Shown here: positions 1-64,000 of the stretch, piece after piece | Layout of the letters: each line of letters opens with the position of its first letter | Numbering within the stretch: the first letter of the stretch is position 1 | Source: an uncultured Verrucomicrobiota bacterium | GTDB taxonomy: Bacteria; Verrucomicrobiota; Verrucomicrobiia; Opitutales; Intestinicryptomonadaceae | Direction: 5' to 3' | Length of the DNA stretch: 64,000 bases | Assembly: GCA_949293415.1 (NCBI GenBank) | Contig: CASFDK010000037.1 | Coordinates: 62,001 to 126,000, forward strand | Translations under genes and position numbers: made by a program | Notes under the pieces: generated by a model | What the model was told of the DNA's origin: nothing | What the model saw: only the letters and a program-made list of their open reading frames with translations | Databases searched by the model: none

Positions 1-694
1 TCGCCACTTTTTTGCCGTCGGCAATTAGCGCGCTTTCGCCGCTTACGCATTCGATTTTGATTTGCGCGCCGTAGTCGTAGACAAGGCTGCGGTTCGAAAG
101 GGTGTGGGGGCATATGGGAGTCATCACAAACACGCGCCCCTTCGGGTGGATTATCGGACCTCCCGCGGAGAGGTTATATGCCGTCGAACCCGTTGGGGTC
201 GAGAAAATCAACCCGTCTCCCGCGTAGGTTGCGATGAATTCCCTGTCGGCGGAAATGGAGAACTTCGATATTCCGTCGAGCCTTACGTCTTTGAATACTA
301 GGTCGTTGAGGGCGGGGTAGCGTTTGCCCATATAGGTCGCCTCGAGCAGGGCTCGTTCGAGCACGCGGCGTTGCCCGCGCACGAGCGACAGAAATTCGCT
401 TTCGGAAATTTCGTCGGTATACGTCGCGAGAAATCCGAGCTTGCCGAGGTTGATTCCGAACACGGGCAGGTCGAAGCGCGCGAGCGCGGGCACGCACGAA
501 AGTATCGTGCCGTCGCCGCCGATTACGCAGCAGATGTCCTTGTCTTTGAACGCGCTCTCGGGCACGGGGAAGTCGGCGCGGATTTCGTATTCTATGCCGT
601 TTGCCGCCGCGAGCTTCGACAGCTTTTCCGCAATGACTTCAGCCGACGGCTTTGTCTTGTTTACAACGAAAAGGATTTTCTTATTTTCATCCAC
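1..694 (-). CDS. nadK: NAD kinase, C-terminal end cut by window edge
   Basis: ATP-dependent phosphorylation of NAD to NADP in the cytoplasm. The translation shows the GGDGT nucleotide-binding motif near residue 55, the NE/D-type motif (ALNDLVF) and the glycine-rich TPTGSTAYNLSAGGPI signature, then a DGK motif close to the edge. The start is a GTG at 692-694: reading upstream in frame, a TAG lies five codons before it and no ATG lies between, so GTG is effectively forced. The gene is last in the visible minus-strand operon, 43 bp after the GYF_2 gene. The last residues (about 40-60 by family length) lie outside the window. The identification is firm. Its placement behind a GTPase/GAP1-like cassette is the unusual part. 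Confidence 0.93.
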   Translation of the reverse strand, partial: MDENKKILFVVNKTKPSAEVIAEKLSKLAAANGIEYEIRADFPVPESAFKDKDICCVIGGDGTILSCVPALARFDLPVFGINLGKLGFLATYTDEISESEFLSLVRGQRRVLERALLEATYMGKRYPALNDLVFKDVRLDGISKFSISADREFIATYAGDGLIFSTPTGSTAYNLSAGGPIIHPKGRVFVMTPICPHTLSNRSLVYDYGAQIKIECVSGESALIADGKKVA

Positions 695-737
695 GATATT
701 AAAAAACTACAATCCGCGCATTTTGGCAACCGAAAAT

Positions 738-1145
738 TCAGCCCTCCAATGTCGGATAGAAAATATCGAAAAAAAGGATTCCCAGAAGCGCGAACGTCGC
801 CGACAGCGCGGCCGACAGAACCGCCGGCCTCCTCGCCCCTGCCGCCCAGAGATACGCCGCGATTGCCGCTGACGCCGCGAGGGTCCACGGCGAAAGAAAC
901 GCAATTCCCGCGACCGCGTACGAAGCGAGGGCGAGTATGTCGGAGGGCGCATTTGCCGTCCGCGCGTCGGACTGTTCGAGCGCGTCCAAATCGACATCTT
1001 TCAGCGTGACGAACGCCGAATCCTTCGTGCCGATTTTGTGGAGCAACCCGATTCTGCCGCGCGAGAGCATATCCCTGATTTCCGCAACGGAATAGGGCCC
1101 GCTTTCCGCGCCCTTCCACTCCAAAAGGTAGATTTTTTTGTCCAT
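738..1145 (-). CDS. GYF_2-domain membrane protein
   Basis: A 135-aa protein. Residues 1-45 match the bacterial GYF_2 (DUF4339) pattern: an aromatic start, a 'GPYS..EI..M...G.I' turn, and a short beta/alpha unit thought to bind peptides. Residues about 70-130 are very hydrophobic and give two or three membrane segments, so the GYF unit probably faces the cytoplasm. It starts 6 bp after the stop of the 923-aa coiled-coil gene and is almost certainly co-transcribed with it. In known proteins GYF_2 serves as an adaptor. Here it may connect the upstream GTPase/GAP1-like proteins to the membrane (inference). No catalytic residues are evident. Confidence 0.75.
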   Translation of the reverse strand: MDKKIYLLEWKGAESGPYSVAEIRDMLSRGRIGLLHKIGTKDSAFVTLKDVDLDALEQSDARTANAPSDILALASYAVAGIAFLSPWTLAASAAIAAYLWAAGARRPAVLSAALSATFALLGILFFDIFYPTLEG

Positions 1146-1151
1146 CGGAAT

Positions 1152-3923
1152 TTAGAGCGCGGCTTCGGCGAGAATTTCGCGCGTCGATTTTGTTTCGCAG
1201 AAAATGGGCGCGAGCGGCGCGAGTTTGCCCGCGCAGTCGGCGATTGTCTCGCCGATTTTTTCGAACCTGCCCGTCGCCGCGTTTACCGACCAGATTGCGC
1301 CCTTCGGCTCTTTAAATACCGATTCTGCGCCGTTTTCATCGCAGATTCCCACGAGCAGCAGCGGATTTTTCGCGGCGATTTTCAACGCCTTCACGTGCAT
1401 TTGCGCATCGCCGAGGTAGTCGGGCGCGGGCGCGGAATACAACTCGGCATCAATCAACTTCGCGCGGGAGTTCGATTCGAAAATCCACGAATAGTCGTTG
1501 AGTTGCTGCGAGTAGCGTTGCACTTTCTCCATCCGCTTTTTTGCGAGCGGCGAGTATTCGAGCAGCGTCTCCACGGGGTGTGCCGCGAGTTTCGCGAAGA
1601 CCGCGCCCTCGAGATACGCCTTGAAAATCGGGTTTGCCTTCGCCGACGCTATCGCGTTCAACGCTTCGAGCAGCGACCTCTCCGCCGCCTTTGCGTAGAC
1701 CGCCCTGCCGAGCAGCGACTCCGCGGGTTCGGTTTCGCCGCCGAGCAGCGAGCCGCGCGGCGGTCTGCCGTTGACGAAGTTCTTGCGGTAGACTTTCGCG
1801 GCGATGCGTCCGCCCGCGCCGACTTCCTCCACTTCCTGCACGGTTTCCGAGCCGCCCGACCATTTGCGTGTTTTTTCGTTCATTTTGCCGACGGTGTAGA
1901 CTCCGTAGCCGTCTTCGCGTGTGTATCTGTAGAGGTTTGTAAGAAGTCTGTTTCGGGGCAGGGATTCGCGCAGGGCCAGTCCCGCCGATTCGATTCTGTC
2001 GAAGCCCGTCTGCGTGCCGAGTTCGGCGACTTGTCCGAGCTTTATGGCTTTTGACGTTTCGGCGATTTTCGAAAGCTTGCGGGCGTAGTTTGCGGGCGTT
2101 GCGCCCGATTCCGACAGCATTTCGAGTGCGGCGAGGTACTCCGAGGGCGTGCGCGAGGCGGCGAGCGATTCGCGCAATTTGTCGAATCTGTCGTACCTGT
2201 TTTTCGCCTCCGAGGCTTTGACCGAAATTTCGCCGAATTTTTCGACATCGAGCCTGTGCGCCCTGAACGTTGGGCTTACGTCCTCCATAAGCGGACGGAG
2301 CACTTTCAGGACGGCGTCGGCATCCCTGTCGATGTCGGCTTTCGACCGCGCGAAATTTTCGTATTCTTCGGCGATTTTCTCGTATTTCGAAAGTCCCTCC
2401 TTTATCGCCCTTGCGTTCGCGATTTTGCGCGCGTCGATTGCGTCGGCGATTTTCGCCGAAAGCGCTTCGATTCTGTCCTGCGCGTCGGTCTGTTCGGAGG
2501 GCGGCAGCGACGGAATGTCGGCGTTGAGCGACTGCAGTTCGGCTTTCGCCGTGTCGAAGGTTTTCGATTTCGCCGCGGCGAAATCCGTCGCCGCGATTTT
2601 CGAGAGTATGCGCCCGATTCGTTCCGAGCGTTTTTTCGCGACCGTCGCGTTTTCGTTTACGAGCGCGAGGCGGCTTGCGAATTTCGATTCCGCAAGCTTG
2701 GGATATTTCCTTTTGAATGCGTCGATTTTCCCGAAGAGCGACTTCGGGTCGCTCGAGATCTCCATTTCCGCGATGTCGTTTTCCGCGCTCCGAACGGCTT
2801 GCTTTTCGCGCGCGAACTGCCACGCGCCGAACGCCGCCGCGCCGATTGCCGCAACCGCCGCCGTCGCCGCCGCCGTTTTAAGCGTCCGCGAGACTGCGAC
2901 CTTTCTTTTCAGCCGCGAAATTTCCGCGCGGATACGTTTTTTCATTTCGCCGTCGGGCGTGTCGGCGGCTTCCGCCGCGAGGGTTTCGAGCTTTGCGAGC
3001 CTGCGCTTGGGGCTTTCGGAACTGCGCGGTTTCTCCAGTTCCATCCGCAACAGGTTGCAGGCGCGCGCCGCCTTTTCGGCGGCGATTACGGCGTTTTGCC
3101 TTTCGGCGATTTCGTCCGAAATTTTTTCGACAAATCCGAGTTCCGCCGCGTCGAAATCCGCGGTGTTTCTGTCGAGATTCAGCTCGTTCACGAGGTCGGA
3201 GGCTTTCGCCAAGTCGCGGTCGATGTCGATTTTTTCAAGCTCGCGCATTATCTCGGCGCGCCGCGCGCGTTCGAGTTCCGACTGCCGTCTGCGGTTGAAT
3301 TTTGCGGCTTCGAGCCAGACGGGATTGTCCGCCAGCAGTTCCGCGTCGGCTTCCAGCTCGCCGCAGAGCTTCGAGGCTGTTTCGGCATCCTCCCTGCGCA
3401 GGGCTCGTTCGAGCAGCGCGAGCCTGCCGTCGGCGACGCGTTTGCGCAGGCGGTCGTACTCGCGCCGCGCTTCGGCATCGTAGGCGTTGATTTTCGAAAT
3501 CGTCTTGATGACCGCCAACGCTTCGGGATAGCGGCGCAGGCGCATCGCCCTGCGGTAGTCGCGGTAGAGCGGGTGGTTTTGCGAAACTCCCTTGGAATAT
3601 AGCGAGTTGACGAGGGAAATCTGTTCGTCGTCGAAAGGCGGGGGAACGGGAAGGTTGTGGGCGGCGCAGAAGTCGCGCCACTGTCCGAGTTCGGGGAAGA
3701 GCAGGGCGTTGAGCCTGTCGAGCAGGTCGGACGATTCCGCAACCTGCAGGGCGGGGTATTCGCGACCCGCCCTTAGCAGCGCGACGCAGTGTTCGAGCTG
3801 GGTCTCCGCGTCGGCGCAGAGCTTGTAGTATTCGAGCGCGACCGCCCTCTTTTGCATTTCCGACGCTTCGGAGCGTCCGCCGAGAACGGCTTGGATTTTG
3901 ACCGTCAAAAGTTGTGGAGTCAT
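1152..3923 (-). CDS. large coiled-coil membrane protein of the GTPase cassette
   Basis: A 923-aa protein I do not recognise by family. Residues 1-150 are helical and TPR-like in composition. Residues about 150-345 and 375-620 are charged and heptad-rich (coiled coils). One clear transmembrane segment (Ala/Val-rich, residues about 348-371) separates them. The C-terminal 300 residues are a mixed alpha/beta region ending in a possible compact domain. There is no signal peptide, and no Walker or protease motif. Its ATG overlaps the stop of the upstream GAP1-like gene by 4 bp (ATGA), and the GYF_2 gene follows at 6 bp, so it belongs to one transcript. It could be a scaffold or effector for the GTPase (inference). 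Confidence 0.7.
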   Translation of the reverse strand: MTPQLLTVKIQAVLGGRSEASEMQKRAVALEYYKLCADAETQLEHCVALLRAGREYPALQVAESSDLLDRLNALLFPELGQWRDFCAAHNLPVPPPFDDEQISLVNSLYSKGVSQNHPLYRDYRRAMRLRRYPEALAVIKTISKINAYDAEARREYDRLRKRVADGRLALLERALRREDAETASKLCGELEADAELLADNPVWLEAAKFNRRRQSELERARRAEIMRELEKIDIDRDLAKASDLVNELNLDRNTADFDAAELGFVEKISDEIAERQNAVIAAEKAARACNLLRMELEKPRSSESPKRRLAKLETLAAEAADTPDGEMKKRIRAEISRLKRKVAVSRTLKTAAATAAVAAIGAAAFGAWQFAREKQAVRSAENDIAEMEISSDPKSLFGKIDAFKRKYPKLAESKFASRLALVNENATVAKKRSERIGRILSKIAATDFAAAKSKTFDTAKAELQSLNADIPSLPPSEQTDAQDRIEALSAKIADAIDARKIANARAIKEGLSKYEKIAEEYENFARSKADIDRDADAVLKVLRPLMEDVSPTFRAHRLDVEKFGEISVKASEAKNRYDRFDKLRESLAASRTPSEYLAALEMLSESGATPANYARKLSKIAETSKAIKLGQVAELGTQTGFDRIESAGLALRESLPRNRLLTNLYRYTREDGYGVYTVGKMNEKTRKWSGGSETVQEVEEVGAGGRIAAKVYRKNFVNGRPPRGSLLGGETEPAESLLGRAVYAKAAERSLLEALNAIASAKANPIFKAYLEGAVFAKLAAHPVETLLEYSPLAKKRMEKVQRYSQQLNDYSWIFESNSRAKLIDAELYSAPAPDYLGDAQMHVKALKIAAKNPLLLVGICDENGAESVFKEPKGAIWSVNAATGRFEKIGETIADCAGKLAPLAPIFCETKSTREILAEAAL

Positions 3924-5260
3924 TTTGTCGATATTCTGTCGTTTAAAGTTTTAAGTTTTGCGGTGCGGGCTTCGATGCGTCCCATTCCCGCGATGTCGAG
4001 CGCGCGCGCCGCCTTTTCGAGGTTTTTGCGCGCTTTTTCGATGTCGGGTTTGCTCGGCGATTCGAGAGCGAGCAGGTTCTCGGCTTGTCGCATCAGAACG
4101 TCGGCGCGCGTGCCGATGTCTTCGAGGATGTCGCGCCGCAGCGACGGTTCGCCCGCGGCTTTAGGCGATTCGTCCCAGAATTTCAGCGCTTCCCCGTAGC
4201 GGTCTTCGGCGATTTTACCGCGCACGATTTCCATCGTCTGCGAGAGCGTCATTGCGCTTTTCGGCTTTTGACTCTCCGTTGCGGCGGTATCCGATTTTGC
4301 GGAATTTTCCGAAAGCCCGAGTGTCGGCAGTTCCGACGGCGTTCGGGACTGTTGCGCGGAGTCTCCCGCCGAAGCGGGAAGCAGAAGCCACGCCGCCGCG
4401 GCGAGCGCGCAAAGCGTTACCGCCGCCGATGCGATGTACAGCGGCTTCCAATCCGTCTGTTTTGTCTCCACAACCTGCAGGCGCGTTGCGGGTTTGGGCG
4501 CGGAGACTTTGAGGTTGTATTTTTCGCGGTTTGTCATTACGCCCGTCGCCGCGTACTGCGCGGCGCGCGATTGCGGCGCGGGCGGCGCGGATTTCGCCGA
4601 AAGGTTTATCGGCGCGGACAGTTCGTCGGGGGAGGCGCGCCACAGGAAGGCTGCGTCGCTTTCGGAACGCGACGTAGTGAAGGTCGGCTCCCACGCGTCG
4701 AGCGGATTTACGTTCAGCAGCAGGCTTTCCGAAAAGAGGTCGAGGAGGATTCGCGCCTGTTCCGCGCCCGCGCAAATCGTCGCGGGGTGTCGGTCGAGCA
4801 GGGCGGCCTTTGCCGGGTTGCCGAAAATGCGCTCCCAGTTCTTTGCGGGGAGCGCATTTTTCGCCGCGATTTTTTCGAGCCCTTCCACATTGCCGACAAA
4901 ACGCGGTTCGCCCTCCCACTTCGAAAACCAGCCGTTCCACTGCGCCAAAATTTCGGCGGGATTGACGAGCTTTGCCGTTTCGCTTTGCGCGATAACGATG
5001 TGGTGGGCTATGTAGTTGTTGCGGTTTGTGTAGTCGGTTCCGGCGTCGCACATTCTGGTGAGAACGTGCCACGTTTCGCCGCCGTAGTTTACCGTTGTAT
5101 GCGAGAACACTTCGCCCTGTCCGACATCGTAGACTCCGCACCGTTCGACGGCGGAGGCGAGTTTTTCGGGCATGGACTTCGAGCGGGCGACCGTCGAGAA
5201 GCCCGTCCTGCCGATTGTCAGCGATGTCGGCGAACTCGTGTAGACTAACTGGAATGCCAT
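3920..5260 (-). CDS. GTPase-associated protein with GAP1-N-like domain and TM anchor
   Basis: A 446-aa protein. Residues 1-200 resemble the GAP1-N (type 2) domain described with double-GTPase conflict systems: an N-terminal 'QLVYTSSP' strand, a long conserved block with 'R.NYIAHHIV', and a 'W' plus acidic stretch. Residues about 200-270 are a Pro/Ala-rich linker, 273-295 a transmembrane segment, and 330-446 a helical tail of TPR or coiled-coil type. It begins 4 bp after the stop of the GTPase gene and overlaps the next gene by 4 bp, so the three are translationally coupled. The proposed role is regulator or partner of the neighbouring GTPase at the membrane. The domain assignment is from memory of the motif pattern and should be confirmed by a profile search. 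Confidence 0.68.
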   Translation of the reverse strand: MAFQLVYTSSPTSLTIGRTGFSTVARSKSMPEKLASAVERCGVYDVGQGEVFSHTTVNYGGETWHVLTRMCDAGTDYTNRNNYIAHHIVIAQSETAKLVNPAEILAQWNGWFSKWEGEPRFVGNVEGLEKIAAKNALPAKNWERIFGNPAKAALLDRHPATICAGAEQARILLDLFSESLLLNVNPLDAWEPTFTTSRSESDAAFLWRASPDELSAPINLSAKSAPPAPQSRAAQYAATGVMTNREKYNLKVSAPKPATRLQVVETKQTDWKPLYIASAAVTLCALAAAAWLLLPASAGDSAQQSRTPSELPTLGLSENSAKSDTAATESQKPKSAMTLSQTMEIVRGKIAEDRYGEALKFWDESPKAAGEPSLRRDILEDIGTRADVLMRQAENLLALESPSKPDIEKARKNLEKAARALDIAGMGRIEARTAKLKTLNDRISTK

Positions 5261-5264
5261 TGTT

Positions 5265-7001
5265 CTATCCTTCGACCGTCGGGATTAGTTTTGTCGATTG
5301 CGACAACGCCCAGATTGCGGGAATTTCCACGTCTATCGGATTTATCTTTTCGGGAATCGGCGCGATTTTTCCCGCGCACGGACCCTCGAGCAGCATTTGC
5401 GGCGAGTGCCCGAGCGCGCTTACGGCAAAGTAGCGGATGTTGTCTGAAACCGATTCCGCGCTTGCGGGAATCGTCGGGTCAATCGAAATCATGAAGTCGC
5501 GCAGAATTTTGCTGTTGCGGTCGATTGCGGCGAGATCGAGTTTCCCGCCGACAACCGTTTCCAGCAGGGGCTGAGGCAGGAGGTTGCGCCAAATGTCGCA
5601 CTTGCCGATTAGGATTGCAAGCGGTGTGGAAATCTTCTTCGACGGCTCTATCGCCAGAATGCGCTTTATGCGCACCTCCATTTCGGAAAGGATTGTATCC
5701 TGCTGGTCGAGTCTGCCGTCGATTGTCAGCTGCGGGTCGGGGTGGTTGCCGATTCGCGCCTTGAAGTTGCGGTTCGCGGCGGGGTCGAACAGGAAAAGTA
5801 TCGCCGAAGAGCTCGCAACGTGCATAGCCCCCGGAGACTCCTCTATGTCGAGACCGGGTTCGAAATGCTCGCCGGCGTTGTCGTAGAAAATCAGCGAAGT
5901 GCCCTCCACGCCGTCGCGCGATACCGAATAGGTCATCGGCTTGGGCAGCGCGACCATTTTGCCGAAACGCGGATAGCGTTCGTACATCAATCCTTCGAGG
6001 GCGGTCTTTGCCAGAATTGCGTCTTCGGGGTGTTTCGCCGAAAATAGGCTGTTTTTCATCTGCGTCAGAAGCATATTGCCCGACGGGTCGAGGTCTTTGA
6101 GCACAAGCCCGAAATTCTTGTAGAGCGAGCCCTGAAGCTGGCGTATCAGCGCGCTCAGATAGTACGATTTCCCCGAGCTCGGCGCGCCCACTATCGAGAA
6201 GATTTTCCTGTCGAGCTCCAGATAGTTCGGCGGAAGCTTTTTGCGGCAGTGCGGGCAGGCGACATCGGGCGCGGGCATTCCCGCGGGGTCGAGCGGCACG
6301 CCGTCGTCGTTGAACGAAGTGGGCAAAAAGCGCAGCATTTCGTCGGGCCCGAGCACGGGGTCTCCGCGCAGGCTTTCGTGGACTGCAATGCTCATAGCGT
6401 CTCCAACGTCGAACTTCAGCCAGCAGAGCGGGCAGGTTACCGCTTCGGCGTTTTCCGAAAGCATCGGCACGGTCGAGCGCATCTGCGTGTTGTCGTCGTC
6501 GCCGAAGAGGGCGGTGAACATAAAGCCGAGTTCGAAATTCTTCGGGCAGACGGCGATTCCCTCGCCGCTCAAGCCGCGCCCGAGCACCGACTGCCTGAGC
6601 CGCGCGAACGGCACTTCGTCTTCGATTCGTCCTGATTCCGCGTAGAATACGAGCCACTTCGAGACGTCCATTTTCTTGGCGCGTTCGAGCGTCTGCGGGT
6701 CGTCTATTATATAGAAGAGCCTGTCGCCCGCCTGCAATGTTACGGCGGGGGTATCCATTTCGAAGGCGTCGGTGATTCTCGTGCCGTTGATTTTTACGCA
6801 AACTTCGCCGCCCACGGGCGCAAGAAGCGCATTGCCGTTCTTCGATTTCGAAATCTCGAGAAACGGCGAATCCGTTTCGACCGCGCCCTTCCCGCCGCCG
6901 AGAACCGCGGGGAATTTCGAAATTTCGCGTATCGACGCGTCGGTGCAGTCAACAAGATACACATTGCGCCGGTTTTTTCTGTTTTTTCCAAATCCGAACA
7001 T
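5265..7001 (-). CDS. TRAFAC-type GTPase with zinc ribbon (double-GTPase family)
   Basis: A 578-aa protein. The N-terminal ~110 residues are beta-rich and FHA-like in rhythm. A split zinc ribbon follows (CPLC at 190-193 and CPHC at 249-252), then a GTPase domain: P-loop GAPSSGKS (272-279), switch II/Walker B IFYDNAGE (D374, G377) and a GKCD base-recognition motif (466-469). There are no membrane segments. The combination of zinc ribbon, Ras-like P-loop domain and an adjacent GAP1-N-like gene matches the double-GTPase (DO-GTPase2) systems predicted computationally as biological-conflict modules (Burroughs and Aravind). It heads a five-gene minus-strand operon, divergent from an ECF sigma gene. 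GTP hydrolysis and its trigger are unproven. A housekeeping membrane-remodelling role is an alternative. Confidence 0.78.
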   Translation of the reverse strand: MFGFGKNRKNRRNVYLVDCTDASIREISKFPAVLGGGKGAVETDSPFLEISKSKNGNALLAPVGGEVCVKINGTRITDAFEMDTPAVTLQAGDRLFYIIDDPQTLERAKKMDVSKWLVFYAESGRIEDEVPFARLRQSVLGRGLSGEGIAVCPKNFELGFMFTALFGDDDNTQMRSTVPMLSENAEAVTCPLCWLKFDVGDAMSIAVHESLRGDPVLGPDEMLRFLPTSFNDDGVPLDPAGMPAPDVACPHCRKKLPPNYLELDRKIFSIVGAPSSGKSYYLSALIRQLQGSLYKNFGLVLKDLDPSGNMLLTQMKNSLFSAKHPEDAILAKTALEGLMYERYPRFGKMVALPKPMTYSVSRDGVEGTSLIFYDNAGEHFEPGLDIEESPGAMHVASSSAILFLFDPAANRNFKARIGNHPDPQLTIDGRLDQQDTILSEMEVRIKRILAIEPSKKISTPLAILIGKCDIWRNLLPQPLLETVVGGKLDLAAIDRNSKILRDFMISIDPTIPASAESVSDNIRYFAVSALGHSPQMLLEGPCAGKIAPIPEKINPIDVEIPAIWALSQSTKLIPTVEG

Positions 7002-7021
7002 AGTTGTTTTTTCTGGAAAGA

Positions 7022-7050
7022 TTTTTAGCCGAACACTCCGATTTTGGCAA
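7022..7050 (-). promoter_or_regulatory. candidate sigma-70 promoter of the GTPase operon
   Basis: On the minus strand TTGCCA (7050-7045), a 17-nt spacer and TAAAAA (7027-7022) lie about 20 bp before the GTPase start at 7001. The match is 5/6 and 4/6 to consensus. This is prediction by eye only. Confidence 0.38.
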
Positions 7051-7106
7051 ACATTTTTTGGCTTGGGGCGAATTTAAGCTGTCCGAAAAAAATCCGAAAA
7101 ATTTTT

Positions 7107-7135
7107 TGAAACGTTTTGACATCCAAAGCGTCTAA
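7107..7135 (+). promoter_or_regulatory. ECF-type (autoregulatory) promoter
   Basis: TGAAAC (7107-7112), exactly 16 nt, then CGTCTAA (7129-7135). This is the canonical layout of ECF promoters (AAC-type -35 and CGT-type -10, as for sigma-W/M in Bacillus). It lies 24 bp before the start codon of the ECF sigma gene, giving a predicted leader of about 20 nt. An overlapping TTGACA (7116-7121), 17 nt, TATACC (7139-7144) could be a second, housekeeping promoter, but its transcript would be almost leaderless. No Shine-Dalgarno site precedes the start. Confidence 0.62.
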
Positions 7136-7159
7136 CACTATACCTACCTATATAGATTT

Positions 7160-7759
7160 ATGGCAAAATCAATTCAATCGACTTGTCCCGATACCCTCCT
7201 CGAACGCCTCAAAGGCGGCGACGACGTCGCATTCGGTGAGTTGGTGAACGAGAATTGGGACAAAATCTACAACCGCGCAAACAGCCTGCTCGACAACCGT
7301 CAGGATGCCGAAGAGGTTGCGCAGGACACTTTTATTAGGGCGCGCAAAAACATCGGCAATTTCCGCGGCGACTGCGCCATAACAACGTGGCTCTACCACA
7401 TCGCCACAAACCTTGCCCACAACAAGCACTGGTACTGGTGGCGCAGAAAACGCGGTCAGTCGATTTCGCTCGACACTCCGTTGGGAGACGAGGGCGATAT
7501 GACCGTATGCGACACAATCGCGTCGGAATCGCAGGATCCCGCCGACAGCGCGGTATCTTCCGAACTCGCCGAGCTGTTGCCGCGCGCGATAGATGCGCTT
7601 CCGCCGAAATACGGCGAAGTTCTCAAACTCAGAAACTCAGAGGATTTAAGCTACGAGGAAATCGCCGAACGTCTGCATTTGAGCGTAGGCACGGTCAAGA
7701 GCCGCCTCTCCCGCGCCCGCGAATATCTGCGCGAAGAGCTTGAGAGACTCCGCGCCTAA
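7160..7759 (+). CDS. ECF RNA polymerase sigma factor
   Basis: A 199-aa sigma factor of the extracytoplasmic-function group. Region 2 spans about residues 15-85, with the 'DAEEVAQDTF' core-binding motif and the 'F.....TWLYHIATN' -10 recognition helix. A Ser/Asp-rich linker follows. Region 4 spans about 135-190 ('LPPKYGEVLKLRNSEDLSYEEIA..L..SVGTVKSRLSRAR'). It carries no extra C-terminal domain. A membrane-anchored anti-sigma gene follows at 7 bp. The upstream TGAAAC-N16-CGTCTAA promoter suggests the factor activates its own transcription. The gene is divergent from the GTPase operon, with only 158 bp between the start codons, so shared control is possible but not shown. Confidence 0.93.
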   Translation: MAKSIQSTCPDTLLERLKGGDDVAFGELVNENWDKIYNRANSLLDNRQDAEEVAQDTFIRARKNIGNFRGDCAITTWLYHIATNLAHNKHWYWWRRKRGQSISLDTPLGDEGDMTVCDTIASESQDPADSAVSSELAELLPRAIDALPPKYGEVLKLRNSEDLSYEEIAERLHLSVGTVKSRLSRAREYLREELERLRA

Positions 7760-7766
7760 TCACTTT

Positions 7767-8258
7767 ATGAAAATCTCTCGCGACAGATTCGACGAGATTG
7801 TTTCGGCATATCTCGACGGCGAAGCTTCGCCCGAAGAGCTCGATTTGCTCGCAAAGTGCGTCCGCGACGACCGCCGAATGGCGGAGATTTTCTACAAAGC
7901 CTGCCGAATCCACGCAGCCACCTGCGCAATGTACGGCAAAAAGGCGGTATTCGCTCGGCTCGACGGCGTAAATTCCCCGTTCTATACGGCAAAGAAAACG
8001 TCGGCGATACGTGCGGCGGCGGAATGGGCTGCGGTTGTCGCGCTTATGCTTACGAGCGCGACGCTCGTGTGGATATGTCTCCAGACTATGCCCGAGCGGA
8101 AAGCCCCCCAATCGGCAGGGGTTGCCGTCGCGCCGCGACCCCTACAGAAACAGCGTGTGGTTGTCGGCGAGACAATCGCAACCGAAAACGGCACGATTTA
8201 CAGCATAATCACGCTCGAAAAGGCGGGGGCGATGCTCGAAAAACATCCCGAAGAGTAA
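7767..8258 (+). CDS. membrane-anchored anti-sigma factor (predicted)
   Basis: A 163-aa protein with an N-terminal helical cytoplasmic domain of the type common in Planctomycetes/Verrucomicrobia sigma regulators (Y-LDGE-xSPEE-xx-L at residues 15-28, then 'R...F.....HA'). A single transmembrane segment follows (about 84-105), then a periplasmic tail of about 55 residues. I place the start at the ATG at 7767, 7 bp after the sigma stop. A start at 7740 would overlap the sigma gene and add a non-conserved extension. Position and topology make it the likely membrane antagonist of the ECF sigma. It has no HxxxCxxC zinc motif, so it is not a ZAS-type anti-sigma. The signal it senses is unknown. Confidence 0.75.
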   Translation: MKISRDRFDEIVSAYLDGEASPEELDLLAKCVRDDRRMAEIFYKACRIHAATCAMYGKKAVFARLDGVNSPFYTAKKTSAIRAAAEWAAVVALMLTSATLVWICLQTMPERKAPQSAGVAVAPRPLQKQRVVVGETIATENGTIYSIITLEKAGAMLEKHPEE

Positions 8259-8358
8259 ATAGCGCGATTTCCCCGAATTTGTGGTTGATTTTTCCGATTT
8301 TTCGGATAGCTTCTCCCCCTAATATTTTTTCAAAAGTTGAAAAACGGAGAAAAAATGC

Positions 8359-8387
8359 TTGCGAAGGCAGGGCAACGTCTATTTATT
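8359..8387 (+). promoter_or_regulatory. possible promoter of rplU-rpmA
   Basis: TTGCGA (8359-8364), a 17-nt spacer and TTTATT (8382-8387) lie 28 bp before rplU. Each hexamer matches consensus at 4/6. No recognisable L21 leader motif or Shine-Dalgarno site is seen in the 156-bp spacer. Confidence 0.3.
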
Positions 8388-8414
8388 CCGTTCTTTTGAT
8401 AATTTTATAACACA

Positions 8415-8729
8415 ATGAAAGCGACAATCAAAATCCAAGGCAAACAGGTTACCGTCAGCGAAGGAGACATTATTTTTGTCAACCGTTTCGTCGATTCCAA
8501 AGCGGGTGACACAGTAGAAATCAAGGAAGTGCTCATGGTCGGCGACGGTGCGGACGCAAAGTTCGGCTCGCCCTATGTTGACGGCGCAAGCGTTTCCGCG
8601 AAAATCCTCGAAAACAAACGCGGCAAGAAGGTTGTAATCATCAAGAAAAAGCGCAGAAAGGGTTACCAGCGCAAGCAGGGTCACCGCCAAGAGCTTTCCG
8701 TGATTAAGATTGAAGCCGTCAAGGCATAA
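8415..8729 (+). CDS. rplU: 50S ribosomal protein L21
   Basis: A 104-aa protein. It has the L21 N-terminal beta barrel ([13 protein letters not shown]), the 'VLMVGDG' strand and the basic C-terminal '[16 protein letters not shown]' segment that contacts 23S rRNA. The length is typical. The ATG has no clear Shine-Dalgarno site. It is followed 17 bp later by rpmA, the usual bacterial pairing. Confidence 0.97.
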
Positions 8730-8746
8730 GAAAGGAATATCGACTT

Positions 8747-8995
8747 ATGGCACATAAAAAGGGTCAGGGCAGCGCAAAGAACGGACGCGATTCGCACGCA
8801 CAGCGTCTGGGCGTCAAGAAATTCGGCGACGAATTTGTTTTGGCGGGCAACATCATTATGCGTCAATGCGGCACGAAAGTCCACCCCGGCGAAAACGTCG
8901 GAATGGGCAAAGACTACACTTTGTTCGCCCTCAAGGACGGCATCGTAAAGTGGGACGGCGCGCACAGAAAAGTGTCGGTTGCCGTTTCGGAATAG
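8747..8995 (+). CDS. rpmA: 50S ribosomal protein L27
   Basis: An 82-aa protein starting MAHKKGQGS, so the conserved N-terminal extension that reaches the peptidyl-transferase centre is present without the cleavable leader found in Firmicutes. The conserved '[14 protein letters not shown]' and '[17 protein letters not shown]' blocks follow. 'aaaggaat' precedes the ATG as a plausible ribosome-binding site. The rplU-rpmA transcript ends at the terminator 20 bp downstream. Confidence 0.97.
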
Positions 8996-9014
8996 TCCAC
9001 CACATTTCCAAAAT

Positions 9015-9049
9015 AAAACCTTTCGGAAAAAAATCCGAAAGGTTTTTTT
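9015..9049 (+). terminator. intrinsic terminator of rplU-rpmA
   Basis: A 13-bp stem (AAAACCTTTCGGA at 9015-9027, its complement at 9034-9046) with an A-rich loop, ending in a run of seven T. Confidence 0.9.
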
Positions 9050-9382
9050 GTACCCGTAAATTCGGTTGCGGCGCGGCGGCTTTTCCGCATTCAGCATTCG
9101 AGCGCAGTGTCGGGAGGCTTTTCCTCCGATGTATTGAAGATTCTCGGGCGTGGCAACCCATTTGCCCGGGATGTTCGTGTACGGAACTTCGAGCGAAGCC
9201 GAAAACTTCGCCGACGGCAGACGCTCTGCCCAAAAATTGAACAGAATTGGTTTCTATATTTTGTTCTATTTTGTGCCGTATCTTACGATGTCCTTCGTAT
9301 TCGGCTGAGGGCGTACGGGGTCTTCCGAAAGGTGCTTCGAAAATAGGCGGATTTTTCGCACGAAAAATCCGCCGCCGTAGAT
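9050..9382. other. hairpin-rich spacer without a recognisable gene
   Basis: No convincing coding region. It holds several short inverted repeats: GGAGG/CCTCC around 9113-9127, CTTCG-AG-CGAAG at 9187-9198, GGCAGA-CGC-TCTGCC at 9216-9230, and a perfect 13-bp one at 9346-9373. A minus-strand reading across about 9100-9190 (containing 'EVPYTNIPGKW') looks protein-like for about 25 residues but lacks a start. It may be a gene remnant. Confidence 0.5.
9346..9373. repeat. perfect 13-bp inverted repeat
   Basis: GGCGGATTTTTCG at 9346-9358, a 2-nt CA loop, and the exact complement at 9361-9373. It lacks a T-run on either side, so it is not a standard terminator. It lies 9 bp beyond the T-run that ends the 6S RNA and may be a back-up transcription stop or RNA stabiliser. 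Confidence 0.6.
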
Positions 9383-9588
9383 AAAAAAAGGGGGGGGAAC
9401 CCCCGCCTGCGCCGCCTTTCCTGTTTGGTTACACAACCTCCATACTAACGAGGTGGGGGCGCCCGAAACGACTTTTGCCTTCCGTTCGAAGACGGCTTGA
9501 CAGCCACCGCCTGCGGATATGCTCCCATTATAATTGTCATTAAGGATGGGAACCTGTTCGGTAGTATCGAACGCTGCAGAGGTTTCCT
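9383..9588 (-). ncRNA. ssrS: 6S RNA candidate
   Basis: The minus strand has the landmarks of 6S RNA, the RNA polymerase-binding regulator. The 5' arm CUCUGCAGCGUUCG resembles the E. coli start CUCUGAGAUGUUCG. Near the middle a GGAAGGCAAAAGUCG block resembles the E. coli GAAGCCUUAAAACUGCG. The 3' arm GGCGGCGCAGG...GGUUCC resembles GGCGGCAUCUCGG..AUUCC. The closing arms can pair, and the length of about 190 nt is right. It ends in a G5/C5 hairpin with a T7 run (9389-9383) acting as terminator. No protein reading competes convincingly. A covariance-model search (Rfam 6S) would settle it. Confidence 0.68.
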
Positions 9589-9596
9589 TGATTCTG

Positions 9597-9625
9597 TTTA
9601 TCGTAAAACCGACCCGATTTTGCAA
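9597..9625 (-). promoter_or_regulatory. promoter of the 6S RNA candidate
   Basis: Minus strand TTGCAA (9625-9620), 17-nt spacer, GATAAA (9602-9597). The predicted start of transcription is about 9590, which coincides with the inferred 5' end of the RNA. Confidence 0.5.
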
Positions 9626-9658
9626 GGACTTTTTGCGGTAAACACTGGGGAAGTTTTT

Positions 9659-10696
9659 TCATTTGCCCGCCGTCGCCGCCGAGTATTCCTCGTCGCTTAC
9701 GGGCTCGAGCCACGTGTTCTTGTTTGTCTGCGGATTGCATTCAATGGCAAGATGCGAGAACCAGCTGTCGGGCGCGGCACCGTGCCAGTGAACCACATTC
9801 GGGGCGATTTCCACAATGTCGCCCGCCTTCAGCCCGCGCGCGGGTTTGCCCTTTTCCTGATAGAATCCGTGTCCGCCGACGGCTATTAAAATCTGCCCGC
9901 CCGTGTGGCTGTGCCAGTTATTGCGGCACTTGGGCTCGAAGGTGACATTTGCAAGTGGTACGCCCAATTCATTTTCCTTAGACAGGTACGCAAGGTACGA
10001 CTTGCCCGAGAAGTATTTTGCGTACGCCGTGTTTTCTTCGCCGAACGCGAACGGGCTTGTGTTCGACTTGCCGCGAACGTCGTTTTCGACAATTTCGAGA
10101 ATCTGCGCCGCCTGCGCGTCGCTTACGCCGTTGTTTTTGCCGATTGCGATGTGCGCGTTCAGCTGCGGTTCTACGCCGTCCATTGCCGCGAGCATTGCGA
10201 TTGTCGCAAGTTCGCGCGTGCGCCAGTCCAGATTGTCGCGCGCGAAGATGTCCCCGAAGAGATGAGCCTTGAGATATTGATCGATTGCGGGTGCGAAGTC
10301 GAAGATCGCGCCCTTTACTTCGCGCCCGACAAGCTTTGTCTGGTTTTTCGCTCCGAAGTCCAAGCTCGAACCCGAGGGCGCGGGCGATGGCGCGTTGCCA
10401 ATTTTATCCCTTCCGCCACGTTCTCCGAGCAGATCCATAAACGTACCGAGCGCGTTGAGACTGCGCGGAAAACCGCAGTAGGCGTAGCCCTGCACGAGTA
10501 TTTCCTTGAACTCGTTGACCGACACGCCCGAGTCGAGCCCCTCCGCGAGTGCCGTCTTTAGTTTTTGTTGGTCGCCCGTCGCCACGAACGCCGCGACGCG
10601 GACAATGTTTTCCTCTTTTTTGTTTAGAATATCCATAGCCATAACCTGATTTAAAATGATAATAGATGCCAATGCTGCCGTGATTAGTTTTTTCAT
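9659..10696 (-). CDS. exported carboxymuconolactone decarboxylase-like / cupin fusion
   Basis: A 345-aa protein. A signal peptide (residues 1-20, 'ALASIIILNQVMA') is followed by two CMD/AhpD-like helical units (about 25-95, with YAYCGFPRS, and 130-205) and a C-terminal cupin (about 245-325) whose metal ligands are visible as WHSH (H262, H264) and VHWHG (H303, H305). Such CMD-cupin fusions are often found beside flavodoxins, alpha/beta hydrolases and AraC regulators, as here. The classical AhpD CxxC pair is absent, so peroxidase activity is uncertain. It is divergent from the DUF4405/flavodoxin genes across a promoter region with repeated GAATCGGGC motifs. A role in redox or electrophile stress in the envelope is inferred. 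Confidence 0.85.
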   Translation of the reverse strand: MKKLITAALASIIILNQVMAMDILNKKEENIVRVAAFVATGDQQKLKTALAEGLDSGVSVNEFKEILVQGYAYCGFPRSLNALGTFMDLLGERGGRDKIGNAPSPAPSGSSLDFGAKNQTKLVGREVKGAIFDFAPAIDQYLKAHLFGDIFARDNLDWRTRELATIAMLAAMDGVEPQLNAHIAIGKNNGVSDAQAAQILEIVENDVRGKSNTSPFAFGEENTAYAKYFSGKSYLAYLSKENELGVPLANVTFEPKCRNNWHSHTGGQILIAVGGHGFYQEKGKPARGLKAGDIVEIAPNVVHWHGAAPDSWFSHLAIECNPQTNKNTWLEPVSDEEYSAATAGK

Positions 10697-10721
10697 AAAG
10701 CCTTTCCGTTTTGCGGTGCTT

Positions 10722-10749
10722 ATATTATCGAAAAATCGAAGCGTTGTAA
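10722..10749 (-). promoter_or_regulatory. promoter of the CMD-cupin gene
   Basis: Minus strand TTACAA (10749-10744), 16-nt spacer, TAATAT (10727-10722), 25 bp before the start codon at 10696. Confidence 0.5.
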
Positions 10750-10772
10750 ATATGCGTTCGTTCCTAAATGTT

Positions 10773-10874
10773 GCCCGATTCTACCGATGCGGATTTTTTG
10801 TTGTCGGCGGAATCGGGCAGGTTTTAGGTCGGGTTGTGTATTTACTTCGTTTTTTGGTTTTGGTAGAATCGGGC
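10773..10874. promoter_or_regulatory. repeated GAATCGGGC motif, candidate operator
   Basis: GCCCGATTCTACC at 10773-10785 is the exact inverted complement of 10862-10874. A third copy of the core GAATCGGGC lies at 10810-10818. All three sit in the divergent spacer between the CMD-cupin gene and the DUF4405/flavodoxin genes. This arrangement could bind the AraC-type regulator encoded nearby. A long stem in RNA is an alternative. Confidence 0.45.
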
Positions 10875-10876
10875 TT

Positions 10877-11524
10877 ATGATTTCGGGATACGGAATGCGC
10901 ATTTTTATCGATGTTGCGATGGTGGCACTGCTCGCGGCAGCGTTCGGTTTCCGCATTACGGGCGGCTTTGCGCACGAGGTTTTCGGCGTATTCGCGGCGG
11001 CGTTTTTCGCGCTTCACAATGCCATCAACGCGCGTTGGTATGCGCGGATTTTTTCTGGCGGATATTCAATGCGGCGCGGCGTTTCGACATTTGTAAATGC
11101 GGTGCTCGCCGCGCTCGCGTCGGTCGTTGCCGCAAGCGGGATAGCTTCGTCCGAATTCCTTTTCGGCTTGGGCGTGGCGACTATGGAACTTCGGCAAATC
11201 CACTCCATTTCCGCATACTGGCTTTTGATTTTTGCGGGAATCCACGCGGGGCTTAACGGCGGTTTTTTCCGCGTGCGCGCGTTGTGTGCGCGCCCGAAAA
11301 TTTCGGCGGCTTTGTCGCTCGGCGTCGTGCTGTTCGGCGCGTGGGCGTTTTGGGAGCGTTCGATGTTCGGCAAACTCTTTTGCGGATATTCGTTCGACTT
11401 TGTAAATCCCGATTTCCCTGCACTGTTATTCTTCGCGGAAATTCTGGCGATACCGTGCGCGGTCGCGCTGATTGTGCGCTTTGTGTGTAATTTTGAAAAA
11501 ATCAAAACAAAGGTAAAATTATGA
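10877..11524 (+). CDS. DUF4405-like integral membrane protein
   Basis: A 215-aa protein with about five or six membrane segments and His residues in the helices ('FAHEVFGVFAAAFFALHN', 'LRQIHSISAYWLLIFAGIHAGLN'). This is the pattern of DUF4405/cytochrome b561-like four-helix haem proteins. I place the start at the ATG at 10877. A longer reading from 10787 begins inside the repeated promoter motif and adds a non-hydrophobic Arg-rich extension. The stop overlaps the start of the flavodoxin gene by 4 bp (ATGA), so the two are coupled. The likely role is membrane electron transfer to or from the exported flavodoxin (inference). Confidence 0.75.
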   Translation: MISGYGMRIFIDVAMVALLAAAFGFRITGGFAHEVFGVFAAAFFALHNAINARWYARIFSGGYSMRRGVSTFVNAVLAALASVVAASGIASSEFLFGLGVATMELRQIHSISAYWLLIFAGIHAGLNGGFFRVRALCARPKISAALSLGVVLFGAWAFWERSMFGKLFCGYSFDFVNPDFPALLFFAEILAIPCAVALIVRFVCNFEKIKTKVKL

Positions 11525-12081
11525 AAAGAAACAAATTCATCTCGCTACTTCCCGCCGCGCTTTTTGCGGCTGCGGGTTTGGATGCGGCGGAAATTGGGAA
11601 AGGAAGAAAAATGCTGACAGTATATTATTCGTGGAGCGGAAACACGCGCCATATTGCAGACCTCGTGAAGAAATTCACGTCGTCTGACATTCTCGAAATC
11701 GTTCCGACCGAAGCGTATCCGTCGTCGTACAACAGGACGGTGGCCATCGCAAAGAAGGAGGTCGACGCGCAATACCGGCGTCCGATAAAGACCGAAATTT
11801 CGAACCTTGCCGACTATGATGTAATTTTTGTCGGCTCGCCGAATTGGTGGGGCACGATATCTTCGCCGATTCGCACGTTCCTTTCGAAGAACGATTTTTC
11901 GGGCAAGACGATTGTGCCGTTCATTACGCACGAAGGCAGCCGATTCGGCAATGCGCTTGCCGACATAGGAAAAATCTGCCCGAAGTCGAAAATCGCAGAC
12001 GGCTTGGAGGTTCGCGGCGGTTCGGTGCGGCGCGCCGACAAAACCGTCGAGGCGTGGCTGCGCAAACTTGGCGTAAAATAG
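11521..12081 (+). CDS. exported flavodoxin
   Basis: A 186-aa protein with an N-terminal signal peptide (about residues 1-23) followed by a flavodoxin domain. It has the FMN phosphate loop 'SWSGNTRHIA', the 'SPNWWGTISSP' loop that stacks on the isoalloxazine ring, and a C-terminal beta/alpha unit. The type is close to the flavodoxin_4 group found with AraC regulators. It is translationally coupled to the preceding membrane protein and lies 20 bp before the exported hydrolase. A flavodoxin outside the cytoplasm is uncommon and suggests periplasmic electron transfer paired with the DUF4405 protein. Confidence 0.88.
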   Translation: MKRNKFISLLPAALFAAAGLDAAEIGKGRKMLTVYYSWSGNTRHIADLVKKFTSSDILEIVPTEAYPSSYNRTVAIAKKEVDAQYRRPIKTEISNLADYDVIFVGSPNWWGTISSPIRTFLSKNDFSGKTIVPFITHEGSRFGNALADIGKICPKSKIADGLEVRGGSVRRADKTVEAWLRKLGVK

Positions 12082-12101
12082 GGTAAGCATGAGGCTTCGC
12101 A

Positions 12102-13166
12102 ATGCTAGGCAAATACGTTCTCTTCGGCGTCGCGTCGCTCGCCGCGCTGTTTTGCGCGGCGGACGGCACGCATCAAAATCAAACAAAAAATAACATGGAA
12201 CATCTCGAACTGACAAACGAGTGGGACAAAGTTTTTCCGAAAAGCCCCAATGTCGACCACTCGAAAATAACTTTCGTCAACCGCTACGGAATCACGCTTG
12301 CCGCCGATATGTACGTTCCCAAGAACGCGTCGGGCAAACTTCCCGCGCTCGCGGTTTCCGGACCTTTCGGCGCGGTGAAGGAGCAGTGTTCGGGGCTTTA
12401 CGCCCAGACGATGGCCGAGCGCGGCTTTCTGGCAATCGCATTCGACCCGTCGTATACGGGCGAGAGCGGCGGGTTTCCGCGATATGTCGCTTCGCCCGAC
12501 ATCAACACCGAGGACTTCTGTGCGGCGGTCGATTTTCTTTCGAATCTCGAAAATGTCGATTCCGAAAAAATCGGCATAATCGGAATATGCGGATGGGGCG
12601 GGATGGCGATAAACGCCGCCGCAATCGACACGCGCATAAAGGCGACGGTCGCCTCGACAATGTACGATATGAGCCGCGTCAGCGCGTACGGGTATTTCGA
12701 TTCGACCACGCCCGACCAACGTTATGAAGCGCGCAAAGCCCTCAACGCGCAGCGCACCGCCGACTACAAAAACGGCTCGTATGCGCGCGCGGGCGGCGTT
12801 GTCGATCCGCTTCCCGCCGATGCTCCGCAGTTCGTGAAGGACTACTACGACTACTACAAAACCCCGCGCGGCTACCACAAACGTTCGCTCAATTCGAACG
12901 GCGGATGGAACAGGACATCGGTATTGTCGTTTATGAATATGCCGCTACTTTCGTTTGCGGGAGAAATCCGCAGCGCGGTGCTTATTGTGCACGGCGAAAA
13001 AGCCCATTCGCGCTACTTCGGCGAGGACGCCTTCAAAAAGCTGCGCGGCGATAACAAGGAGCTTTTCATAATAAAGGGAGCGAACCATACCGACCTTTAC
13101 GACGACCGCGCGGGCGTAATTCCGTACGGCAAAATGGAAAAGTTTTTCCGAGACAACCTGAAGTAG
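12102..13166 (+). CDS. exported alpha/beta hydrolase with Cys nucleophile
   Basis: A 354-aa protein of the dienelactone hydrolase/YcjY-like branch. A signal peptide covers about residues 1-20. The domain starts near residue 50 ('F.N.YGITLAADMYVPK'). The nucleophile elbow is GICGWGG with Cys163 in place of Ser, as in dienelactone hydrolases. The likely acid and base lie in the C-terminal part ('VLIVHGEKAHSR' and 'GANHTDLYD'). The Cys nucleophile implies an unusual ester or lactone substrate. It sits 20 bp after the flavodoxin gene and converges on the araC-type gene with 10 bp between stops. Confidence 0.85.
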   Translation: MLGKYVLFGVASLAALFCAADGTHQNQTKNNMEHLELTNEWDKVFPKSPNVDHSKITFVNRYGITLAADMYVPKNASGKLPALAVSGPFGAVKEQCSGLYAQTMAERGFLAIAFDPSYTGESGGFPRYVASPDINTEDFCAAVDFLSNLENVDSEKIGIIGICGWGGMAINAAAIDTRIKATVASTMYDMSRVSAYGYFDSTTPDQRYEARKALNAQRTADYKNGSYARAGGVVDPLPADAPQFVKDYYDYYKTPRGYHKRSLNSNGGWNRTSVLSFMNMPLLSFAGEIRSAVLIVHGEKAHSRYFGEDAFKKLRGDNKELFIIKGANHTDLYDDRAGVIPYGKMEKFFRDNLK

Positions 13167-13176
13167 GCGCGCCGCG

Positions 13177-14079
13177 CTAAACGGCGATGTCGCGTTTCGG
13201 CGGAACGCCGAAGTGGCGTTTGTATTCGCGGCTGAACTGGGTGGGGCTTTCGTAGCCCACGGCGAACGCGGCGTTCGCGACGGTTTCGTTGTCGGAAATC
13301 ATAAGCCTGCGCGCTTCGTAAAGCCGCAGGTTTTTTTGGTATTGTATCGGGCTTACCGACGTTATTTTGCGGAAGTGGCGGTGGAACGTTGTAGGCGCCA
13401 TATGGACGTATTCAGCGAGCTCCTCGATTTTGAAAGGCTTGCGGAAGTTGCTTTTCAGCCAGTCAACCGCCTTCGTGATTTGGTTGCTTTGCGTGCCGAG
13501 CGTGCAGAGCTGTCTTACGTGCATTCCCATAGGGCTTATGAGCAGGCGCGAATAGATTTCGCGGATGACAATAGGCGCGATTACCGCGATGTCGTCGTTT
13601 TTGTCCAGCAGTTTCAGCAGGCGCAGGAACGCATCCATCAAGTCTTCGTCCGCGTCGGCGACGGCAAGCCCGTTTCGGATGTGCTCGCCCCTGATTTTCT
13701 CGAGCGGCATTTCGGCGAGCATTTGTGAAATCAGCTTTGTGTCGAGCTCGAGCGATACGGTGAGGATTGGCTTTTCTTTGCTCGCCTCCAAGACATAGCT
13801 CGTTCCGGGAACGTCGATTCCCGAGACAAGGCACTGGTTCTCTCGGTAGGTTGTTTCGCCAGTTTCGGTGATTGCGCGTTTGCAGCCCTGCACCATCAGA
13901 ATGATTTTCGGCGAATACATGCACTTCTCGCAGCGTCCCGCCACGCTCGCCCTGAATACGTACAACCCGCCGATTTTCGTCTGCGTGTGCCCGTCGTTCG
14001 GCAGAAGCTTGGCAATGCGTTTTTTTAACTCGGAATTGATTCTATCTATCGCCGATTTGTTCATAACTGCGGTTGACAC
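13177..14079 (-). CDS. AraC-family transcriptional regulator
   Basis: A 300-aa protein. Residues about 15-180 form an AraC_N-type cupin-like sensing domain ('NQCLVSGIDVPGTSYV.EAS...P...V'). Residues about 200-300 form the double helix-turn-helix: first HTH 'KIEELAEYVHMAPTTFHRHFRKIT', second 'NAAFAVGYESPTQFSREYKRHFGVPP'. It is the only regulator in this cluster and the natural candidate for controlling the CMD-cupin and DUF4405-flavodoxin-hydrolase units. Homologous regulators in other bacteria accompany the same gene set. The ligand is unknown. Confidence 0.92.
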   Translation of the reverse strand: MSTAVMNKSAIDRINSELKKRIAKLLPNDGHTQTKIGGLYVFRASVAGRCEKCMYSPKIILMVQGCKRAITETGETTYRENQCLVSGIDVPGTSYVLEASKEKPILTVSLELDTKLISQMLAEMPLEKIRGEHIRNGLAVADADEDLMDAFLRLLKLLDKNDDIAVIAPIVIREIYSRLLISPMGMHVRQLCTLGTQSNQITKAVDWLKSNFRKPFKIEELAEYVHMAPTTFHRHFRKITSVSPIQYQKNLRLYEARRLMISDNETVANAAFAVGYESPTQFSREYKRHFGVPPKRDIAV

Positions 14080-14146
14080 TAGCGATGGCGCGAAACCGCG
14101 TCAACAAAAAATTCGGCAGGATTGGGCAGCTTTCCCCCGTGTCGTT

Positions 14147-15172
14147 TTATTCGCCTCGGGATACGAATTCGGAAGCTTCGTGCAATGCCGCGTAATAGGC
14201 GTTGTCCATTCCCTTTTGGGTGATGTAGATGTGCGTCGCCCCTTCGAGGCGCACGCGGCGCGTTTTCACGCCGCTTGAGGCGAGCCGCTCGGCGAAGTTT
14301 TCGGCTTCCGAGCGCAGAATGTCGCACTCCGAAACGAGCAAGAGCGAACGCGGCAAGCCCGCAAGGTTCGCGGCGGCAAGCGATGCCGCCTTCCGCGCTT
14401 TGGGCGTGGGAGCGTAGGCCTCGATGTAGAGCTTCATAAGCCCCGCGTTCAGCGCAAAATCTTCGCCGAAATATTTGTAGCTTTCCGTATCGGTGTGCTC
14501 CAAATCTATTGCGGGGTAGAATGCGATAATCCCGCGCGGCTTGGTTTTTGCCGAGTCGTCGTCTCGCAGGTCGATTGCGGTTGCGAATGCGAGATGTCCA
14601 CCCGCGCTGTCTCCGCCGATATAGATTTTTTCCGCCGAGCCTCCGATAAGCCGCGCGTGCTCGACAGTCCACAGATATGCGGTTTTCGCATCGTCGTTCG
14701 CAGCAGGGTAGGGGTGCTCGGGCGCGAGCCTGTAGTCGGGCGCGACGACAGTGCTGTCATTTTCGACGGCGAAATCGCGGCAGAAGCGTTCGCAATTTTC
14801 GGGCGAGTTAATCGTCCAGCCGCCGCCGTGGAGGTAGAGCAGTATGTTGCGGCTTGTCGAAAGGGGCGTTTTTGGCGTGTAGGTACGCAGCCGCAATTTG
14901 CCGCCGTTTATGCGGATGTCTTCGACGTAGACGGAGGACATGTCGTACGACGAAATTCGGCGCGAGGCGCGGACTGTTTCAAGTTCCGCAGAGTCTCCCG
15001 CGATTGCGTTTTCGATTGCCCTGCGTTGCTTTGAAACGAAGTCGGACGGAAGTTTGTCTATGAAGGCGAGTGCTTCGTCCGAGGCATGCGCTTCAGGTAG
15101 CGGACGCGGCTTCGGGGGCAGAGTGTAATAGCCGGCGTTTTGTTCCGTTATTTCTTGTTTGATGAAATTCAT
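14147..15172 (-). CDS. alpha/beta hydrolase fold-3 (HSL-type) esterase
   Basis: A 341-aa cytoplasmic esterase of the hormone-sensitive-lipase family. It shows the oxyanion-hole motif YLHGGGW (residues 113-119), the nucleophile elbow GDSAGG (S189) and 'ESYKYFGEDFALNAG' in the cap-facing region. The acid/base pair is near 'VSECDILR' and 'GATHIYI'. I choose the ATG at 15172 because a TTGACA/ATATTG promoter overlaps the longer alternative that starts at 15241. It belongs with the AraC cluster by position, with 67 bp between it and the regulator gene. Confidence 0.88.
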   Translation of the reverse strand: MNFIKQEITEQNAGYYTLPPKPRPLPEAHASDEALAFIDKLPSDFVSKQRRAIENAIAGDSAELETVRASRRISSYDMSSVYVEDIRINGGKLRLRTYTPKTPLSTSRNILLYLHGGGWTINSPENCERFCRDFAVENDSTVVAPDYRLAPEHPYPAANDDAKTAYLWTVEHARLIGGSAEKIYIGGDSAGGHLAFATAIDLRDDDSAKTKPRGIIAFYPAIDLEHTDTESYKYFGEDFALNAGLMKLYIEAYAPTPKARKAASLAAANLAGLPRSLLLVSECDILRSEAENFAERLASSGVKTRRVRLEGATHIYITQKGMDNAYYAALHEASEFVSRGE

Positions 15173-15177
15173 AATAG

Positions 15178-15223
15178 CTACCAATATGGTAGTGTATAAA
15201 TTTTTGTCAAGCGTCTTTTTTTC
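15178..15223 (-). promoter_or_regulatory. promoter and small palindrome upstream of the HSL-type esterase
   Basis: On the minus strand TTGACA is followed by a 17-nt spacer and ATATTG. The -10 lies inside the palindrome CTACC-AATAT-GGTAG (15178-15192), immediately before the start codon. A repressor bound there would block initiation (inference). Confidence 0.45.
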
Positions 15224-15239
15224 GGAAAGCAAATTCGAC

Positions 15240-15277
15240 AAAAAAAAGACGCGCCGAACCGTCTTCGGTGCGTCTTC
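15240..15277 (-). terminator. intrinsic terminator of the GH28-like gene
   Basis: Minus strand stem AAGACGC...GCGTCTT with a G/C-rich inner hairpin, followed by a run of T. It also separates the gene from the esterase promoter. Confidence 0.8.
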
Positions 15278-15297
15278 TGTTTCGGTTTGTACCGATG

Positions 15298-16872
15298 TTA
15301 TTCGAACGAGACTTCTGCGTTCTTGACCCGCATATTTGCAGCTTCAGCGGTTGCCGCCTTTTTGCCGTTGTTGTCGAGGTTTTTGATTTTAACGCCCTTG
15401 ACGGGTATTTCGGCATTTCTGCTGCGTATTGCAGACGGCGCGTCGCTCCTGCCTACGATTTTGATGTTTTCGAAGGTGATGTCCTCGACTTTCGAATCCT
15501 TTTCTACCGATTCGATAAAGATTGCCGTGGGCACGTATTTGTCGTTGGGGTCGGGCATATAGAGTTCGCCGACGTTTTCGCGCTTTTGGAAAATCTGCCG
15601 CGGACACCACGCGTCGTATTCCACGTTGATGTTTTCGAATTTGACATTTCTTACCGTCGAACCCGACTTGTTCGAAATGTGCATCGCCTGTCCCGCCGAA
15701 CGGATGATGTCGATATTTTTGAACGTGATGTTTTCGTACGACCTGCCCTTCATCGTCTTCGACCAAGCCCAGACGGCGAGCGACAAGCCCCAGTCGTTCC
15801 ACATAGCGCAGTTTTCGACCGTGATGTTCTTGTTGTTGATGTCGTCCGACCTGATTATGAAGCTGTCGTCGAAAGCGCGTATGAACGAGTTTTTGAAGCT
15901 CACGTTCGACGAGTCCCATACGTCGATACCGTCCGAATTGTAGCGCCACAGACCTATCATCTTGATGTTGTCGATGTCGACATCGGTGCAACGCCTTACG
16001 TTGACGCACCACGAGTTGGGATCGCGCAGAATTATGCCCTCTACCGACACGTTTTTGCAGTTTCTGAAATGGAGACATCCGAAGCCGCCGCGCGCGAATT
16101 TGTCGGCGCGTGTAATGCGCGAACCGTCGAGAATGCCGCGCCCCGTGATTTTGATGTTTTCGGCGTTGTCGGCGACGAGGCTTCCGAAGACCACCGCCCC
16201 CGCGGCTATGTGCACGCGCGTGTTGCTTTTGAGCATCAGCGTGCCGACATCGTGTCTGCCCGCGCCGAAATAGATGTAGTTCGGGTCGTATTTCTTTGAA
16301 ATGTCGTTGTGCGCGGGCGAGCAGTAGTTGCATTGCGGCGAGCAGAAGTCGGTCTTTTTCACGCCGTCGAGCTTTTCCATTTTGTTCGGGAAAAGGTGGA
16401 GCGAATTGTGGTAGCCGTTGACCTCGACTACAATCTGCCTAAAGGTCTTGAGCTTGAATTTGATTTTGTTCTTTGCGAACTTCGGCTTTAGCGCAAGCGA
16501 CGAGTTCACGTTGTCGTCGAGCGACGCCGCTTTTGTCGGGTGAATGCCGAGCGAGAGCGGGCGTATTACCACGCTTCTGCAGTTTACATTTGTGGTAATC
16601 TCGATGTCCGCGCCGTCTTCATCCATATCCCAATAGGCGAACGACGCCTTTTCCGTCTGTTCAATAGGGCGTTGATACCCAGGCCAGACTTGGTTTATCG
16701 GATATTTCGAAACGGTGCATTCGTAGACGAAAACCCTTTTGCCGTTTACCTTGAGTGTGAAGCTTTCCGATTGGTTCTCGCCCTTCGGCGCGTTGTGCAA
16801 TTTGACTTCCGCGAAAGCCGCGAATTGGAATGCCGCAAACAGCAGCATAGCATATAGTAGTTTTTTAAGCAT
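15298..16872 (-). CDS. secreted GH28-like polysaccharide-degrading enzyme
   Basis: A 524-aa protein with a signal peptide (about 1-21), an N-terminal beta domain (25-190) and a right-handed parallel beta-helix with many 'N..I.G.G' turns (195-500). The GH28 (polygalacturonase) landmarks are partly present: NSDGID (312-317, D314) and, 21 residues later, the Asp pair FDDSF (D335, D336). The usual GHG motif is replaced by 'NDWGLSL' and the RIK motif is not seen, so the substrate subsite differs from pectinases. The spacer upstream carries no neighbouring transporter. The enzyme likely acts on a host or dietary glycan in the periplasm or outside the cell. Confidence 0.85.
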   Translation of the reverse strand: MLKKLLYAMLLFAAFQFAAFAEVKLHNAPKGENQSESFTLKVNGKRVFVYECTVSKYPINQVWPGYQRPIEQTEKASFAYWDMDEDGADIEITTNVNCRSVVIRPLSLGIHPTKAASLDDNVNSSLALKPKFAKNKIKFKLKTFRQIVVEVNGYHNSLHLFPNKMEKLDGVKKTDFCSPQCNYCSPAHNDISKKYDPNYIYFGAGRHDVGTLMLKSNTRVHIAAGAVVFGSLVADNAENIKITGRGILDGSRITRADKFARGGFGCLHFRNCKNVSVEGIILRDPNSWCVNVRRCTDVDIDNIKMIGLWRYNSDGIDVWDSSNVSFKNSFIRAFDDSFIIRSDDINNKNITVENCAMWNDWGLSLAVWAWSKTMKGRSYENITFKNIDIIRSAGQAMHISNKSGSTVRNVKFENINVEYDAWCPRQIFQKRENVGELYMPDPNDKYVPTAIFIESVEKDSKVEDITFENIKIVGRSDAPSAIRSRNAEIPVKGVKIKNLDNNGKKAATAEAANMRVKNAEVSFE

Positions 16873-17047
16873 AGGTTTGTGCGTTGTATTGTTTTATTTG
16901 GGGAACATCCCGATGCATCCATCCTTCCCCCCCGAAGAAACTTGCGTTCGGCTCGGAACGGTTTGGGTGCCCTAAAATTCCCGTGTTGCGGAAATCCTTG
17001 AGGATTTTTTGTTGCTTTGTCAACGTTTTTGTGGAGTTTCGTGCGAA

Positions 17048-17779
17048 TCAGAGCGCGCCGCAATCGACCGACACATTCTGACCCGTTATCGAACACGAAT
17101 CGTCCGATAGCAGAAAGCGCACAGTCTTCGCCACGCTTTCTGGCGAGGTAAGGCTTTTGAGGGATGTCCTACCGCGGATTTTCTCCCTGCGGTCTCCGTC
17201 GAGCGACGCGCTCATATCGGTTTCCATAAAGCCCGCCGCGACCGTGTTGGAACGGATTCCGCGCCGACCCCACTCGCGCGCCGCGTTTTTCGAGAACGCC
17301 TCGAGCGCGCCCTTTGTCGCCGCGTACGCCGACAGCCCCGTGTAGCCCGTGTGGGCGCAGACCGACGAAATATGCACGATGCTTCCGCCCAGATTGTTCA
17401 AAATCATATTGCGCACGGCGTATTTCGTAAGCAGAACGGGCGCGAACACGTTCACTTCGAACAAGGCGCGGAGTTTGTCAGGGGCGATGTTCGTCAGCAG
17501 GTCGTCGTATGCCTGCGCCGCATTGTTGACAAGTCCGTACAGCGGAATTTTATTCGAAACAAAGCCGTCCGAAAAAATCGCCTTACGTGCATTTTCGGGC
17601 GAGGATAAATCGACGCTTTTGAAAAATATTCCGCCGTCGAAACGCCCGCACAGGCTTTCCAGTTCGTCGGTCTTTGTGCGCGCGACCGCGAAAACCGTGT
17701 AGCCGCCGCATTCGAGAAGCGCGCGGCATATAGCCAATCCCAAGCCTTTCGAGGCTCCCGTTACAAGTACGTTTTTCAT
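17048..17779 (-). CDS. FabG-like short-chain dehydrogenase/reductase
   Basis: A 243-aa SDR with the NADP-binding TGASKGLGLA motif (residues 7-16), NNAA, the catalytic Ser (HISSV) and the YAATKG active site. It is close to 3-oxoacyl-ACP reductases (C-terminal 'GQNVSVDCG'). Its ATG overlaps the stop of the acyl ligase gene by 4 bp, so it is the third gene of an ACP-ligase-reductase operon. It probably reduces a beta-keto group on the dedicated carrier protein. No terminator is clear at its end. Confidence 0.87.
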   Translation of the reverse strand: MKNVLVTGASKGLGLAICRALLECGGYTVFAVARTKTDELESLCGRFDGGIFFKSVDLSSPENARKAIFSDGFVSNKIPLYGLVNNAAQAYDDLLTNIAPDKLRALFEVNVFAPVLLTKYAVRNMILNNLGGSIVHISSVCAHTGYTGLSAYAATKGALEAFSKNAAREWGRRGIRSNTVAAGFMETDMSASLDGDRREKIRGRTSLKSLTSPESVAKTVRFLLSDDSCSITGQNVSVDCGAL

Positions 17780-18969
17780 CGTTTTATCTTTCCAGTCCGT
17801 GTAGATTCAATCTCGGAAACAAAGGCGATTTTCCTCGGAATTTCGTATTGCCCGAGCGATTCCGAAAGGAATTTCCGAATCTCCGCGATGTCCGCCTCCG
17901 CGCCGTCTTCGGTTTTCAAATCGGCGCACAGAATGTTGCCCAAGACGGAGTTCTTTCTGCCGTAGACGCGTACATCGACGACTCCGCCGAACCCGCGCAG
18001 CACATCCTCGACCCGCGACGGATTCACCTTGTATCCGCCCACGTTTATGAAATCCGACTGCCGAGCGGCGAATTTGAAACGCAGTCCGTCGGGCGCAAAT
18101 TCGACCATATCGCGCGTTTTGTACCACTGCCCGTCGACGGGAACTTCGCCGCCGCCGAGCAGGCTCTTGTGGACGCACAAAACGCCCGAATCGATTCGGA
18201 CAAGCTCCGCCGCCGACTGCGGAATCGAGAAATACTCGCCGTCGGAAACGAGCAGCGTTCCGAATTCGGTCGCGGCGTAAATGTTGTTGATTTTCGCATT
18301 CGGAAAAACCGCCCCTAGCTTTTCGAGCAGCCCGCCCGTCGATTTTTCGCCGCCGAGCGTCAGGCGTCTTACCGACTCGTACACGTTCGGTTCGGGCAGG
18401 AGAAGTCTGTAAAATGTCGGCGTAGCCGATATATGCGAGATTTTTCTGCGGACGACCAGACCGAAAATTTCGCGCTTTTGTCTGCCGAAAAGATTCACGA
18501 TTTCGTTGCCGTTAAAAAACGCCTGAAAGAAAACCTGAAGCCCCGCGATGTGCGACGGATGGTACGCAAAACCCCAAACGTCGTCGGAATGCGCATCAGA
18601 GACTCGCACGGAACGCGAGAGCGACTGCACTGTGTGCGAAATTTTGCGCGGTTTGCCCGTCGTCCCCGAAGTGAAAAGGTCGATTTTCGAACGCGAATTG
18701 CGCACGGCGTTTGCGAGCGCGTCGAGCGAATCGAAACGCGGCTTTCGAACGGGCAAATCAGCTTGGGGAAAATCGCCGATGTTCGCCGCGTCGGGCAGGG
18801 CGACATCCGCGCCGCATGCAAGCGACAAAACAAATTCGGGAAAAAAACTCGGCGGATTTTCGTCGGCGATTACCCGCCTTACCGACTTCGCGCCGTTCGC
18901 AAACCCGAGCAAATCGGCATACGACAAACCGTCTTTGCCGTCGCCGATGAATATGCGCTCGGGTTTCAT
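17776..18969 (-). CDS. AMP-dependent acyl synthetase/ligase (short ANL enzyme)
   Basis: A 397-aa adenylate-forming enzyme, shorter than the usual 500-600 aa. The ATP-binding P-loop is 'LFTSGTTGKPRK' (about residues 98-109). The adenylate motif is 'YAATEFG'. 'YKTRDMVEF' is the hinge Asp region, 'FINVGGYKVNPSRVEDVL' the C-terminal domain start, and 'RTGKIKR' near the end carries the catalytic Lys. I choose the ATG at 18969 because it overlaps the ACP stop by 4 bp; the upstream ATG would overlap 28 bp. It probably activates an acid and loads it onto the adjacent ACP. Confidence 0.88.
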   Translation of the reverse strand: MKPERIFIGDGKDGLSYADLLGFANGAKSVRRVIADENPPSFFPEFVLSLACGADVALPDAANIGDFPQADLPVRKPRFDSLDALANAVRNSRSKIDLFTSGTTGKPRKISHTVQSLSRSVRVSDAHSDDVWGFAYHPSHIAGLQVFFQAFFNGNEIVNLFGRQKREIFGLVVRRKISHISATPTFYRLLLPEPNVYESVRRLTLGGEKSTGGLLEKLGAVFPNAKINNIYAATEFGTLLVSDGEYFSIPQSAAELVRIDSGVLCVHKSLLGGGEVPVDGQWYKTRDMVEFAPDGLRFKFAARQSDFINVGGYKVNPSRVEDVLRGFGGVVDVRVYGRKNSVLGNILCADLKTEDGAEADIAEIRKFLSESLGQYEIPRKIAFVSEIESTRTGKIKR

Positions 18970-19199
18970 CGCGCCTTTTCGATTTTCGCACAAAGTTCGC
19001 CGACGGTCTCGACGATTCCGTCTTCGAAAACGTCCACGGAAAATTCGTCCTCGATTCTGACCGTAAGTTCGGCGAGATCGAAGGAATCGAAGCCGAAATC
19101 CTCCCGAAGCCGCGCGGAAGAGGCGACATCGGCAAGCGGCGGCAGGGAACGGTTCTCCCTAATGGAGTTCAAAATTCGGAGGATTTTTTCCTGAATCAT
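18966..19199 (-). CDS. acyl carrier protein
   Basis: A 77-aa carrier protein. The phosphopantetheine site is the Ser of 'FGFDSFDLAEL' (canonical DSL becomes DSF), and helix 3 'VETVGELCAKIE' is typical. It is the first gene of the minus-strand ACP-ligase-SDR operon. Because housekeeping AcpP normally lies beside fabF or fabD, this copy is probably dedicated to a separate product. Confidence 0.9.
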   Translation of the reverse strand: MIQEKILRILNSIRENRSLPPLADVASSARLREDFGFDSFDLAELTVRIEDEFSVDVFEDGIVETVGELCAKIEKAR

Positions 19200-19671
19200 A
19201 AGACGGAGGATTTTGTATGTTTAAGGAGTGCGTATTGTAAAGGCAATCTCCAAGCAGAGTGTCCGATAGTGCACAGTCGGCGTTTAATGTAAACGAAAAT
19301 TTGAATGCGGTTTTGCGGAATTTTTTCAAATGCGGCGGAGAATATCGTTAATTGTAAAAAAAGTTATTGCAATGTGTTGAAAAAAAGTACAAAAAGGAAC
19401 GGTCAAATAGATAGTTCGGAAATTCGATGTCAATCTGTTAATAGAAGTTTATGGAGTCAGTTATATATCCGCGGGGAAAAAGGGTATTTGGGCAAAATAC
19501 TCCGGCGGTTTCTCTCTCCATTTTTCCGGATTTCGGTTTAGATTGGGCAGTTCGGCGCGGCGTCGGATTGCCTTTTTGCAATTTATTGCGCTTCGCAATT
19601 CCGTCGCCTCTCTATTGCGGATGCGGAAAAGTGTCGCGCTACAAACAACAAAACCAAAATACCAACATATT
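19200..19671. other. AT-rich divergent spacer
   Basis: A 472-bp region between the ACP operon (minus) and the histone-like gene (plus). It is AT-richer than the surroundings and has no supportable ORF. It has a small inverted repeat TTGCG-CTT-CGCAA near 19590. I see no RNA gene. Confidence 0.5.
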
Positions 19672-20031
19672 ATGGCAAAAACAGTAGCAAAAAAGGCGGT
19701 TGCAAAAAAGGCTCCCGCAAAGAAAACGGTAAAGAAAGTTGCGGCGGTCAAAAAAGCTCCCGCAAAGAAGGCGGTCGCCAAGAAAGCTCCTGCCAAGAAG
19801 GCGGTAGCGGCAAAGAAAGCTCCCGCGAAAAAGGCGGTTGCAAAGAAGGCTGCTCCCGCGAAAAAGGCTGCGGTAAAAAAAGCTCCCGCAAAGAAGGCGG
19901 TTGCAAAGAAAGCCGCTCCCGCGAAAAAGGCGGCTGCAAAGAAGGCTGCTGTTAAAAAAGCCCCCGCAAAGAAGGCCGCTCCCGCAAAGAAGGCGTGCGC
20001 GAAAAAATGCGCCTGCAAGGCGAAGAAATAG
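19672..20031 (+). CDS. histone H1-like Lys/Ala/Pro-repeat DNA-binding protein
   Basis: A 119-aa protein made almost entirely of the repeats [15 protein letters not shown] and AAPAKKA, like bacterial H1-type proteins (AlgP, Hc1/Hc2). It carries about 50 lysines and has no folded domain. The last residues contain three cysteines (CAKKCACK), which is unusual for this class and could allow disulfide or metal cross-linking. I start it at the ATG at 19672 (MAKTVAKK); an upstream ATG at 19543 adds an unrelated hydrophobic stretch. Its likely role is nucleoid compaction. Repeat number probably varies between strains. Confidence 0.85.
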
Positions 20032-20057
20032 GAAAACGTGTTTTATTTCCGCGAAGC

Positions 20058-20084
20058 GGCGCGACGAAAGTCGCGCCTTTTTTT
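20058..20084 (+). terminator. terminator of the histone-like gene
   Basis: GGCGCGAC-GAAA-GTCGCGCC (8-bp stem, GAAA tetraloop) followed by seven T. Confidence 0.93.
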
Positions 20085-20122
20085 ATCGCAACACGGTTTG
20101 CCGATTTCCTTCGTGTCGACAA

Positions 20123-20159
20123 CAAAAAGGGGTTTGCCCGAAAAATCGGACAAACCCTT
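20123..20159 (-). terminator. terminator of the 20184-20957 gene
   Basis: Minus strand GGGTTTGTCCGA / TCGGGCAAACCC stem (one G-U pair) with a T-rich loop, then CTTTTTGTT. Confidence 0.85.
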
Positions 20160-20183
20160 GTTTCAGGCTATCGACAGTAGCCA

Positions 20184-20957
20184 TTACGAGCCGAACGCCG
20201 ACTGTGCCGAACGCCACCAATTATAGTGTTCGTTTTCGAGCTGTTCTTTTGATGGCATCGGATAGAATAGCATATCGTTGCCGACTCCAACGTAGAAGCC
20301 CTTGTTGATTGTCCTGTAGAGGAAGTCGGTGCTCGAGCGGACGACAACCTTGTTGTTTTTGCCGCCCTTGTTGCGAACCTGCATCAGACAGTAGCGCAGG
20401 TGGTACTGGTTGATGTATGGCAGGTTGCCGATGTCGCCGTTTTCGGGATCGGTTTCGAGCGCGCCGAGCTTCAGGTCGCAGAATGCGATTTTATCGATGT
20501 GCACGAGCCTTTCCTCAGAAGTCAGCCGCGCCACGTATTCGGCGGGATTGAGAATGCTGGCGACTCTCGGGCGGCACGGGGCCAAGTCTTGGTATAAATA
20601 CAGGTGCGGCTTTGCGTCGGGCACGAACGGCTTCGGCGAAAGCTCGAGCGTTTTGCCGTCGGAGGTTACCACGTAGAGGTTGCGGAACGCCGACATCGGG
20701 ATGTGTTCCAGCACGCGGTATACCGAGAGGTAGACCGACTTGTGCGGCTTGCCGTCTTCGTGCGGTTTGCAAAGCTCTCCGATTTTGTCAACCGGCAGGT
20801 AGTCGGACTTGAAATTCGGGTCGATTTCGAAGAAGACCGCTTGGTCGCAGTTGCGGCGGAAAACGCCCGTTGCGAAGTATGCGCCGAATTCTTCGGGCGG
20901 CAGCTGCGAGGCGATGAGTGCTTCGGGTATCAACGACAGATATAGGTAGTTCTTCAT
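20184..20957 (-). CDS. conserved-looking protein of unknown function
   Basis: A 257-aa soluble protein that I do not recognise. It begins MKNYLYLSLIPEALIASQLPPEEFGAYFATG and holds repeated Tyr/Leu-rich strands, 'FEIDPNFKSDYLP', 'PHLYLYQDLAPCRPRVASI' and 'HIDKIAFCDLKLG'. There is no signal peptide, membrane segment or nucleotide-binding motif. The start is the second of two adjacent ATGs, with AAAGGA 6 nt before it. It has its own terminator, so it is probably monocistronic. Composition and codon use match its neighbours, and nothing suggests recent transfer. Confidence 0.65.
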   Translation of the reverse strand: MKNYLYLSLIPEALIASQLPPEEFGAYFATGVFRRNCDQAVFFEIDPNFKSDYLPVDKIGELCKPHEDGKPHKSVYLSVYRVLEHIPMSAFRNLYVVTSDGKTLELSPKPFVPDAKPHLYLYQDLAPCRPRVASILNPAEYVARLTSEERLVHIDKIAFCDLKLGALETDPENGDIGNLPYINQYHLRYCLMQVRNKGGKNNKVVVRSSTDFLYRTINKGFYVGVGNDMLFYPMPSKEQLENEHYNWWRSAQSAFGS

Positions 20958-21092
20958 CATTTTCCTTTTTTTCGAATTAAGCCTGTCCATGTTCCTTGTA
21001 GAGGTTGAATCGTAAAAAAATCAGACCACTTTGCAAGAAAATACGGTCGGAGTTTTTTTGAGAGGAAAATCGCGGGCTTTCGAGCCGCTGCG

Positions 21093-22643
21093 CTACCTCA
21101 GCGAAAACGGGATTTTTTCGAGCCGCGCCGAGTTTGTCTTTACGAACGAGTCCGCCGCCGCCGCCGAATATGACGCGCCGACGGGCATAGTTTTTGCGGG
21201 GGTAATCGACTTCAGCAGAATCGCGAACGAACCTCCGAGCATATTGCCCATATATTCGCCGTTGCGCGAAAGCATAATGTCGCCGTCGGAGGGCGAGAAC
21301 GCGCCGAAAACCGATTCCATAAGCCCCACGTCGAGCTTTGCGTAGGCGTTGTTTTTGAAGTCGGCGCGGAACGGGACAAGCCCGTAGCGGAATTTTTCGG
21401 GGTCTACGACCGCGCAGTCGGAATAGGCGAAGAAGTTTTGCGGAATTTCGAGCGGTTCGATTTTCTCCTTTTCGAGGAACGTCTGCGGGACTTCGAGCGC
21501 GAGCAGTCGCGGGTCTTCGGCTATCGAATTGAGCCCGACGGGCGAGAACTTGAAGCCCCTGCCGCGCACCGAGACCGACAGCGAATCGGGCGCGAAGTAT
21601 TTGTCCTTTGACGTCGGCGCGACCACCGACGGCGCGCGGAAGACCAGCCAGACCTTTCCCGCGAATTTTACGGGCAGGGCGCGGAGCTCGGCGTTTGTTT
21701 TGCCGTCGCCGAAAAGTCCGTTTCTGGTGTAGTCGAAGACGACGGTTGCGAATCGGTTTTTCACGCTTTGGAAAATTTCCGACGAAGTTTTCGGACGGAG
21801 GTCGCGCACGGTTTCGGAGAGGTTTTTCTGTTGGGCGGCAAGTTCGCCGACGCCCACGGCGAGCGTTTCGGCGTGTTCGCGGATTTTCTCCTTTTCGGTT
21901 TTTTCGATGTCGACGAGAGCGCGGTAGCGTTTGATGTTTTCCTCGTAGATTTGCGTTTTTGCCGACGCTATTTCGAGGCGCGTTGCGAGGGCGCGCTTCT
22001 CGTTTTCGATTGCGCGGTTTTCGCTCTTGAGCGATTCGCCTTCGACGCGGAGTTCTTCGAGCTTTTGCTTGTTGCGTCGCAGTTCCTCCTGCGCGGCTTC
22101 GAGCTTCTGCTTGGAGGACGAATCCGCCTGCCGCATATCGCCGAGTTTGCGCTCAAGCTCGAGCCGTTCCCGCGCCGATTTTTCGAGCCGCTCGCCCGCG
22201 GATACGATTTCGTTCTGGAGCTTTTCGTTGCGCTTTTCCGCCGAATCCACGCGCAACTGCAGTTCGCGGCTTTTGTTGAGGATGCGTTCGCGCTCGCCTT
22301 CGAGTTCGGCTTTTGTCTTTGCGAGACGCTCGAGTTCAAGCTCGCGGCTTTCGAGAATTTTACGCTGCTGTTCGGCGAGCTTTTTGTGTTCCTCCGCCGT
22401 CTGGGCGAGTCTGGAAATGTCGGAGTCGAGCGACTGCCGCTTGTCGCGTTCGGAGTCGAGCGACATCTTGAGCAGGTCGAGCATCTGCGCGTCGGCGAAC
22501 TCCTGTTGCGAGCGTTGTTGTTCGGCGATTTCCTGTTGGGCTTTGAGTGTTGCGTCTTCAGACGAGGGCGAGTCGAAATTGGCAAGGCTAAGCAGGCTAA
22601 GCAGCAGAAAGTCGCAAATGACAATCATTATGGATTTGCTCAT
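21093..22643 (-). CDS. membrane-anchored coiled-coil protein with C-terminal beta domain
   Basis: A 516-aa protein. An N-terminal hydrophobic segment (residues 4-22) anchors it in the membrane. Residues 30-255 are an uninterrupted Glu/Lys/Arg/Gln-rich coiled coil. Residues about 275-516 form a beta-rich domain with the rhythm of a trypsin-like fold ('ATVVFDYTRNGLFG', 'DGDIMLSRNGEYMGNMLGGSFAILL') but no Ser-protease catalytic GDSGG is visible. The architecture suggests a periplasmic scaffold. It is flanked by the unknown gene and by rnhC (divergent). No family name is recognised. Confidence 0.62.
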   Translation of the reverse strand: MSKSIMIVICDFLLLSLLSLANFDSPSSEDATLKAQQEIAEQQRSQQEFADAQMLDLLKMSLDSERDKRQSLDSDISRLAQTAEEHKKLAEQQRKILESRELELERLAKTKAELEGERERILNKSRELQLRVDSAEKRNEKLQNEIVSAGERLEKSARERLELERKLGDMRQADSSSKQKLEAAQEELRRNKQKLEELRVEGESLKSENRAIENEKRALATRLEIASAKTQIYEENIKRYRALVDIEKTEKEKIREHAETLAVGVGELAAQQKNLSETVRDLRPKTSSEIFQSVKNRFATVVFDYTRNGLFGDGKTNAELRALPVKFAGKVWLVFRAPSVVAPTSKDKYFAPDSLSVSVRGRGFKFSPVGLNSIAEDPRLLALEVPQTFLEKEKIEPLEIPQNFFAYSDCAVVDPEKFRYGLVPFRADFKNNAYAKLDVGLMESVFGAFSPSDGDIMLSRNGEYMGNMLGGSFAILLKSITPAKTMPVGASYSAAAADSFVKTNSARLEKIPFSLR

Positions 22644-22798
22644 AAAATTCCTCCGTACTGTATTTTTTTCGGCGTGGTTCCAGTCGTATTTACCGAATAT
22701 CGAAACCCCAATCTTTCAAGTTAATTTGCCGACTGCAAGAATAATGTCTTGCCGAAGCACGGATTTTGGACAATCATATCCGACGGAATTTATCTAAA

Positions 22799-23758
22799 AT
22801 GTATCCCAAGCGCAAAAAAGCAATCGACTCCGAACCGAAGAAGAAAACGCTCCACACCGTAACGCTCACCGACGAACAGGCGGAAAAGCTCGACGCGTGG
22901 CTCGACAAGCACCTTTGGGCGCCTTTCGACGTAAACTACGCAAAGTTCGCATACAAGGGGCGCGACGTAAACGTGGTTGCGTACTCGTCGGGCAAGGTCG
23001 TTATTCAGGGCAAGGGAACGGAGGAGTTCGTGCAGTTTGTGCTCGAGCCCGAAATCACGGGTTTTGCGCGGCTCGGCTACGACGAAGCCCTTCATCCCGA
23101 GTGGTACGAGCTTCACGCGGGCGTGGACGAAAGCGGCAAGGGCGACCTCTTCGGACCTCTCGTTTCGGCGTGCGTTGTGGCGGACGGCGATGCTGTTCGC
23201 AAATGGGTTGCCGACGACTTGCGGGAATCGAAAAAGGTCAGCAGCGACGAAGCCGTTTTGCGCATGGCGCGGGAAATCAAAGCCACTAAGGGCGTGGCGG
23301 TAAAGGTTTCGTATGCGAGCATGGAAAAGTACAACGCCCTATATATAAAGTTCGGGCGCAATCTGAACAAACTCTTGGCGTGGTTTCACGCAACGGCGAT
23401 TACAAGCGCGCTCAACGAACGCCACGCGCCTTGGGGGATGCTCGACCAGTTTACAAAGCAGCCCCTCGTGCAAAGGCAGCTCGACATTCCGAATTTCGAA
23501 CTGAAAATGCGCACAAAGGCGGAAGAAGACCCCGTCGTCGCGGCGGCTTCGATTGTCGCCCGCGCAACCTACATTTACTCGATGCGCAAGCTCTCCGACG
23601 AATGCGGCATAAAGCTCAAAAAGGGCGCAAGTGCCGACGTGCGCAAGCAGGCGGTTGAAATCGTCGAAAAATTCGGCGCGGACGCGTTGAAACGCTTCGC
23701 CAAGCTCCACTTCAAGACAGCGTCGGAGGCTATTGCCCAAGCGCGCAAAGCCGACTGA
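22799..23758 (+). CDS. rnhC: ribonuclease HIII
   Basis: A 319-aa protein cleaving RNA in RNA-DNA hybrids. An N-terminal TBP-like substrate-binding domain (about residues 20-95) precedes the RNase H fold with the HIII-type DESGKGDLFGPLV motif (about 107-119). The D-E-D-type metal ligands include this DE pair, and the 'EEDPVVAAASIVARATYI' block completes the site. The start at 22799 gives MYPKRKKA; a farther ATG at 22766 is less likely. rnhB follows after 12 bp. Confidence 0.94.
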   Translation: MYPKRKKAIDSEPKKKTLHTVTLTDEQAEKLDAWLDKHLWAPFDVNYAKFAYKGRDVNVVAYSSGKVVIQGKGTEEFVQFVLEPEITGFARLGYDEALHPEWYELHAGVDESGKGDLFGPLVSACVVADGDAVRKWVADDLRESKKVSSDEAVLRMAREIKATKGVAVKVSYASMEKYNALYIKFGRNLNKLLAWFHATAITSALNERHAPWGMLDQFTKQPLVQRQLDIPNFELKMRTKAEEDPVVAAASIVARATYIYSMRKLSDECGIKLKKGASADVRKQAVEIVEKFGADALKRFAKLHFKTASEAIAQARKAD

Positions 23759-23770
23759 TAGCATCCGAAA

Positions 23771-24535
23771 ATGGCTTTGAAAAAACACGGCGCGATTGAA
23801 TCGCTTGCGGCTTTCGACGCGGAATACGCGGCGGGGCGAAGCTGGCTTATGGGCATCGACGAGGCGGGTAGGGGATGTCTTGCCGGTCCCGTCTGCGCGG
23901 CGGCGGCAGCGGTAAAAACGCGTTCATATGCGGTGCCGGCGTTCCTCGAAACGCTCGCGGGCTTGGACGATTCCAAAAAGCTTTCCGAGCACCAACGTGC
24001 GGAACTCTACGCAAAACTTGTCGAGCTTAAAAAGAACGGGTGGCTCGATTTCGAAGCGGCGTTCGCGTCGGTCGACGAGATAGAAAAGCTCAACATTCTG
24101 GGCGCGACGCAGCTTGCAATGGCGCGCGCAGCCCGCAAGCTCGACGAACGCCAAAAGCTCTACCTGCGCGCCGCCGCCGCTCCCGCAACGCTCTTCGGCG
24201 AACAGTCGCTCGATACCTCCAACGCGTGCATTCTCATCGACGGAAAGCCGATGAAAAAATTTCCCTATGCCCATACAGCGGTCGTCAAGGGCGACGCGTC
24301 GAGCTTGGCTGTCGCCGCGGCTTCGATTGTCGCGAAAGTCTCGAGGGACGCGCTGATGGACGAGCTTGCCCGCAAATATCCGCGCTACGGTTTCGATGCG
24401 CACAAAGGCTACGGAACGGCGGCGCACCTGCAAAATCTTATGCTCTTCGGTTCGTGCGAAATCCACAGACCGAGTTTTCTGAAAAAACTCCGCGACGACG
24501 GCGGCGAAAAGGAGACGCAGTCGGAACTTTTTTAG
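23771..24535 (+). CDS. rnhB: ribonuclease HII
   Basis: A 254-aa protein of the type that removes misincorporated ribonucleotides. It has the GIDEAGRGCLAGPV motif (about residues 28-41), 'LDDSKKLS', and the late 'VVKGDASSLAVAAASIVAKVSRD' metal-site block with Asp. It is longer than E. coli RNase HII (198 aa), with an N-terminal extension of about 20 residues and an acidic tail. It is co-oriented with rnhC and 12 bp downstream, so probably an operon of two RNase H types. Confidence 0.95.
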   Translation: MALKKHGAIESLAAFDAEYAAGRSWLMGIDEAGRGCLAGPVCAAAAAVKTRSYAVPAFLETLAGLDDSKKLSEHQRAELYAKLVELKKNGWLDFEAAFASVDEIEKLNILGATQLAMARAARKLDERQKLYLRAAAAPATLFGEQSLDTSNACILIDGKPMKKFPYAHTAVVKGDASSLAVAAASIVAKVSRDALMDELARKYPRYGFDAHKGYGTAAHLQNLMLFGSCEIHRPSFLKKLRDDGGEKETQSELF

Positions 24536-24631
24536 CCATCGAAACCGCGAAAAAAAGGCGGCTGCGGTGGGCGCATTGTATTATAGGCTTGCAACAAGCC
24601 CGAAAATCTACGAAATTGGCGCGAAAATATT

Positions 24632-25792
24632 ATGAGCGATTCCTATACAGCTATTTTGGCACTCGAAGACGGCAGCGTCTTCAAGGGACGCGCGTTCGGC
24701 GCAAAGAAAACGGTCGTCGGCGAGGCGGTATTCAATACGTCGATGACGGGCTACCAAGAAGTTCTTACCGACCCATCCTATTTCGGTCAAATCGTGACGA
24801 TGACGGCGGTCGAAGTGGGCAATTACGGCGTAAACAAGGCGGATGAAGAGTCCGACGGCATCAAGGTCAGGGGCTTTGTGGTGCGCGAAGTAAGCCCGAT
24901 TCCGAGCAGCTGGCGCAGCGAGCAGTCGATTCAGGAATATCTCGAAAAGGGCGGCGTGCCGGCAATCAGCGGGGTAGACACCCGCGCAATAACAAAAAAA
25001 CTGCGCAGCGCGGGCGCGATGAAGGCCTGCCTTTCGACCGAGGGAATTTCGGCGGAAGAGGCCGTGGCAAAGGCGTGCGGCTGGGAAGGTCTGGTCGGTA
25101 TCGACTACGTTAGGGAGGTAACCTGCAAGACCCCCTACAAGTTCGACGTTGACGGCGAAATTTTGAAGCCCTTTACCGTCGAGGGAACTACGCTCTACAA
25201 TTTCAAGCGCACGGCTCCGCTTTTCAAATGCGCGGCAATCGACTACGGCGCGAAAACTTCCATTTTCAAGCGTCTGGCGTTCCACGGTTTCGACGTGACG
25301 GTTTTCCCCGCCGACACTCCCGCCGAAAAAATCGTCGAATTTTCGCCCGATGCGGTATTCCTTTCCAACGGCCCCGGCGACCCGTCGGCGGTTCATTACG
25401 CGCATGAATGCGTGTCGAAGCTTATCCAAAAGTATCCGACGTTCGGTATTTGTCTGGGACACCAGATAATCACGCACGCAATCGGCGCGCACACATACAA
25501 GCTCAAGTTCGGGCACAGGGGCGGGAACCAGCCCGTAAAGAATCTCGAAACGGGCATTGTTTCGATTACGTCGCAAAACCACGGTTTTGCCGCCGACGCA
25601 AAAGCAGTGGAAAACGCGGGCGCAATCGTTACGGAAATCAACCTCAACGACAACACGGTCGAGGGGCTGCGCCACAAAGATCTGCCCGTGTTCTCGGTTC
25701 AGTACCACCCTGAGGCAGCCCCCGGTCCGAACGATGCGGACGGGCTCTTTGCCGACTTCCACAAACTCGTATCAAAAGTTTGCGGAAAATAA
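24632..25792 (+). CDS. carA: carbamoyl-phosphate synthase small (glutaminase) subunit
   Basis: A 386-aa protein supplying ammonia from glutamine for carbamoyl phosphate (pyrimidine and arginine synthesis). The N-terminal CPSase_sm_chain domain (1-150) has 'VVGEAVFNTSMTGYQEVLTDPSY' and 'VRGFVVRE'. The class I amidotransferase domain has the nucleophile loop GICLGHQ, 'FGHRGGNQPV', and the His/Glu motif 'QYHPEAAPGP'. carB is not adjacent. The 96-bp upstream spacer holds a GCTTG-CAA-CAAGC hairpin. The stop is followed directly by the promoter of the attenuator region. Confidence 0.96.
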   Translation: MSDSYTAILALEDGSVFKGRAFGAKKTVVGEAVFNTSMTGYQEVLTDPSYFGQIVTMTAVEVGNYGVNKADEESDGIKVRGFVVREVSPIPSSWRSEQSIQEYLEKGGVPAISGVDTRAITKKLRSAGAMKACLSTEGISAEEAVAKACGWEGLVGIDYVREVTCKTPYKFDVDGEILKPFTVEGTTLYNFKRTAPLFKCAAIDYGAKTSIFKRLAFHGFDVTVFPADTPAEKIVEFSPDAVFLSNGPGDPSAVHYAHECVSKLIQKYPTFGICLGHQIITHAIGAHTYKLKFGHRGGNQPVKNLETGIVSITSQNHGFAADAKAVENAGAIVTEINLNDNTVEGLRHKDLPVFSVQYHPEAAPGPNDADGLFADFHKLVSKVCGK

Positions 25793-25801
25793 AAAAAACG
25801 C

Positions 25802-25829
25802 TTGACTTCGTTTTTTCGAAGCATCTAAT
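25802..25829 (+). promoter_or_regulatory. promoter of the attenuator leader
   Basis: TTGACT (25802-25807), a 16-nt spacer and TCTAAT (25824-25829). The predicted transcription start near 25836 leaves only about 12 nt before the leader-peptide ATG. Confidence 0.62.
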
Positions 25830-25847
25830 GCGGCAGTAATAAATTTT

Positions 25848-25910
25848 ATGCAAAACTTTTCGGCAGCCTATTACTTTTACTTTAGCTTTCCAAACAAAGG
25901 CGTTCGGTAG
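25848..25910 (+). CDS. Phe/Tyr-rich attenuator leader peptide
   Basis: A 20-codon ORF, ATG at 25848 and TAG at 25908-25910. The centre reads AAYYFYFSFP: codons 8-12 are Tyr-Tyr-Phe-Tyr-Phe and codon 14 is Phe, with another Phe at codon 4, so seven aromatic residues in twenty. This is the signature of amino-acid-sensing leader peptides, comparable to the pheA leader of enteric bacteria. The last codons (GGC GTT CGG) form the antiterminator strand. A ribosome reaching the stop would cover that strand, and one stalled at the aromatic codons would free it. The Shine-Dalgarno site is weak, as for many genes here. Confidence 0.85.
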   Translation: MQNFSAAYYFYFSFPNKGVR

Positions 25911-25969
25911 GCGGTTTGCCCGTATTTGCATATAGAAAAAACCCGAACGCTGAGGCGGTCGGGTTTTTT
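25900..25969 (+). promoter_or_regulatory. transcription attenuator (antiterminator and terminator)
   Basis: Terminator: AAAAAACCCGA (25936-25946) pairs with TCGGGTTTTTT (25959-25969). Antiterminator: GCGTTCGG (25900-25907) pairs perfectly with CCGAACGC (25943-25950), which includes the 5' arm of the terminator, so the two structures exclude each other. A third pairing, CAAAC (25891-25895) with GTTTG (25914-25918), could act as the 1:2 stem that frees the terminator. The layout is that of ribosome-mediated attenuation. Aromatic amino acid shortage should allow read-through into the aldolase gene at 26006. Confidence 0.8.
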
Positions 25970-26005
25970 ATTTTCAAAATTTAATTTCAACATCAAGGAA
26001 ACACA

Positions 26006-27001
26006 ATGAATCAGAAATCAATGAACAGTTCCGCGAAGCACTCGGGTAGATGGGTCGGCTTCAGGAAAGAGTTAAAAGTGCTCGACTGCACAATCAGAGA
26101 CGGCGGTCTTATGAACTCCAGCCGCTTTGACGACAAAACCGTGCGCGCCGTATACGATGCCTGCGCCGACGCGGGTATCGACTATATGGAAATCGGCTAC
26201 AAGAACAGCAAGACCATTTACAACCCCGCCGATTTCGGAGACTGGCGTTTCTGCGACGAAGACGCAGTCAAGCGTATCGTAGGCGACAACAAGCGCGACA
26301 TCAAAATTTCCGTTATGGCGGACGCCGCGAAGAGCGACTACAAAACCGAGCTCGGTCCCAAGTCGGAGAGCCTTATCGATATGGTGCGCATTGCAACGTA
26401 CATCCACCAGATTCCGCTCGCGCTCGATATGATTAAGCACTGCACCGATATGGGCTACGAGACAACCGTGAACATTATGGCAGTTTCGACGGTGCGCGAA
26501 AGCGAGCTTGACGAAGGTCTGGAAATGTTCGGCGAAAGCGGAGTCGGTTCCATCTACCTCGTCGACAGTTTCGGATCGCTCTACAGCGAACAAATCCGCT
26601 ATATGATGGCGAAATACATGCGTATCGCGCACGAATACGGTAAGGAAATCGGCATACACGCGCACAACAATCTGCAGCTTGCCTTCGCCAACACGATAGA
26701 GGCGATTGTCTGCGGCGCGAACATGGTCGACGGCACGCTTGCGGGTCTCGGACGCGGCGCGGGCAACTGTCCGCTCGAACTGCTCGTGGGCTTCCTTCAC
26801 AATCCGCGCTACACAATCCGTCCGCTGCTCGAATGCGTCGAAAAGGAAATAGAACCTATGCGCGAAAAGCTCGGCTGGGGCTTCGACTATCCGTACATGG
26901 TAACGGGCTTCCTCAACCGCCACCCCAAGAGCGCGATGGAATACAACGAGTCCGACAAGCGCGGGCAGATTGTGAATTTCTACGACGACATGATGAAATA
27001 G
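26006..27001 (+). CDS. DRE-TIM metallolyase-like aldolase, first paralogue
   Basis: A 331-aa TIM-barrel protein of the HMGL-like superfamily. The metal/catalytic signature is 'VLDCTIRDGG' (about residues 23-32), followed by 'YMEIGYKNS', 'TTVNIMAVST', 'IYLVDSFGS' and 'GIHAHNNLQLAFANTIEA', whose HxH binds the divalent metal, and 'GLGRGAGNCPLELL'. 'RDGG' rather than 'RDGEQ' resembles aldolases of the 4-hydroxy-2-oxovalerate type more than Claisen synthases (LeuA). 'AAGGAAAC' lies before the ATG. It is preceded by the Phe/Tyr attenuator and followed by a terminator and a second paralogue. The substrate is unknown; regulation suggests an aromatic amino acid connection. Confidence 0.85.
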   Translation: MNQKSMNSSAKHSGRWVGFRKELKVLDCTIRDGGLMNSSRFDDKTVRAVYDACADAGIDYMEIGYKNSKTIYNPADFGDWRFCDEDAVKRIVGDNKRDIKISVMADAAKSDYKTELGPKSESLIDMVRIATYIHQIPLALDMIKHCTDMGYETTVNIMAVSTVRESELDEGLEMFGESGVGSIYLVDSFGSLYSEQIRYMMAKYMRIAHEYGKEIGIHAHNNLQLAFANTIEAIVCGANMVDGTLAGLGRGAGNCPLELLVGFLHNPRYTIRPLLECVEKEIEPMREKLGWGFDYPYMVTGFLNRHPKSAMEYNESDKRGQIVNFYDDMMK

Positions 27002-27012
27002 TTTAACGAACC

Positions 27013-27044
27013 GCCGCACGCCGAAAACGGCGTGCGGCTTTTTT
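27013..27044 (+). terminator. terminator between the two aldolase paralogues
   Basis: An 11-bp perfect stem GCCGCACGCCG-AAAA-CGGCGTGCGGC followed by six T. It is very strong and lies between two genes that would otherwise look like an operon. Confidence 0.92.
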
Positions 27045-27105
27045 GTACGCAATGAAAACTTTCAACGAGCGGAAGTCGGACGAAATCCACAGGGAGGTTA
27101 TGGGG

Positions 27106-28059
27106 ATGATTCGTTCCGACGTAAAAGTTCTCGACTGCACTATACGCGACGGCGGCGCGGTCAACAACAGCCATTTCGACGACAGAACCGTGCGCGCCGT
27201 ATACGACGCCTGCGCCGACGCGGGCATCGACTATATGGAAATCGGTTACAAGAACGACGAAAAGTTCTTCGATCCTCAAAAATTCGGCAAATGGCGTTTC
27301 TGCCGCGAGGACGACATCAGGCGCATCGTCGGCGACAACAAGCGCGACATCAAGCTCGCCGCGATGCTCGATGCGGGCAAGTCGAATCCGCGGACTGCGC
27401 TTGTCGGAAAATCGGAAAGCCCAGTCGATTTGATACGCGTTGCAACATACGCAAAGACGCTTCCCGAAGCCCTCGATACCGTCGCGTACGCCGCCGATTT
27501 GGGCTACGAGACGAGCGTGAACATTATGGCGGTTTCCACGCTTTCCGAGCGCGAGCTAAACCGCGTTTTCGAATCTGCTGCGGTGAGCCGCGCCGACATC
27601 GTTTATATGATGGACAGTTTCGGCGGTCTCGACCCGCACAGGCTGCGCTACGTGCTTGCAAAGTGCCGCTACATCTGCGCAGAATCCGGCAAGCGGATAG
27701 GTATGCACATCCACGACAATCTGCAGCTTGCCTTCGCCAACACGATTGAGGCGGTGGTGGGCGGCGCGGACATCGTGGACTGTACGATTGCGGGAATGGG
27801 GCGCGGCGCGGGCAACTGTCGAACCGAATTGCTCGCGGGTTTTCTGCAAAATCCGCGTTTCCGCATTCGTCCGATACTCGAGTGCGTTCAGGACTGTATC
27901 GAGCCGCTGCGGAAAAAATATTCGTGGGGGTTCGACTACGCCTTTATGGCGACGGGGCTTGCGAATGTGCATCCGTCGGCGGCGATAGCCTACGGCAAGT
28001 CTTCGAAAAAACCGCCGCTTGCCGATTTCTTCGAAGATGTCGAAAACGCGCAGTCATAG
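27106..28059 (+). CDS. DRE-TIM metallolyase-like aldolase, second paralogue
   Basis: A 317-aa protein. It is clearly a paralogue of the gene 100 bp upstream: 'VLDCTIRDGG', 'RTVRAVYDACADAGIDYMEIGYKN', 'TSVNIMAVSTLSERELN' and 'MHIHDNLQLAFANTIEAVVGGADIVDCTIAGMGRGAGNC' recur at matching positions, including the HxH metal motif. I choose the ATG at 27106: GGGAGG sits 8 nt before it, whereas starts near 27043-27052 lie in or just after the terminator T-run. Divergence is concentrated in the middle (AKTLPEALDT) and the C-terminus, so the two may act on different substrates or form a hetero-oligomer. Confidence 0.84.
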   Translation: MIRSDVKVLDCTIRDGGAVNNSHFDDRTVRAVYDACADAGIDYMEIGYKNDEKFFDPQKFGKWRFCREDDIRRIVGDNKRDIKLAAMLDAGKSNPRTALVGKSESPVDLIRVATYAKTLPEALDTVAYAADLGYETSVNIMAVSTLSERELNRVFESAAVSRADIVYMMDSFGGLDPHRLRYVLAKCRYICAESGKRIGMHIHDNLQLAFANTIEAVVGGADIVDCTIAGMGRGAGNCRTELLAGFLQNPRFRIRPILECVQDCIEPLRKKYSWGFDYAFMATGLANVHPSAAIAYGKSSKKPPLADFFEDVENAQS

Positions 28060-28073
28060 GAAAATAAAAGGCA

Positions 28074-28113
28074 CAAAAAAACGGGCAACCCCTTGCGGAT
28101 TGTCCGTTTTTTG
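28074..28113. terminator. bidirectional terminator between aldolase 2 and prs
   Basis: AAAAAACGGGCAA and TTGTCCGTTTTTT flank a loop of about 12 nt. T-runs are available on both strands, serving the plus-strand aldolase and the minus-strand prs. Confidence 0.85.
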
Positions 28114-28131
28114 CATTCGGTGTTTCCGAAA

Positions 28132-29085
28132 TTAGAAGCCCTTTACCTTGAAGAGCGACGTTACCGACATATTGTTGTGGATGCGCAGGATTGCTTCGGT
28201 GAGCAGGTTTGCGACACTCAAAACGGTAATCGGATAGTCCGCGTAGCGGGGATCGGGCGGAGTGGAGTCTGTAATAATGAGTTCGTCGAGCCACTTTTCA
28301 GAGAGTCTGTTGTACGCGCTGTCGGTCAGAACCGCGTGGGTAACCGCCGCGCGAACCGTCTTTGCGCCCTTGTCCTTGAGAATCTTCGCCGCGGCTGTGA
28401 GCGTGCCCGCGGTTTCCGTCATATCGTCGCAGATGAGGATGTCGCGGCCTTCCACTTCGCCCACAAGGCTTGTGGCTTCGACCACTTCCGCGCTGATTCT
28501 GCGCTTCGCGATAAAGCCCAACTGACAGTTGAAGAGCGTCGCGTACGCCTGTGCGCGCTTGAGACCGCCCACGTCGGGCGCGAAAATCGTAAGGTTGTCG
28601 ACGGGCTGGTTCTTCAGATATTCGTAGATGACGGGCGACGCGTAGAGGTGGTCGCAGGGAATGTCGAAGAAACCCTGAATCTGGTTGGCATGCAGGTCGA
28701 GGGTAAGGACTCTGTTTGCGCCCGCCGCCACGAGCAGGTTCGCCACGAGCTTTGCCGTAATCGGAACGCGCGGCTGGTCTTTTCTGTCTTGGCGCGCGTA
28801 GCCGAAAAAGGGAAGTACCGCCGTGATGCGCTTTGCCGAAGCCCTGCGCGCGGCGTCTATCATAATCAGCAGCTCCATAAAGCTGTCGTTTGTGGGACGG
28901 CTTGTGGGCTGGATGATGAACACGTCGTCGCCGCGGATATGGTCGATGATTTTTACGAAAGTTTCGCTGTCGGGAAAGGATTCGACCAATGCGTTTCCGA
29001 GCGGCAGCGACAACTGTTTACATATCGCTTCGGCGAGCGCGGGGTGCGTTCTACCTGTGAAGATTTTCAGATTGTCGATTTTCAT
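28132..29085 (-). CDS. prs: ribose-phosphate pyrophosphokinase
   Basis: A 317-aa class I PRPP synthase forming PRPP from ribose 5-phosphate and ATP. It has 'KIFTGRTHPALAEAICKQL', the flexible 'RQDRKDQPRVPITAKL' loop, 'LTLDLHANQIQGFFDIPCDHL' and the PRPP-binding 'RDILICDDMTETAGTL' motif. The length is normal. A promoter is visible upstream. PRPP feeds purine, pyrimidine, His, Trp and NAD synthesis. Confidence 0.97.
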   Translation of the reverse strand: MKIDNLKIFTGRTHPALAEAICKQLSLPLGNALVESFPDSETFVKIIDHIRGDDVFIIQPTSRPTNDSFMELLIMIDAARRASAKRITAVLPFFGYARQDRKDQPRVPITAKLVANLLVAAGANRVLTLDLHANQIQGFFDIPCDHLYASPVIYEYLKNQPVDNLTIFAPDVGGLKRAQAYATLFNCQLGFIAKRRISAEVVEATSLVGEVEGRDILICDDMTETAGTLTAAAKILKDKGAKTVRAAVTHAVLTDSAYNRLSEKWLDELIITDSTPPDPRYADYPITVLSVANLLTEAILRIHNNMSVTSLFKVKGF

Positions 29086-29129
29086 TAGTTTGCAGTGTTG
29101 CCTTTTGGGGCGTTAAACCAATTTTTACA

Positions 29130-29157
29130 AAGCTAATTCGGCGCATTTTGAAGTCAA
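29130..29157 (-). promoter_or_regulatory. promoter of prs
   Basis: Minus strand TTGACT (29157-29152), 16-nt spacer, TAGCTT (29135-29130), giving a leader of about 40 nt. Confidence 0.42.
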
Positions 29158-29285
29158 GAGCAAAACGCGCCGATACGCAGGAATCGGAATCCGCGAAAAA
29201 CGCGGTCGGCGGTTTTACAAATGGTTGACTTGCGCAATGAATCTGATAACGGTGTAGGCTTTTAATTGAAAATTTCGGCGCAAAA

Positions 29286-30119
29286 ATGTGGTATTATGTC
29301 AAAGACGGTCGGAAAGTCGGTCCGATTTCGGACGCGGCGATGGTGGGGCTTGTCTTATCGGGAAAAGTCGGCAGGCAGACCAAGGTTTGGACTCCGTACC
29401 AAAAAGACTGGTGTGCGTTCGAGCAGTCATCTCTCTTTCTCCGTATGTCGTCCGTCAGGAGCAGCAGGCATCTTGTGCAGCTCGACAAAATTACGCACGT
29501 TTTCAGGGCGTTAATGGTGGTTCTCGTCGTCTGTCTGGGCTACCAGATTTTCTTTCAGAACGAAACGCTCGACTCCTATTCCAGCTTTCTGACCGTTTCG
29601 AACGCGGTGGACAGGCTTGAGGTGTCGCTTCTCTGCGCCGAGAACGCTATGCTCAACAGGCTGATTTCGCTTATCATATTCGGGCTGTTTGTGGCGACCG
29701 CCGTCTGCGGATTCAAGTGGATGAAGTCGGCGGCGACCGTTTCGAAACTCATTTCGAAGAGGTTTCCGTATTCGGTCGCGATGGCTACGTGGTCGTTTTT
29801 CATTCCGATTCTCAATCTGATTGTTCCCTACGGCATTGTAATGCACACGTTCGCTTCGTCGATGAAGGGCAGGCGTTTCGGAGTATGGCATTTCACCCTC
29901 GTGTTTATGTGGGGCGTATTTTGGTTCGCTTCGCTCGCATTTCTGTTCGCGTCGACGTATCTGATTCCGTCGAAATGTCCGTCCGAGCTGATTGTTCCGT
30001 TTTACCACGCGAAGATTTTCGTCTCTTCCGTGTACGCCATAGCGGTTCTGATTACGCTTGCGATTGTATCGGCTATTTATTCGTATCAACGCAACTATCT
30101 GAAACACTTCACGCGGTAG
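29286..30119 (+). CDS. GYF_2 and DUF4328 membrane protein
   Basis: A 277-aa protein. The N-terminal GYF_2 unit (residues 1-48, 'MWYYVKDGRKVGPISDAAMVGLVLSGKV') is followed by five or six transmembrane segments of DUF4328 type (about 70-270, 'PYSVAMATWSFFIPILNLIVPYGIV'). GYF_2-DUF4328 fusions are common in this phylum, and their function is unknown. The GYF unit faces the cytoplasm if the first helix is N-in. It is divergent from prs and convergent with the endonuclease/phosphatase-family gene. Confidence 0.85.
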   Translation: MWYYVKDGRKVGPISDAAMVGLVLSGKVGRQTKVWTPYQKDWCAFEQSSLFLRMSSVRSSRHLVQLDKITHVFRALMVVLVVCLGYQIFFQNETLDSYSSFLTVSNAVDRLEVSLLCAENAMLNRLISLIIFGLFVATAVCGFKWMKSAATVSKLISKRFPYSVAMATWSFFIPILNLIVPYGIVMHTFASSMKGRRFGVWHFTLVFMWGVFWFASLAFLFASTYLIPSKCPSELIVPFYHAKIFVSSVYAIAVLITLAIVSAIYSYQRNYLKHFTR

Positions 30120-30150
30120 TCCTGCCGTACAGTTCCGTTCTTTTCGGCAA

Positions 30151-31161
30151 TCAGTTCGTTTTCGCCTTCGAAAAGTCGAGGTCAACGTATACGGGGTAGT
30201 GGTCGCTTGCGCCGTCTATCCCCCTGAATATTCCCGCCTTGCCCGCGACGAATTCCGCCATTTGCGGAGAAACCAAAAAGAAATCGTATCTGAACGCCGC
30301 GTTCTTTTTCGTCCATATGTATGTGTGCGGCATTCCCGCCGAATCGGATTGTTCGAGAAGCCCGAGTTTCAGATTTTTCAGATTGCGCAAAAGCGCCTGC
30401 GATGGCTCCTGATTGAAGTCGCCCGCCATAATTACGTTTTGCCTTTTCCCGATTTCCGAAACGATTCTTGCGTCTATCGCCCGCAACTCCGCGAATCTGA
30501 ACGGCATGAAATTTTCGTCCGACTTCCGCGCGCCCTGCGGACTTTTAAGATGAACCGCAAATGCGTGCCACTTTGTGCCGAGTGTCTCGAAGCTTGCGCC
30601 GAGCGTTCCGCGCGGCGAGTATCGGTTGTCGCCGCGGAACGGGAATTTTATGTCGCAACAGTCCACAAACCTTTCGGGCTTTATGCGCGAAAGTATCGCA
30701 AGGCGCGACGACGAATCGTAGCGGGTCGTCGAAATGTAGTTGTAGACAAGCCCGTCCTTTGCCAAGTCGTTGCGCAGTTCCTTCAGAAATTCGATGTCGC
30801 CCATCTCGTCGATTAGCACTACGTCGGCGTTTATGGCAACGAGCGCGCGGCGCAGGGCGGCTTTTTCGGCTTCGGGTTTCGGAGCCTGTATGTACTTGCC
30901 GTCGACGCGCCGCCCCGCAACCGAGTAGTTGCGGACGTTCCACGTGCAGATGCGCACCTTGCCCGATTCGGCGGATTCCTTGGCGGGAATGTCGTCGAAG
31001 ACCTCCGCAGATTTGCCGGATCGGGTATCGGTGTCGGGGGCGAACAACGACCAAAGCGTCCAGAGCGCGAGCAGAACCGCCGCCTGCAGGGCGCGTTTGG
31101 GTGTCAACTTGGGCGCGCGTTTCGGCGGGCGCAACCTACGGTTGGTAGGGGGATTTCTCAC
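30151..31161 (-). CDS. endonuclease/exonuclease/phosphatase-family protein, membrane-anchored
   Basis: A 336-aa protein with an N-terminal basic stretch and one hydrophobic anchor (about residues 27-42). An EEP domain follows: 'RICTWNVRNYS' (Asn), 'VLIDEMGD' (Glu), 'VIMAGDFNQEPS' (Asp/Asn) and 'GASDHYPVYVDL' (Asp/His), so all catalytic residues are present. The substrate could be nucleic acid or a phosphoester such as a phospholipid or inositol phosphate; the outward-facing topology favours an extracytoplasmic target. Its start overlaps the ribE stop by 26 bp, so the two are probably co-transcribed. Confidence 0.87.
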   Translation of the reverse strand: MRNPPTNRRLRPPKRAPKLTPKRALQAAVLLALWTLWSLFAPDTDTRSGKSAEVFDDIPAKESAESGKVRICTWNVRNYSVAGRRVDGKYIQAPKPEAEKAALRRALVAINADVVLIDEMGDIEFLKELRNDLAKDGLVYNYISTTRYDSSSRLAILSRIKPERFVDCCDIKFPFRGDNRYSPRGTLGASFETLGTKWHAFAVHLKSPQGARKSDENFMPFRFAELRAIDARIVSEIGKRQNVIMAGDFNQEPSQALLRNLKNLKLGLLEQSDSAGMPHTYIWTKKNAAFRYDFFLVSPQMAEFVAGKAGIFRGIDGASDHYPVYVDLDFSKAKTN

Positions 31162-31753
31162 GGTTTCCCGAAGCTATTTTCTCTACGTATTTTGCGAGGA
31201 TGTCGAATTCGAGGTTCACGAATTTTCCCGCCTTGCAGTCTTTCAGGTTCGTCACTTCAAGCGTGTGCGGAATCAGCCACACGGCGAGCGAGTCGGCGCG
31301 GGCTTCGGCAATCGTAAGCGAAATGCCGTCGATGGCGATGCTGCCCTTGTAGACTATGTAGTTGGAAAATTCCTTCGGCACCGCCACGCGCAGGTAGTAG
31401 TTCTTTCCGCGCCGTTCGAAATCGAGCACGCTGCTGCGCGTATCGACGTGCCCGCTGACGAAGTGCCCGCCGAGCCGCGCGTTTGCGGCAAGCGGTCTTT
31501 CGAGGTTTACGAGCGAGCCGCGAACGAGCCCTTCGAAGCTCGTAAGCCTTATGGTCTCTTCGAGCAGTTCGAACGATACGACGTTTCCGTCGCGCCCGAC
31601 GAGCGTCAGACAGCAGCCGTTACACGCGAGCGAGTCGCCCTCGGCGAGCGATTCGGCTATGAAAGCGGGTACGTCGAGCTTTAGCAGCCATGCTGCCTGT
31701 TTTTCCTCGAAAGAAACCACTTTCCCCGTGGCTTCGACAATGCCTGTAAACAT
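31136..31753 (-). CDS. ribE: riboflavin synthase (alpha subunit)
   Basis: A 205-aa trimeric enzyme converting two 6,7-dimethyl-8-ribityllumazines to riboflavin. It has the typical start MFTGIVEATGKVV and two lumazine-binding barrels ('DSLACNGCCLTLVGR' and 'SIAIDGISLTIAEA') with the 'GHVDTRS' His motif. The start at 31753 has GGAGT 7 nt upstream. An FMN riboswitch is not seen in front of it. Other rib genes are not in this window. Confidence 0.95.
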   Translation of the reverse strand: MFTGIVEATGKVVSFEEKQAAWLLKLDVPAFIAESLAEGDSLACNGCCLTLVGRDGNVVSFELLEETIRLTSFEGLVRGSLVNLERPLAANARLGGHFVSGHVDTRSSVLDFERRGKNYYLRVAVPKEFSNYIVYKGSIAIDGISLTIAEARADSLAVWLIPHTLEVTNLKDCKAGKFVNLEFDILAKYVEKIASGNREKSPYQP

Positions 31754-31847
31754 CGGAACTCCTTTTTGTTGAAATGCGTTTTTGTTGGTCGGACACTTTA
31801 GTTTCGGAAAGCGTCTTGTCAAGGCGATTGCGGTTCCGCGCGGCGAG

Positions 31848-32228
31848 CTATTTCGAATAGCGGCGTTTCTTGGAGTAGAGGCGGTCGTGTATGACCTTTT
31901 CGAGCCGCAACAGCTGGTAGTCGGAACGCCGCGCCACTATCGACTCGAGATTCTCCATAAACGAGTCGGGCGTGTAGTTCGCCGATTCGAGCAGGTACAT
32001 TATGATTGCGTCACGATGGACGCGCAGGTACGACTTTTTCTCCTCGCCCTTCGGCGCGATTCCGTTCGAAGTGTGCCCCATTATTTTGCCCGTGTTGAAG
32101 CTGTCGCGCACGAATTGGTCTGACCTGCCGATTATGTTGCCCGCCTCCTTGGGGCTGAACCATTCCTGATTCTCGGGAACGAGCGAGGCGAAATGTTCGC
32201 TCGGGTCTATCGGATGTCCGTTTTTCAT
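31848..32228 (-). CDS. small HTH DNA-binding protein (excisionase/MerR-like)
   Basis: A 126-aa protein. Residues about 22-75 ('EWFSPKEAGNIIGRSDQFVRDSFNTGKIMGHTSN') form a helix-turn-helix with a wing of the HTH_17/excisionase type, followed by 'SYLRVHRDAIIMYLLES'. The basic C-terminus has 'RLYSKKRRYSK'. 'AAGGAG' lies 10 nt before the ATG. It is divergent from an XRE-type gene across a 154-bp AT-rich spacer with a 20-bp palindrome, so the two may control each other. No phage or transposon genes are nearby, so excisionase function is unlikely. Confidence 0.7.
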   Translation of the reverse strand: MKNGHPIDPSEHFASLVPENQEWFSPKEAGNIIGRSDQFVRDSFNTGKIMGHTSNGIAPKGEEKKSYLRVHRDAIIMYLLESANYTPDSFMENLESIVARRSDYQLLRLEKVIHDRLYSKKRRYSK

Positions 32229-32327
32229 TTTCCGTCTGTCTCCTTATTGCGTTTTTGTAATAATATATATAATATGTAATTATTTTGGTTGAGATTTATT
32301 TATTTTGGTGCATCATAAAAAGGGAAA

Positions 32328-32347
32328 CAATTATTATATAATAATTG
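32328..32347. promoter_or_regulatory. perfect 20-bp AT-rich palindrome, candidate operator
   Basis: Half-site CAATTATTAT (32328-32337) followed immediately by its exact complement (32338-32347). It lies in the divergent spacer of two HTH genes, 35 bp before the XRE gene start. Confidence 0.55.
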
Positions 32348-32382
32348 ATAATGTCAATTAAAAAATAGAAAAATTCTACTTT

Positions 32383-32775
32383 ATGCGAAAAAATGTTAAA
32401 TTATATGAAAATAAAATGTTCGCCGAGAGGTTGCGCACCATTATGGGGAAGCGGAACGTCGGGCTCGCGGACATCGCCGCCGCCACGGGCTGCGCCGTAA
32501 GCACCGCGAGCACTTGGCGGCGCGGAAGGGTACCGCGCGACTTCGGCACGATAGAGGACATCGCGCGCTTCCTTTCGGTGGACGCGGCGTATCTTACGGG
32601 CGAGCTGCCCGATTTCCCCTCCGTGTTTTCCAATTCGGCGCGTCCGCCGCGCACGCGTCTGGGCGACGAGATAGAAAGGCACGTCGCCGCGCTCGTGGAA
32701 ATGAGCGATGAAAAGCTTTTGCGGCGTCTGAAAACCGAGCTCGAAAAGAATTTTCCACTTGCCGCGAAGTCGTGA
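32383..32775 (+). CDS. XRE-family HTH regulator
   Basis: A 130-aa protein. Residues about 12-70 are a Cro/C1-type HTH: 'FAERLRTIMGKRNVGLADIAAATGCAVSTASTWRRGRVPR', then 'FLSVDAAYLTGELP'. The C-terminal 45 residues are a charged helix that may dimerise. The start region is AT-rich with several in-frame ATGs; I keep the first. It lies opposite the excisionase-like gene, with which it shares the palindromic spacer. Confidence 0.82.
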   Translation: MRKNVKLYENKMFAERLRTIMGKRNVGLADIAAATGCAVSTASTWRRGRVPRDFGTIEDIARFLSVDAAYLTGELPDFPSVFSNSARPPRTRLGDEIERHVAALVEMSDEKLLRRLKTELEKNFPLAAKS

Positions 32776-32959
32776 TTGCGCGCCGCGCATCCCGTTCGGG
32801 CGGCGGTATTATACACGGCGTGTCAAGCCCCTTTTGCGTATCCTATTTTTTCCGATATCTACGGTATCGCGTCCGCGCGGCGGAAACCGCGGGGGGCGGG
32901 GCGAAAAAAACGCAAAAAAAATGTTGCCCCGTCCGTCGGTCTGCGGTTTCATTCGAATT

Positions 32960-33625
32960 ATGGCATCCGATAAAACAGCGGCTCCGTATTCCGTCGCCGA
33001 AGAGGTCTGGAACGCCGCCACGCACGGTGTGGGCATTTTGTTCAGCGTGGCGGCACTTGCGGTGCTCGTAACGCTCGCGGCGGTCTACGCGGACTCGTGG
33101 GCGATTGTTTCGTGCGCGATTTTCGGCGTGTCGATGATGGGCGTGTACACGGCTTCGTCGTTCTACCACGCAATTCCGTTCGAGCGGGCGAAGCGCATTC
33201 TGAAGAAGTTCGACCACATCGCAATCTACTATCTGATTGCCGGCACATACACGCCGTTTCTTCTCGTAAGCCTGCGCGCCCCGTCGCCGGCGACGGCTTG
33301 GATTGTGTTCGGCGTGATTTGGTCGCTTGCGGTTGTCGGCACGGTTATGAAGCTTTTCGCGGACGGCTCGGGTACGAAGTGGTGGTCGATTGGTTTATAT
33401 CTTTTGATGGGATGGCTTGTCGTCCTGATTTCGGGCAAGCTGTTTTCTATTGTCCCGCTTGCGGGGATTGTGTTCCTCTGTCTTGGCGGTCTATTCTATA
33501 CGGGCGGGGTTGTCTTTTACCTGCGCAAGGGCAGAAAATATTCGCACGCGGTCTGGCACGTCTTTGTGCTGCTAGGCACGATAATGCACTTCTTTGCGGT
33601 TCTGTTTTCCTGCGTTTTTATCTGA
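32960..33625 (+). CDS. hemolysin III/YqfA-type (PAQR) membrane protein
   Basis: A 221-aa seven-helix membrane protein. It has the PAQR/HlyIII metal-site motifs 'SSFYHAIPF' in helix 2, 'DHIAIYYLIAGTYTPF' (DH) in helix 3 and 'HAVWHVFVLLGTIMHFFAV' (HxxxH) in helix 7. I start it at MASDKT (32960); the longer upstream reading is poly-Arg/Gly and not membrane-like. dCMP deaminase follows at 3 bp. The family is implicated in lipid or membrane homeostasis; haemolysis is historical naming only. Confidence 0.92.
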   Translation: MASDKTAAPYSVAEEVWNAATHGVGILFSVAALAVLVTLAAVYADSWAIVSCAIFGVSMMGVYTASSFYHAIPFERAKRILKKFDHIAIYYLIAGTYTPFLLVSLRAPSPATAWIVFGVIWSLAVVGTVMKLFADGSGTKWWSIGLYLLMGWLVVLISGKLFSIVPLAGIVFLCLGGLFYTGGVVFYLRKGRKYSHAVWHVFVLLGTIMHFFAVLFSCVFI

Positions 33626-33628
33626 AAT

Positions 33629-34105
33629 ATGGATTCGTCTAAAAACATAGTCGGAGAACTCGACGATTTGGTGAAGTCCTGGGCGGGTATGCGTCCGTCT
33701 TGGGATGAGTATTTTATCTGTACGGCAATTCTCATCGCCTCGCGTTCGGCGTGCCACAGGCTCAACGTCGGATGCGTGATTGTAAGCGGCGGCGAGCACA
33801 AAAACAGGATAATCGCCGCGGGCTACAACGGTTTTCTTGCGGGCGCGCCGCATTCGTCGTGCGTGCGCGACGGACACGAAATCGCCACCGTCCACGCCGA
33901 GCAGAACGCAGTTGCCGACGCCGCCCGCCGAGGCGTTTCGCTGAGCGGTGCGACGGCGTACATAACACATTTCCCCTGCGTGAACTGCGCGAAGATTCTG
34001 GTTTCGTCGGGCATCAGGGAGGTCAAATACCTGCACGACTACAACAACGACGACATCGTCTACAAGCTCTTCGACGAGTCGGGAGTGTCGATAAGAAAGC
34101 TTTAG
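33629..34105 (+). CDS. dCMP deaminase (ComEB-like)
   Basis: A 158-aa zinc deaminase making dUMP for thymidylate. It has the zinc and proton-shuttle motif 'VHAEQNAV' and 'PCVNCAK', plus the 'CVRDGHEIATV' allosteric-site region typical of dCMP deaminases. It is 3 bp after the PAQR gene and 3 bp before yqgE, so a compact three-gene unit. Confidence 0.9.
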   Translation: MDSSKNIVGELDDLVKSWAGMRPSWDEYFICTAILIASRSACHRLNVGCVIVSGGEHKNRIIAAGYNGFLAGAPHSSCVRDGHEIATVHAEQNAVADAARRGVSLSGATAYITHFPCVNCAKILVSSGIREVKYLHDYNNDDIVYKLFDESGVSIRKL

Positions 34106-34108
34106 GAG

Positions 34109-34657
34109 ATGCAGAGTTCGTACAGCGACTATTCTTGGAGCTTTTTGGTTGCCGCGCCGTCGTTTTCGGGCGCGTTTTTCGAGGAGAGCGTGGTGCTGCT
34201 TCTGGAGGACGGCGAGGATGGTTCTTTCGGCGTGATAATAAACAAGTCGGAGGGGAAAACCCTCGGCGATATAAATCCCGATTTTGCGGGAACTCCGCTC
34301 GAGAACGTCGAGGTTTTCGACGGAGGTCCGATAGCGAAGGACAGGGTGAGCCTTGCGATTTGCTACGACGACGGCAAGGAGGACGGCGCGTTCTCGTTCG
34401 GCATTACGCCCGAGAAGACGCTCGAGCTGCTCGGGAAAATTCCCGACGCGAAAATCGCCGCGTTTTCGGGGTATTCGGGGTGGGGCGCGAACCAACTCAA
34501 AGCCGAAATAGCCGAGGGAACTTGGATTGTCTCGAATGCCGACGTTAACGTGATTTTCGAAACGCCAGAGTCGGAGCTTTGGAAAGAGCTTTTGCTGCGC
34601 GAATGTCCGCAATTCGGCGCGCTGGAAGAGCCGAGAAATTCCCCGACGCTTAATTGA
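34109..34657 (+). CDS. YqgE/AlgH family protein
   Basis: A 182-aa protein of the UPF0301 family. It shows 'LVAAPSFSGAFFEESVVLLLEDGEDGSFGVIINK', 'VFDGGPIAKDRV' and 'AFSGYSGWGANQLKAEIAEGTWIV', which are the conserved blocks. The function is not established. Position after a dCMP deaminase is not the usual RuvX (YqgF) pairing. A CGCGCA-ATAC-TGCGCG hairpin lies about 180 bp downstream. Confidence 0.92.
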   Translation: MQSSYSDYSWSFLVAAPSFSGAFFEESVVLLLEDGEDGSFGVIINKSEGKTLGDINPDFAGTPLENVEVFDGGPIAKDRVSLAICYDDGKEDGAFSFGITPEKTLELLGKIPDAKIAAFSGYSGWGANQLKAEIAEGTWIVSNADVNVIFETPESELWKELLLRECPQFGALEEPRNSPTLN

Positions 34658-34889
34658 TGAATGAGCGTTTATGATGTACGCCGAAAGAGCGACGTTATCG
34701 GGTGGGGACTTGCGCCCTCGAGTCTCGAAGGCGGATTACACCGGTTTAACGGCTTGCGCGGAGCTTGCGGATAATCCGAAGTTTTCAAGGTAACCGAAAT
34801 ATCGGGGATTGGCGGTATTCATCAAGAAAACGCCGCGCAATACTGCGCGAGTTTCGTTTTTCCTTCGCGCGTTTATTGCCCTTTTTCCG

Positions 34890-36245
34890 CTACTTGCCGA
34901 TGCAGAATTTCGAGAAGATGCGGTCGAGGATTGCTTCGTTGTCGGTCTTGCCGACGATTTCGCCGAGCGCATCGAGTGCCTCGCGCAGGTCGGACGCCGT
35001 AAGCTCGCCAGCGTCGCCGTTTGCTATTTTTTCGCGAGCCGCTTGGAGCGAGACGAGGGCGCGGTTTAGTGCGTCGGCGTGCCGCGCGCTTACGAGGATG
35101 TCGTCGGCGGACGCGCGGATGTGGAATTTTTCGATAATCCTTTCGATTGTTTCGCGCAGTTTTGCGACGCCCTCGTGCGTCGTGCACGAAAGTTCCGCGC
35201 ATTCGAAATCGGCGAAACGCTCTCTAAATTGCGCGGTGTCGGCGGCGGGCAGATCGCATTTGTTCAGCACTATTATCGTGTTCTCGGGCGAGAGCGAGTC
35301 GGAGACTTTTTCGGGCAATTCGGGCATTTTGTCGGACGCGTCGAGCACGAGCAGGCGGATGTCGGAGCGTTCGAATTTGCCCAGTGCCATTTCGATTCCC
35401 TTTGCCTCGATTTCCGAGTCGGTCTCGCGAAGACCCGCGGTATCGACGATGTTGACGGCGTATTTTCCCGCGAGGATTTTCTCCACGATGAAGTCGCGCG
35501 TAGTGCCCGCCGCGGGGCTTACGATTGCGCGCTCGTCGCCCACAAGCGCGTTGAGCAGCGACGACTTTCCCGCGTTCGGCGCGCCCGCTATGACCGCGTT
35601 TATTCCTTCGTGTACGAGTGCCGAATACTTCGAGGTTTCGACGAGCCGCTGCATTTGCGCGGTCAGGTCGTCGGCGGTGCGTTCGAGGGCGGTCTTGTCC
35701 TCTTCGGGAAGGTCGTCTTCGGGGAAGTCTATGTAGGCTTCGACAAGGGCGCACATATCCATCAGTCTGTCGGAAAAGCGCGCGATGCGTCTGCCGAGTT
35801 CGCCCGCCAGCTGTTTCTGCGCGGCCTCGAGCGAGCTTGCGCTTCGCGCACCTATGACGAGAGCGACGGCCTCCGCCTGCGAGAGGTCGAGCTTGTCGTT
35901 GAGGAAGGCTCGTCGGGTAAATTCGCCCGCCTGCGCGGGGCGTGCGCCGCGGGCGATGAGGTCGTCGATGATTTTCCTTGCGATGTACGGGTTGCCGTGG
36001 CAGGAGATTTCGAGCATATCTTCGCCCGTGTAGGATGCGGGCGACTTGTAGAGCGTGAAGACCGCTTCGTCGAGCGCATTGCCGCCGATGTCTTTGTACG
36101 TGCCGAAGTTCGCGCGTCGCGCAACGATGTCGGAAACGCCGAAAGCCTGCATTGCCAGCCTTCGGCATTCGCCGCCGCTAAGGCGCACGAGCGCGATTGC
36201 CGATTCCCCCGTCGGCGTGGAAAGTGCGGTTATTGTGTCGTTCAT
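34890..36245 (-). CDS. mnmE: tRNA modification GTPase MnmE
   Basis: A 451-aa protein for 5-carboxymethylaminomethyl modification of U34 with MnmG. The N-terminal folate-binding domain begins MNDTITALSTPTGESAIALVRLSG. The helical domain follows, then the inserted G domain: 'GAPNAGKSSLLNAL' (P-loop), 'DTAGLRETD' and 'LNKCD'. The protein ends in the diagnostic C-terminal CIGK. The start at 36245 overlaps the preceding small gene by 4 bp. The longer reading to 36593 is unrelated sequence. mnmG is not in the window. Confidence 0.96.
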   Translation of the reverse strand: MNDTITALSTPTGESAIALVRLSGGECRRLAMQAFGVSDIVARRANFGTYKDIGGNALDEAVFTLYKSPASYTGEDMLEISCHGNPYIARKIIDDLIARGARPAQAGEFTRRAFLNDKLDLSQAEAVALVIGARSASSLEAAQKQLAGELGRRIARFSDRLMDMCALVEAYIDFPEDDLPEEDKTALERTADDLTAQMQRLVETSKYSALVHEGINAVIAGAPNAGKSSLLNALVGDERAIVSPAAGTTRDFIVEKILAGKYAVNIVDTAGLRETDSEIEAKGIEMALGKFERSDIRLLVLDASDKMPELPEKVSDSLSPENTIIVLNKCDLPAADTAQFRERFADFECAELSCTTHEGVAKLRETIERIIEKFHIRASADDILVSARHADALNRALVSLQAAREKIANGDAGELTASDLREALDALGEIVGKTDNEAILDRIFSKFCIGK

Positions 36246-36502
36246 TTTCTTTCGCAGATTTTTTTGATTGCAACGCCCGCGACGGCGACCGCGCAGAATG
36301 TTATTCCGCCGACGGACAGCGCGTCGATTCTCGATTTGAGTTCGGTTGCGCCCGTGTTTGCTGCGGGGTCGATTTTCTGTTTTTTCTGCCAGTCGGTCAT
36401 TTGCGATTCGTTGTATTCGTACGCCGCAAAAGTCGCGCCCGCGCCCGCAAGAGCCGCTACGGTAAAGAGCAGAAGTTTTTGTCTGCGCGTGTATTTTTTC
36501 AT
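36242..36502 (-). CDS. small two-helix membrane protein
   Basis: An 86-aa protein with TM segments at about residues 10-28 and 62-80 and a charged loop between them. Both ends overlap neighbours by 4 bp (ATGA), which argues strongly that it is a real, co-translated gene of the DUF192-mnmE operon. No family recognised. Confidence 0.75.
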   Translation of the reverse strand: MKKYTRRQKLLLFTVAALAGAGATFAAYEYNESQMTDWQKKQKIDPAANTGATELKSRIDALSVGGITFCAVAVAGVAIKKICERK

Positions 36503-36987
36503 TTTGCGCCGCGCGCCTTAAGGGCTTTTTCGAGTTTCGAAAGGTCGAGCTTTGCCGAAACGCCGACGCGGTTTTTCGCAAACCATCCCGCATTCGCCTC
36601 TATGCAATACGCGATGTCGGCGCGCGACGATTTCACCGAATCGAGATTCTGCGGATAAAGTTTTTTGACTTCCGTAAGCGTACCCGATGCGTCCACAAAA
36701 CCGATGTCGAGCGGTATCAGCGTGTTTTTCATCCAGAACGATGCCCGCTGCGGTGCGGCGTAGACGAAAATCATTGCATCGTTTTCTCCGAGCGATTCCC
36801 TGAACATAAGTCCGCGCATTTTTTCGGCATCGGAGACCGCCAGTTGCGCCCTGAACGGAACGCCGCCGATTTCCATGCCGAAATATGTATCGGGCGAAAC
36901 GGCGGCGGACGGCGCGGGAGATTCCGAACACGCCGCGAGGGCGGACAAAACGGCGAACGGGAAAAATACTTTCAACATCTTAGACAT
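36499..36987 (-). CDS. DUF192 lipoprotein
   Basis: A 162-aa protein with a lipoprotein-type signal (hydrophobic stretch then 'LSALAAC', Cys about residue 20), followed by a DUF192 domain: 'F.AQLAVSDAEKMRGLMFRESLGENDAMIFVY', 'SFWMKNTLIPLDIGFVD' and 'CIEANAGWFAKNRVGVSAKL'. The function of DUF192 is unknown. It heads the minus-strand operon DUF192 - small TM protein - mnmE. A second ATG three codons in is an equally good start. Confidence 0.88.
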   Translation of the reverse strand: MSKMLKVFFPFAVLSALAACSESPAPSAAVSPDTYFGMEIGGVPFRAQLAVSDAEKMRGLMFRESLGENDAMIFVYAAPQRASFWMKNTLIPLDIGFVDASGTLTEVKKLYPQNLDSVKSSRADIAYCIEANAGWFAKNRVGVSAKLDLSKLEKALKARGAK

Positions 36988-37034
36988 CGCCTTTTTAATC
37001 TGTACAAAGCCGCCGCATCCGCAATACTAAAAAT

Positions 37035-38153
37035 ATGAAAAGAGAGATAGTCTTGAACGGTTCGTGCCAGACGAACGCGGATATGCTTTATTTCACGGGC
37101 GCGCCCATTCCCGACCCCTTTTACGCGTTCACGCTGCGCGGGAAAAAATGCGCCCTCATCGGCGCGCTCGAGCTCGGAAGGCTTTCGAAACTCGGCGGGC
37201 TCGACGAAATTTTCGACCTTTCGACCCTCGCTCCCAAGCTCTTTCCCGACCGCCGCGCCGACGACACGCAGGTGCTTGCGGCAATTCTCAAAAAGTCGCG
37301 CGTACGCGGGCTGATTGTGCCCGCCGAATTTCCGTCGCTATTGCTCGAGCGGCTACGCGGCGAGGGCTTCGACGTGCTCGTTTCCGACCGCCCGCTTTTG
37401 CCCGAGCGCAACGTCAAGAACGCCCGCGAGCTTGCTGAAATCCGCAAGGCGAACGCCGCAGCCGCGAAGGGATTTTCGCGGATTGAATCGGTTTTGCGCG
37501 AGTCGAAAATCGACGGAGGAAAGCTGATTTGGCGCGGAAAAATCCTCACAAGCCAAATGCTCCGTTTCGAGGTGGAATGCGCCGCGCTCGCCGAGGGCGC
37601 GGACGCGATGCACACCATCGTCGCTTCGGGCGACGCTGCGTGCGACCCGCACGAAGTTGGGCGGGGCGCGGTCAAGCCCAATTCGCTCATCGTTGCCGAT
37701 ATCTTCCCGCGCCTGCGTTCCAGCGGCTATTTCGGCGATATGACGCGTACGTTTCTCAGGGGCGAACCGAGTTCGGCGCAGGAAAGGCTGGTTTCGACGG
37801 TCGCCGCCGCGCAAAGGCTCGCGCTTTCGAAAATCCGCGACGGCGCAAACGGTTCGGACATCCACGCCGCCGTTGACGATTTCTTTGAAGACAACGGCTA
37901 CTTTACCGAATTCAAAAAGGGCGCGTGGCGCGGCTTTTTCCACTCCACGGGGCACGGCGTGGGTTTGGACATCCACGAAAAAATTTCGATATCGCCGCGC
38001 AAGTGCATTTTGCGCGAGGGCAATGTGGTAACCGTCGAACCGGGTTTGTACTACAGGGGCATAGGCGGATGCCGAATAGAGGACACCGTTGTGGTGCGCA
38101 AAAATCGCGCCGAAAAACTCTCCAAATTCGGCTACGAATGGGTCATAAAATAG
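37035..38153 (+). CDS. M24-family Xaa-Pro aminopeptidase-like peptidase
   Basis: A 372-aa protein. The N-terminal creatinase-like domain (1-130) is followed by the pita-bread catalytic domain. The metal ligands are visible: Asp in 'VADIFPRL' and 'GDMTRTF', His in 'STGHGVGLDIHE', Glu in 'TVEPGLYY' and 'CRIEDTVVV'. It likely removes N-terminal residues before proline. It is first in a plus-strand gene train and divergent from the DUF192 operon, with 47 bp between. Confidence 0.92.
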   Translation: MKREIVLNGSCQTNADMLYFTGAPIPDPFYAFTLRGKKCALIGALELGRLSKLGGLDEIFDLSTLAPKLFPDRRADDTQVLAAILKKSRVRGLIVPAEFPSLLLERLRGEGFDVLVSDRPLLPERNVKNARELAEIRKANAAAAKGFSRIESVLRESKIDGGKLIWRGKILTSQMLRFEVECAALAEGADAMHTIVASGDAACDPHEVGRGAVKPNSLIVADIFPRLRSSGYFGDMTRTFLRGEPSSAQERLVSTVAAAQRLALSKIRDGANGSDIHAAVDDFFEDNGYFTEFKKGAWRGFFHSTGHGVGLDIHEKISISPRKCILREGNVVTVEPGLYYRGIGGCRIEDTVVVRKNRAEKLSKFGYEWVIK

Positions 38154-38188
38154 TTGCCAAAAACGGGGTTTATTGCGATACTCGGGAT

Positions 38189-39574
38189 ATGTTTAGGGTT
38201 ATTTGTTTTGTCGCCGCGTTCGCGGTTTCGAACGCGCTCTTCGGCGGAAATATCGCGGAGATGTTTGCCGAACGCGCAAAGTGCGCGGTTTCGGTGAAAT
38301 ATTCCATCCAGCTCGAGGAAAACCGCCGCCAGATTTCGACGACGGGGATGGCGGCGGATTCGGACGGGCTGATTGTGGTGCCGTCTTCCGAGATTCCGCT
38401 CGAGTTGCGCCACGACGAACTCGCCGACTTCAGGGTTTATGCGTTCGGCGGTGATGTCGACGGGTATCCCGCAAAATATCTCGGTGCGGACGCGCTCTCC
38501 GGAACGCATTTCCTGAGGATTGAGGGCGGTCTGCCCAAGGTGATGGCTCCGTTTACGAAATTCCGCCGCGCGAAAACTTCGATGGGTCGAAAGGTCTGGG
38601 GCGCGGGACTTTCGAACGAGGCGTTGCTTTTCGAGCCGTACTATATGGAGTCGTATGTGTCGTATGTCGGAAGGCGTCCGATAATGCGGGCGCAGACGGG
38701 CGGCGCGGTGGCGGCGGTGGGCACTCCCGTCTTCGACGAAAACGGAGACTTCGTGGGATGGGCGGACTCCCAAGCTGGTAAAAATATGCTCCTCTATGCG
38801 GGTAAACTCAACGGCGCGCCGATTACCCTTCTTTCGCCGTTCGAGTCCAATTCTTTTATGTTCCCCGAAGAGCTCGAGGCTATTCTAAAGCGCATTCCGT
38901 CCAATCCGCAGGGCGACAAATACGGCTGGCTCGGGCTTGTCGGCACGAAAGTGCTCAAGCGCGAGGTTGCAAAAATGATGGGCATTACGGGTAAAAGCGC
39001 GTTTCTGGTCAGCGAGATTGTCAAAAATTCCGCGGCCGAAAAGGCGGGGCTGAAAAAGGGCGATATAATCGTTGCAATCGACGGAAGTCCGATTGCCGAA
39101 AACAGCGAGGAGTTTGCCCTTTACGATTTCAAAATGAAGTTCGCGACCAAAAAGGCGGGCGAAAATGTGGTGTTTTCCGTCGTGCGCGGCGCGGACGAAC
39201 CGAGGGATTTTCCGCTTGTCGTCGGCGAAAGCCCGAAGACGCACAGACAGGCGAGGACGAAATACTTCAAGAAAATAGGCTTCTCCGTGCGGGACTGCTT
39301 GGTGGACGACGCATTCGCCCGCAAGAACTTTTCGGCGGATTTGGACGCGGCGGTAGTCAAATACGTAAAGCCGAACAGTCCCGCGGCTTCGGCGATGCCG
39401 TCGGCGTTGGCGGCGGGCGACCTCATCAAGGAGGTAAATTCAAAGCCCGTGAAATCCTACCAAAACGCGGTCGACGAAATTTCGAAGCTTGCCGATGGCG
39501 GAAAGACGGGGGAAATCGTCATTCTCGCCGAAGATTTAAAGGAAACAAAGGTTGTCCGAATAAAACTCGACTGA
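38189..39574 (+). CDS. exported double-PDZ protein with degenerate protease-like domain
   Basis: A 461-aa protein with a signal peptide (about 1-19), then a 220-residue beta region reminiscent of trypsin-like folds ('GMAADSDGLIVVPSSEI', 'GGAVAAVGTPVFDENGDFVGW') without a recognisable GNSGGP serine. Two PDZ domains follow (about 250-340, 'VKNSAAEKAGLKKGDIIVAIDG'; and 375-460, 'VKPNSPAASAMPSALAAGDLIKEVN'). It probably binds misfolded or C-terminal peptides in the periplasm. Its stop overlaps the start of the DUF3450-like gene by 1 bp, linking it to the TonB set. Confidence 0.8.
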   Translation: MFRVICFVAAFAVSNALFGGNIAEMFAERAKCAVSVKYSIQLEENRRQISTTGMAADSDGLIVVPSSEIPLELRHDELADFRVYAFGGDVDGYPAKYLGADALSGTHFLRIEGGLPKVMAPFTKFRRAKTSMGRKVWGAGLSNEALLFEPYYMESYVSYVGRRPIMRAQTGGAVAAVGTPVFDENGDFVGWADSQAGKNMLLYAGKLNGAPITLLSPFESNSFMFPEELEAILKRIPSNPQGDKYGWLGLVGTKVLKREVAKMMGITGKSAFLVSEIVKNSAAEKAGLKKGDIIVAIDGSPIAENSEEFALYDFKMKFATKKAGENVVFSVVRGADEPRDFPLVVGESPKTHRQARTKYFKKIGFSVRDCLVDDAFARKNFSADLDAAVVKYVKPNSPAASAMPSALAAGDLIKEVNSKPVKSYQNAVDEISKLADGGKTGEIVILAEDLKETKVVRIKLD

Positions 39575-40176
39575 TGAAAAAGTTTTCCGCAGTTTTCTGT
39601 ATGTGCGCCGTTTCGTGCGCCGTCTGCGCCCAACCGTCGTCGGGCGCGTTTTCCGCCGACGATTCGGTTCTGCGAGAGGCAACGCGCGTATACGCCGCGA
39701 CAGCCGCAATGAAATCGGCGTTCGCGGCTGAACGCGCAAGACTCGCCGATTTGGAAAAATCGTACGCGGCTTTGGTCGAGTCGAAGCGTGCGCGGCTTGC
39801 GGAAATCAAACGGGCGAATGAAAAACGCCTTTCCGACAGCCGCGCGGTTTCCGCAAAAATAGAACGCGACGAACGCGCGCTTGCGGAGCTTTCCGCGTTT
39901 TTGGACTCGTTCTTTTCCGAAATGGCGTCGGATTCGCGTGTGCGGTCGCTTCTCGAAAGGAGCGGCGTTTCCTTCGGCGGATTTTCGGAAAGGACCGTGC
40001 CCGAGAAATTCCGCGCGCTTTGCAGTGCGCTGACTTTTCTCTCGTCGGAGGACGCAAAGGTATCGCGCGGAAACGGCGTTGTGTCGTCGGGCATTTTCGT
40101 GTCGGCTTCGGGCAAAGATTCGGGCGGAGTTCCGCTTCTGAAGGTACAGCGGAAGGGCGGCGGAAATGAAAAATAG
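39574..40176 (+). CDS. DUF3450-like periplasmic coiled-coil protein of a TonB system
   Basis: A 200-aa protein with a signal peptide (1-19) and a long heptad-rich coiled coil (about 30-110), then a compact helical part. By position before two MotA/TolQ/ExbB proteins, ExbD, TonB and a TPR protein, it matches the DUF3450 slot of the known six-gene TonB energising set. Sequence resemblance by eye is limited to the coiled-coil character. It overlaps the next gene by 11 bp. Confidence 0.68.
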   Translation: MKKFSAVFCMCAVSCAVCAQPSSGAFSADDSVLREATRVYAATAAMKSAFAAERARLADLEKSYAALVESKRARLAEIKRANEKRLSDSRAVSAKIERDERALAELSAFLDSFFSEMASDSRVRSLLERSGVSFGGFSERTVPEKFRALCSALTFLSSEDAKVSRGNGVVSSGIFVSASGKDSGGVPLLKVQRKGGGNEK

Positions 40177-41431
40177 AATTGCCTGTTGTGCCGTTTTTCT
40201 CGCGTGCACGTTAGGATGCGCCGCAGCGTATGCGCAGTCGGATTGGGCAAGGGCGGAGCTTCTGAACGCCCGCGCGGAAAGTACAAGGGCGGCCGCCGAA
40301 ATCTCGGCTGAACGCGGACGCGCCGTGCGGCGCATAGCCGCACTTGCGGCTGAGTCGGCAAAATTGGACGCGGAAATAGCGCGGGAAAACTCCGTCTTCG
40401 ACGGCTCGAAAACCCTCGCCGATAAATCGGCGTTCTACGATTCGGTCGCAAACACGCTTGCCGCCGACGTTTCGACGTATTGCGACGCTTCGCTGCCGTC
40501 CCGCGCGGTTTCCATCGCAAATGCGGCGGAGTATGCAAAGGCGGGGATTTCGAAACTGCGCGGCGGCGTTTTCGACCCGCTCGCGATGTCCGATTGCACG
40601 GTTCGCAGGGCGGGGCGCAATTCCGAAATTGCGGGGCGGCAATTCCGCGTCGGGGCTTGCCGTTACTTTGTCGGCGGCGGAACTGCGGGATTTTTGTCGG
40701 ACGGCGGCGTTTTGTACGGCGAGCGTTTCGCGCCGCAGATTCTCGATTTTGCGGAGGGGCGTTCCGATTTTCTGCCCTTCGATTTTTCGGGCGGCTCGCT
40801 TTACGACGAGTCTATAACCTCGCGCACGTTCGCCGAAGATATGCGGCGCGGCGGCATTTGGATGTTGCCGATTGTATTTTTCGGCGCGGTTTCGCTGTTG
40901 GCGGCGGTCGTCAAGATTTTTTCGTTTATGCGCATGAGGCGGCCTCCCGCAAATGCGGCGGAAAAGATTGCGGCGTTGCTCGAAAAGGGCGGCGAGTCCG
41001 CCGCGCTGAAGTTCGCGTCGGAGTGTCGAAGCCCGTACTGCGGCTTGCTTGCGGCTCTCGCACGTTCGCGCGGCGCGGACGCTTCGGCGTTCGACGAAAT
41101 TGCAAACGGTGCCGTTTTGTCGGCGGAGGGACGGCTTTTTTCAGGCTTGTCGGTGCTTTCGGTTACGGCGGCGGTCGCGCCGCTTTTCGGTCTGCTCGGC
41201 ACCGTTACGGGCATAATAAAAACGTTTTCCGATTTGGCTGAGCGGGGGGCCGAACGCGCGCAGTTCATCAGCGCGGGCATAGGCGAGGCGTTGATTACAA
41301 CCGAGTATGGGCTGATTGTGGCGATTCCCGCATTCGTGCTACACGCGGTGCTTTCACGCAGGGCGCGCGGTGTCGTTGCCGATATGGAAAAAATCGCGGC
41401 GGACTTTGCCGCGGCGGACAAAAAACGCTAA
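40166..41431 (+). CDS. MotA/TolQ/ExbB proton channel with N-terminal periplasmic extension
   Basis: A 421-aa protein: signal peptide (1-24), a coiled-coil periplasmic region (25-225), then the ExbB-like part with TM helices near 230-255, 325-350 and 372-395. The channel signature is 'TAAVAPLFGLLGTVTGIIKTF', followed by 'GIGEALITTEYGLIVAIPAFV'. The architecture equals the TtpC-type component of TonB systems in Vibrio and relatives. It is coupled by overlap to both neighbours. Confidence 0.87.
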   Translation: MKNRIACCAVFLACTLGCAAAYAQSDWARAELLNARAESTRAAAEISAERGRAVRRIAALAAESAKLDAEIARENSVFDGSKTLADKSAFYDSVANTLAADVSTYCDASLPSRAVSIANAAEYAKAGISKLRGGVFDPLAMSDCTVRRAGRNSEIAGRQFRVGACRYFVGGGTAGFLSDGGVLYGERFAPQILDFAEGRSDFLPFDFSGGSLYDESITSRTFAEDMRRGGIWMLPIVFFGAVSLLAAVVKIFSFMRMRRPPANAAEKIAALLEKGGESAALKFASECRSPYCGLLAALARSRGADASAFDEIANGAVLSAEGRLFSGLSVLSVTAAVAPLFGLLGTVTGIIKTFSDLAERGAERAQFISAGIGEALITTEYGLIVAIPAFVLHAVLSRRARGVVADMEKIAADFAAADKKR

Positions 41432-41976
41432 TGGAAGATTTTTGCGCACAGTTTGTCGGTGTTTTTTGCGCGGGCGGATATTTGATGTACCCGCTTGTGT
41501 TGCTTGCGCTATATATGTACTGGACGGGCTTCGGCATATGTTTTCGGGTACGCTCGCTAAACGCGCTTTGCTCCGATTCCGAAAAATTCGCGCGGGCTTT
41601 TGCCGATTTTGAGAAGTGCAACTATTCCGCGCAATGCGGCGGGGCGGGCGCGGAGGAGGCTTTCGACGGTCTCGGGGCGGAGCTGCTTTCGGGGGAGGAG
41701 CGCAGGCTCAAAATGCTGAAAATTCTTTCGTCGGTTGCGCCGCTTATCGGTCTGCTCGGCACGGTTGCGGGAATATCGGTTGCGATTGCCTCTTCGGGCG
41801 AATCGTCCGAGGGCGTTGCGCGCGGAATTTCGACCGCGCTCATAACGACGCAGGCGGGGCTTGTTGCGGCGATTCCCGCTTGGATTCTCGCGATGTCGGC
41901 TGCCGCGTCGATGCGCGTTTTGCGGATAAATTTGGCGCGGCGCACAGCCGAAATGCGCGGGAGGATTGCGCTGTGA
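41431..41976 (+). CDS. exbB: MotA/TolQ/ExbB proton channel protein
   Basis: A 181-aa protein with three TM helices. The conserved block is 'SSVAPLIGLLGTVAGISVAIASSG', followed by 'GISTALITTQAGLVAAIPAWI'. Its ATG starts at the last base of the preceding stop, and its stop overlaps the GTG start of exbD. With ExbD it forms the proton-driven motor that energises TonB. Confidence 0.9.
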   Translation: MEDFCAQFVGVFCAGGYLMYPLVLLALYMYWTGFGICFRVRSLNALCSDSEKFARAFADFEKCNYSAQCGGAGAEEAFDGLGAELLSGEERRLKMLKILSSVAPLIGLLGTVAGISVAIASSGESSEGVARGISTALITTQAGLVAAIPAWILAMSAAASMRVLRINLARRTAEMRGRIAL

Positions 41977-42377
41977 AACACCGCGGGCACATATTCGACG
42001 ATTCCGATTCCGACGGAGCGATAAACATTTCGCCGCTCATCGACGTGATTTTCATCCTGCTGATTTTCTTCATCGTAACGATGGTGTTTGCCGACGGAAA
42101 CGCGCTGAAGGTGGACGTGCCGAAAGCCGAAACCGCGTCGAAGCCCGACTCTTCGCCGCTTACGGTGGTCGTCCGCGCGGACTCCTCGCTTGAGGTCGGC
42201 GGCGAGCGGACTACCCTTGCGGGGCTCGAGTCGAAAATCCGCGCCCATTTGCGCAAAAACAAAGGCGTTGTTTTGCGCGGCGAGTCGAACGCGCCCGTTT
42301 CGGCGTTGGTTGCCGCGCTCGACTGCGCAAAGAAATGCGGGGCGGAGGAAATCTTCATTGCGGCGGACAAAAAATGA
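41973..42377 (+). CDS. exbD: ExbD-type biopolymer transport protein, GTG start
   Basis: A 134-aa protein. A short cytoplasmic N-terminus is followed by one TM helix whose Asp (ISPLIDVIFILLIFFIVT) is the proton-path residue, then a periplasmic domain. It starts with GTG at 41973-41975 inside a GTGA overlap with the exbB stop. GGGAGGA lies about 8 nt upstream, and no in-frame ATG is available at the right place. The next gene starts in a 4-bp overlap. Confidence 0.9.
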   Translation: MKHRGHIFDDSDSDGAINISPLIDVIFILLIFFIVTMVFADGNALKVDVPKAETASKPDSSPLTVVVRADSSLEVGGERTTLAGLESKIRAHLRKNKGVVLRGESNAPVSALVAALDCAKKCGAEEIFIAADKK

Positions 42378-43051
42378 ACGGCTTTTCCTGCAGAAAAAAT
42401 TTTTATGCGCAAAGCCTGCTGTGCTCGGTTTTGCTGACGGCGGCGGTGTTCGCTCTGCTTCCGCTTTCGGTGTCGGTTTCGTGGCGAGCGGACGATGCAA
42501 AGCCCGAGCTTGTGCGGGTGTACTCGCGCCCGTCCGCGAAAACTTCGGGTTCGGAACGCGCGCGCTCCGCCGAGCGGACGGGTCTGCCGAGCGCGCCGAA
42601 ATTCGCGGCTACCGCGCCTGTTTTTTCGTCGGATGTTCCGTCGCCCGATTTCGCGTCGGTTTCGGACGGAGCGCCGTCGTTCGGCGGGACGGGCGGAGCG
42701 TCGTTGGATGCCGATTTTTTCGGCTTTTCCGACGGTATCGGCGCGTCTTCGGAAATCGAGATTTTCGCCCTCGACGCCCTCGACTCGATTCCGCGCAGGC
42801 TCGATTCGACGAAAGTGCGCTATCCTCCGAAAATGCTATCGCGCGGCGCGGAGGGCGAGGTGCGGCTGAACGTTGTCGTGGACGAGTCCGGCAACACGCA
42901 GGTCGATTCCGTGGAGTATGCGAGCCGTCCCGAGTTCGTCGAGTGCGCCGTCGCCGCCGCTTCGAAATTCCGCTACGAATCCCCGAAAAAAAATGGCAGG
43001 GCGGTGAGGGCGAAATTCATTCTGCCGATTCCCTTTAAAATTTTGAAATGA
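42374..43051 (+). CDS. tonB: TonB energy transducer
   Basis: A 225-aa protein with an N-terminal TM segment (about 11-30), a Ser/Pro/Ala-rich periplasmic linker (55-125) and a C-terminal TonB domain: 'YPPKMLSRGAEGEVRLNVVVDESGNTQVDSVEYASRPEFVECAVAAA' then 'RAKFILPIPF'. It is 4-bp coupled on both sides. No TonB-dependent receptor is encoded in the window, so the cargo is unknown. Confidence 0.88.
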   Translation: MNGFSCRKNFYAQSLLCSVLLTAAVFALLPLSVSVSWRADDAKPELVRVYSRPSAKTSGSERARSAERTGLPSAPKFAATAPVFSSDVPSPDFASVSDGAPSFGGTGGASLDADFFGFSDGIGASSEIEIFALDALDSIPRRLDSTKVRYPPKMLSRGAEGEVRLNVVVDESGNTQVDSVEYASRPEFVECAVAAASKFRYESPKKNGRAVRAKFILPIPFKILK

Positions 43052-44286
43052 AAAAAATTTTTCCGATTTTTCTTCTGGTGTCGCTGGTTTTGCCGCTTTG
43101 CGCTGAGCCCGTGCCCTTCGGCGCGTCTCCGACGCTCTCGCGAGGCGAGTACGAAGCGGTGAAGGCTGCTTCGGAACAGACCGACACGGCAAAGGCGCTG
43201 GAGATTCTGCTTGACGCATCGCGCGGAAAAAACGCGGGCGCGGGCTTGTGGTTCAACCTCGGCAACGCGCAAATGCGCTCGGGCGACGGGGCGGCGGCGG
43301 TTCGGAGCTATGCAAAGGCGGTCGAACTTATGCCGTCGTTTTTCGCGGCGCGGCGCAACCTTGCGTTTGCGTTGTCGGAGCAGGGGCGCGATTCGGAAGC
43401 CGCCGAGCAGATGCGTTCGGCCCTCGCGCTTTCGGGCGGTTCCGACGCGCAGATTCTGCTTTGGTTTGCGTCGAAAAGTTCGCGGTCGGCGGACTATGCG
43501 GCGGCTCTTAATTTCTGCAATCAGGCGTTGCTTTACGCGCCCGAAAATTCCGACGCGCAATTCGCAAAGGCTTCGCTGCTTTGCCAAACGGGTTCTTTCG
43601 ACGAAGCCGAGCGGCTTGCCTCGAAGCTTGCCGACGGCGGAAAATCCGGCGCAAAGGCGGTCAGGCTCGTCGGCGTTTGCAGGGCGAAACGCGGAGACTT
43701 TTCGGGGGCGGCGGCGGCGTTCGAGATTCTGAAAAAGTCGAAAGCCGCAACAGAAGCCGATTTGGCTTTTTTGGGCGACGCGTATTTTCGATGCGCGCTC
43801 TATGCAAAAGCCGCCGAAAACTATGCGGTCGCAAAACGAACCGCATCGGTCGAGAACGCCGCGTATGCAATGCTCGATTCGGGCGATTTCGACGGCGCGG
43901 ATAAATTGGCGGAATCGATGCCAATGCCGCAGTCGCGCAAGTTTGCGGGGCTTGCGAAATTCGCTGCGGGCGATTTTGCGGCGGCGCAAAAGCTTCTCGA
44001 AGCGTACGTCGAAAAGGCAGGCGACGATTCGCGCGCGCTCTTTGCGCTCGCCGAAACGTGCGCGGGGCTGGGCGATTTCCCGCGCGCCGAAACGTTCTAC
44101 CACAGGGCGGCTTTCGACCCGAAGTTCGAGCTTGCCTCCCTCTACGGGTTGTTGCGTTCGGCTTTCGCAAAAAGGGACTATTTGGGCGCGCTTGAATATG
44201 CCCGCGCCGTGGAAAAAAAACAACCCTCGAAAGAGGTTTCGCTTTATGTCAAACATCTCGAATCTTTTGTCTCGCGCGCGCGGTAA
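43048..44286 (+). CDS. exported TPR-repeat protein of the TonB set
   Basis: A 412-aa protein with a signal peptide (about 1-16) and ten or more TPR-like helical pairs ('GLWFNLGNAQMRSGDGAAAVRSYAKAVELMP', 'LFALAETCAGLGDFPRAETFYHRAAFDP'). It is the last member of the six-gene TonB cassette, where a TPR protein is the usual partner. The folP start lies inside its 3' end (41-bp overlap), which ties the TonB and folate genes together. Confidence 0.85.
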   Translation: MKKIFPIFLLVSLVLPLCAEPVPFGASPTLSRGEYEAVKAASEQTDTAKALEILLDASRGKNAGAGLWFNLGNAQMRSGDGAAAVRSYAKAVELMPSFFAARRNLAFALSEQGRDSEAAEQMRSALALSGGSDAQILLWFASKSSRSADYAAALNFCNQALLYAPENSDAQFAKASLLCQTGSFDEAERLASKLADGGKSGAKAVRLVGVCRAKRGDFSGAAAAFEILKKSKAATEADLAFLGDAYFRCALYAKAAENYAVAKRTASVENAAYAMLDSGDFDGADKLAESMPMPQSRKFAGLAKFAAGDFAAAQKLLEAYVEKAGDDSRALFALAETCAGLGDFPRAETFYHRAAFDPKFELASLYGLLRSAFAKRDYLGALEYARAVEKKQPSKEVSLYVKHLESFVSRAR

Positions 44287-45082
44287 TTTTGCGCCGCTTG
44301 TGATGGGCGTGCTGAATGTTTCGCGCGATTCGTTTTCGGACGGCGGAAAATATTCCGACGACGCGTCCGCCGTCGCCCGCGCCGCGGAAATGCTGAGGGA
44401 GGGCGCGGACATAATCGACATCGGCGCGGAGTCTACGCGCCCCGACGCGACCCCTCTTTCCGCGGAGGACGAGCTTGCACTGCTGCTTCCGCGTCTGAAG
44501 GCGGTGAGGGCGGCTTTCGCGGACGTGCCGATTTCGGTCGATACGTACAAGGGCGAAGTCGCGCGGATTGCGCTCGAAAACGGCGCGGACATAGTAAACG
44601 ACGTGTTTGTGAAAGTAGAGGGCGGGCGTTGCGCAACCGCCGCCGCCGCCGCCGAGTTCGGGTGTCCGATTGTGCTTACCCACAACTGCCGAGGGGAGTC
44701 GGGCGGGGGCGATTTCTTCGCCTCGCTCGTGTGCGGGTTGGGCGAAAAAATTTCGGCGGCGGAAGCGGAGGGCGTGCCGCGCGAAAACATCGTGCTCGAC
44801 CCCGGTTTCGGCTTCGGAAAAACGGTCGCGCAGAACTTCGAGGCAGTCGCGAGACTCGGCGAACTGCGCGTCTTGGGGTGTCCGATTCTGCTCGGCGTTT
44901 CGAGAAAGTCGTCGCTCGGGGCGGTCGTCGGCGGCGATATGGATTTGCGCGACGATTCCACCGCCGCCGTTTCCGCGCTTGCAACTTTTGCAAAATCGGT
45001 AGATATTCTGAGGGTTCACAATGTGGTGAAGAACGTTGCGGCAATCAAAACCGCGTCGGAGATTTTAAAATGGACGAAATAA
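44246..45082 (+). CDS. folP: dihydropteroate synthase
   Basis: A 278-aa protein joining p-aminobenzoate to dihydropterin pyrophosphate. It has 'LVMGVLNVSRDSFSDGGKY', 'DIIDIGAESTRPDA', 'VSVDTYK'-type and 'VLDPGFGFGKT' loops, and 'LGVSRKSSLG' where SRKSF is usual. The last motif is HNVV rather than DVxE-like variants. It starts at ATG 44246 with AGAGG upstream, overlapping the TPR gene. First of folP-folB-folK. Confidence 0.92.
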   Translation: MSNISNLLSRARGNFAPLVMGVLNVSRDSFSDGGKYSDDASAVARAAEMLREGADIIDIGAESTRPDATPLSAEDELALLLPRLKAVRAAFADVPISVDTYKGEVARIALENGADIVNDVFVKVEGGRCATAAAAAEFGCPIVLTHNCRGESGGGDFFASLVCGLGEKISAAEAEGVPRENIVLDPGFGFGKTVAQNFEAVARLGELRVLGCPILLGVSRKSSLGAVVGGDMDLRDDSTAAVSALATFAKSVDILRVHNVVKNVAAIKTASEILKWTK

Positions 45083-45444
45083 AAATCGAAAACATAAAGC
45101 TCAGGGGCAAGCACGGCTGCTTCGCCGCCGAGCGCAACGAATACAGGGATTTTGAAGTGTCGCTGCGGCTTTTCCTGCCGCTCGACAGGGCGGCGAAAAC
45201 CGACGAACTTTCCGATACGGTCGACTATCCCGCCGCCGCGGCGATTGCCGAGGGCGTGCTTGCGGGCGAAAGCGTGCGGCTGATTGAAAAGCTCGCAGAT
45301 ATGATAGCCGAGCGGCTTTTCGTGCGCTTCCCGAATCTGTGCGCCGCCGAAGTGGAGGTTGCGAAAATCGGCGTGGATGTCGGCTACGACATCGGGCGCA
45401 TATCGACGAAAATCTACAGGGAACGCTCCCGATACATAAAATGA
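45070..45444 (+). CDS. folB: dihydroneopterin aldolase
   Basis: A 124-aa protein. It starts MDEIKIENIKLRGKHGCFAAERN with the substrate-binding segment, has 'LSDTVDYPAAAAIAEGVL', 'RLIEKLADMIAERLF' and 'AEVEVAKIGVDVGYDIGRIS'. It converts dihydroneopterin to hydroxymethyl-dihydropterin. It overlaps folP by 13 bp and folK by 4 bp. Confidence 0.92.
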   Translation: MDEIKIENIKLRGKHGCFAAERNEYRDFEVSLRLFLPLDRAAKTDELSDTVDYPAAAAIAEGVLAGESVRLIEKLADMIAERLFVRFPNLCAAEVEVAKIGVDVGYDIGRISTKIYRERSRYIK

Positions 45445-45932
45445 ACAGTCCTAAAAAAACAGTTTTGGCGTTGGGTTCGAACGTCGGCAACCGCCGCGAA
45501 AATCTCGTCCGCGCCGTCGCCGAAATCGGCAATTTCGCAAACGTGATTGCGCGTTCGCACATCTACGAAACCGAGCCGTCGGGGTACGCCGACCAGCGCG
45601 ATTTTCTAAACGCCGCGCTTTTGTGCGAGACGGTTTTCGAGCCGCTCGAACTGCTCGGGTTCTGCAAAAAAACCGAGTCGAAACTCGGGCGGATTCCGAT
45701 TTTTCCGAACGGACCGCGCGAAATCGACATCGACATAATATTCTACGAGGGCGCGAGGATTTCGTCAGACGTTCTCGAAATTCCGCATCCGCGTTGGCGG
45801 GAGCGCGATTTTGTTTTATCGCCGCTGTTCGACATTCTCGATTCAGCCGCAGTGTCGTTCGACTTCTGCGATGCGCTCGCCGACGTTCTCGGAAACGCGC
45901 AAAAAAAATACACGCCGTTCTCGTCTTTCTAA
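45441..45932 (+). CDS. folK: HPPK (2-amino-4-hydroxy-6-hydroxymethyldihydropteridine kinase)
   Basis: A 163-aa protein with 'LALGSNVGNRRENL', 'YETEPSGYADQRDFLNAAL', and the metal/ATP signature 'GPREIDIDIIFYEG' followed by 'PHPRWRERDFVLSPL'. It completes the pterin branch of folate synthesis. It is 4-bp coupled to folB and followed by rsmI after 2 bp. Confidence 0.95.
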   Translation: MNSPKKTVLALGSNVGNRRENLVRAVAEIGNFANVIARSHIYETEPSGYADQRDFLNAALLCETVFEPLELLGFCKKTESKLGRIPIFPNGPREIDIDIIFYEGARISSDVLEIPHPRWRERDFVLSPLFDILDSAAVSFDFCDALADVLGNAQKKYTPFSSF

Positions 45933-45934
45933 AT

Positions 45935-46630
45935 ATGTCGGACTCGTTTGGAACTCTCTACGTTGTTGCAACGCCCATCGGCAATATGGGCGACATCTCG
46001 GAACGCGCCGTCGAAACGCTGCGTTCCTGCGATGTCGTGGCGTGCGAGGACACGCGCGTAACGGGCAATCTTCTCAAACGTTTCGGAATCGCCAAGGAGA
46101 TGTTTGTCAACGAGGATTCGCGCGAACGCGGCGTGGCTCCCGCTCTGCTTGAAATTCTCAAGTCGGGCAGGAACGTCGCGCTGGTGAGCGACGCCGGAAC
46201 GCCGTGCGTCAGCGACCCCGGTTTCAGAATCGTGCGCGCCTGCCGCGCCTGCGGCGTAAGGGTCGTGCCCGTTCCTGGGGCGTGCGCGTTCGCGTCGGCG
46301 TTGTGCGCCTCGGGGCTTCCGAGCGACTCTTTTCTGTTTGCGGGCTTCCTCCCCGCGAAGACATCCGCCCGCAAAAACTTTTTCGAAAAGTACAAAGACT
46401 TCGGGCACACGCTGATTTTCTACGAATCGCCGTACCGCATCGAAAAATTCGCCGGCGACGCGCTCGAAGTTTTCGGCGGCGACCGTATCGTATGCTTCGC
46501 AAAGGAGATAACGAAGATGTTCGAACGCTTCTTTGTCGGCAGGCTTTCGGATGTGGCGGCGGAGCTTAAAAAATCGTCCACAAAGGGCGAATTTGTCGTG
46601 ATAGTAGCCCCCGACGGATTCGAATTATGA
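45935..46630 (+). CDS. rsmI: 16S rRNA 2'-O-ribose C1402 methyltransferase RsmI
   Basis: A 231-aa SAM-dependent methyltransferase (YraL family). It has 'LYVVATPIGNMGDISERAVETL', 'VACEDTRVTGNLLKRF', 'VALVSDAGTPCVSDPGFRIVRAC' and 'FYESPYRIEKF'. It lacks the C-terminal tail found in longer versions (E. coli 286 aa). Its stop overlaps the Ppx/GppA start by 4 bp. Confidence 0.94.
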   Translation: MSDSFGTLYVVATPIGNMGDISERAVETLRSCDVVACEDTRVTGNLLKRFGIAKEMFVNEDSRERGVAPALLEILKSGRNVALVSDAGTPCVSDPGFRIVRACRACGVRVVPVPGACAFASALCASGLPSDSFLFAGFLPAKTSARKNFFEKYKDFGHTLIFYESPYRIEKFAGDALEVFGGDRIVCFAKEITKMFERFFVGRLSDVAAELKKSSTKGEFVVIVAPDGFEL

Positions 46631-47502
46631 AGCCCGACATTCTCGCAATAGACATCGGTTCGAACACGATTAAGTGCCTGCTCGGGCGCGTCGAAAACGG
46701 CGCGGTTGTGCGCCTTTACGAGCGCACGCTCGACAGCCGCATTATGGGGCGCGGCGCGCTTGTCGCAAACGCCGCCGAGCTTGTCGCCGCCGCGGTTTCG
46801 GCTTTCAAAACCGACGCCGCGCAGGTTTCCCGAAACTTTTCGTGCGTTGCCGTCGCAACTTCCGCTCTGCGCGACAGTCCGCAAAAGGGCGGAATCGTCT
46901 CGTACGTCGCCGCCCGCACGGGAGTCGAAATCGACGTTATTTCGGGCGATGCCGAGGCGCGGCTTTCGTTTTTGGGCGCGATGTCGGATCCGCTCGTCGA
47001 TTCGTCGAAAAGGTGCGCCTATTTCGACTTGGGCGGCGGAAGTATGGAGGTCGTCGCGGGGCAATTCGGAACTGTCGGGTTTGCCCGCAGCATCGATGTC
47101 GGCGCGGTGCGGCTCACACGCGAGTGCGCGTCGAACGCCGGGTATTTCGAACGGTCGGCGGACGCGATACGAGCGGCTCTTGCCGGCTTTCCCGAAACCG
47201 AAATTATGGTCGGCGCGGGCGGCGCGGTGGTGGCGGCGCGTTTGATGAAGCAAAAATTGGGGCTTGGAGGTGCGGAAAATTCGCTTTCGTTGGCGGACAT
47301 TCAAAAGTGCTACGAAGCCGTTGCGCCGCTTTCGCCATCCGAACGCGTTGAAAAATTCTCCGTTCCTGCGGGACGCGCCGACATTCTGCCCGCGGCGTTC
47401 GCCTGCATAACCGAACTTATGCGCTATTTGCGCAAAGACCGTTTTGTCCACACGTTCAACAATATGCGCTACGGTATCGTTCTCGCCGAAAGCCGAAAAT
47501 AG
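46627..47502 (+). CDS. Ppx/GppA-type phosphatase (short form)
   Basis: A 291-aa protein with the actin-like ATPase-fold motifs 'AIDIGSNTIKCLLGR' (phosphate 1), 'SGDAEARLSFLGA' and 'FDLGGGSMEVVAG' (phosphate 2), and 'MVGAGGAVVAAR' (adenosine motif). Only the two-domain core is present. The C-terminal HD-like part of E. coli Ppx/GppA (about 500 aa) is missing, as in many bacterial exopolyphosphatase-like proteins. Substrate could be polyphosphate or pppGpp. Confidence 0.9.
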   Translation: MKPDILAIDIGSNTIKCLLGRVENGAVVRLYERTLDSRIMGRGALVANAAELVAAAVSAFKTDAAQVSRNFSCVAVATSALRDSPQKGGIVSYVAARTGVEIDVISGDAEARLSFLGAMSDPLVDSSKRCAYFDLGGGSMEVVAGQFGTVGFARSIDVGAVRLTRECASNAGYFERSADAIRAALAGFPETEIMVGAGGAVVAARLMKQKLGLGGAENSLSLADIQKCYEAVAPLSPSERVEKFSVPAGRADILPAAFACITELMRYLRKDRFVHTFNNMRYGIVLAESRK

Positions 47503-47601
47503 CCGCGTTTTGCTATTGACTTTACTCCGCCGCTTAAAAAATGTCTTCTCCGAACGGGGAATATTTCCGCCTAAAATATCAAACCAAAAAAAGGAACGTA
47601 T

Positions 47602-48618
47602 ATGAAGAAATTGTTTTTTCTTGCGGCAGCCGCAATCGCATCTCTGGCAACCGCCGCGCCGCAGCGCGTAATTCTCGACACCGACATAGGCAACGATGTG
47701 GACGACGCGCTCGCCCTCGCAATGCTCTACGACTATCAGGCGGCGGGAAGGGCGGACGTTGCCGCGGTGCTCGTCAACAAAGACTGCAAATATTCGCCCA
47801 TGTTTGTGTCGCTAATGAACGACTACTACGGTTTCAACTTCCCAATCGGTATGATACGCGACGGCAAGGAAAAGCCCGAATACAAGTATGTCGGCAAAAT
47901 CTGCCGCATGGCAAATCCCGACGGAACGTACAAATATTCGCGGTCGGTCGATGCCGATTCCGATATCGCCGATTCCGTCAAACTCGCCCGCAAGGTCTTG
48001 AGCGAAAGTGCCGACGGCGGTGTTGTCTACATCTCGATTGGATTTTCGACGAATATCGCGCGACTGTTCGATTCGCCCGCCGACGACATATCGCCGCTTT
48101 CGGGTAGGGAGTTGGTCGCGAAGAAAGTGAAATATTTTTCCGTAATGGCGGGGCAGTTCGGGGTAAATTCGAGAGCCAAGAAAATGAACCCAGAGTATAA
48201 TATCCGCTGCGACTTGCCCTCGGCAAAGAAGTTTGTTTCCGAGTGCCCCGTGCCGATTGTTTTCAGCGGCTTCGAAGTGGGGCAGTATATCGGTTTCCCG
48301 ACGGCGGATATCGAAAAACTTTCGGCGGACAATCCAGTGTCGGTAGCCTATAAACTCTATGCGCGCGACAGACAGGGACGCCTGTTCGATACGCGCGTAT
48401 ACGACCTTACGAGCGTCCTGTACGTTTTCTCGCCCGAATTTTTCAAGCTGTCCGAGGCTGGAACGGTCGTAGTAGACGACAACGCGATGACGGGCTTCAC
48501 CCCGAATGCAAACGGCAAGCACCGTTATATGATAATTCCCGAAAACGGCGGCGACGCGGCAATAGCAAAAGAGCTTTCGGCGAGGACGGTATCGTACAAA
48601 CCGAAAGCCGAGAGGTAA
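47602..48618 (+). CDS. secreted inosine-uridine nucleoside hydrolase-family protein
   Basis: A 338-aa protein with a signal peptide (1-18), then the IUNH signature 'VILDTDIGNDVDDALALAM', whose Asp residues bind Ca. The rest follows the fold loosely ('VVYISIGFSTNIARL', 'VPIVFSGFEVGQY', 'VYDLTSVLY'). Catalytic His near the C-terminus of classical enzymes is not obvious, but 'DLTSVLY' matches the DP/DLT region. Export points to scavenging of extracellular nucleosides, or another N-glycoside. 'AAAGGAAC' precedes the ATG. Confidence 0.86.
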   Translation: MKKLFFLAAAAIASLATAAPQRVILDTDIGNDVDDALALAMLYDYQAAGRADVAAVLVNKDCKYSPMFVSLMNDYYGFNFPIGMIRDGKEKPEYKYVGKICRMANPDGTYKYSRSVDADSDIADSVKLARKVLSESADGGVVYISIGFSTNIARLFDSPADDISPLSGRELVAKKVKYFSVMAGQFGVNSRAKKMNPEYNIRCDLPSAKKFVSECPVPIVFSGFEVGQYIGFPTADIEKLSADNPVSVAYKLYARDRQGRLFDTRVYDLTSVLYVFSPEFFKLSEAGTVVVDDNAMTGFTPNANGKHRYMIIPENGGDAAIAKELSARTVSYKPKAER

Positions 48619-48634
48619 AATATCGCAAAGCGTG

Positions 48635-48666
48635 AAAGCGGCAGCCAAGGCGGTATGCCGCTTTTT
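48635..48666 (+). terminator. terminator of the nucleoside hydrolase gene
   Basis: AAAGCGGCA (48635-48643) pairs with TGCCGCTTT (48656-48664), with further T following. Confidence 0.8.
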
Positions 48667-48723
48667 CGTACCCTAATGCGAATCCCGCGCCGATTGCGGT
48701 TCGGCGGCTTTTCCATTTCGGAT

Positions 48724-48762
48724 ACAAAAAAAACGACAGGGGTTATGAACCTCTGCCGTTTT
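48724..48762 (-). terminator. terminator of gyrB-gyrA
   Basis: Minus strand ACGGCAGAGGTT / AACCCCTGTCGT stem (with mismatches), loop CATA, followed by a run of eight T. A T-run on the plus side makes it usable in both directions. Confidence 0.85.
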
Positions 48763-48781
48763 TGTTTTTCGTTTTCCGATT

Positions 48782-51310
48782 TTATTCTTCGGCGATTTCC
48801 GTGTCCGCGCCGTCGGGGGCGTCGTTGTTGTCGGCGGCGGCGGATTGACCGTCTGTCGCCGTCGGAATCGGCGAACCGCCGTTGATGTCGCCGTCTTTGA
48901 TATCGACTATTCGGCATATGCCTATGAGTTTGTCGCCTTCCGCAAGGTTGATGAGTTTTACGCCTTGTGTTGTGCGCCCGATTACCCGTACGTCCTTCAC
49001 CGGCGAACGAACAGCCTGACCCGCGTGTGTGAACATCATAACTTCGTCGTCTTCGCGAACCGAAAGCGCGCCCGCAACTCCGTGGGTTTTGATTGCTATC
49101 ACGCCCGATCCGCCGCGGTTTTGCAGGCGGTATTCGTCGTAGCTCGAGCGTTTGCCCTGACCCATTTCGCCGGCTATCAGCAGTGTCGCGTCGGGGTCGA
49201 CCACAACTATTGCCTTTACGCAGTCGTTTTCCTTTTTCAGAGTCACGCCGCGCACGCCGCGTGTATCGCGTCCTTGTGCGCGCAGGTCGGATTCGTTGAA
49301 TCTTATCGACATGCCTGCGTATGTTACCAGTACGATGTTGGAGTCCTGTTCCACGAGCACAACGCCGATGAGGTCGTCGCCCTCGTCGAGGTTGATTCCC
49401 TTGATGCCTCCCTTGCGGCAGTTTTTGTATTCGGAGAGCATTGTCTTTTTGACTACGCCGTTTTTGGTTGCCATCACGAGGGCGTGTTTGTCGTCGTCGA
49501 GGTTTTTGACGCATATCATTGCCGCGACTTTTTCCTCGCCCTTGAGGTCGAGCACGTTCTTTATCGAACGGCCTTTCGACGTGCGCGAGCCTTCGGGAAT
49601 TTCGTAGACCTTTTCGACATACACTCTGCCGTTGTTCATAAAGAACATTATGTAGTCGTGGGTGGATGCGGTGAAGATGTGTTCGATGAAGTCTTCGTCG
49701 TACTGACCGCTGCCGATTACGCCCTTGCCGCCGCGTTTTTGCGAGCGGTATGCGCTTACGCCCGTGCGTTTGATGAAGCCGTTATGCGATACACTTATGA
49801 TGCAGCCTTCGTTTGCGATAACGTCTTCCATGCGGAATTCGCCTTCGGCTGCGATAATCTGCGTGCGGCGCGGCGACGCGTATTTGGCGCGCATTTCCAT
49901 CAGTTCCTTTTTGATGACTGCCAGCAGTTTTTTCTCGTTTTCGAGAATCGAGCGGTACTCTTCAATCAGGCGCATGAGTTCCATATACTCCTGTTCGATT
50001 TTCTCGCGTTCGAGACCGGTGAGTTGGTGCAGGCGCAGGTCGAGGATTGCGTTGGTTTGGCGTTCCGAGAGCGGATATTTTGCCATCAACGCGAACTTTG
50101 CCTCTTCGCGGTCTTTCGATGCCCTGATGATTTTGATGAAGTCGTCGAGGTTATTGAGGGCGATTTTGTAGCCCTCGAGGATGTGCGCCCTGTCTTCGGC
50201 CTTGCGCAGGAGGAACTTTGTGCGGCGGTAGACAACTTCGCGGCGGTGCTCGATGTAGCATTCGAGCATTTCCTTCATGTTCATCTGCTTCGGCTTGCGC
50301 TTGTCGATTGCAAGCATAATCACGCCGAACGACGATTCAAGCTGCGTGTGTTTGAAGAGTTTGTTGAGCACAACGCGCGGGGCTTCGCCGCGTTTGAGTT
50401 CGATTACTATGCGCGTGTTTTCGTCGGACTCGTTGCGGATGTCGCTTACTTCCGTGAGGATTTTTTCGTCGTAGAGTTCCGCTATGCTTTCAACGAGCGA
50501 ATTGCGGTTTACGTTGTACGGAATTTCGGTGATGACGATTTGTTCCTTGCCGTTCTTCAGCTCTTCGACCGACGCCACTCCGCGCACTTTCACGATGCCC
50601 CGCCCCGTGCGCATATAGTTTTCGATGCCCGATTTGCCCACGATTACGCCGCCTGTCGGGAAGTCGGGACCCTTGATGACGTTCATAAGTTCAGCGAGGG
50701 GAACTGCGGGGTTGTCGATGAGCATACAGATGCCGTCGATGAGTTCTTCGAGGTTGTGCGGCGGGATGTTTGTGGTCATGCCGACCGCAATGCCCGTCGA
50801 GCCGTTCATCAGCAGTGTGGGGAGAGCCGAGGGCAGAACCGTGGGTTCTGAGAGGGTCTCCTTATAGTTGGGCATAAAGTCTACGGTGTCGCTGTCGATA
50901 TCGGCGAGCAAGTCTTCCGAAATTTCGGCGAGTTTACACTCGGTATAACGGTAGGCTGCGGGAGAGTCGCCTTCAATAGAGCCGAAGTTGCCCTGCGGAA
51001 TCACGAGCGGGTAGCGCATTACCCAGTCCTGCGCCAGACGCGTGAGTGTGTCGTAAACCGACGAGTCGCCGTGCGGGTGGTAGTTTTTGAGCACTTCGCC
51101 CACGACGCCCGCGCACTTATCGAAAGCTCGGTTGTGGAGCAGTCCTTCGCGGAGCATTGCGTAGAGCACGCGGCGTTGCACGGGCTTGAGCCCGTCGCGA
51201 ACGTCGGGCAGGGCGCGCGAGATGATGACCGACATTGAGTAGTCGATGTACGCGCTCTGCATAATCTGCGTTATGCTCGATTCTATTATTTTTTCGTTTT
51301 CGGTATACAT
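48782..51310 (-). CDS. gyrA: DNA gyrase subunit A
   Basis: An 842-aa protein. The quinolone-resistance region and active-site Tyr are present ('HGDSSVYDTLTRLAQDWVMRYPL'; in the Ser83 and Asp87 slots read Ser and Asp/Thr-type residues). The GyrA box 'QKRGGKG' shows it is gyrase rather than topoisomerase IV. The C-terminal beta-pinwheel has six repeats. The acidic tail (DGADTEIAEE) is normal. It follows gyrB by 17 bp on the same strand. Confidence 0.97.
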   Translation of the reverse strand: MYTENEKIIESSITQIMQSAYIDYSMSVIISRALPDVRDGLKPVQRRVLYAMLREGLLHNRAFDKCAGVVGEVLKNYHPHGDSSVYDTLTRLAQDWVMRYPLVIPQGNFGSIEGDSPAAYRYTECKLAEISEDLLADIDSDTVDFMPNYKETLSEPTVLPSALPTLLMNGSTGIAVGMTTNIPPHNLEELIDGICMLIDNPAVPLAELMNVIKGPDFPTGGVIVGKSGIENYMRTGRGIVKVRGVASVEELKNGKEQIVITEIPYNVNRNSLVESIAELYDEKILTEVSDIRNESDENTRIVIELKRGEAPRVVLNKLFKHTQLESSFGVIMLAIDKRKPKQMNMKEMLECYIEHRREVVYRRTKFLLRKAEDRAHILEGYKIALNNLDDFIKIIRASKDREEAKFALMAKYPLSERQTNAILDLRLHQLTGLEREKIEQEYMELMRLIEEYRSILENEKKLLAVIKKELMEMRAKYASPRRTQIIAAEGEFRMEDVIANEGCIISVSHNGFIKRTGVSAYRSQKRGGKGVIGSGQYDEDFIEHIFTASTHDYIMFFMNNGRVYVEKVYEIPEGSRTSKGRSIKNVLDLKGEEKVAAMICVKNLDDDKHALVMATKNGVVKKTMLSEYKNCRKGGIKGINLDEGDDLIGVVLVEQDSNIVLVTYAGMSIRFNESDLRAQGRDTRGVRGVTLKKENDCVKAIVVVDPDATLLIAGEMGQGKRSSYDEYRLQNRGGSGVIAIKTHGVAGALSVREDDEVMMFTHAGQAVRSPVKDVRVIGRTTQGVKLINLAEGDKLIGICRIVDIKDGDINGGSPIPTATDGQSAAADNNDAPDGADTEIAEE

Positions 51311-51327
51311 TTTTAAAGTCCCTTATG

Positions 51328-53982
<2,655 letters not shown>

Positions 53983-54031
53983 CTATATTGGGGCGGGCGA
54001 AACTATGCAATACTTTTAATGGGAAAACGCG

Positions 54032-54078
54032 CAAAAAAAACGCCGGTTTTTTGCTTGAAAAACCGGCATTTTTGGGGG
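54032..54078 (-). terminator. terminator of the uppS-ispG operon
   Basis: Minus strand ATGCCGGTTTTT stem with AAAAAACCGGCGT, loop CAAGC, followed by eight T. It lies 13-60 bp after the ispG stop. Confidence 0.9.
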
Positions 54079-54090
54079 CAAAAATCGACG

Positions 54091-55899
54091 CTATTTTGCG
54101 GGCGGTTCGCTCCATTTGCCTTCGGCTTTAATCAACTCTACGAGGCGTTCGATAGCCTGCTCCTGCGGGATGTTTACCGCGACGCATTTCTTGCTCTTGT
54201 AGAGGTTGATTTTCCCCGGCGCGCCGCCGACGTATCCGAAGTCGGCATCCGCCATTTCCCCAGGGCCGTTTACGATGCAGCCCATCACGCCGATTGTGAC
54301 GTTTTTAAGGTGCGATGTTGCCGCTTCAATTTTCGCGACAGCCTCTTGGATATTATAGAGCGTTCTGCCGCAGCTCGGGCAGGCGATATATTCCGCCTTC
54401 GATTTGCGTGCGCGCGCGCCCTGCAGAATCGCCAGCGCGTATTTTGCGTTCTTTTCGGCGTCGGGGCATATTTCAACGGAGACGATGTCGCCGATTCCGT
54501 CCGCGAGAAGCGAGCCGATGTAAATCGAGGCTTCGTTGAGCTTCGACAGCTCGTCGGCGTTTTTGTTGACGAGCTTGGAGTCATCGAACTTCAGCCAGAC
54601 GGGGTTTTTCAAGCCGCATTTGCGCAGTTTTGCCGCCAGCATTCGCGCTTCGCCCGTGGCGTGTCTTTCGTCGGCGGGGGCGGGTACTACGAATACGACG
54701 TTTGCGCCGTCCGCCACGGGGGCGAATTTTTCGACTTCCGCCGTCCTGATTTCAGCCGCGACCGTTGCGCCCGAGTCGAGGTCTTTCTTCAAATCTTCGG
54801 GAGATTCGTATTTTTTCAGCATGAAATTTCTGCCGCTCCGCAAAGTGGTTGCGCCGTTTTCAAGGCGGAAGTCCGCGCTTTGGCTTTCGCCGAACGCCGC
54901 CGTTGCGGGCACTGCCGAACCGCCGATTTTCCCGTCGGCAAGCGATACCGACTCCCTGCGGTTGTAGTTGTAGAAGTCGATTCCTTCGTCGGCTTGCCCG
55001 CAGGCGCGTTCTGCGCGGATTTTCTCGGCGAGGCGCGCGATGTCCTTTGCCACGGGGATTTCCTCGACGGGGTCTTCCGTCAGCGAAACGCGGATAGTGT
55101 CGCCGAGCCCGTCGAAAAGCAGTCCGCCTATGCCCATCGAGCTTTTAATGCGGGCGTCCGTTCCGAAGCCCGCTTCGGTTACGCCGAGGTGCAGGGGTTG
55201 GGCGAAACCCTCTTCGCGCATCATCTTTGCGGCAAGGCGGTATGTCTGCGTCATAACGCGTGTGTTGCTCGACTTGAACGAGAACAGGAAGTTTTCGAAA
55301 TTCAAATCGCGGCAGATGCGCGCAAATTCGAGAGCCGACTCCACCATTCCGTACGACGTATCTCCGTAGCGCAGTCTGATTCTGTCGGAGAGCGATCCGT
55401 GGTTTGTGCCGATTCTTATTGCGCGCCCGAGCTCTTTGCAGCGCAGCACGAGGGGCGTGAACTTTTCGCGGACTTTTTCAAGCTCGGCTTCGTATTCGGC
55501 ATCGGTGTATTCGGTTTTGCCGTCGAGCCGTTTGTCGGCGAAGTTCCCCGGGTTTACCCTGATTTTTTCGACGTGTTCGACGGCTTCCATCGCCGTTTGC
55601 GGCAGAAAGTGGATGTCGGCGACAAGCGGGGTGTCGAAGCCCGCGGCACGGAATTTTTTCGAGATGTCCTTCAGGGCGCGCGCGGCGTCCAGATTTTGCG
55701 CGGTCAGCCTTACTATTTCGCAGCCCGCTTCGGCAAGCTGTATGCACTGTTTGACCGACGCGTCGACGTCGCACGTTTTCGTGTTCGTCATCGACTGCAC
55801 TACGATGTGGTTGTTGCCGCCGATTTTCACGTTCCCGACGCCCACTTCCTTCGTAGGTGTTCTTACACAGTTGAATCTTGATATGCAGTAGTTGTCCAT
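54091..55899 (-). CDS. ispG: 4-hydroxy-3-methylbut-2-enyl diphosphate synthase, long form
   Basis: A 602-aa [4Fe-4S] enzyme of the MEP isoprenoid pathway (also gcpE). The N-terminal TIM barrel ('VQSMTNTKTCDVDASVKQCIQLAEAGCEIVRLTA') is followed by a middle insertion of about 190 residues. The C-terminal cluster domain has 'CPSCGRTLYNI' and 'GVMGCIVNGPGE', giving the three Cys ligands. The long form occurs in plants, Chlamydiae, Bacteroidetes and Verrucomicrobia, whereas E. coli IspG has 372 aa. It is last in the envelope/isoprenoid operon, 2 bp after rseP. Confidence 0.95.
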   Translation of the reverse strand: MDNYCISRFNCVRTPTKEVGVGNVKIGGNNHIVVQSMTNTKTCDVDASVKQCIQLAEAGCEIVRLTAQNLDAARALKDISKKFRAAGFDTPLVADIHFLPQTAMEAVEHVEKIRVNPGNFADKRLDGKTEYTDAEYEAELEKVREKFTPLVLRCKELGRAIRIGTNHGSLSDRIRLRYGDTSYGMVESALEFARICRDLNFENFLFSFKSSNTRVMTQTYRLAAKMMREEGFAQPLHLGVTEAGFGTDARIKSSMGIGGLLFDGLGDTIRVSLTEDPVEEIPVAKDIARLAEKIRAERACGQADEGIDFYNYNRRESVSLADGKIGGSAVPATAAFGESQSADFRLENGATTLRSGRNFMLKKYESPEDLKKDLDSGATVAAEIRTAEVEKFAPVADGANVVFVVPAPADERHATGEARMLAAKLRKCGLKNPVWLKFDDSKLVNKNADELSKLNEASIYIGSLLADGIGDIVSVEICPDAEKNAKYALAILQGARARKSKAEYIACPSCGRTLYNIQEAVAKIEAATSHLKNVTIGVMGCIVNGPGEMADADFGYVGGAPGKINLYKSKKCVAVNIPQEQAIERLVELIKAEGKWSEPPAK

Positions 55900-55901
55900 A
55901 A

Positions 55902-57677
55902 TTAAAATTTGATGTCTTTTATGTAGTATTCCGAAACGGCTTGGGCGCTGTTTTCGAGGTCCGTATCGCCCGACCAGCGCAGGAATCCGTAGTAGACCAC
56001 GAACGTCATCAGCGAGAGCAGCAGCAGCGAGAAAATTCCCTGTACGGTTGCGAACACTGCGGTCGGAAGCGGTTTGCCGCGCAGTTTTTCGACGATTGCA
56101 AAAAGTATGTGTCCGCCGTCTAGTACGGGTATGGGCAGGATGTTGAGAATTGCCAAGTTTACGTTGAGCAGAACCGCGAACGACAGCACCAGAATGAAGT
56201 CGGTCATCGACAGTTTGTATATCACGCGTCCGATGTCCACGGGGCCGGCAAGGCTTTTAATTCCCACGTCGCTCTTGGGGTTTGCAAGACTCGAGAGCGC
56301 GTTGTATGTGCGCACTATACTGTCGGAAAACTGCTCCAAAATCGACGGATGCACCGTCGTAAGTTCGGGGCGGAGCATATAGCCGAGCATGGCCCTTGTC
56401 TTCGGCGGTTCTATTGCCGATTTCACGCCCGCAGGCAGAACGACATCGTAGATTTGCCCCGCAGTGTCGGATAGTGTAAGCGCCAGGCGCGCCGCCGATT
56501 CGTCCGCGATTTTGCCGAGTTCTTCAAGCGAGTCCGCGGGCTTTCCGTCGGCGTAGCAGAGCGCGTCGCCGACTCCGATTTTGTCGAACGCCGCCGCGCC
56601 GCGTTTTACCGAGAACACGCGCGGCAGTCCCGTTTTAGAATTCGGATTTTGGCGGTTCGAGAGTATGAAAGACACCGCGCCGTCGCCGGCGGGGGCTTCG
56701 ATTTTCAGAAGCTCCTTTGTCAGCGCAACGCGCTTGGGCGTTATCGTAACTTCGATTTTTTTCCCGTCGCGAACCACGCCGAGCACCGTCTTTGTGCCGT
56801 CCTTTAGCGAGTCGAGATACGCGCCCAGCTGCGCGTTGGAGTAGAGCTTTTGTCCATCGATTTCCGCAACTTCATCGCCATCGCGCAATCCTGCGGCTTT
56901 CGCGGGCGAGTTTTCCAGAATTTTTCCCACGAACATCCGCATTGCGGGCGATATGCCTATCATTCTGATTTCGTCGCCCGTGGTGGGGTTTGTCTTTATC
57001 AGCCGCGCGGGCACGTCGAGCTTCAGGATTTTGCCGTCGCGCTCCACTTCGAGCTTGGCGAGCGGCTTGCCGTCGGCGGTTCTGCCCGAGCCTATTGCGA
57101 CAAGTTCTATGATTTGCTGGAAGTCGCTCGGGGTGCGCCCGTCAATCGAAATTATTTTGTCGCCCGCGCGCACACCTGCGAGCTTTGCGGGGCAGGGGAA
57201 TTGGTTGCCCTCAACGTCAGAGATCTTTTCGGGCACAAAACCGACGACGGTCGATTCCGCCGCCGCGTTTTTCGTTATTCCTACGCACCAGATTATCGCC
57301 GCAAGCAATACGGCGAAGAGCACGTTGAAAAACGCGCCCGCCGCGCTTACTATGATTTTGTCGGTGCACGACGCTTTGGGCAGCTTTTCGGTTTCGCCGT
57401 TCCCGTCGCCTCCCTCGAGCGCGCCCATGTCGGCAAGCTGCGGCAACGCCACGTAGCCGCCGAGCGGCAACAAAGACAGAATGTATTCGCATCCGTCCCC
57501 GCCGCGCCAAGAGAAAATTCTCGGACCGAAGCCTACCGAGAATCGGAGGATTTTCAGCCCGCGCAGACGCGCCGCCAAAAAGTGTCCCAACTCGTGCACG
57601 AAAATCGAGCCGCCGAAGAACAGAATTACGAGCACCAACGCCCGCGTGTTCGAGAATATGTCGGCAAAATCGCCCAT
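55902..57677 (-). CDS. rseP: site-2 intramembrane metalloprotease (RseP family)
   Basis: A 591-aa membrane protease. Zinc ligands are in 'FVHELGHFLAARLRG' (HExxH type) in the first TM helix and 'PVLDGGHILFAIVEK' near the C-terminus. Between the TM helices lie two PDZ domains (about 175-260 and 265-330 plus a third PDZ-like region near 380). It is longer than E. coli RseP (450 aa) because of this extra periplasmic region. It could cleave the anti-sigma factor of the ECF pair in this window (inference). It is in operon with dxr, starting 1 bp after it. Confidence 0.94.
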   Translation of the reverse strand: MGDFADIFSNTRALVLVILFFGGSIFVHELGHFLAARLRGLKILRFSVGFGPRIFSWRGGDGCEYILSLLPLGGYVALPQLADMGALEGGDGNGETEKLPKASCTDKIIVSAAGAFFNVLFAVLLAAIIWCVGITKNAAAESTVVGFVPEKISDVEGNQFPCPAKLAGVRAGDKIISIDGRTPSDFQQIIELVAIGSGRTADGKPLAKLEVERDGKILKLDVPARLIKTNPTTGDEIRMIGISPAMRMFVGKILENSPAKAAGLRDGDEVAEIDGQKLYSNAQLGAYLDSLKDGTKTVLGVVRDGKKIEVTITPKRVALTKELLKIEAPAGDGAVSFILSNRQNPNSKTGLPRVFSVKRGAAAFDKIGVGDALCYADGKPADSLEELGKIADESAARLALTLSDTAGQIYDVVLPAGVKSAIEPPKTRAMLGYMLRPELTTVHPSILEQFSDSIVRTYNALSSLANPKSDVGIKSLAGPVDIGRVIYKLSMTDFILVLSFAVLLNVNLAILNILPIPVLDGGHILFAIVEKLRGKPLPTAVFATVQGIFSLLLLSLMTFVVYYGFLRWSGDTDLENSAQAVSEYYIKDIKF

Positions 57678-57678
57678 T

Positions 57679-58845
57679 TTACGCCATGAGTTTTGCGGCG
57701 ATTTCCCGCGCCTTCGCCCGCGCCTGCGCGTCGGCGTCGAGAACGTCGTCGAGCGTCTGCGGGTCTATCGCGTCGGTCGCTTCGAGGGTAGATTCGATTA
57801 CCTGCGGAATTTTTATCCACGGCAGTTTTCCCGCGACGAAATTTTCGACCGCGATTTCGTTCGACGCGTTGAATACGGTCGTTGCCGTGCCGCCCGCGCG
57901 GAGCGCGTTGAAGGCATGTTTCAGGCAGGGGAAACGGTCTGTGTCCGGCGGTCGGAAGTCTACCGTAAAGGGCTTCGTGAAGTCGAGCGGCGGGCGCACA
58001 TAGTTGCCGCGTTCGGGGTAGAGCAGGCTGTGCGAAATTGCGAAGGTCATCGACGGAGGCGACATATGCGCGATAACCGAGCCGTCAACGAATTGAACCA
58101 TCGAGTGCACGAGGCTGTCTTTTTGCACCACGACCTGTATTTGGTCGGCATCAACGCCGAAGAGCCATTTTGCCTCGATAACTTCAAGCCCCTTGTTCGC
58201 GAGCGTGGATGAGTCTATCGTGACCTTGGGACCCATTTTCCAGTTGGGATGTTTCAGTGCCTGTTCGGGGGTGATTGCCGCCATCTGCTCGCGCGTGTAG
58301 TCGCGGAACATACCGCCCGACGCGGTGATGAGAAGTTTTGCGATGTCGCGTTTGCGCTCGCCGTTGATACACTGGAAAATCGCATTGTGCTCGGAGTCGA
58401 GAGGCAGCATTTTCACGCCCTTGCGCCGCGCGCCGCCCATTACGAATTTGCCCGCCATTACAAGCAGTTCCTTGTTCGCCAGCGCGATGTCGCGCCCCGC
58501 TTCGATTGCCGCAAGAGTAGGCTTGAGCGCGGTAGTTCCCACGACCGCCGCAACGACGGTATCCGCCTGCGGAAGAACGGCGATTTCCATAAGTCCGTCG
58601 AAACCCTCGTAGATTTTTCTTCCCGCGAAAAGTCCCGATTCCTTTGCCTCTTTGCAGGCGGTTGCATCGAAAATGCCGACGTGTTTTACGTCGAATTCCC
58701 CGGCGATTTTCGCGAGTTTGCGGAAGTTTTTGTTGCCCGCAATGCCGACCACGTTTAGCCTGTCACGGTTGCCCCTTACCACTTCGAGGGTGTTGTCGCC
58801 GATTGAGCCGGTCGCCCCGAGAATTACCAAATTTTTAGTATTCAT
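57679..58845 (-). CDS. dxr: 1-deoxy-D-xylulose 5-phosphate reductoisomerase
   Basis: A 388-aa MEP-pathway enzyme converting DXP to MEP with NADPH. It has 'VILGATGSIGDNTLEVV', 'ALANKELLVMAGKFVM', the metal site 'PLDSEHNAIFQ' and 'ASGGMFRDYTREQMAAITPEQALKHPNWKMGPKVTIDSSTLANKG'. 'KDSLVHSMVQF' is also present. The order cdsA-dxr-rseP is the classical bacterial arrangement. Confidence 0.97.
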   Translation of the reverse strand: MNTKNLVILGATGSIGDNTLEVVRGNRDRLNVVGIAGNKNFRKLAKIAGEFDVKHVGIFDATACKEAKESGLFAGRKIYEGFDGLMEIAVLPQADTVVAAVVGTTALKPTLAAIEAGRDIALANKELLVMAGKFVMGGARRKGVKMLPLDSEHNAIFQCINGERKRDIAKLLITASGGMFRDYTREQMAAITPEQALKHPNWKMGPKVTIDSSTLANKGLEVIEAKWLFGVDADQIQVVVQKDSLVHSMVQFVDGSVIAHMSPPSMTFAISHSLLYPERGNYVRPPLDFTKPFTVDFRPPDTDRFPCLKHAFNALRAGGTATTVFNASNEIAVENFVAGKLPWIKIPQVIESTLEATDAIDPQTLDDVLDADAQARAKAREIAAKLMA

Positions 58846-58851
58846 AAATTG

Positions 58852-59694
58852 TCATAAAATGATTGCAAGCATTGTCGCCCCGAGCGGAACGGAGAGCAGC
58901 AGCGAATCCGCCAAGTCGAGCGCGCCGCCGATTCCGGGTATGAACGCGCCCGAGTCCTTAATGTCGGCTCGGCGTTTGAGCACCGATTCGAGCAGGTCCG
59001 AGAGAATAGCCGCCGCGCCTATCGCCGTGCCCGCCATTACCGCCGTCAGCGGCTGGAACGTTTCGGGCAGAATCGGCGAACCGAGCCACGCTATCGCCGC
59101 CGACACCGCCGCCGCCGAGATAAGCCCGCCGACCGCGCCCTCCCAAGTCTTGTTGGGGCTGATGTTCGGCGACATCTTGTGTCTGCCGAACGCCGCGCCG
59201 ATTACATATGCGCCGACATCCGAAAATTTCGCCGCCGCCACAATCCAGACCGCAAGAAGCACGCCCGTATACGCCGAAGTTTCGGTCGCCCACTCCGCGC
59301 CGATAACCGCAAGCCAGTGCAGCGGGAACGGCACGCACAAAATCGCCGCAATCGTCGGTACGACCGTCTTGGGAATGAAATCGCCGTAGGGATCGCGCAC
59401 GGCGGCGAGCGCGGTAAAGACCGCGCAGCACCCGAAAATCAACGCGCCGCCGCCGAAATGGAAAATGTCGAAATGCGGGAACAACCAGCTTGCCGCGAAA
59501 ATCGCCGCCGAGAAAACTTGCGCACAATTCGACATCGGTTTAAGCCCGAGCCTTTCGAGAAGCCTGCAGGTTTCGCAAAGCGCGCCGCCCGCGAGCACGG
59601 CAATGAGAACCGTCCAGCCGAGAGAGCCGAAATATATTACGGCAAAAATTGTGATTGCCCAAAGTCCGAGAGTACTGGCTATTCTTGCGAGCAT
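58852..59694 (-). CDS. cdsA: phosphatidate cytidylyltransferase
   Basis: A 280-aa integral membrane enzyme making CDP-diacylglycerol for all phospholipids. It has about eight TM helices. The signature region reads 'SPNKTWEGAVGGL' and 'SVLKRRADIKDSGAFIPGIGGALDLADSLL', with GIGG..DLADS where GHGG..DRxDS is common in proteobacteria; KD and the final Asp pair are kept. It lies between uppS and dxr with spacers of 7 and 6 bp. Confidence 0.93.
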   Translation of the reverse strand: MLARIASTLGLWAITIFAVIYFGSLGWTVLIAVLAGGALCETCRLLERLGLKPMSNCAQVFSAAIFAASWLFPHFDIFHFGGGALIFGCCAVFTALAAVRDPYGDFIPKTVVPTIAAILCVPFPLHWLAVIGAEWATETSAYTGVLLAVWIVAAAKFSDVGAYVIGAAFGRHKMSPNISPNKTWEGAVGGLISAAAVSAAIAWLGSPILPETFQPLTAVMAGTAIGAAAILSDLLESVLKRRADIKDSGAFIPGIGGALDLADSLLLSVPLGATMLAIIL

Positions 59695-59701
59695 TTTGCC
59701 T

Positions 59702-60445
59702 TTATTTGAGTTGTTCGCCCGTCAGTCCATAGCGTCGTTCGCGCAGGCGGTACTGCCGCAGGGCTTCTGCGAAATCGTCCCTGCCGAAATCGGGCCAATA
59801 TGTTTTCGTGAAATAGAGTTCCGCGTAGGCGGCTTGGAGCATCAGATAGTTGCTCAGCCTCATTTCGCCCGACGTTCTTATGAGCAGGTCGGGGTCTGGA
59901 ATGTCGGCGGTATCGAGGTTTTCGGCTATCGTCTGCCACGAGATTTTTTCGGGCGAAAGTCTGCCGCCCGCAACGTCGCGCGCCATTTTGCCGAACGTCC
60001 GCACAAGCTCGTCGCGCGAGCCGTAGTTGAGGGCGAGCACGAGGGTCTGGCGGTCGAAGTTTTTTGTCTCGTCCTGCAGCGCGCGGATTTCTTCCGCGCA
60101 GTTTTGGGGCAGGGCGGCGATGTTGCCGATTGTCCTAAAACGCACGCGGTTTTCGATGAACGAGTTTTTGTTCTCGCGAATTGCCGCCGACAGCAGAGCC
60201 ATCAGCGCGTCGACCTCCTCTTTGGGTCTGTTCCAGTTTTCCGACGAAAACGCGTAGAGTGTCAGAAATTCGACGTTTGCGTCCCTTGCCGCTTCGAGCA
60301 CTTTTTCTATTTGTTTTGCGCCTTGTCGGTGCCCGTCGATGCGTTGCAGCCCGCGTTCCTTTGCCCATCTGCCGTTTCCGTCCATTATGATTGCGACGTG
60401 TCGCGGATTTTTTACGGAAGTGTCTGTTGCAGATGGGACTGACAT
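59702..60445 (-). CDS. uppS: undecaprenyl diphosphate synthase
   Basis: A 247-aa cis-prenyltransferase for the C55 lipid carrier of peptidoglycan. It has the 'HVAIIMDGNGRWAKERG' Asp/Gly/Arg motif, 'TLYAFSSENWNRP', 'ALNYGSRDELVR' and 'DPDLLIRTSGEMRLSNYLMLQAAYAELYFTKTYWPDF'. It is the first protein gene of the operon and starts only 17 bp after the SRP RNA. Confidence 0.97.
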   Translation of the reverse strand: MSVPSATDTSVKNPRHVAIIMDGNGRWAKERGLQRIDGHRQGAKQIEKVLEAARDANVEFLTLYAFSSENWNRPKEEVDALMALLSAAIRENKNSFIENRVRFRTIGNIAALPQNCAEEIRALQDETKNFDRQTLVLALNYGSRDELVRTFGKMARDVAGGRLSPEKISWQTIAENLDTADIPDPDLLIRTSGEMRLSNYLMLQAAYAELYFTKTYWPDFGRDDFAEALRQYRLRERRYGLTGEQLK

Positions 60446-60462
60446 AAATGGATAAATAAAAA

Positions 60463-60560
60463 GGGGTCAGGCTACCTACTGCACAAATGAAGTATCGTTA
60501 CCGTTGCTTTCTTCCGAATCTGGCGGGGTTGGCGCACGACAAATTGCATAGGGCCCGACC
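60463..60560 (-). ncRNA. ffs: signal recognition particle RNA (4.5S, small bacterial type)
   Basis: On the minus strand the ends GGTCGGGC and GCCTGACC pair (one G-U). The apical domain IV reads CCAGATTCGGAAGAAAGCAACGG-like, carrying the GGAA tetraloop and the asymmetric loop that binds Ffh (bacterial consensus CAGGUCCGGAAGGAAGCAGC). The length is about 98 nt, as in E. coli (114 nt). The closing stem is followed by CCCCTTTTTATTT, so the RNA ends in its own terminator. It sits directly in front of uppS. A TTGCAA hexamer lies at 60592-60597, 30 bp upstream, as a possible -35. Confidence 0.9.
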
Positions 60561-60646
60561 TTGCCTTTATTCCCTCAAAAAACGCCCGTCTTTGCAAGAT
60601 AATTTTTAGTTTGTCGCCCTCATTTTTCCCTGAACACCTTGCCGAC

Positions 60647-60682
60647 AAAAAAAGGAAGCAAGGTTTGCCCCTGCTTCCTTAA
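60647..60682 (-). terminator. terminator of pgk-tpiA
   Basis: Minus strand AAGGAAGCA / TGCTTCCTT stem followed by seven T, 22 bp after the tpiA stop. Confidence 0.9.
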
Positions 60683-60703
60683 TGAAAACTTTCTGTGGTC
60701 GGC

Positions 60704-61471
60704 TTATTTAGCCTTTTTCGCGCTCTCGATGAGTGCTGCGAACGAGTCGGCTTTCAGGGCCGCGCCGCCGATGAGACCGCCGTCGATGTCCTTTTCAGCC
60801 AGCAACGCGTCGGCATTTTCGGGCTTCATCGAGCCGCCGTAGAGGATTTGAATCTTTTCCGAAACTTCTTCGCCGAAGAGCTTTGCCAGAATCTTGCGGA
60901 TTTCCGCGTGCACTTCCTGCGCCATTTCGGGAGTAGCCGTCTTGCCCGTGCCGATAGCCCATACGGGTTCGTATGCGACAACAACCTTTTCGGCTTCCTC
61001 TTTGGACAGACCTTCGAGACCGCCGATTGTCTGTGTGGATACAACGTCGATGGTCTTGTTTGCTTCGCGGTCTTCAAGCTTTTCGCCCACGCAGAGGATG
61101 GGCTTCATGCCGTTGGCGATGACGGCCTTGACCTTCTTGTTGATGAGCGCATCGTCTTCCTTGAAGTACTGGCGGCGTTCGCTGTGTCCGAGGATGACGT
61201 ATGTGCAGTCGAATTCCTTGAGCATATCCGCGGCGATTTCGCCCGTGAACGCGCCTTTGGCTTCGAAGTACATATTCTGCGCGCCGAGCTTTACGGTCGA
61301 GCCTTTGAGAGCCTTGCTTGCCGCGTCGAGAGCCGTGAACGTGGGGCATACCGCGATATCGACCGAGGTTTCGTTGCCGACTTTCGCCTTGATACCTTCG
61401 ATGAGCTCGACAGCCTTTGCGGCTGTGTTGTTCATTTTCCAGTTGCCTGCGATGAAATATTTGCGTGCCAT
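60704..61471 (-). CDS. tpiA: triosephosphate isomerase
   Basis: A 255-aa TIM barrel. It has 'FIAGNWKMNNT' with catalytic Lys, 'YVILGHSERRQYF' with His, 'VVAYEPVWAIGTGKTATPE' with Glu, and the phosphate loop 'ILYGGSMKPENA'. AAAAAGGAT sits 6 nt before the ATG. It is 28 bp after pgk on the same strand, so one glycolytic operon. Confidence 0.98.
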   Translation of the reverse strand: MARKYFIAGNWKMNNTAAKAVELIEGIKAKVGNETSVDIAVCPTFTALDAASKALKGSTVKLGAQNMYFEAKGAFTGEIAADMLKEFDCTYVILGHSERRQYFKEDDALINKKVKAVIANGMKPILCVGEKLEDREANKTIDVVSTQTIGGLEGLSKEEAEKVVVAYEPVWAIGTGKTATPEMAQEVHAEIRKILAKLFGEEVSEKIQILYGGSMKPENADALLAEKDIDGGLIGGAALKADSFAALIESAKKAK

Positions 61472-61499
61472 AGTTTTTATCCTTTTTTAATTTGTATAG

Positions 61500-62708
61500 T
61501 TAGCATTTTTTGTCGAGAACCGCAACCCCGGGGAGTTCCTTGCCTTCGAGGAATTCGAGCGACGCGCCGCCGCCCGTGGAGATGAAGCTTACGTCCTTTG
61601 CGAAGCCACTCTTCTTGATTGCCTTTACCGAGTCGCCGCCGCCGATGATGCTGATTGCACCCGACTTTGCAACGGCTTCCGCGATTGCGAACGTGCCCTT
61701 TGCGCAGTCCTTGATTTCGAAGATGCCCATCGGACCGTTCCAGAGGATGGTCTTGCTCTTTGCAATCTGTTCCTTGTAAAGCTCGATTGTCTTCGGACCG
61801 ATGTCTACGCCTGCCCAGCCTTCTTCGATGTTGCCGCCCATTACTTCGAGGGGACCCACTTTGCCCGCCGCGAAGTCGATGGATTGCGTTACCGCATTGT
61901 CGACGGGCAGGAGGAACTTAACGCCCTTCTTTTCCGCCTTAGCCAAAGCCTGCTTTGCGAGGTCGATCTTATCGGGTTCCACGAGGCTCGTGCCGGTCGT
62001 GCGGCCCTGTGCGAGCGCGAAGGTGTACGCCATTGCGCCGCCGATGAGCATTGCGTCGCACTTGTCGAGAAGCGAGTCGATAACCGTAATTTTGTCGGAG
62101 ACCTTCGAGCCACCGAGGATGACCGTGAACGGACGTACGGGATTTTCGGTCTTCGAGCCGAGGAATTCGAGTTCCTTTTCGATGAGCAGACCCGCAACCT
62201 TAATCGGCAGATATGCCGCAACGCCCGCGGTTGTCGCGTGCGCTCTGTGCGCCGTGCCGAAGGCATCGTTTACATACGCTTCCGCGCCCGTGTCTTCCAC
62301 GAGCTTCTTCGCAAATTCGGGATCGTTCTTCTTTTCTTCCGAGTAGAAGCGCGAGTTTTCGAGCAGAACAACGTCGCCTGCCTTCATCTTGGAGCAGGCT
62401 TCCTTGACCTTTTCGCCGATGCAGTCGTCGACGAACGTAACGTTCTTGCCGAGCTTTTCGGCGAGAGCCTTTGCCACGGGAGCGAGCGAGAACTGCGTAT
62501 CCGCCTTGCTTTTCGGGCGTCCGAGGTGGCTGGTGAGAACGACCATTGCACCTTCGTCGAGGAGGTACTGGATAGTGGGCAACGCCGCAACAATGCGGGT
62601 GTCGTCGCTGATATTGCCCTGAGCGTCAAAGGGCACGTTGAAATCGACGCGAACGAAAACTTTCTTTCCCTTCAGGTCGACGTCTTTGATGGTCTTGATG
62701 TTTGACAT
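61500..62708 (-). CDS. pgk: phosphoglycerate kinase
   Basis: A 402-aa bilobed kinase. It has '[13 protein letters not shown]', '[10 protein letters not shown]', '[22 protein letters not shown]', 'GGSKVSDKI' and '[15 protein letters not shown]', then '[10 protein letters not shown]'. The start at MSNIKTIKD (62708) is preferred; an ATG 90 bp upstream lies within the promoter. It is first in the pgk-tpiA operon. Confidence 0.97.
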
Positions 62709-62747
62709 ATTCGTTACTTTTTGAGGTTTTAAAAAATTTAAGCCCTC

Positions 62748-62776
62748 CATATTTGGGCTTGCCCGAAAAATTGCAA
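62748..62776 (-). promoter_or_regulatory. promoter of pgk-tpiA
   Basis: Minus strand TTGCAA (62776-62771), 17-nt spacer, AATATG (62753-62748), leaving a leader of about 33 nt. Confidence 0.48.
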
Positions 62777-63083
62777 GTAGATTATTTCGCCCGACCATTC
62801 GCGCGCGGGCTATTTTTTCCGGCGGAAGAGTTTTTCCGCCGCCGTTTTAACATCGCAATTTGTGGCGTATGACGCGTAGTGCAGGGTGGAGACTGCACTC
62901 AATTACGGGGGCTTCGCCTCCGAGTGGGCATTTTGCTCCGCAAAATAACCGCCCGCATTTCCCATCCGAACTCCGTTTATTCTATCGAACAAGTATATCA
63001 AACAGGTTTTTCGATAACCAACAAAATAAGTTCGAACCAACAAAGCCATTGAGCGGCGAAACGCCGTTCAATGCGTACTCATG

Positions 63084-63113
63084 CAAAAAAGGCGCGACTA
63101 TAGTCGTCGCGCC
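63084..63113 (-). terminator. terminator of guaB
   Basis: Minus strand GGCGCGAC-GACTATA-GTCGCGCC followed by six T, 54 bp after the guaB stop. Confidence 0.92.
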
Positions 63114-63166
63114 GAGGTATCACAAGAAGGAACGAAGTTCCGACGGCGTGCAGGCTCCAGCCTGCC

Positions 63167-64000
63167 TTACTTGGAGGGTTGTTTGATTTCGATGATGTCG
63201 TGGGGGGCGCTTTCCTTTTGACCCGCGCCCGTCAGACGGGTGAAACGCGCATTTTTGCGGAGCTCGGGGAGCGTCTTCGCCCCGAGATAGCCCATACCGC
63301 TTTGAATGCCGCCGACGAAAATCTTGAGGGCTTCGTCGAGCGAAGAGGAAACTTCCTTGAGTGCTTCGACGCCCTCGGCGGTGATTTTGTCGTTCTTGAC
63401 CTTGAGGTCGTGCCCATAACGCGCGGCACTGCCGGCTTTCATCGCAGCCAGGCTGCCCATGCCGCGGTACTGCTTGTACATCTTGCCGTTGATTTCCATC
63501 ACCTGACCGGGGGCTTCGGGGCAACCCGCAAGCAATCCGCCGCAAATCATGGCGTCGGCGAGCGTGAGGGCCTTGACCATATCGCCGCTCTTGGTGATGC
63601 CGCCGTCGGCAATGATTCTTACGCCGCATTTTTGAGCTGCCTTCGAGCATACGTAAAGGGCTGTAAGCTGGGGAATTCCGACACCCGCAACAATGCGCGT
63701 TGTGCAAATCGAACCGGGACCCTGACCGATTTTGATGGCGTCTGCACCGCATTCGGCGAGGTATTCGACACCCGCGCCGTTGGTGACATTGCCGCCGATG
63801 AGCGTGAGGTCGGGGAACGCCTTGCGGAGAGCCTTGACCGTCGAGCCGACACCTTCCGTGAAGCCGTGCGCAGTGGAGACTGCGGCAACGTCCAAGCCTT
63901 CGTCGACGAGCGCGCCGACATGGTTTATGATGTTGTCGAAATCGACAGTGCCGTCCTTGTGGCGCATCATGGCAATCGACGCGCCGCAGAGCAGGCGGAA
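63167..64000 (-). CDS. guaB: IMP dehydrogenase, C-terminal part (runs off right edge)
   Basis: The visible 278 codons cover the second half of the (beta/alpha)8 barrel: '[36 protein letters not shown]' with the catalytic Cys, '[31 protein letters not shown]', the flap region around '[10 protein letters not shown]...GHDLK', and '[36 protein letters not shown]'. The start and CBS domains lie beyond position 64000. The protein ends '[11 protein letters not shown]'. It is the rate-limiting enzyme of guanine nucleotide synthesis. Confidence 0.95.

Follow-up and report, generated by a model that had tools for sequence, protein, structure and literature searches.

Why would a gene for an HMGL-like aldolase be preceded by what appears to be a phenylalanine/tyrosine leader-peptide attenuator? 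The question arises from the window analyzed here, a 64,000-nucleotide stretch of an Opitutales genome (G000) belonging to the same genus as "Puniceicoccaceae bacterium Marseille-Q1082". In this window the candidate attenuator lies between carA, which encodes the small subunit of carbamoyl-phosphate synthase (24632–25792, +; TIGR01368 above cut-off), and two tandem aldolase genes. The best explanation, and very probably the correct one, is that a Phe/Tyr attenuator controls a DAHP-forming aldolase that is not homologous to DAHP synthase. The window also contains a 6S RNA (9396–9585, −), a small bacterial SRP RNA (60462–60560, −), a Lys/Ala-rich repeat protein with AKKAPAKKA units that resembles histone H1 by eye (19543–20031, +), and two consecutive ORFs resembling, again by eye, ribonucleases HIII and HII (22784–24535, +).

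The original prediction placed a promoter, a 20-codon leader, an antiterminator, and a terminator in this region, and direct reading of the sequence finds all of them where it had put them. The promoter-like site (25802–25829, +) consists of a −35-like TTGACT at 25802–25807, a 16-nt spacer, and TCTAAT at 25824–25829. It was not called by a generic promoter scan, which misses the site because the −10 element carries C at position 2; the −35-like motif nevertheless recurs in relatives, with GCTTG(A/C) found again upstream of most free-standing leaders. The leader ORF, MQNFSAAYYFYFSFPNKGVR (25848–25910, +), runs from ATG at 25848 through 20 sense codons to TAG at 25908–25910 and includes three Tyr and four Phe, with an aromatic core at codons 8–12 (25869–25883) and a further Phe at codon 14. 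Its last three sense codons, GGC GTT CGG, spell the 5′ arm of the antiterminator (GGCGTTCGG, 25899–25907, +), as had been claimed, and the 3′ arm (CCGAACGCT, 25943–25951, +) overlaps the 5′ arm of the terminator. Within these arms, GCGTTCGG at 25900–25907 is the exact complement of CCGAACGC at 25943–25950, and the stem reaches 9 bp when G25899 and T25951 are counted. The intrinsic terminator, a hairpin followed by a T-run (25936–25969, +; −18.0 kcal/mol), is exclusive with the antiterminator: RNA cut upstream of the terminator 3′ arm is predicted to fold into the antiterminator, and longer RNA into the terminator, in agreement with the predicted mutual exclusion.

Such an arrangement goes beyond what chance would produce. 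A scan of both strands for short ORFs with at least five Phe/Tyr per eight codons, followed by a hairpin and T-run, returned, within the window, this leader plus one weak candidate, and nothing in a further ~214 kb. No Tyr/Phe leaders were found near pheA and aroB in relatives, and the window leader matches no Rfam family at gathering score.

Comparison across the window's family (f1) strengthens the reading of the region as a Phe/Tyr attenuator. One genome of the same genus, the single-contig G010, gave no match for anything searched, even widespread genes, and was treated as unusable. Among the 17 orthologous f1 loci with readable upstream DNA, 15 have a Tyr/Phe-rich frame followed by an antiterminator against the terminator 5′ arm, and the layout is also present at four paralogues and at two Chloroflexota loci. 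The f1 leaders differ in sequence (for example, MNPRSEKFYYFYYTGVIR, MHKVSSFYYYYFTYPTV, and MKNYSTSYFFYFFFVSLGIR), with Tyr/Phe codons kept while adjacent codons vary; Trp is nearly missing, occurring once, in L002. Four paralogues—L017 and L042 in genus g3, L033 and L034 in g1—have Tyr/Phe leaders of their own, with unrelated antiterminator sequences. Both stems covary, as the comparison of relatives proposed with the original prediction was meant to reveal: across 12 species, 100% of the antiterminator cells are paired and two-sided changes occur at 2 pairs; the corresponding figures for the terminator are 96.4% and 5 pairs, and slid controls for both stems collapse. Of the 13 readable genomes of the genus, 12 give a single strong match each to a covariance model (E at most 1.2e-13), always upstream of the aldolase gene. 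The original prediction had also named loss of the leader with retention of the gene as evidence that would count against it, and this was in part observed: in sister genus g3, no leader is visible upstream of the primary aldolase copy (G015 and G017), and the g3 paralogues L042 and L017 keep theirs.

Judged from these comparisons, the attenuator is real, and its mechanistic kind is already known. Its parts are a short ORF with aromatic codons, an intrinsic terminator, and an exclusive antiterminator. With a gap of 7–23 nt between aromatic core and antiterminator arm across loci, stalling in the core should keep the ribosome clear of the arm, and a ribosome that reaches the stop codon should mask it. 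The region 25848–25969 would thus act as a ribosome-mediated transcription attenuator sensing charged tRNA-Phe and tRNA-Tyr. When these charged tRNAs are ample, the ribosome would reach the leader stop and cover 25899–25907, allowing the terminator to form and transcription to end; when they are short, it would stall in codons 8–14, leaving 25899–25907 free to pair with 25943–25951. The antiterminator so formed would block the terminator and permit transcription of 26006–27001.

In some lineages, the leader is not a separate peptide. Comparison of CarA C-termini indicates that the g2 genomes G014 and G016, as well as G002, have no free leader, and that the end of CarA itself is the Tyr-rich leader: CarA ends in ...GLFADFHKLVSKVCGK in the window, versus ...GLFGYFYYYVRDILAPEK or ...GLFAGFYYYTKLHT in the fused lineages, where an antiterminator and terminator follow (loci L014, L016, L047, and L015). 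The fused leader occurs in two forms with different antiterminators, which probably reflects separate origins. It is unusual for the tail of an upstream enzyme to serve as a leader peptide, and we found no earlier report of a CarA-fused leader in the open-licence literature.

What, then, does the regulated gene encode? The sole Pfam match of aldolase 1 (26006–27001, +; 331 aa) is PF00682; it matches neither PF00793 nor PF01474 and so falls outside the type I and type II DAHP synthase families. The TIM barrel and the RDG and HxH motifs accompany PF00682 in placing it within the HMGL-like, or DRE-TIM metallolyase, superfamily. R31, D32, H218, and H220 are invariant in the family alignment, giving the expected metal and oxo-acid motif, and the predicted fold (pLDDT 87.6) is closest to 3dxi and to 4-hydroxy-2-oxovalerate aldolases. 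A strong terminator (27013–27044, +) separates this gene from aldolase 2 (27052–28059, +), which also matches PF00682 and which the tree identifies as a tandem paralogue; it has no leader of its own. Divergent f1 paralogues (L035–L041) are ~31–53% identical and have lost several otherwise invariant residues, for example R250 to K and N156 to C. The wider aldolase family shows 67% mean column identity, conservation that is compatible with one shared reaction without proving one. Its gene neighbors include no informative conserved partner, and homologues in other phyla are preceded by only a few weak, short Tyr/Phe ORFs, which we judged to be chance occurrences, with the exception of L063 (below).

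A candidate role emerges from what f1 genomes lack. The genomes searched in f1 and in the Dehalococcoidales include metagenome-assembled genomes (MAGs), which are incomplete. Among the f1 genomes, 18 were readable, and every one of them lacks DAHP synthases of both type I and type II. The only PF00793 (DAHP_synth_1) protein in each of these 18 is KdsA-like (fragmented in G018), and its gene adjoins pyrG on the 3′ side in two of the three loci read. The kdsA-like gene of G000 (G000:C8:3603-4364) contains one in-frame TAG. Other pathway steps are represented: AroB is present in 16 of 18 f1 genomes, with the sampled proteins above the TIGR01357 cut-off, and prephenate dehydratase (PDT) and chorismate synthase in all 14 tested. 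Members of the order outside f1 with genomes of at least 1.7 Mb have a match of DAHP synthase size, except G032 (82% complete), which has no DAHP synthase match of any kind. Most reduced genomes outside f1 (about 0.9–1.3 Mb) have neither DAHP synthase nor an aldolase of this family. A link between absence of DAHP synthase and every homologue of the aldolase was considered and rejected; G065, considered as a genome without DAHP synthase, was likewise rejected when a type II enzyme was found.

The most direct genomic evidence for the role of the aldolase comes from the Dehalococcoidales. L063, from a Dehalococcoidales MAG, was the sole outside homologue with a convincing Tyr/Phe leader in the first survey, and its gene order is leader–aldolase–aroB–aroD–aroE–aroK–aroA–aroC–chorismate mutase/prephenate dehydratase (CM/PDT); neither DAHP synthase type was found in this MAG. 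A search with the AroB of this operon collected 30 loci from relatives. Upstream of aroB lies a type I-beta DAHP synthase at 25 of these and the aldolase at two (G056 and G111), with neither in view at the remaining three. The aldolases of the two swapped operons are 61–64% identical to that of the window. Most of these genomes have a Tyr/Phe leader attenuator upstream of DAHP synthase–aroB (L231–L259), and both kinds of operon begin with a YYAYFTF-type leader and one type of antiterminator: the identical pair CGCTTGGGAGG/CCTCCTGAGCG is common to L249, which has DAHP synthase, and to L230 and L234, which have the aldolase. This gene-for-gene exchange under an unchanged regulator is the strongest genomic evidence that both enzymes share one job. 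The claim of the original prediction that the downstream enzymes are tied to aromatic amino acid metabolism is thereby supported and can be narrowed to DAHP formation. G111, assembled as one contig of 1,727,215 bases, still has a type I-beta DAHP synthase as an orphan at another place in the genome. The tree does not support one shared recruitment for f1 and the Dehalococcoidales, as their aldolases are not sister groups; the source is a widespread family, from which the enzyme was probably acquired on at least two occasions. The Dehalococcoidales aro-operon leaders have no match in Rfam and, to our knowledge, no previous description.

Several alternatives merit consideration against this evidence. 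That the region holds no attenuator at all, and is instead a plain terminator downstream of carA beside an aromatic ORF arisen by chance, is scarcely credible. Terminators behind genes are common, and in the shuffle control 0–48 of 300 shuffles of single loci pair equally well (7/300 at L001, 48/300 at L034); however, the layout recurs at 20 loci of differing sequence, including paralogues with unrelated arms, and the covariation of both stems and the retention of Tyr/Phe codons already contradict a plain terminator. It is also highly unlikely that KdsA doubles as the DAHP-forming enzyme, leaving no hole in the pathway and reducing the aldolase to an accessory. KdsA and type I DAHP synthase do belong to one Pfam family, but the two KdsA proteins sampled pass KDO8P synthase models and score 114–133 bits against DAHP synthase cut-offs of 268–335, and G056 has zero PF00793 proteins yet a full aro operon.

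An aldolase that performs some other aromatic-linked step under a genuine Phe/Tyr attenuator, with DAHP supplied by another, unrecognized enzyme, is an unlikely reading. The aldolase family falls below the cut-off for every named NCBIfam family (122.3 bits versus 286 for TIGR03217), and most homologue-bearing genomes outside f1 already have DAHP synthase, so that the wider aldolase family may have another role. Against this stand the two Dehalococcoidales operons, in which the aldolase occupies the DAHP synthase position behind the same attenuator, and the f1 genomes, which lack exactly the DAHP-forming step.

We therefore favor the reading in which this DRE-TIM (HMGL-like) aldolase would replace DAHP synthase at the entry to the shikimate pathway, its likely reaction being the condensation of pyruvate with erythrose 4-phosphate to DAHP. 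Superfamily chemistry is one basis for proposing pyruvate, rather than PEP, as the substrate. The other is the precedent of KDPGal aldolase (PMC3018139). By this account, DAHP-forming enzymes likely include a third, nonhomologous class, represented by a DRE-TIM aldolase acting on pyruvate, independent of PEP, found in gut Opitutales and some Dehalococcoidales—and possibly in hundreds more genomes that carry close homologues—and subject to Phe/Tyr attenuation, in some lineages by way of the CarA C-terminus. We found neither this enzyme nor these leaders reported in the open-licence literature. If the proposal is correct, predictions of auxotrophy in these gut bacteria would need revision, and the shikimate pathway would have an entry that can do without PEP. 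More generally, the case illustrates how a leader peptide can point to what an unannotated enzyme does.

Comparison with known systems clarifies which elements are familiar. E. coli pheL–pheA and pheM–pheST are leader-peptide attenuators, and the window resembles them in its aromatic-rich short ORF, its overlapping antiterminator and terminator, the order and spacing of these parts, and the control of a gene for aromatic amino acids. It differs in phylum, in its mixed Tyr/Phe core, in its HMGL-like aldolase target, and in the antiterminator arm, which lies within or directly after the last leader codons. The Dehalococcoidales aro leaders also combine a Tyr/Phe leader with an antiterminator that pairs against the terminator 5′ arm, and likewise precede the gene whose enzyme opens the shikimate pathway. 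They differ in governing an entire aro operon, in which a type I-beta DAHP synthase usually comes first, and in having sequences with no relationship to those found in the window's family.

Of the enzymes, the nearest solved structures and families are 4-hydroxy-2-oxovalerate aldolase (TIGR03217; 1nvm) and the putative aldolase 3dxi, with which the RDG and HxH metal motifs are common. Unlike 4-hydroxy-2-oxovalerate aldolase, the window aldolase has RDGGL rather than RDGSH, so that the residue at the position of the 1nvm family's His differs, and no aldehyde dehydrogenase partner adjoins it. Canonical DAHP synthases use PEP. The aldolase resembles both type I (PF00793) and type II (PF01474) enzymes in its proposed product, in its place in the genome, and in being under aromatic control, but these enzymes belong to families different from PF00682. 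In E. coli, KDPGal aldolase offers another way to make DAHP (PMC3018139). The same study reported 108 proteomes in which DAHP synthase is missing; KDPGal aldolase could explain just 14 of them, and the conclusion drawn was that gaps of this kind may be filled by enzymes not yet identified (PMC3018139). The aldolase described here is a specific and easily tested candidate for that role: as in the KDPGal aldolase route, an aldolase would form DAHP in place of DAHP synthase, although the aldolase proposed here is a different one.
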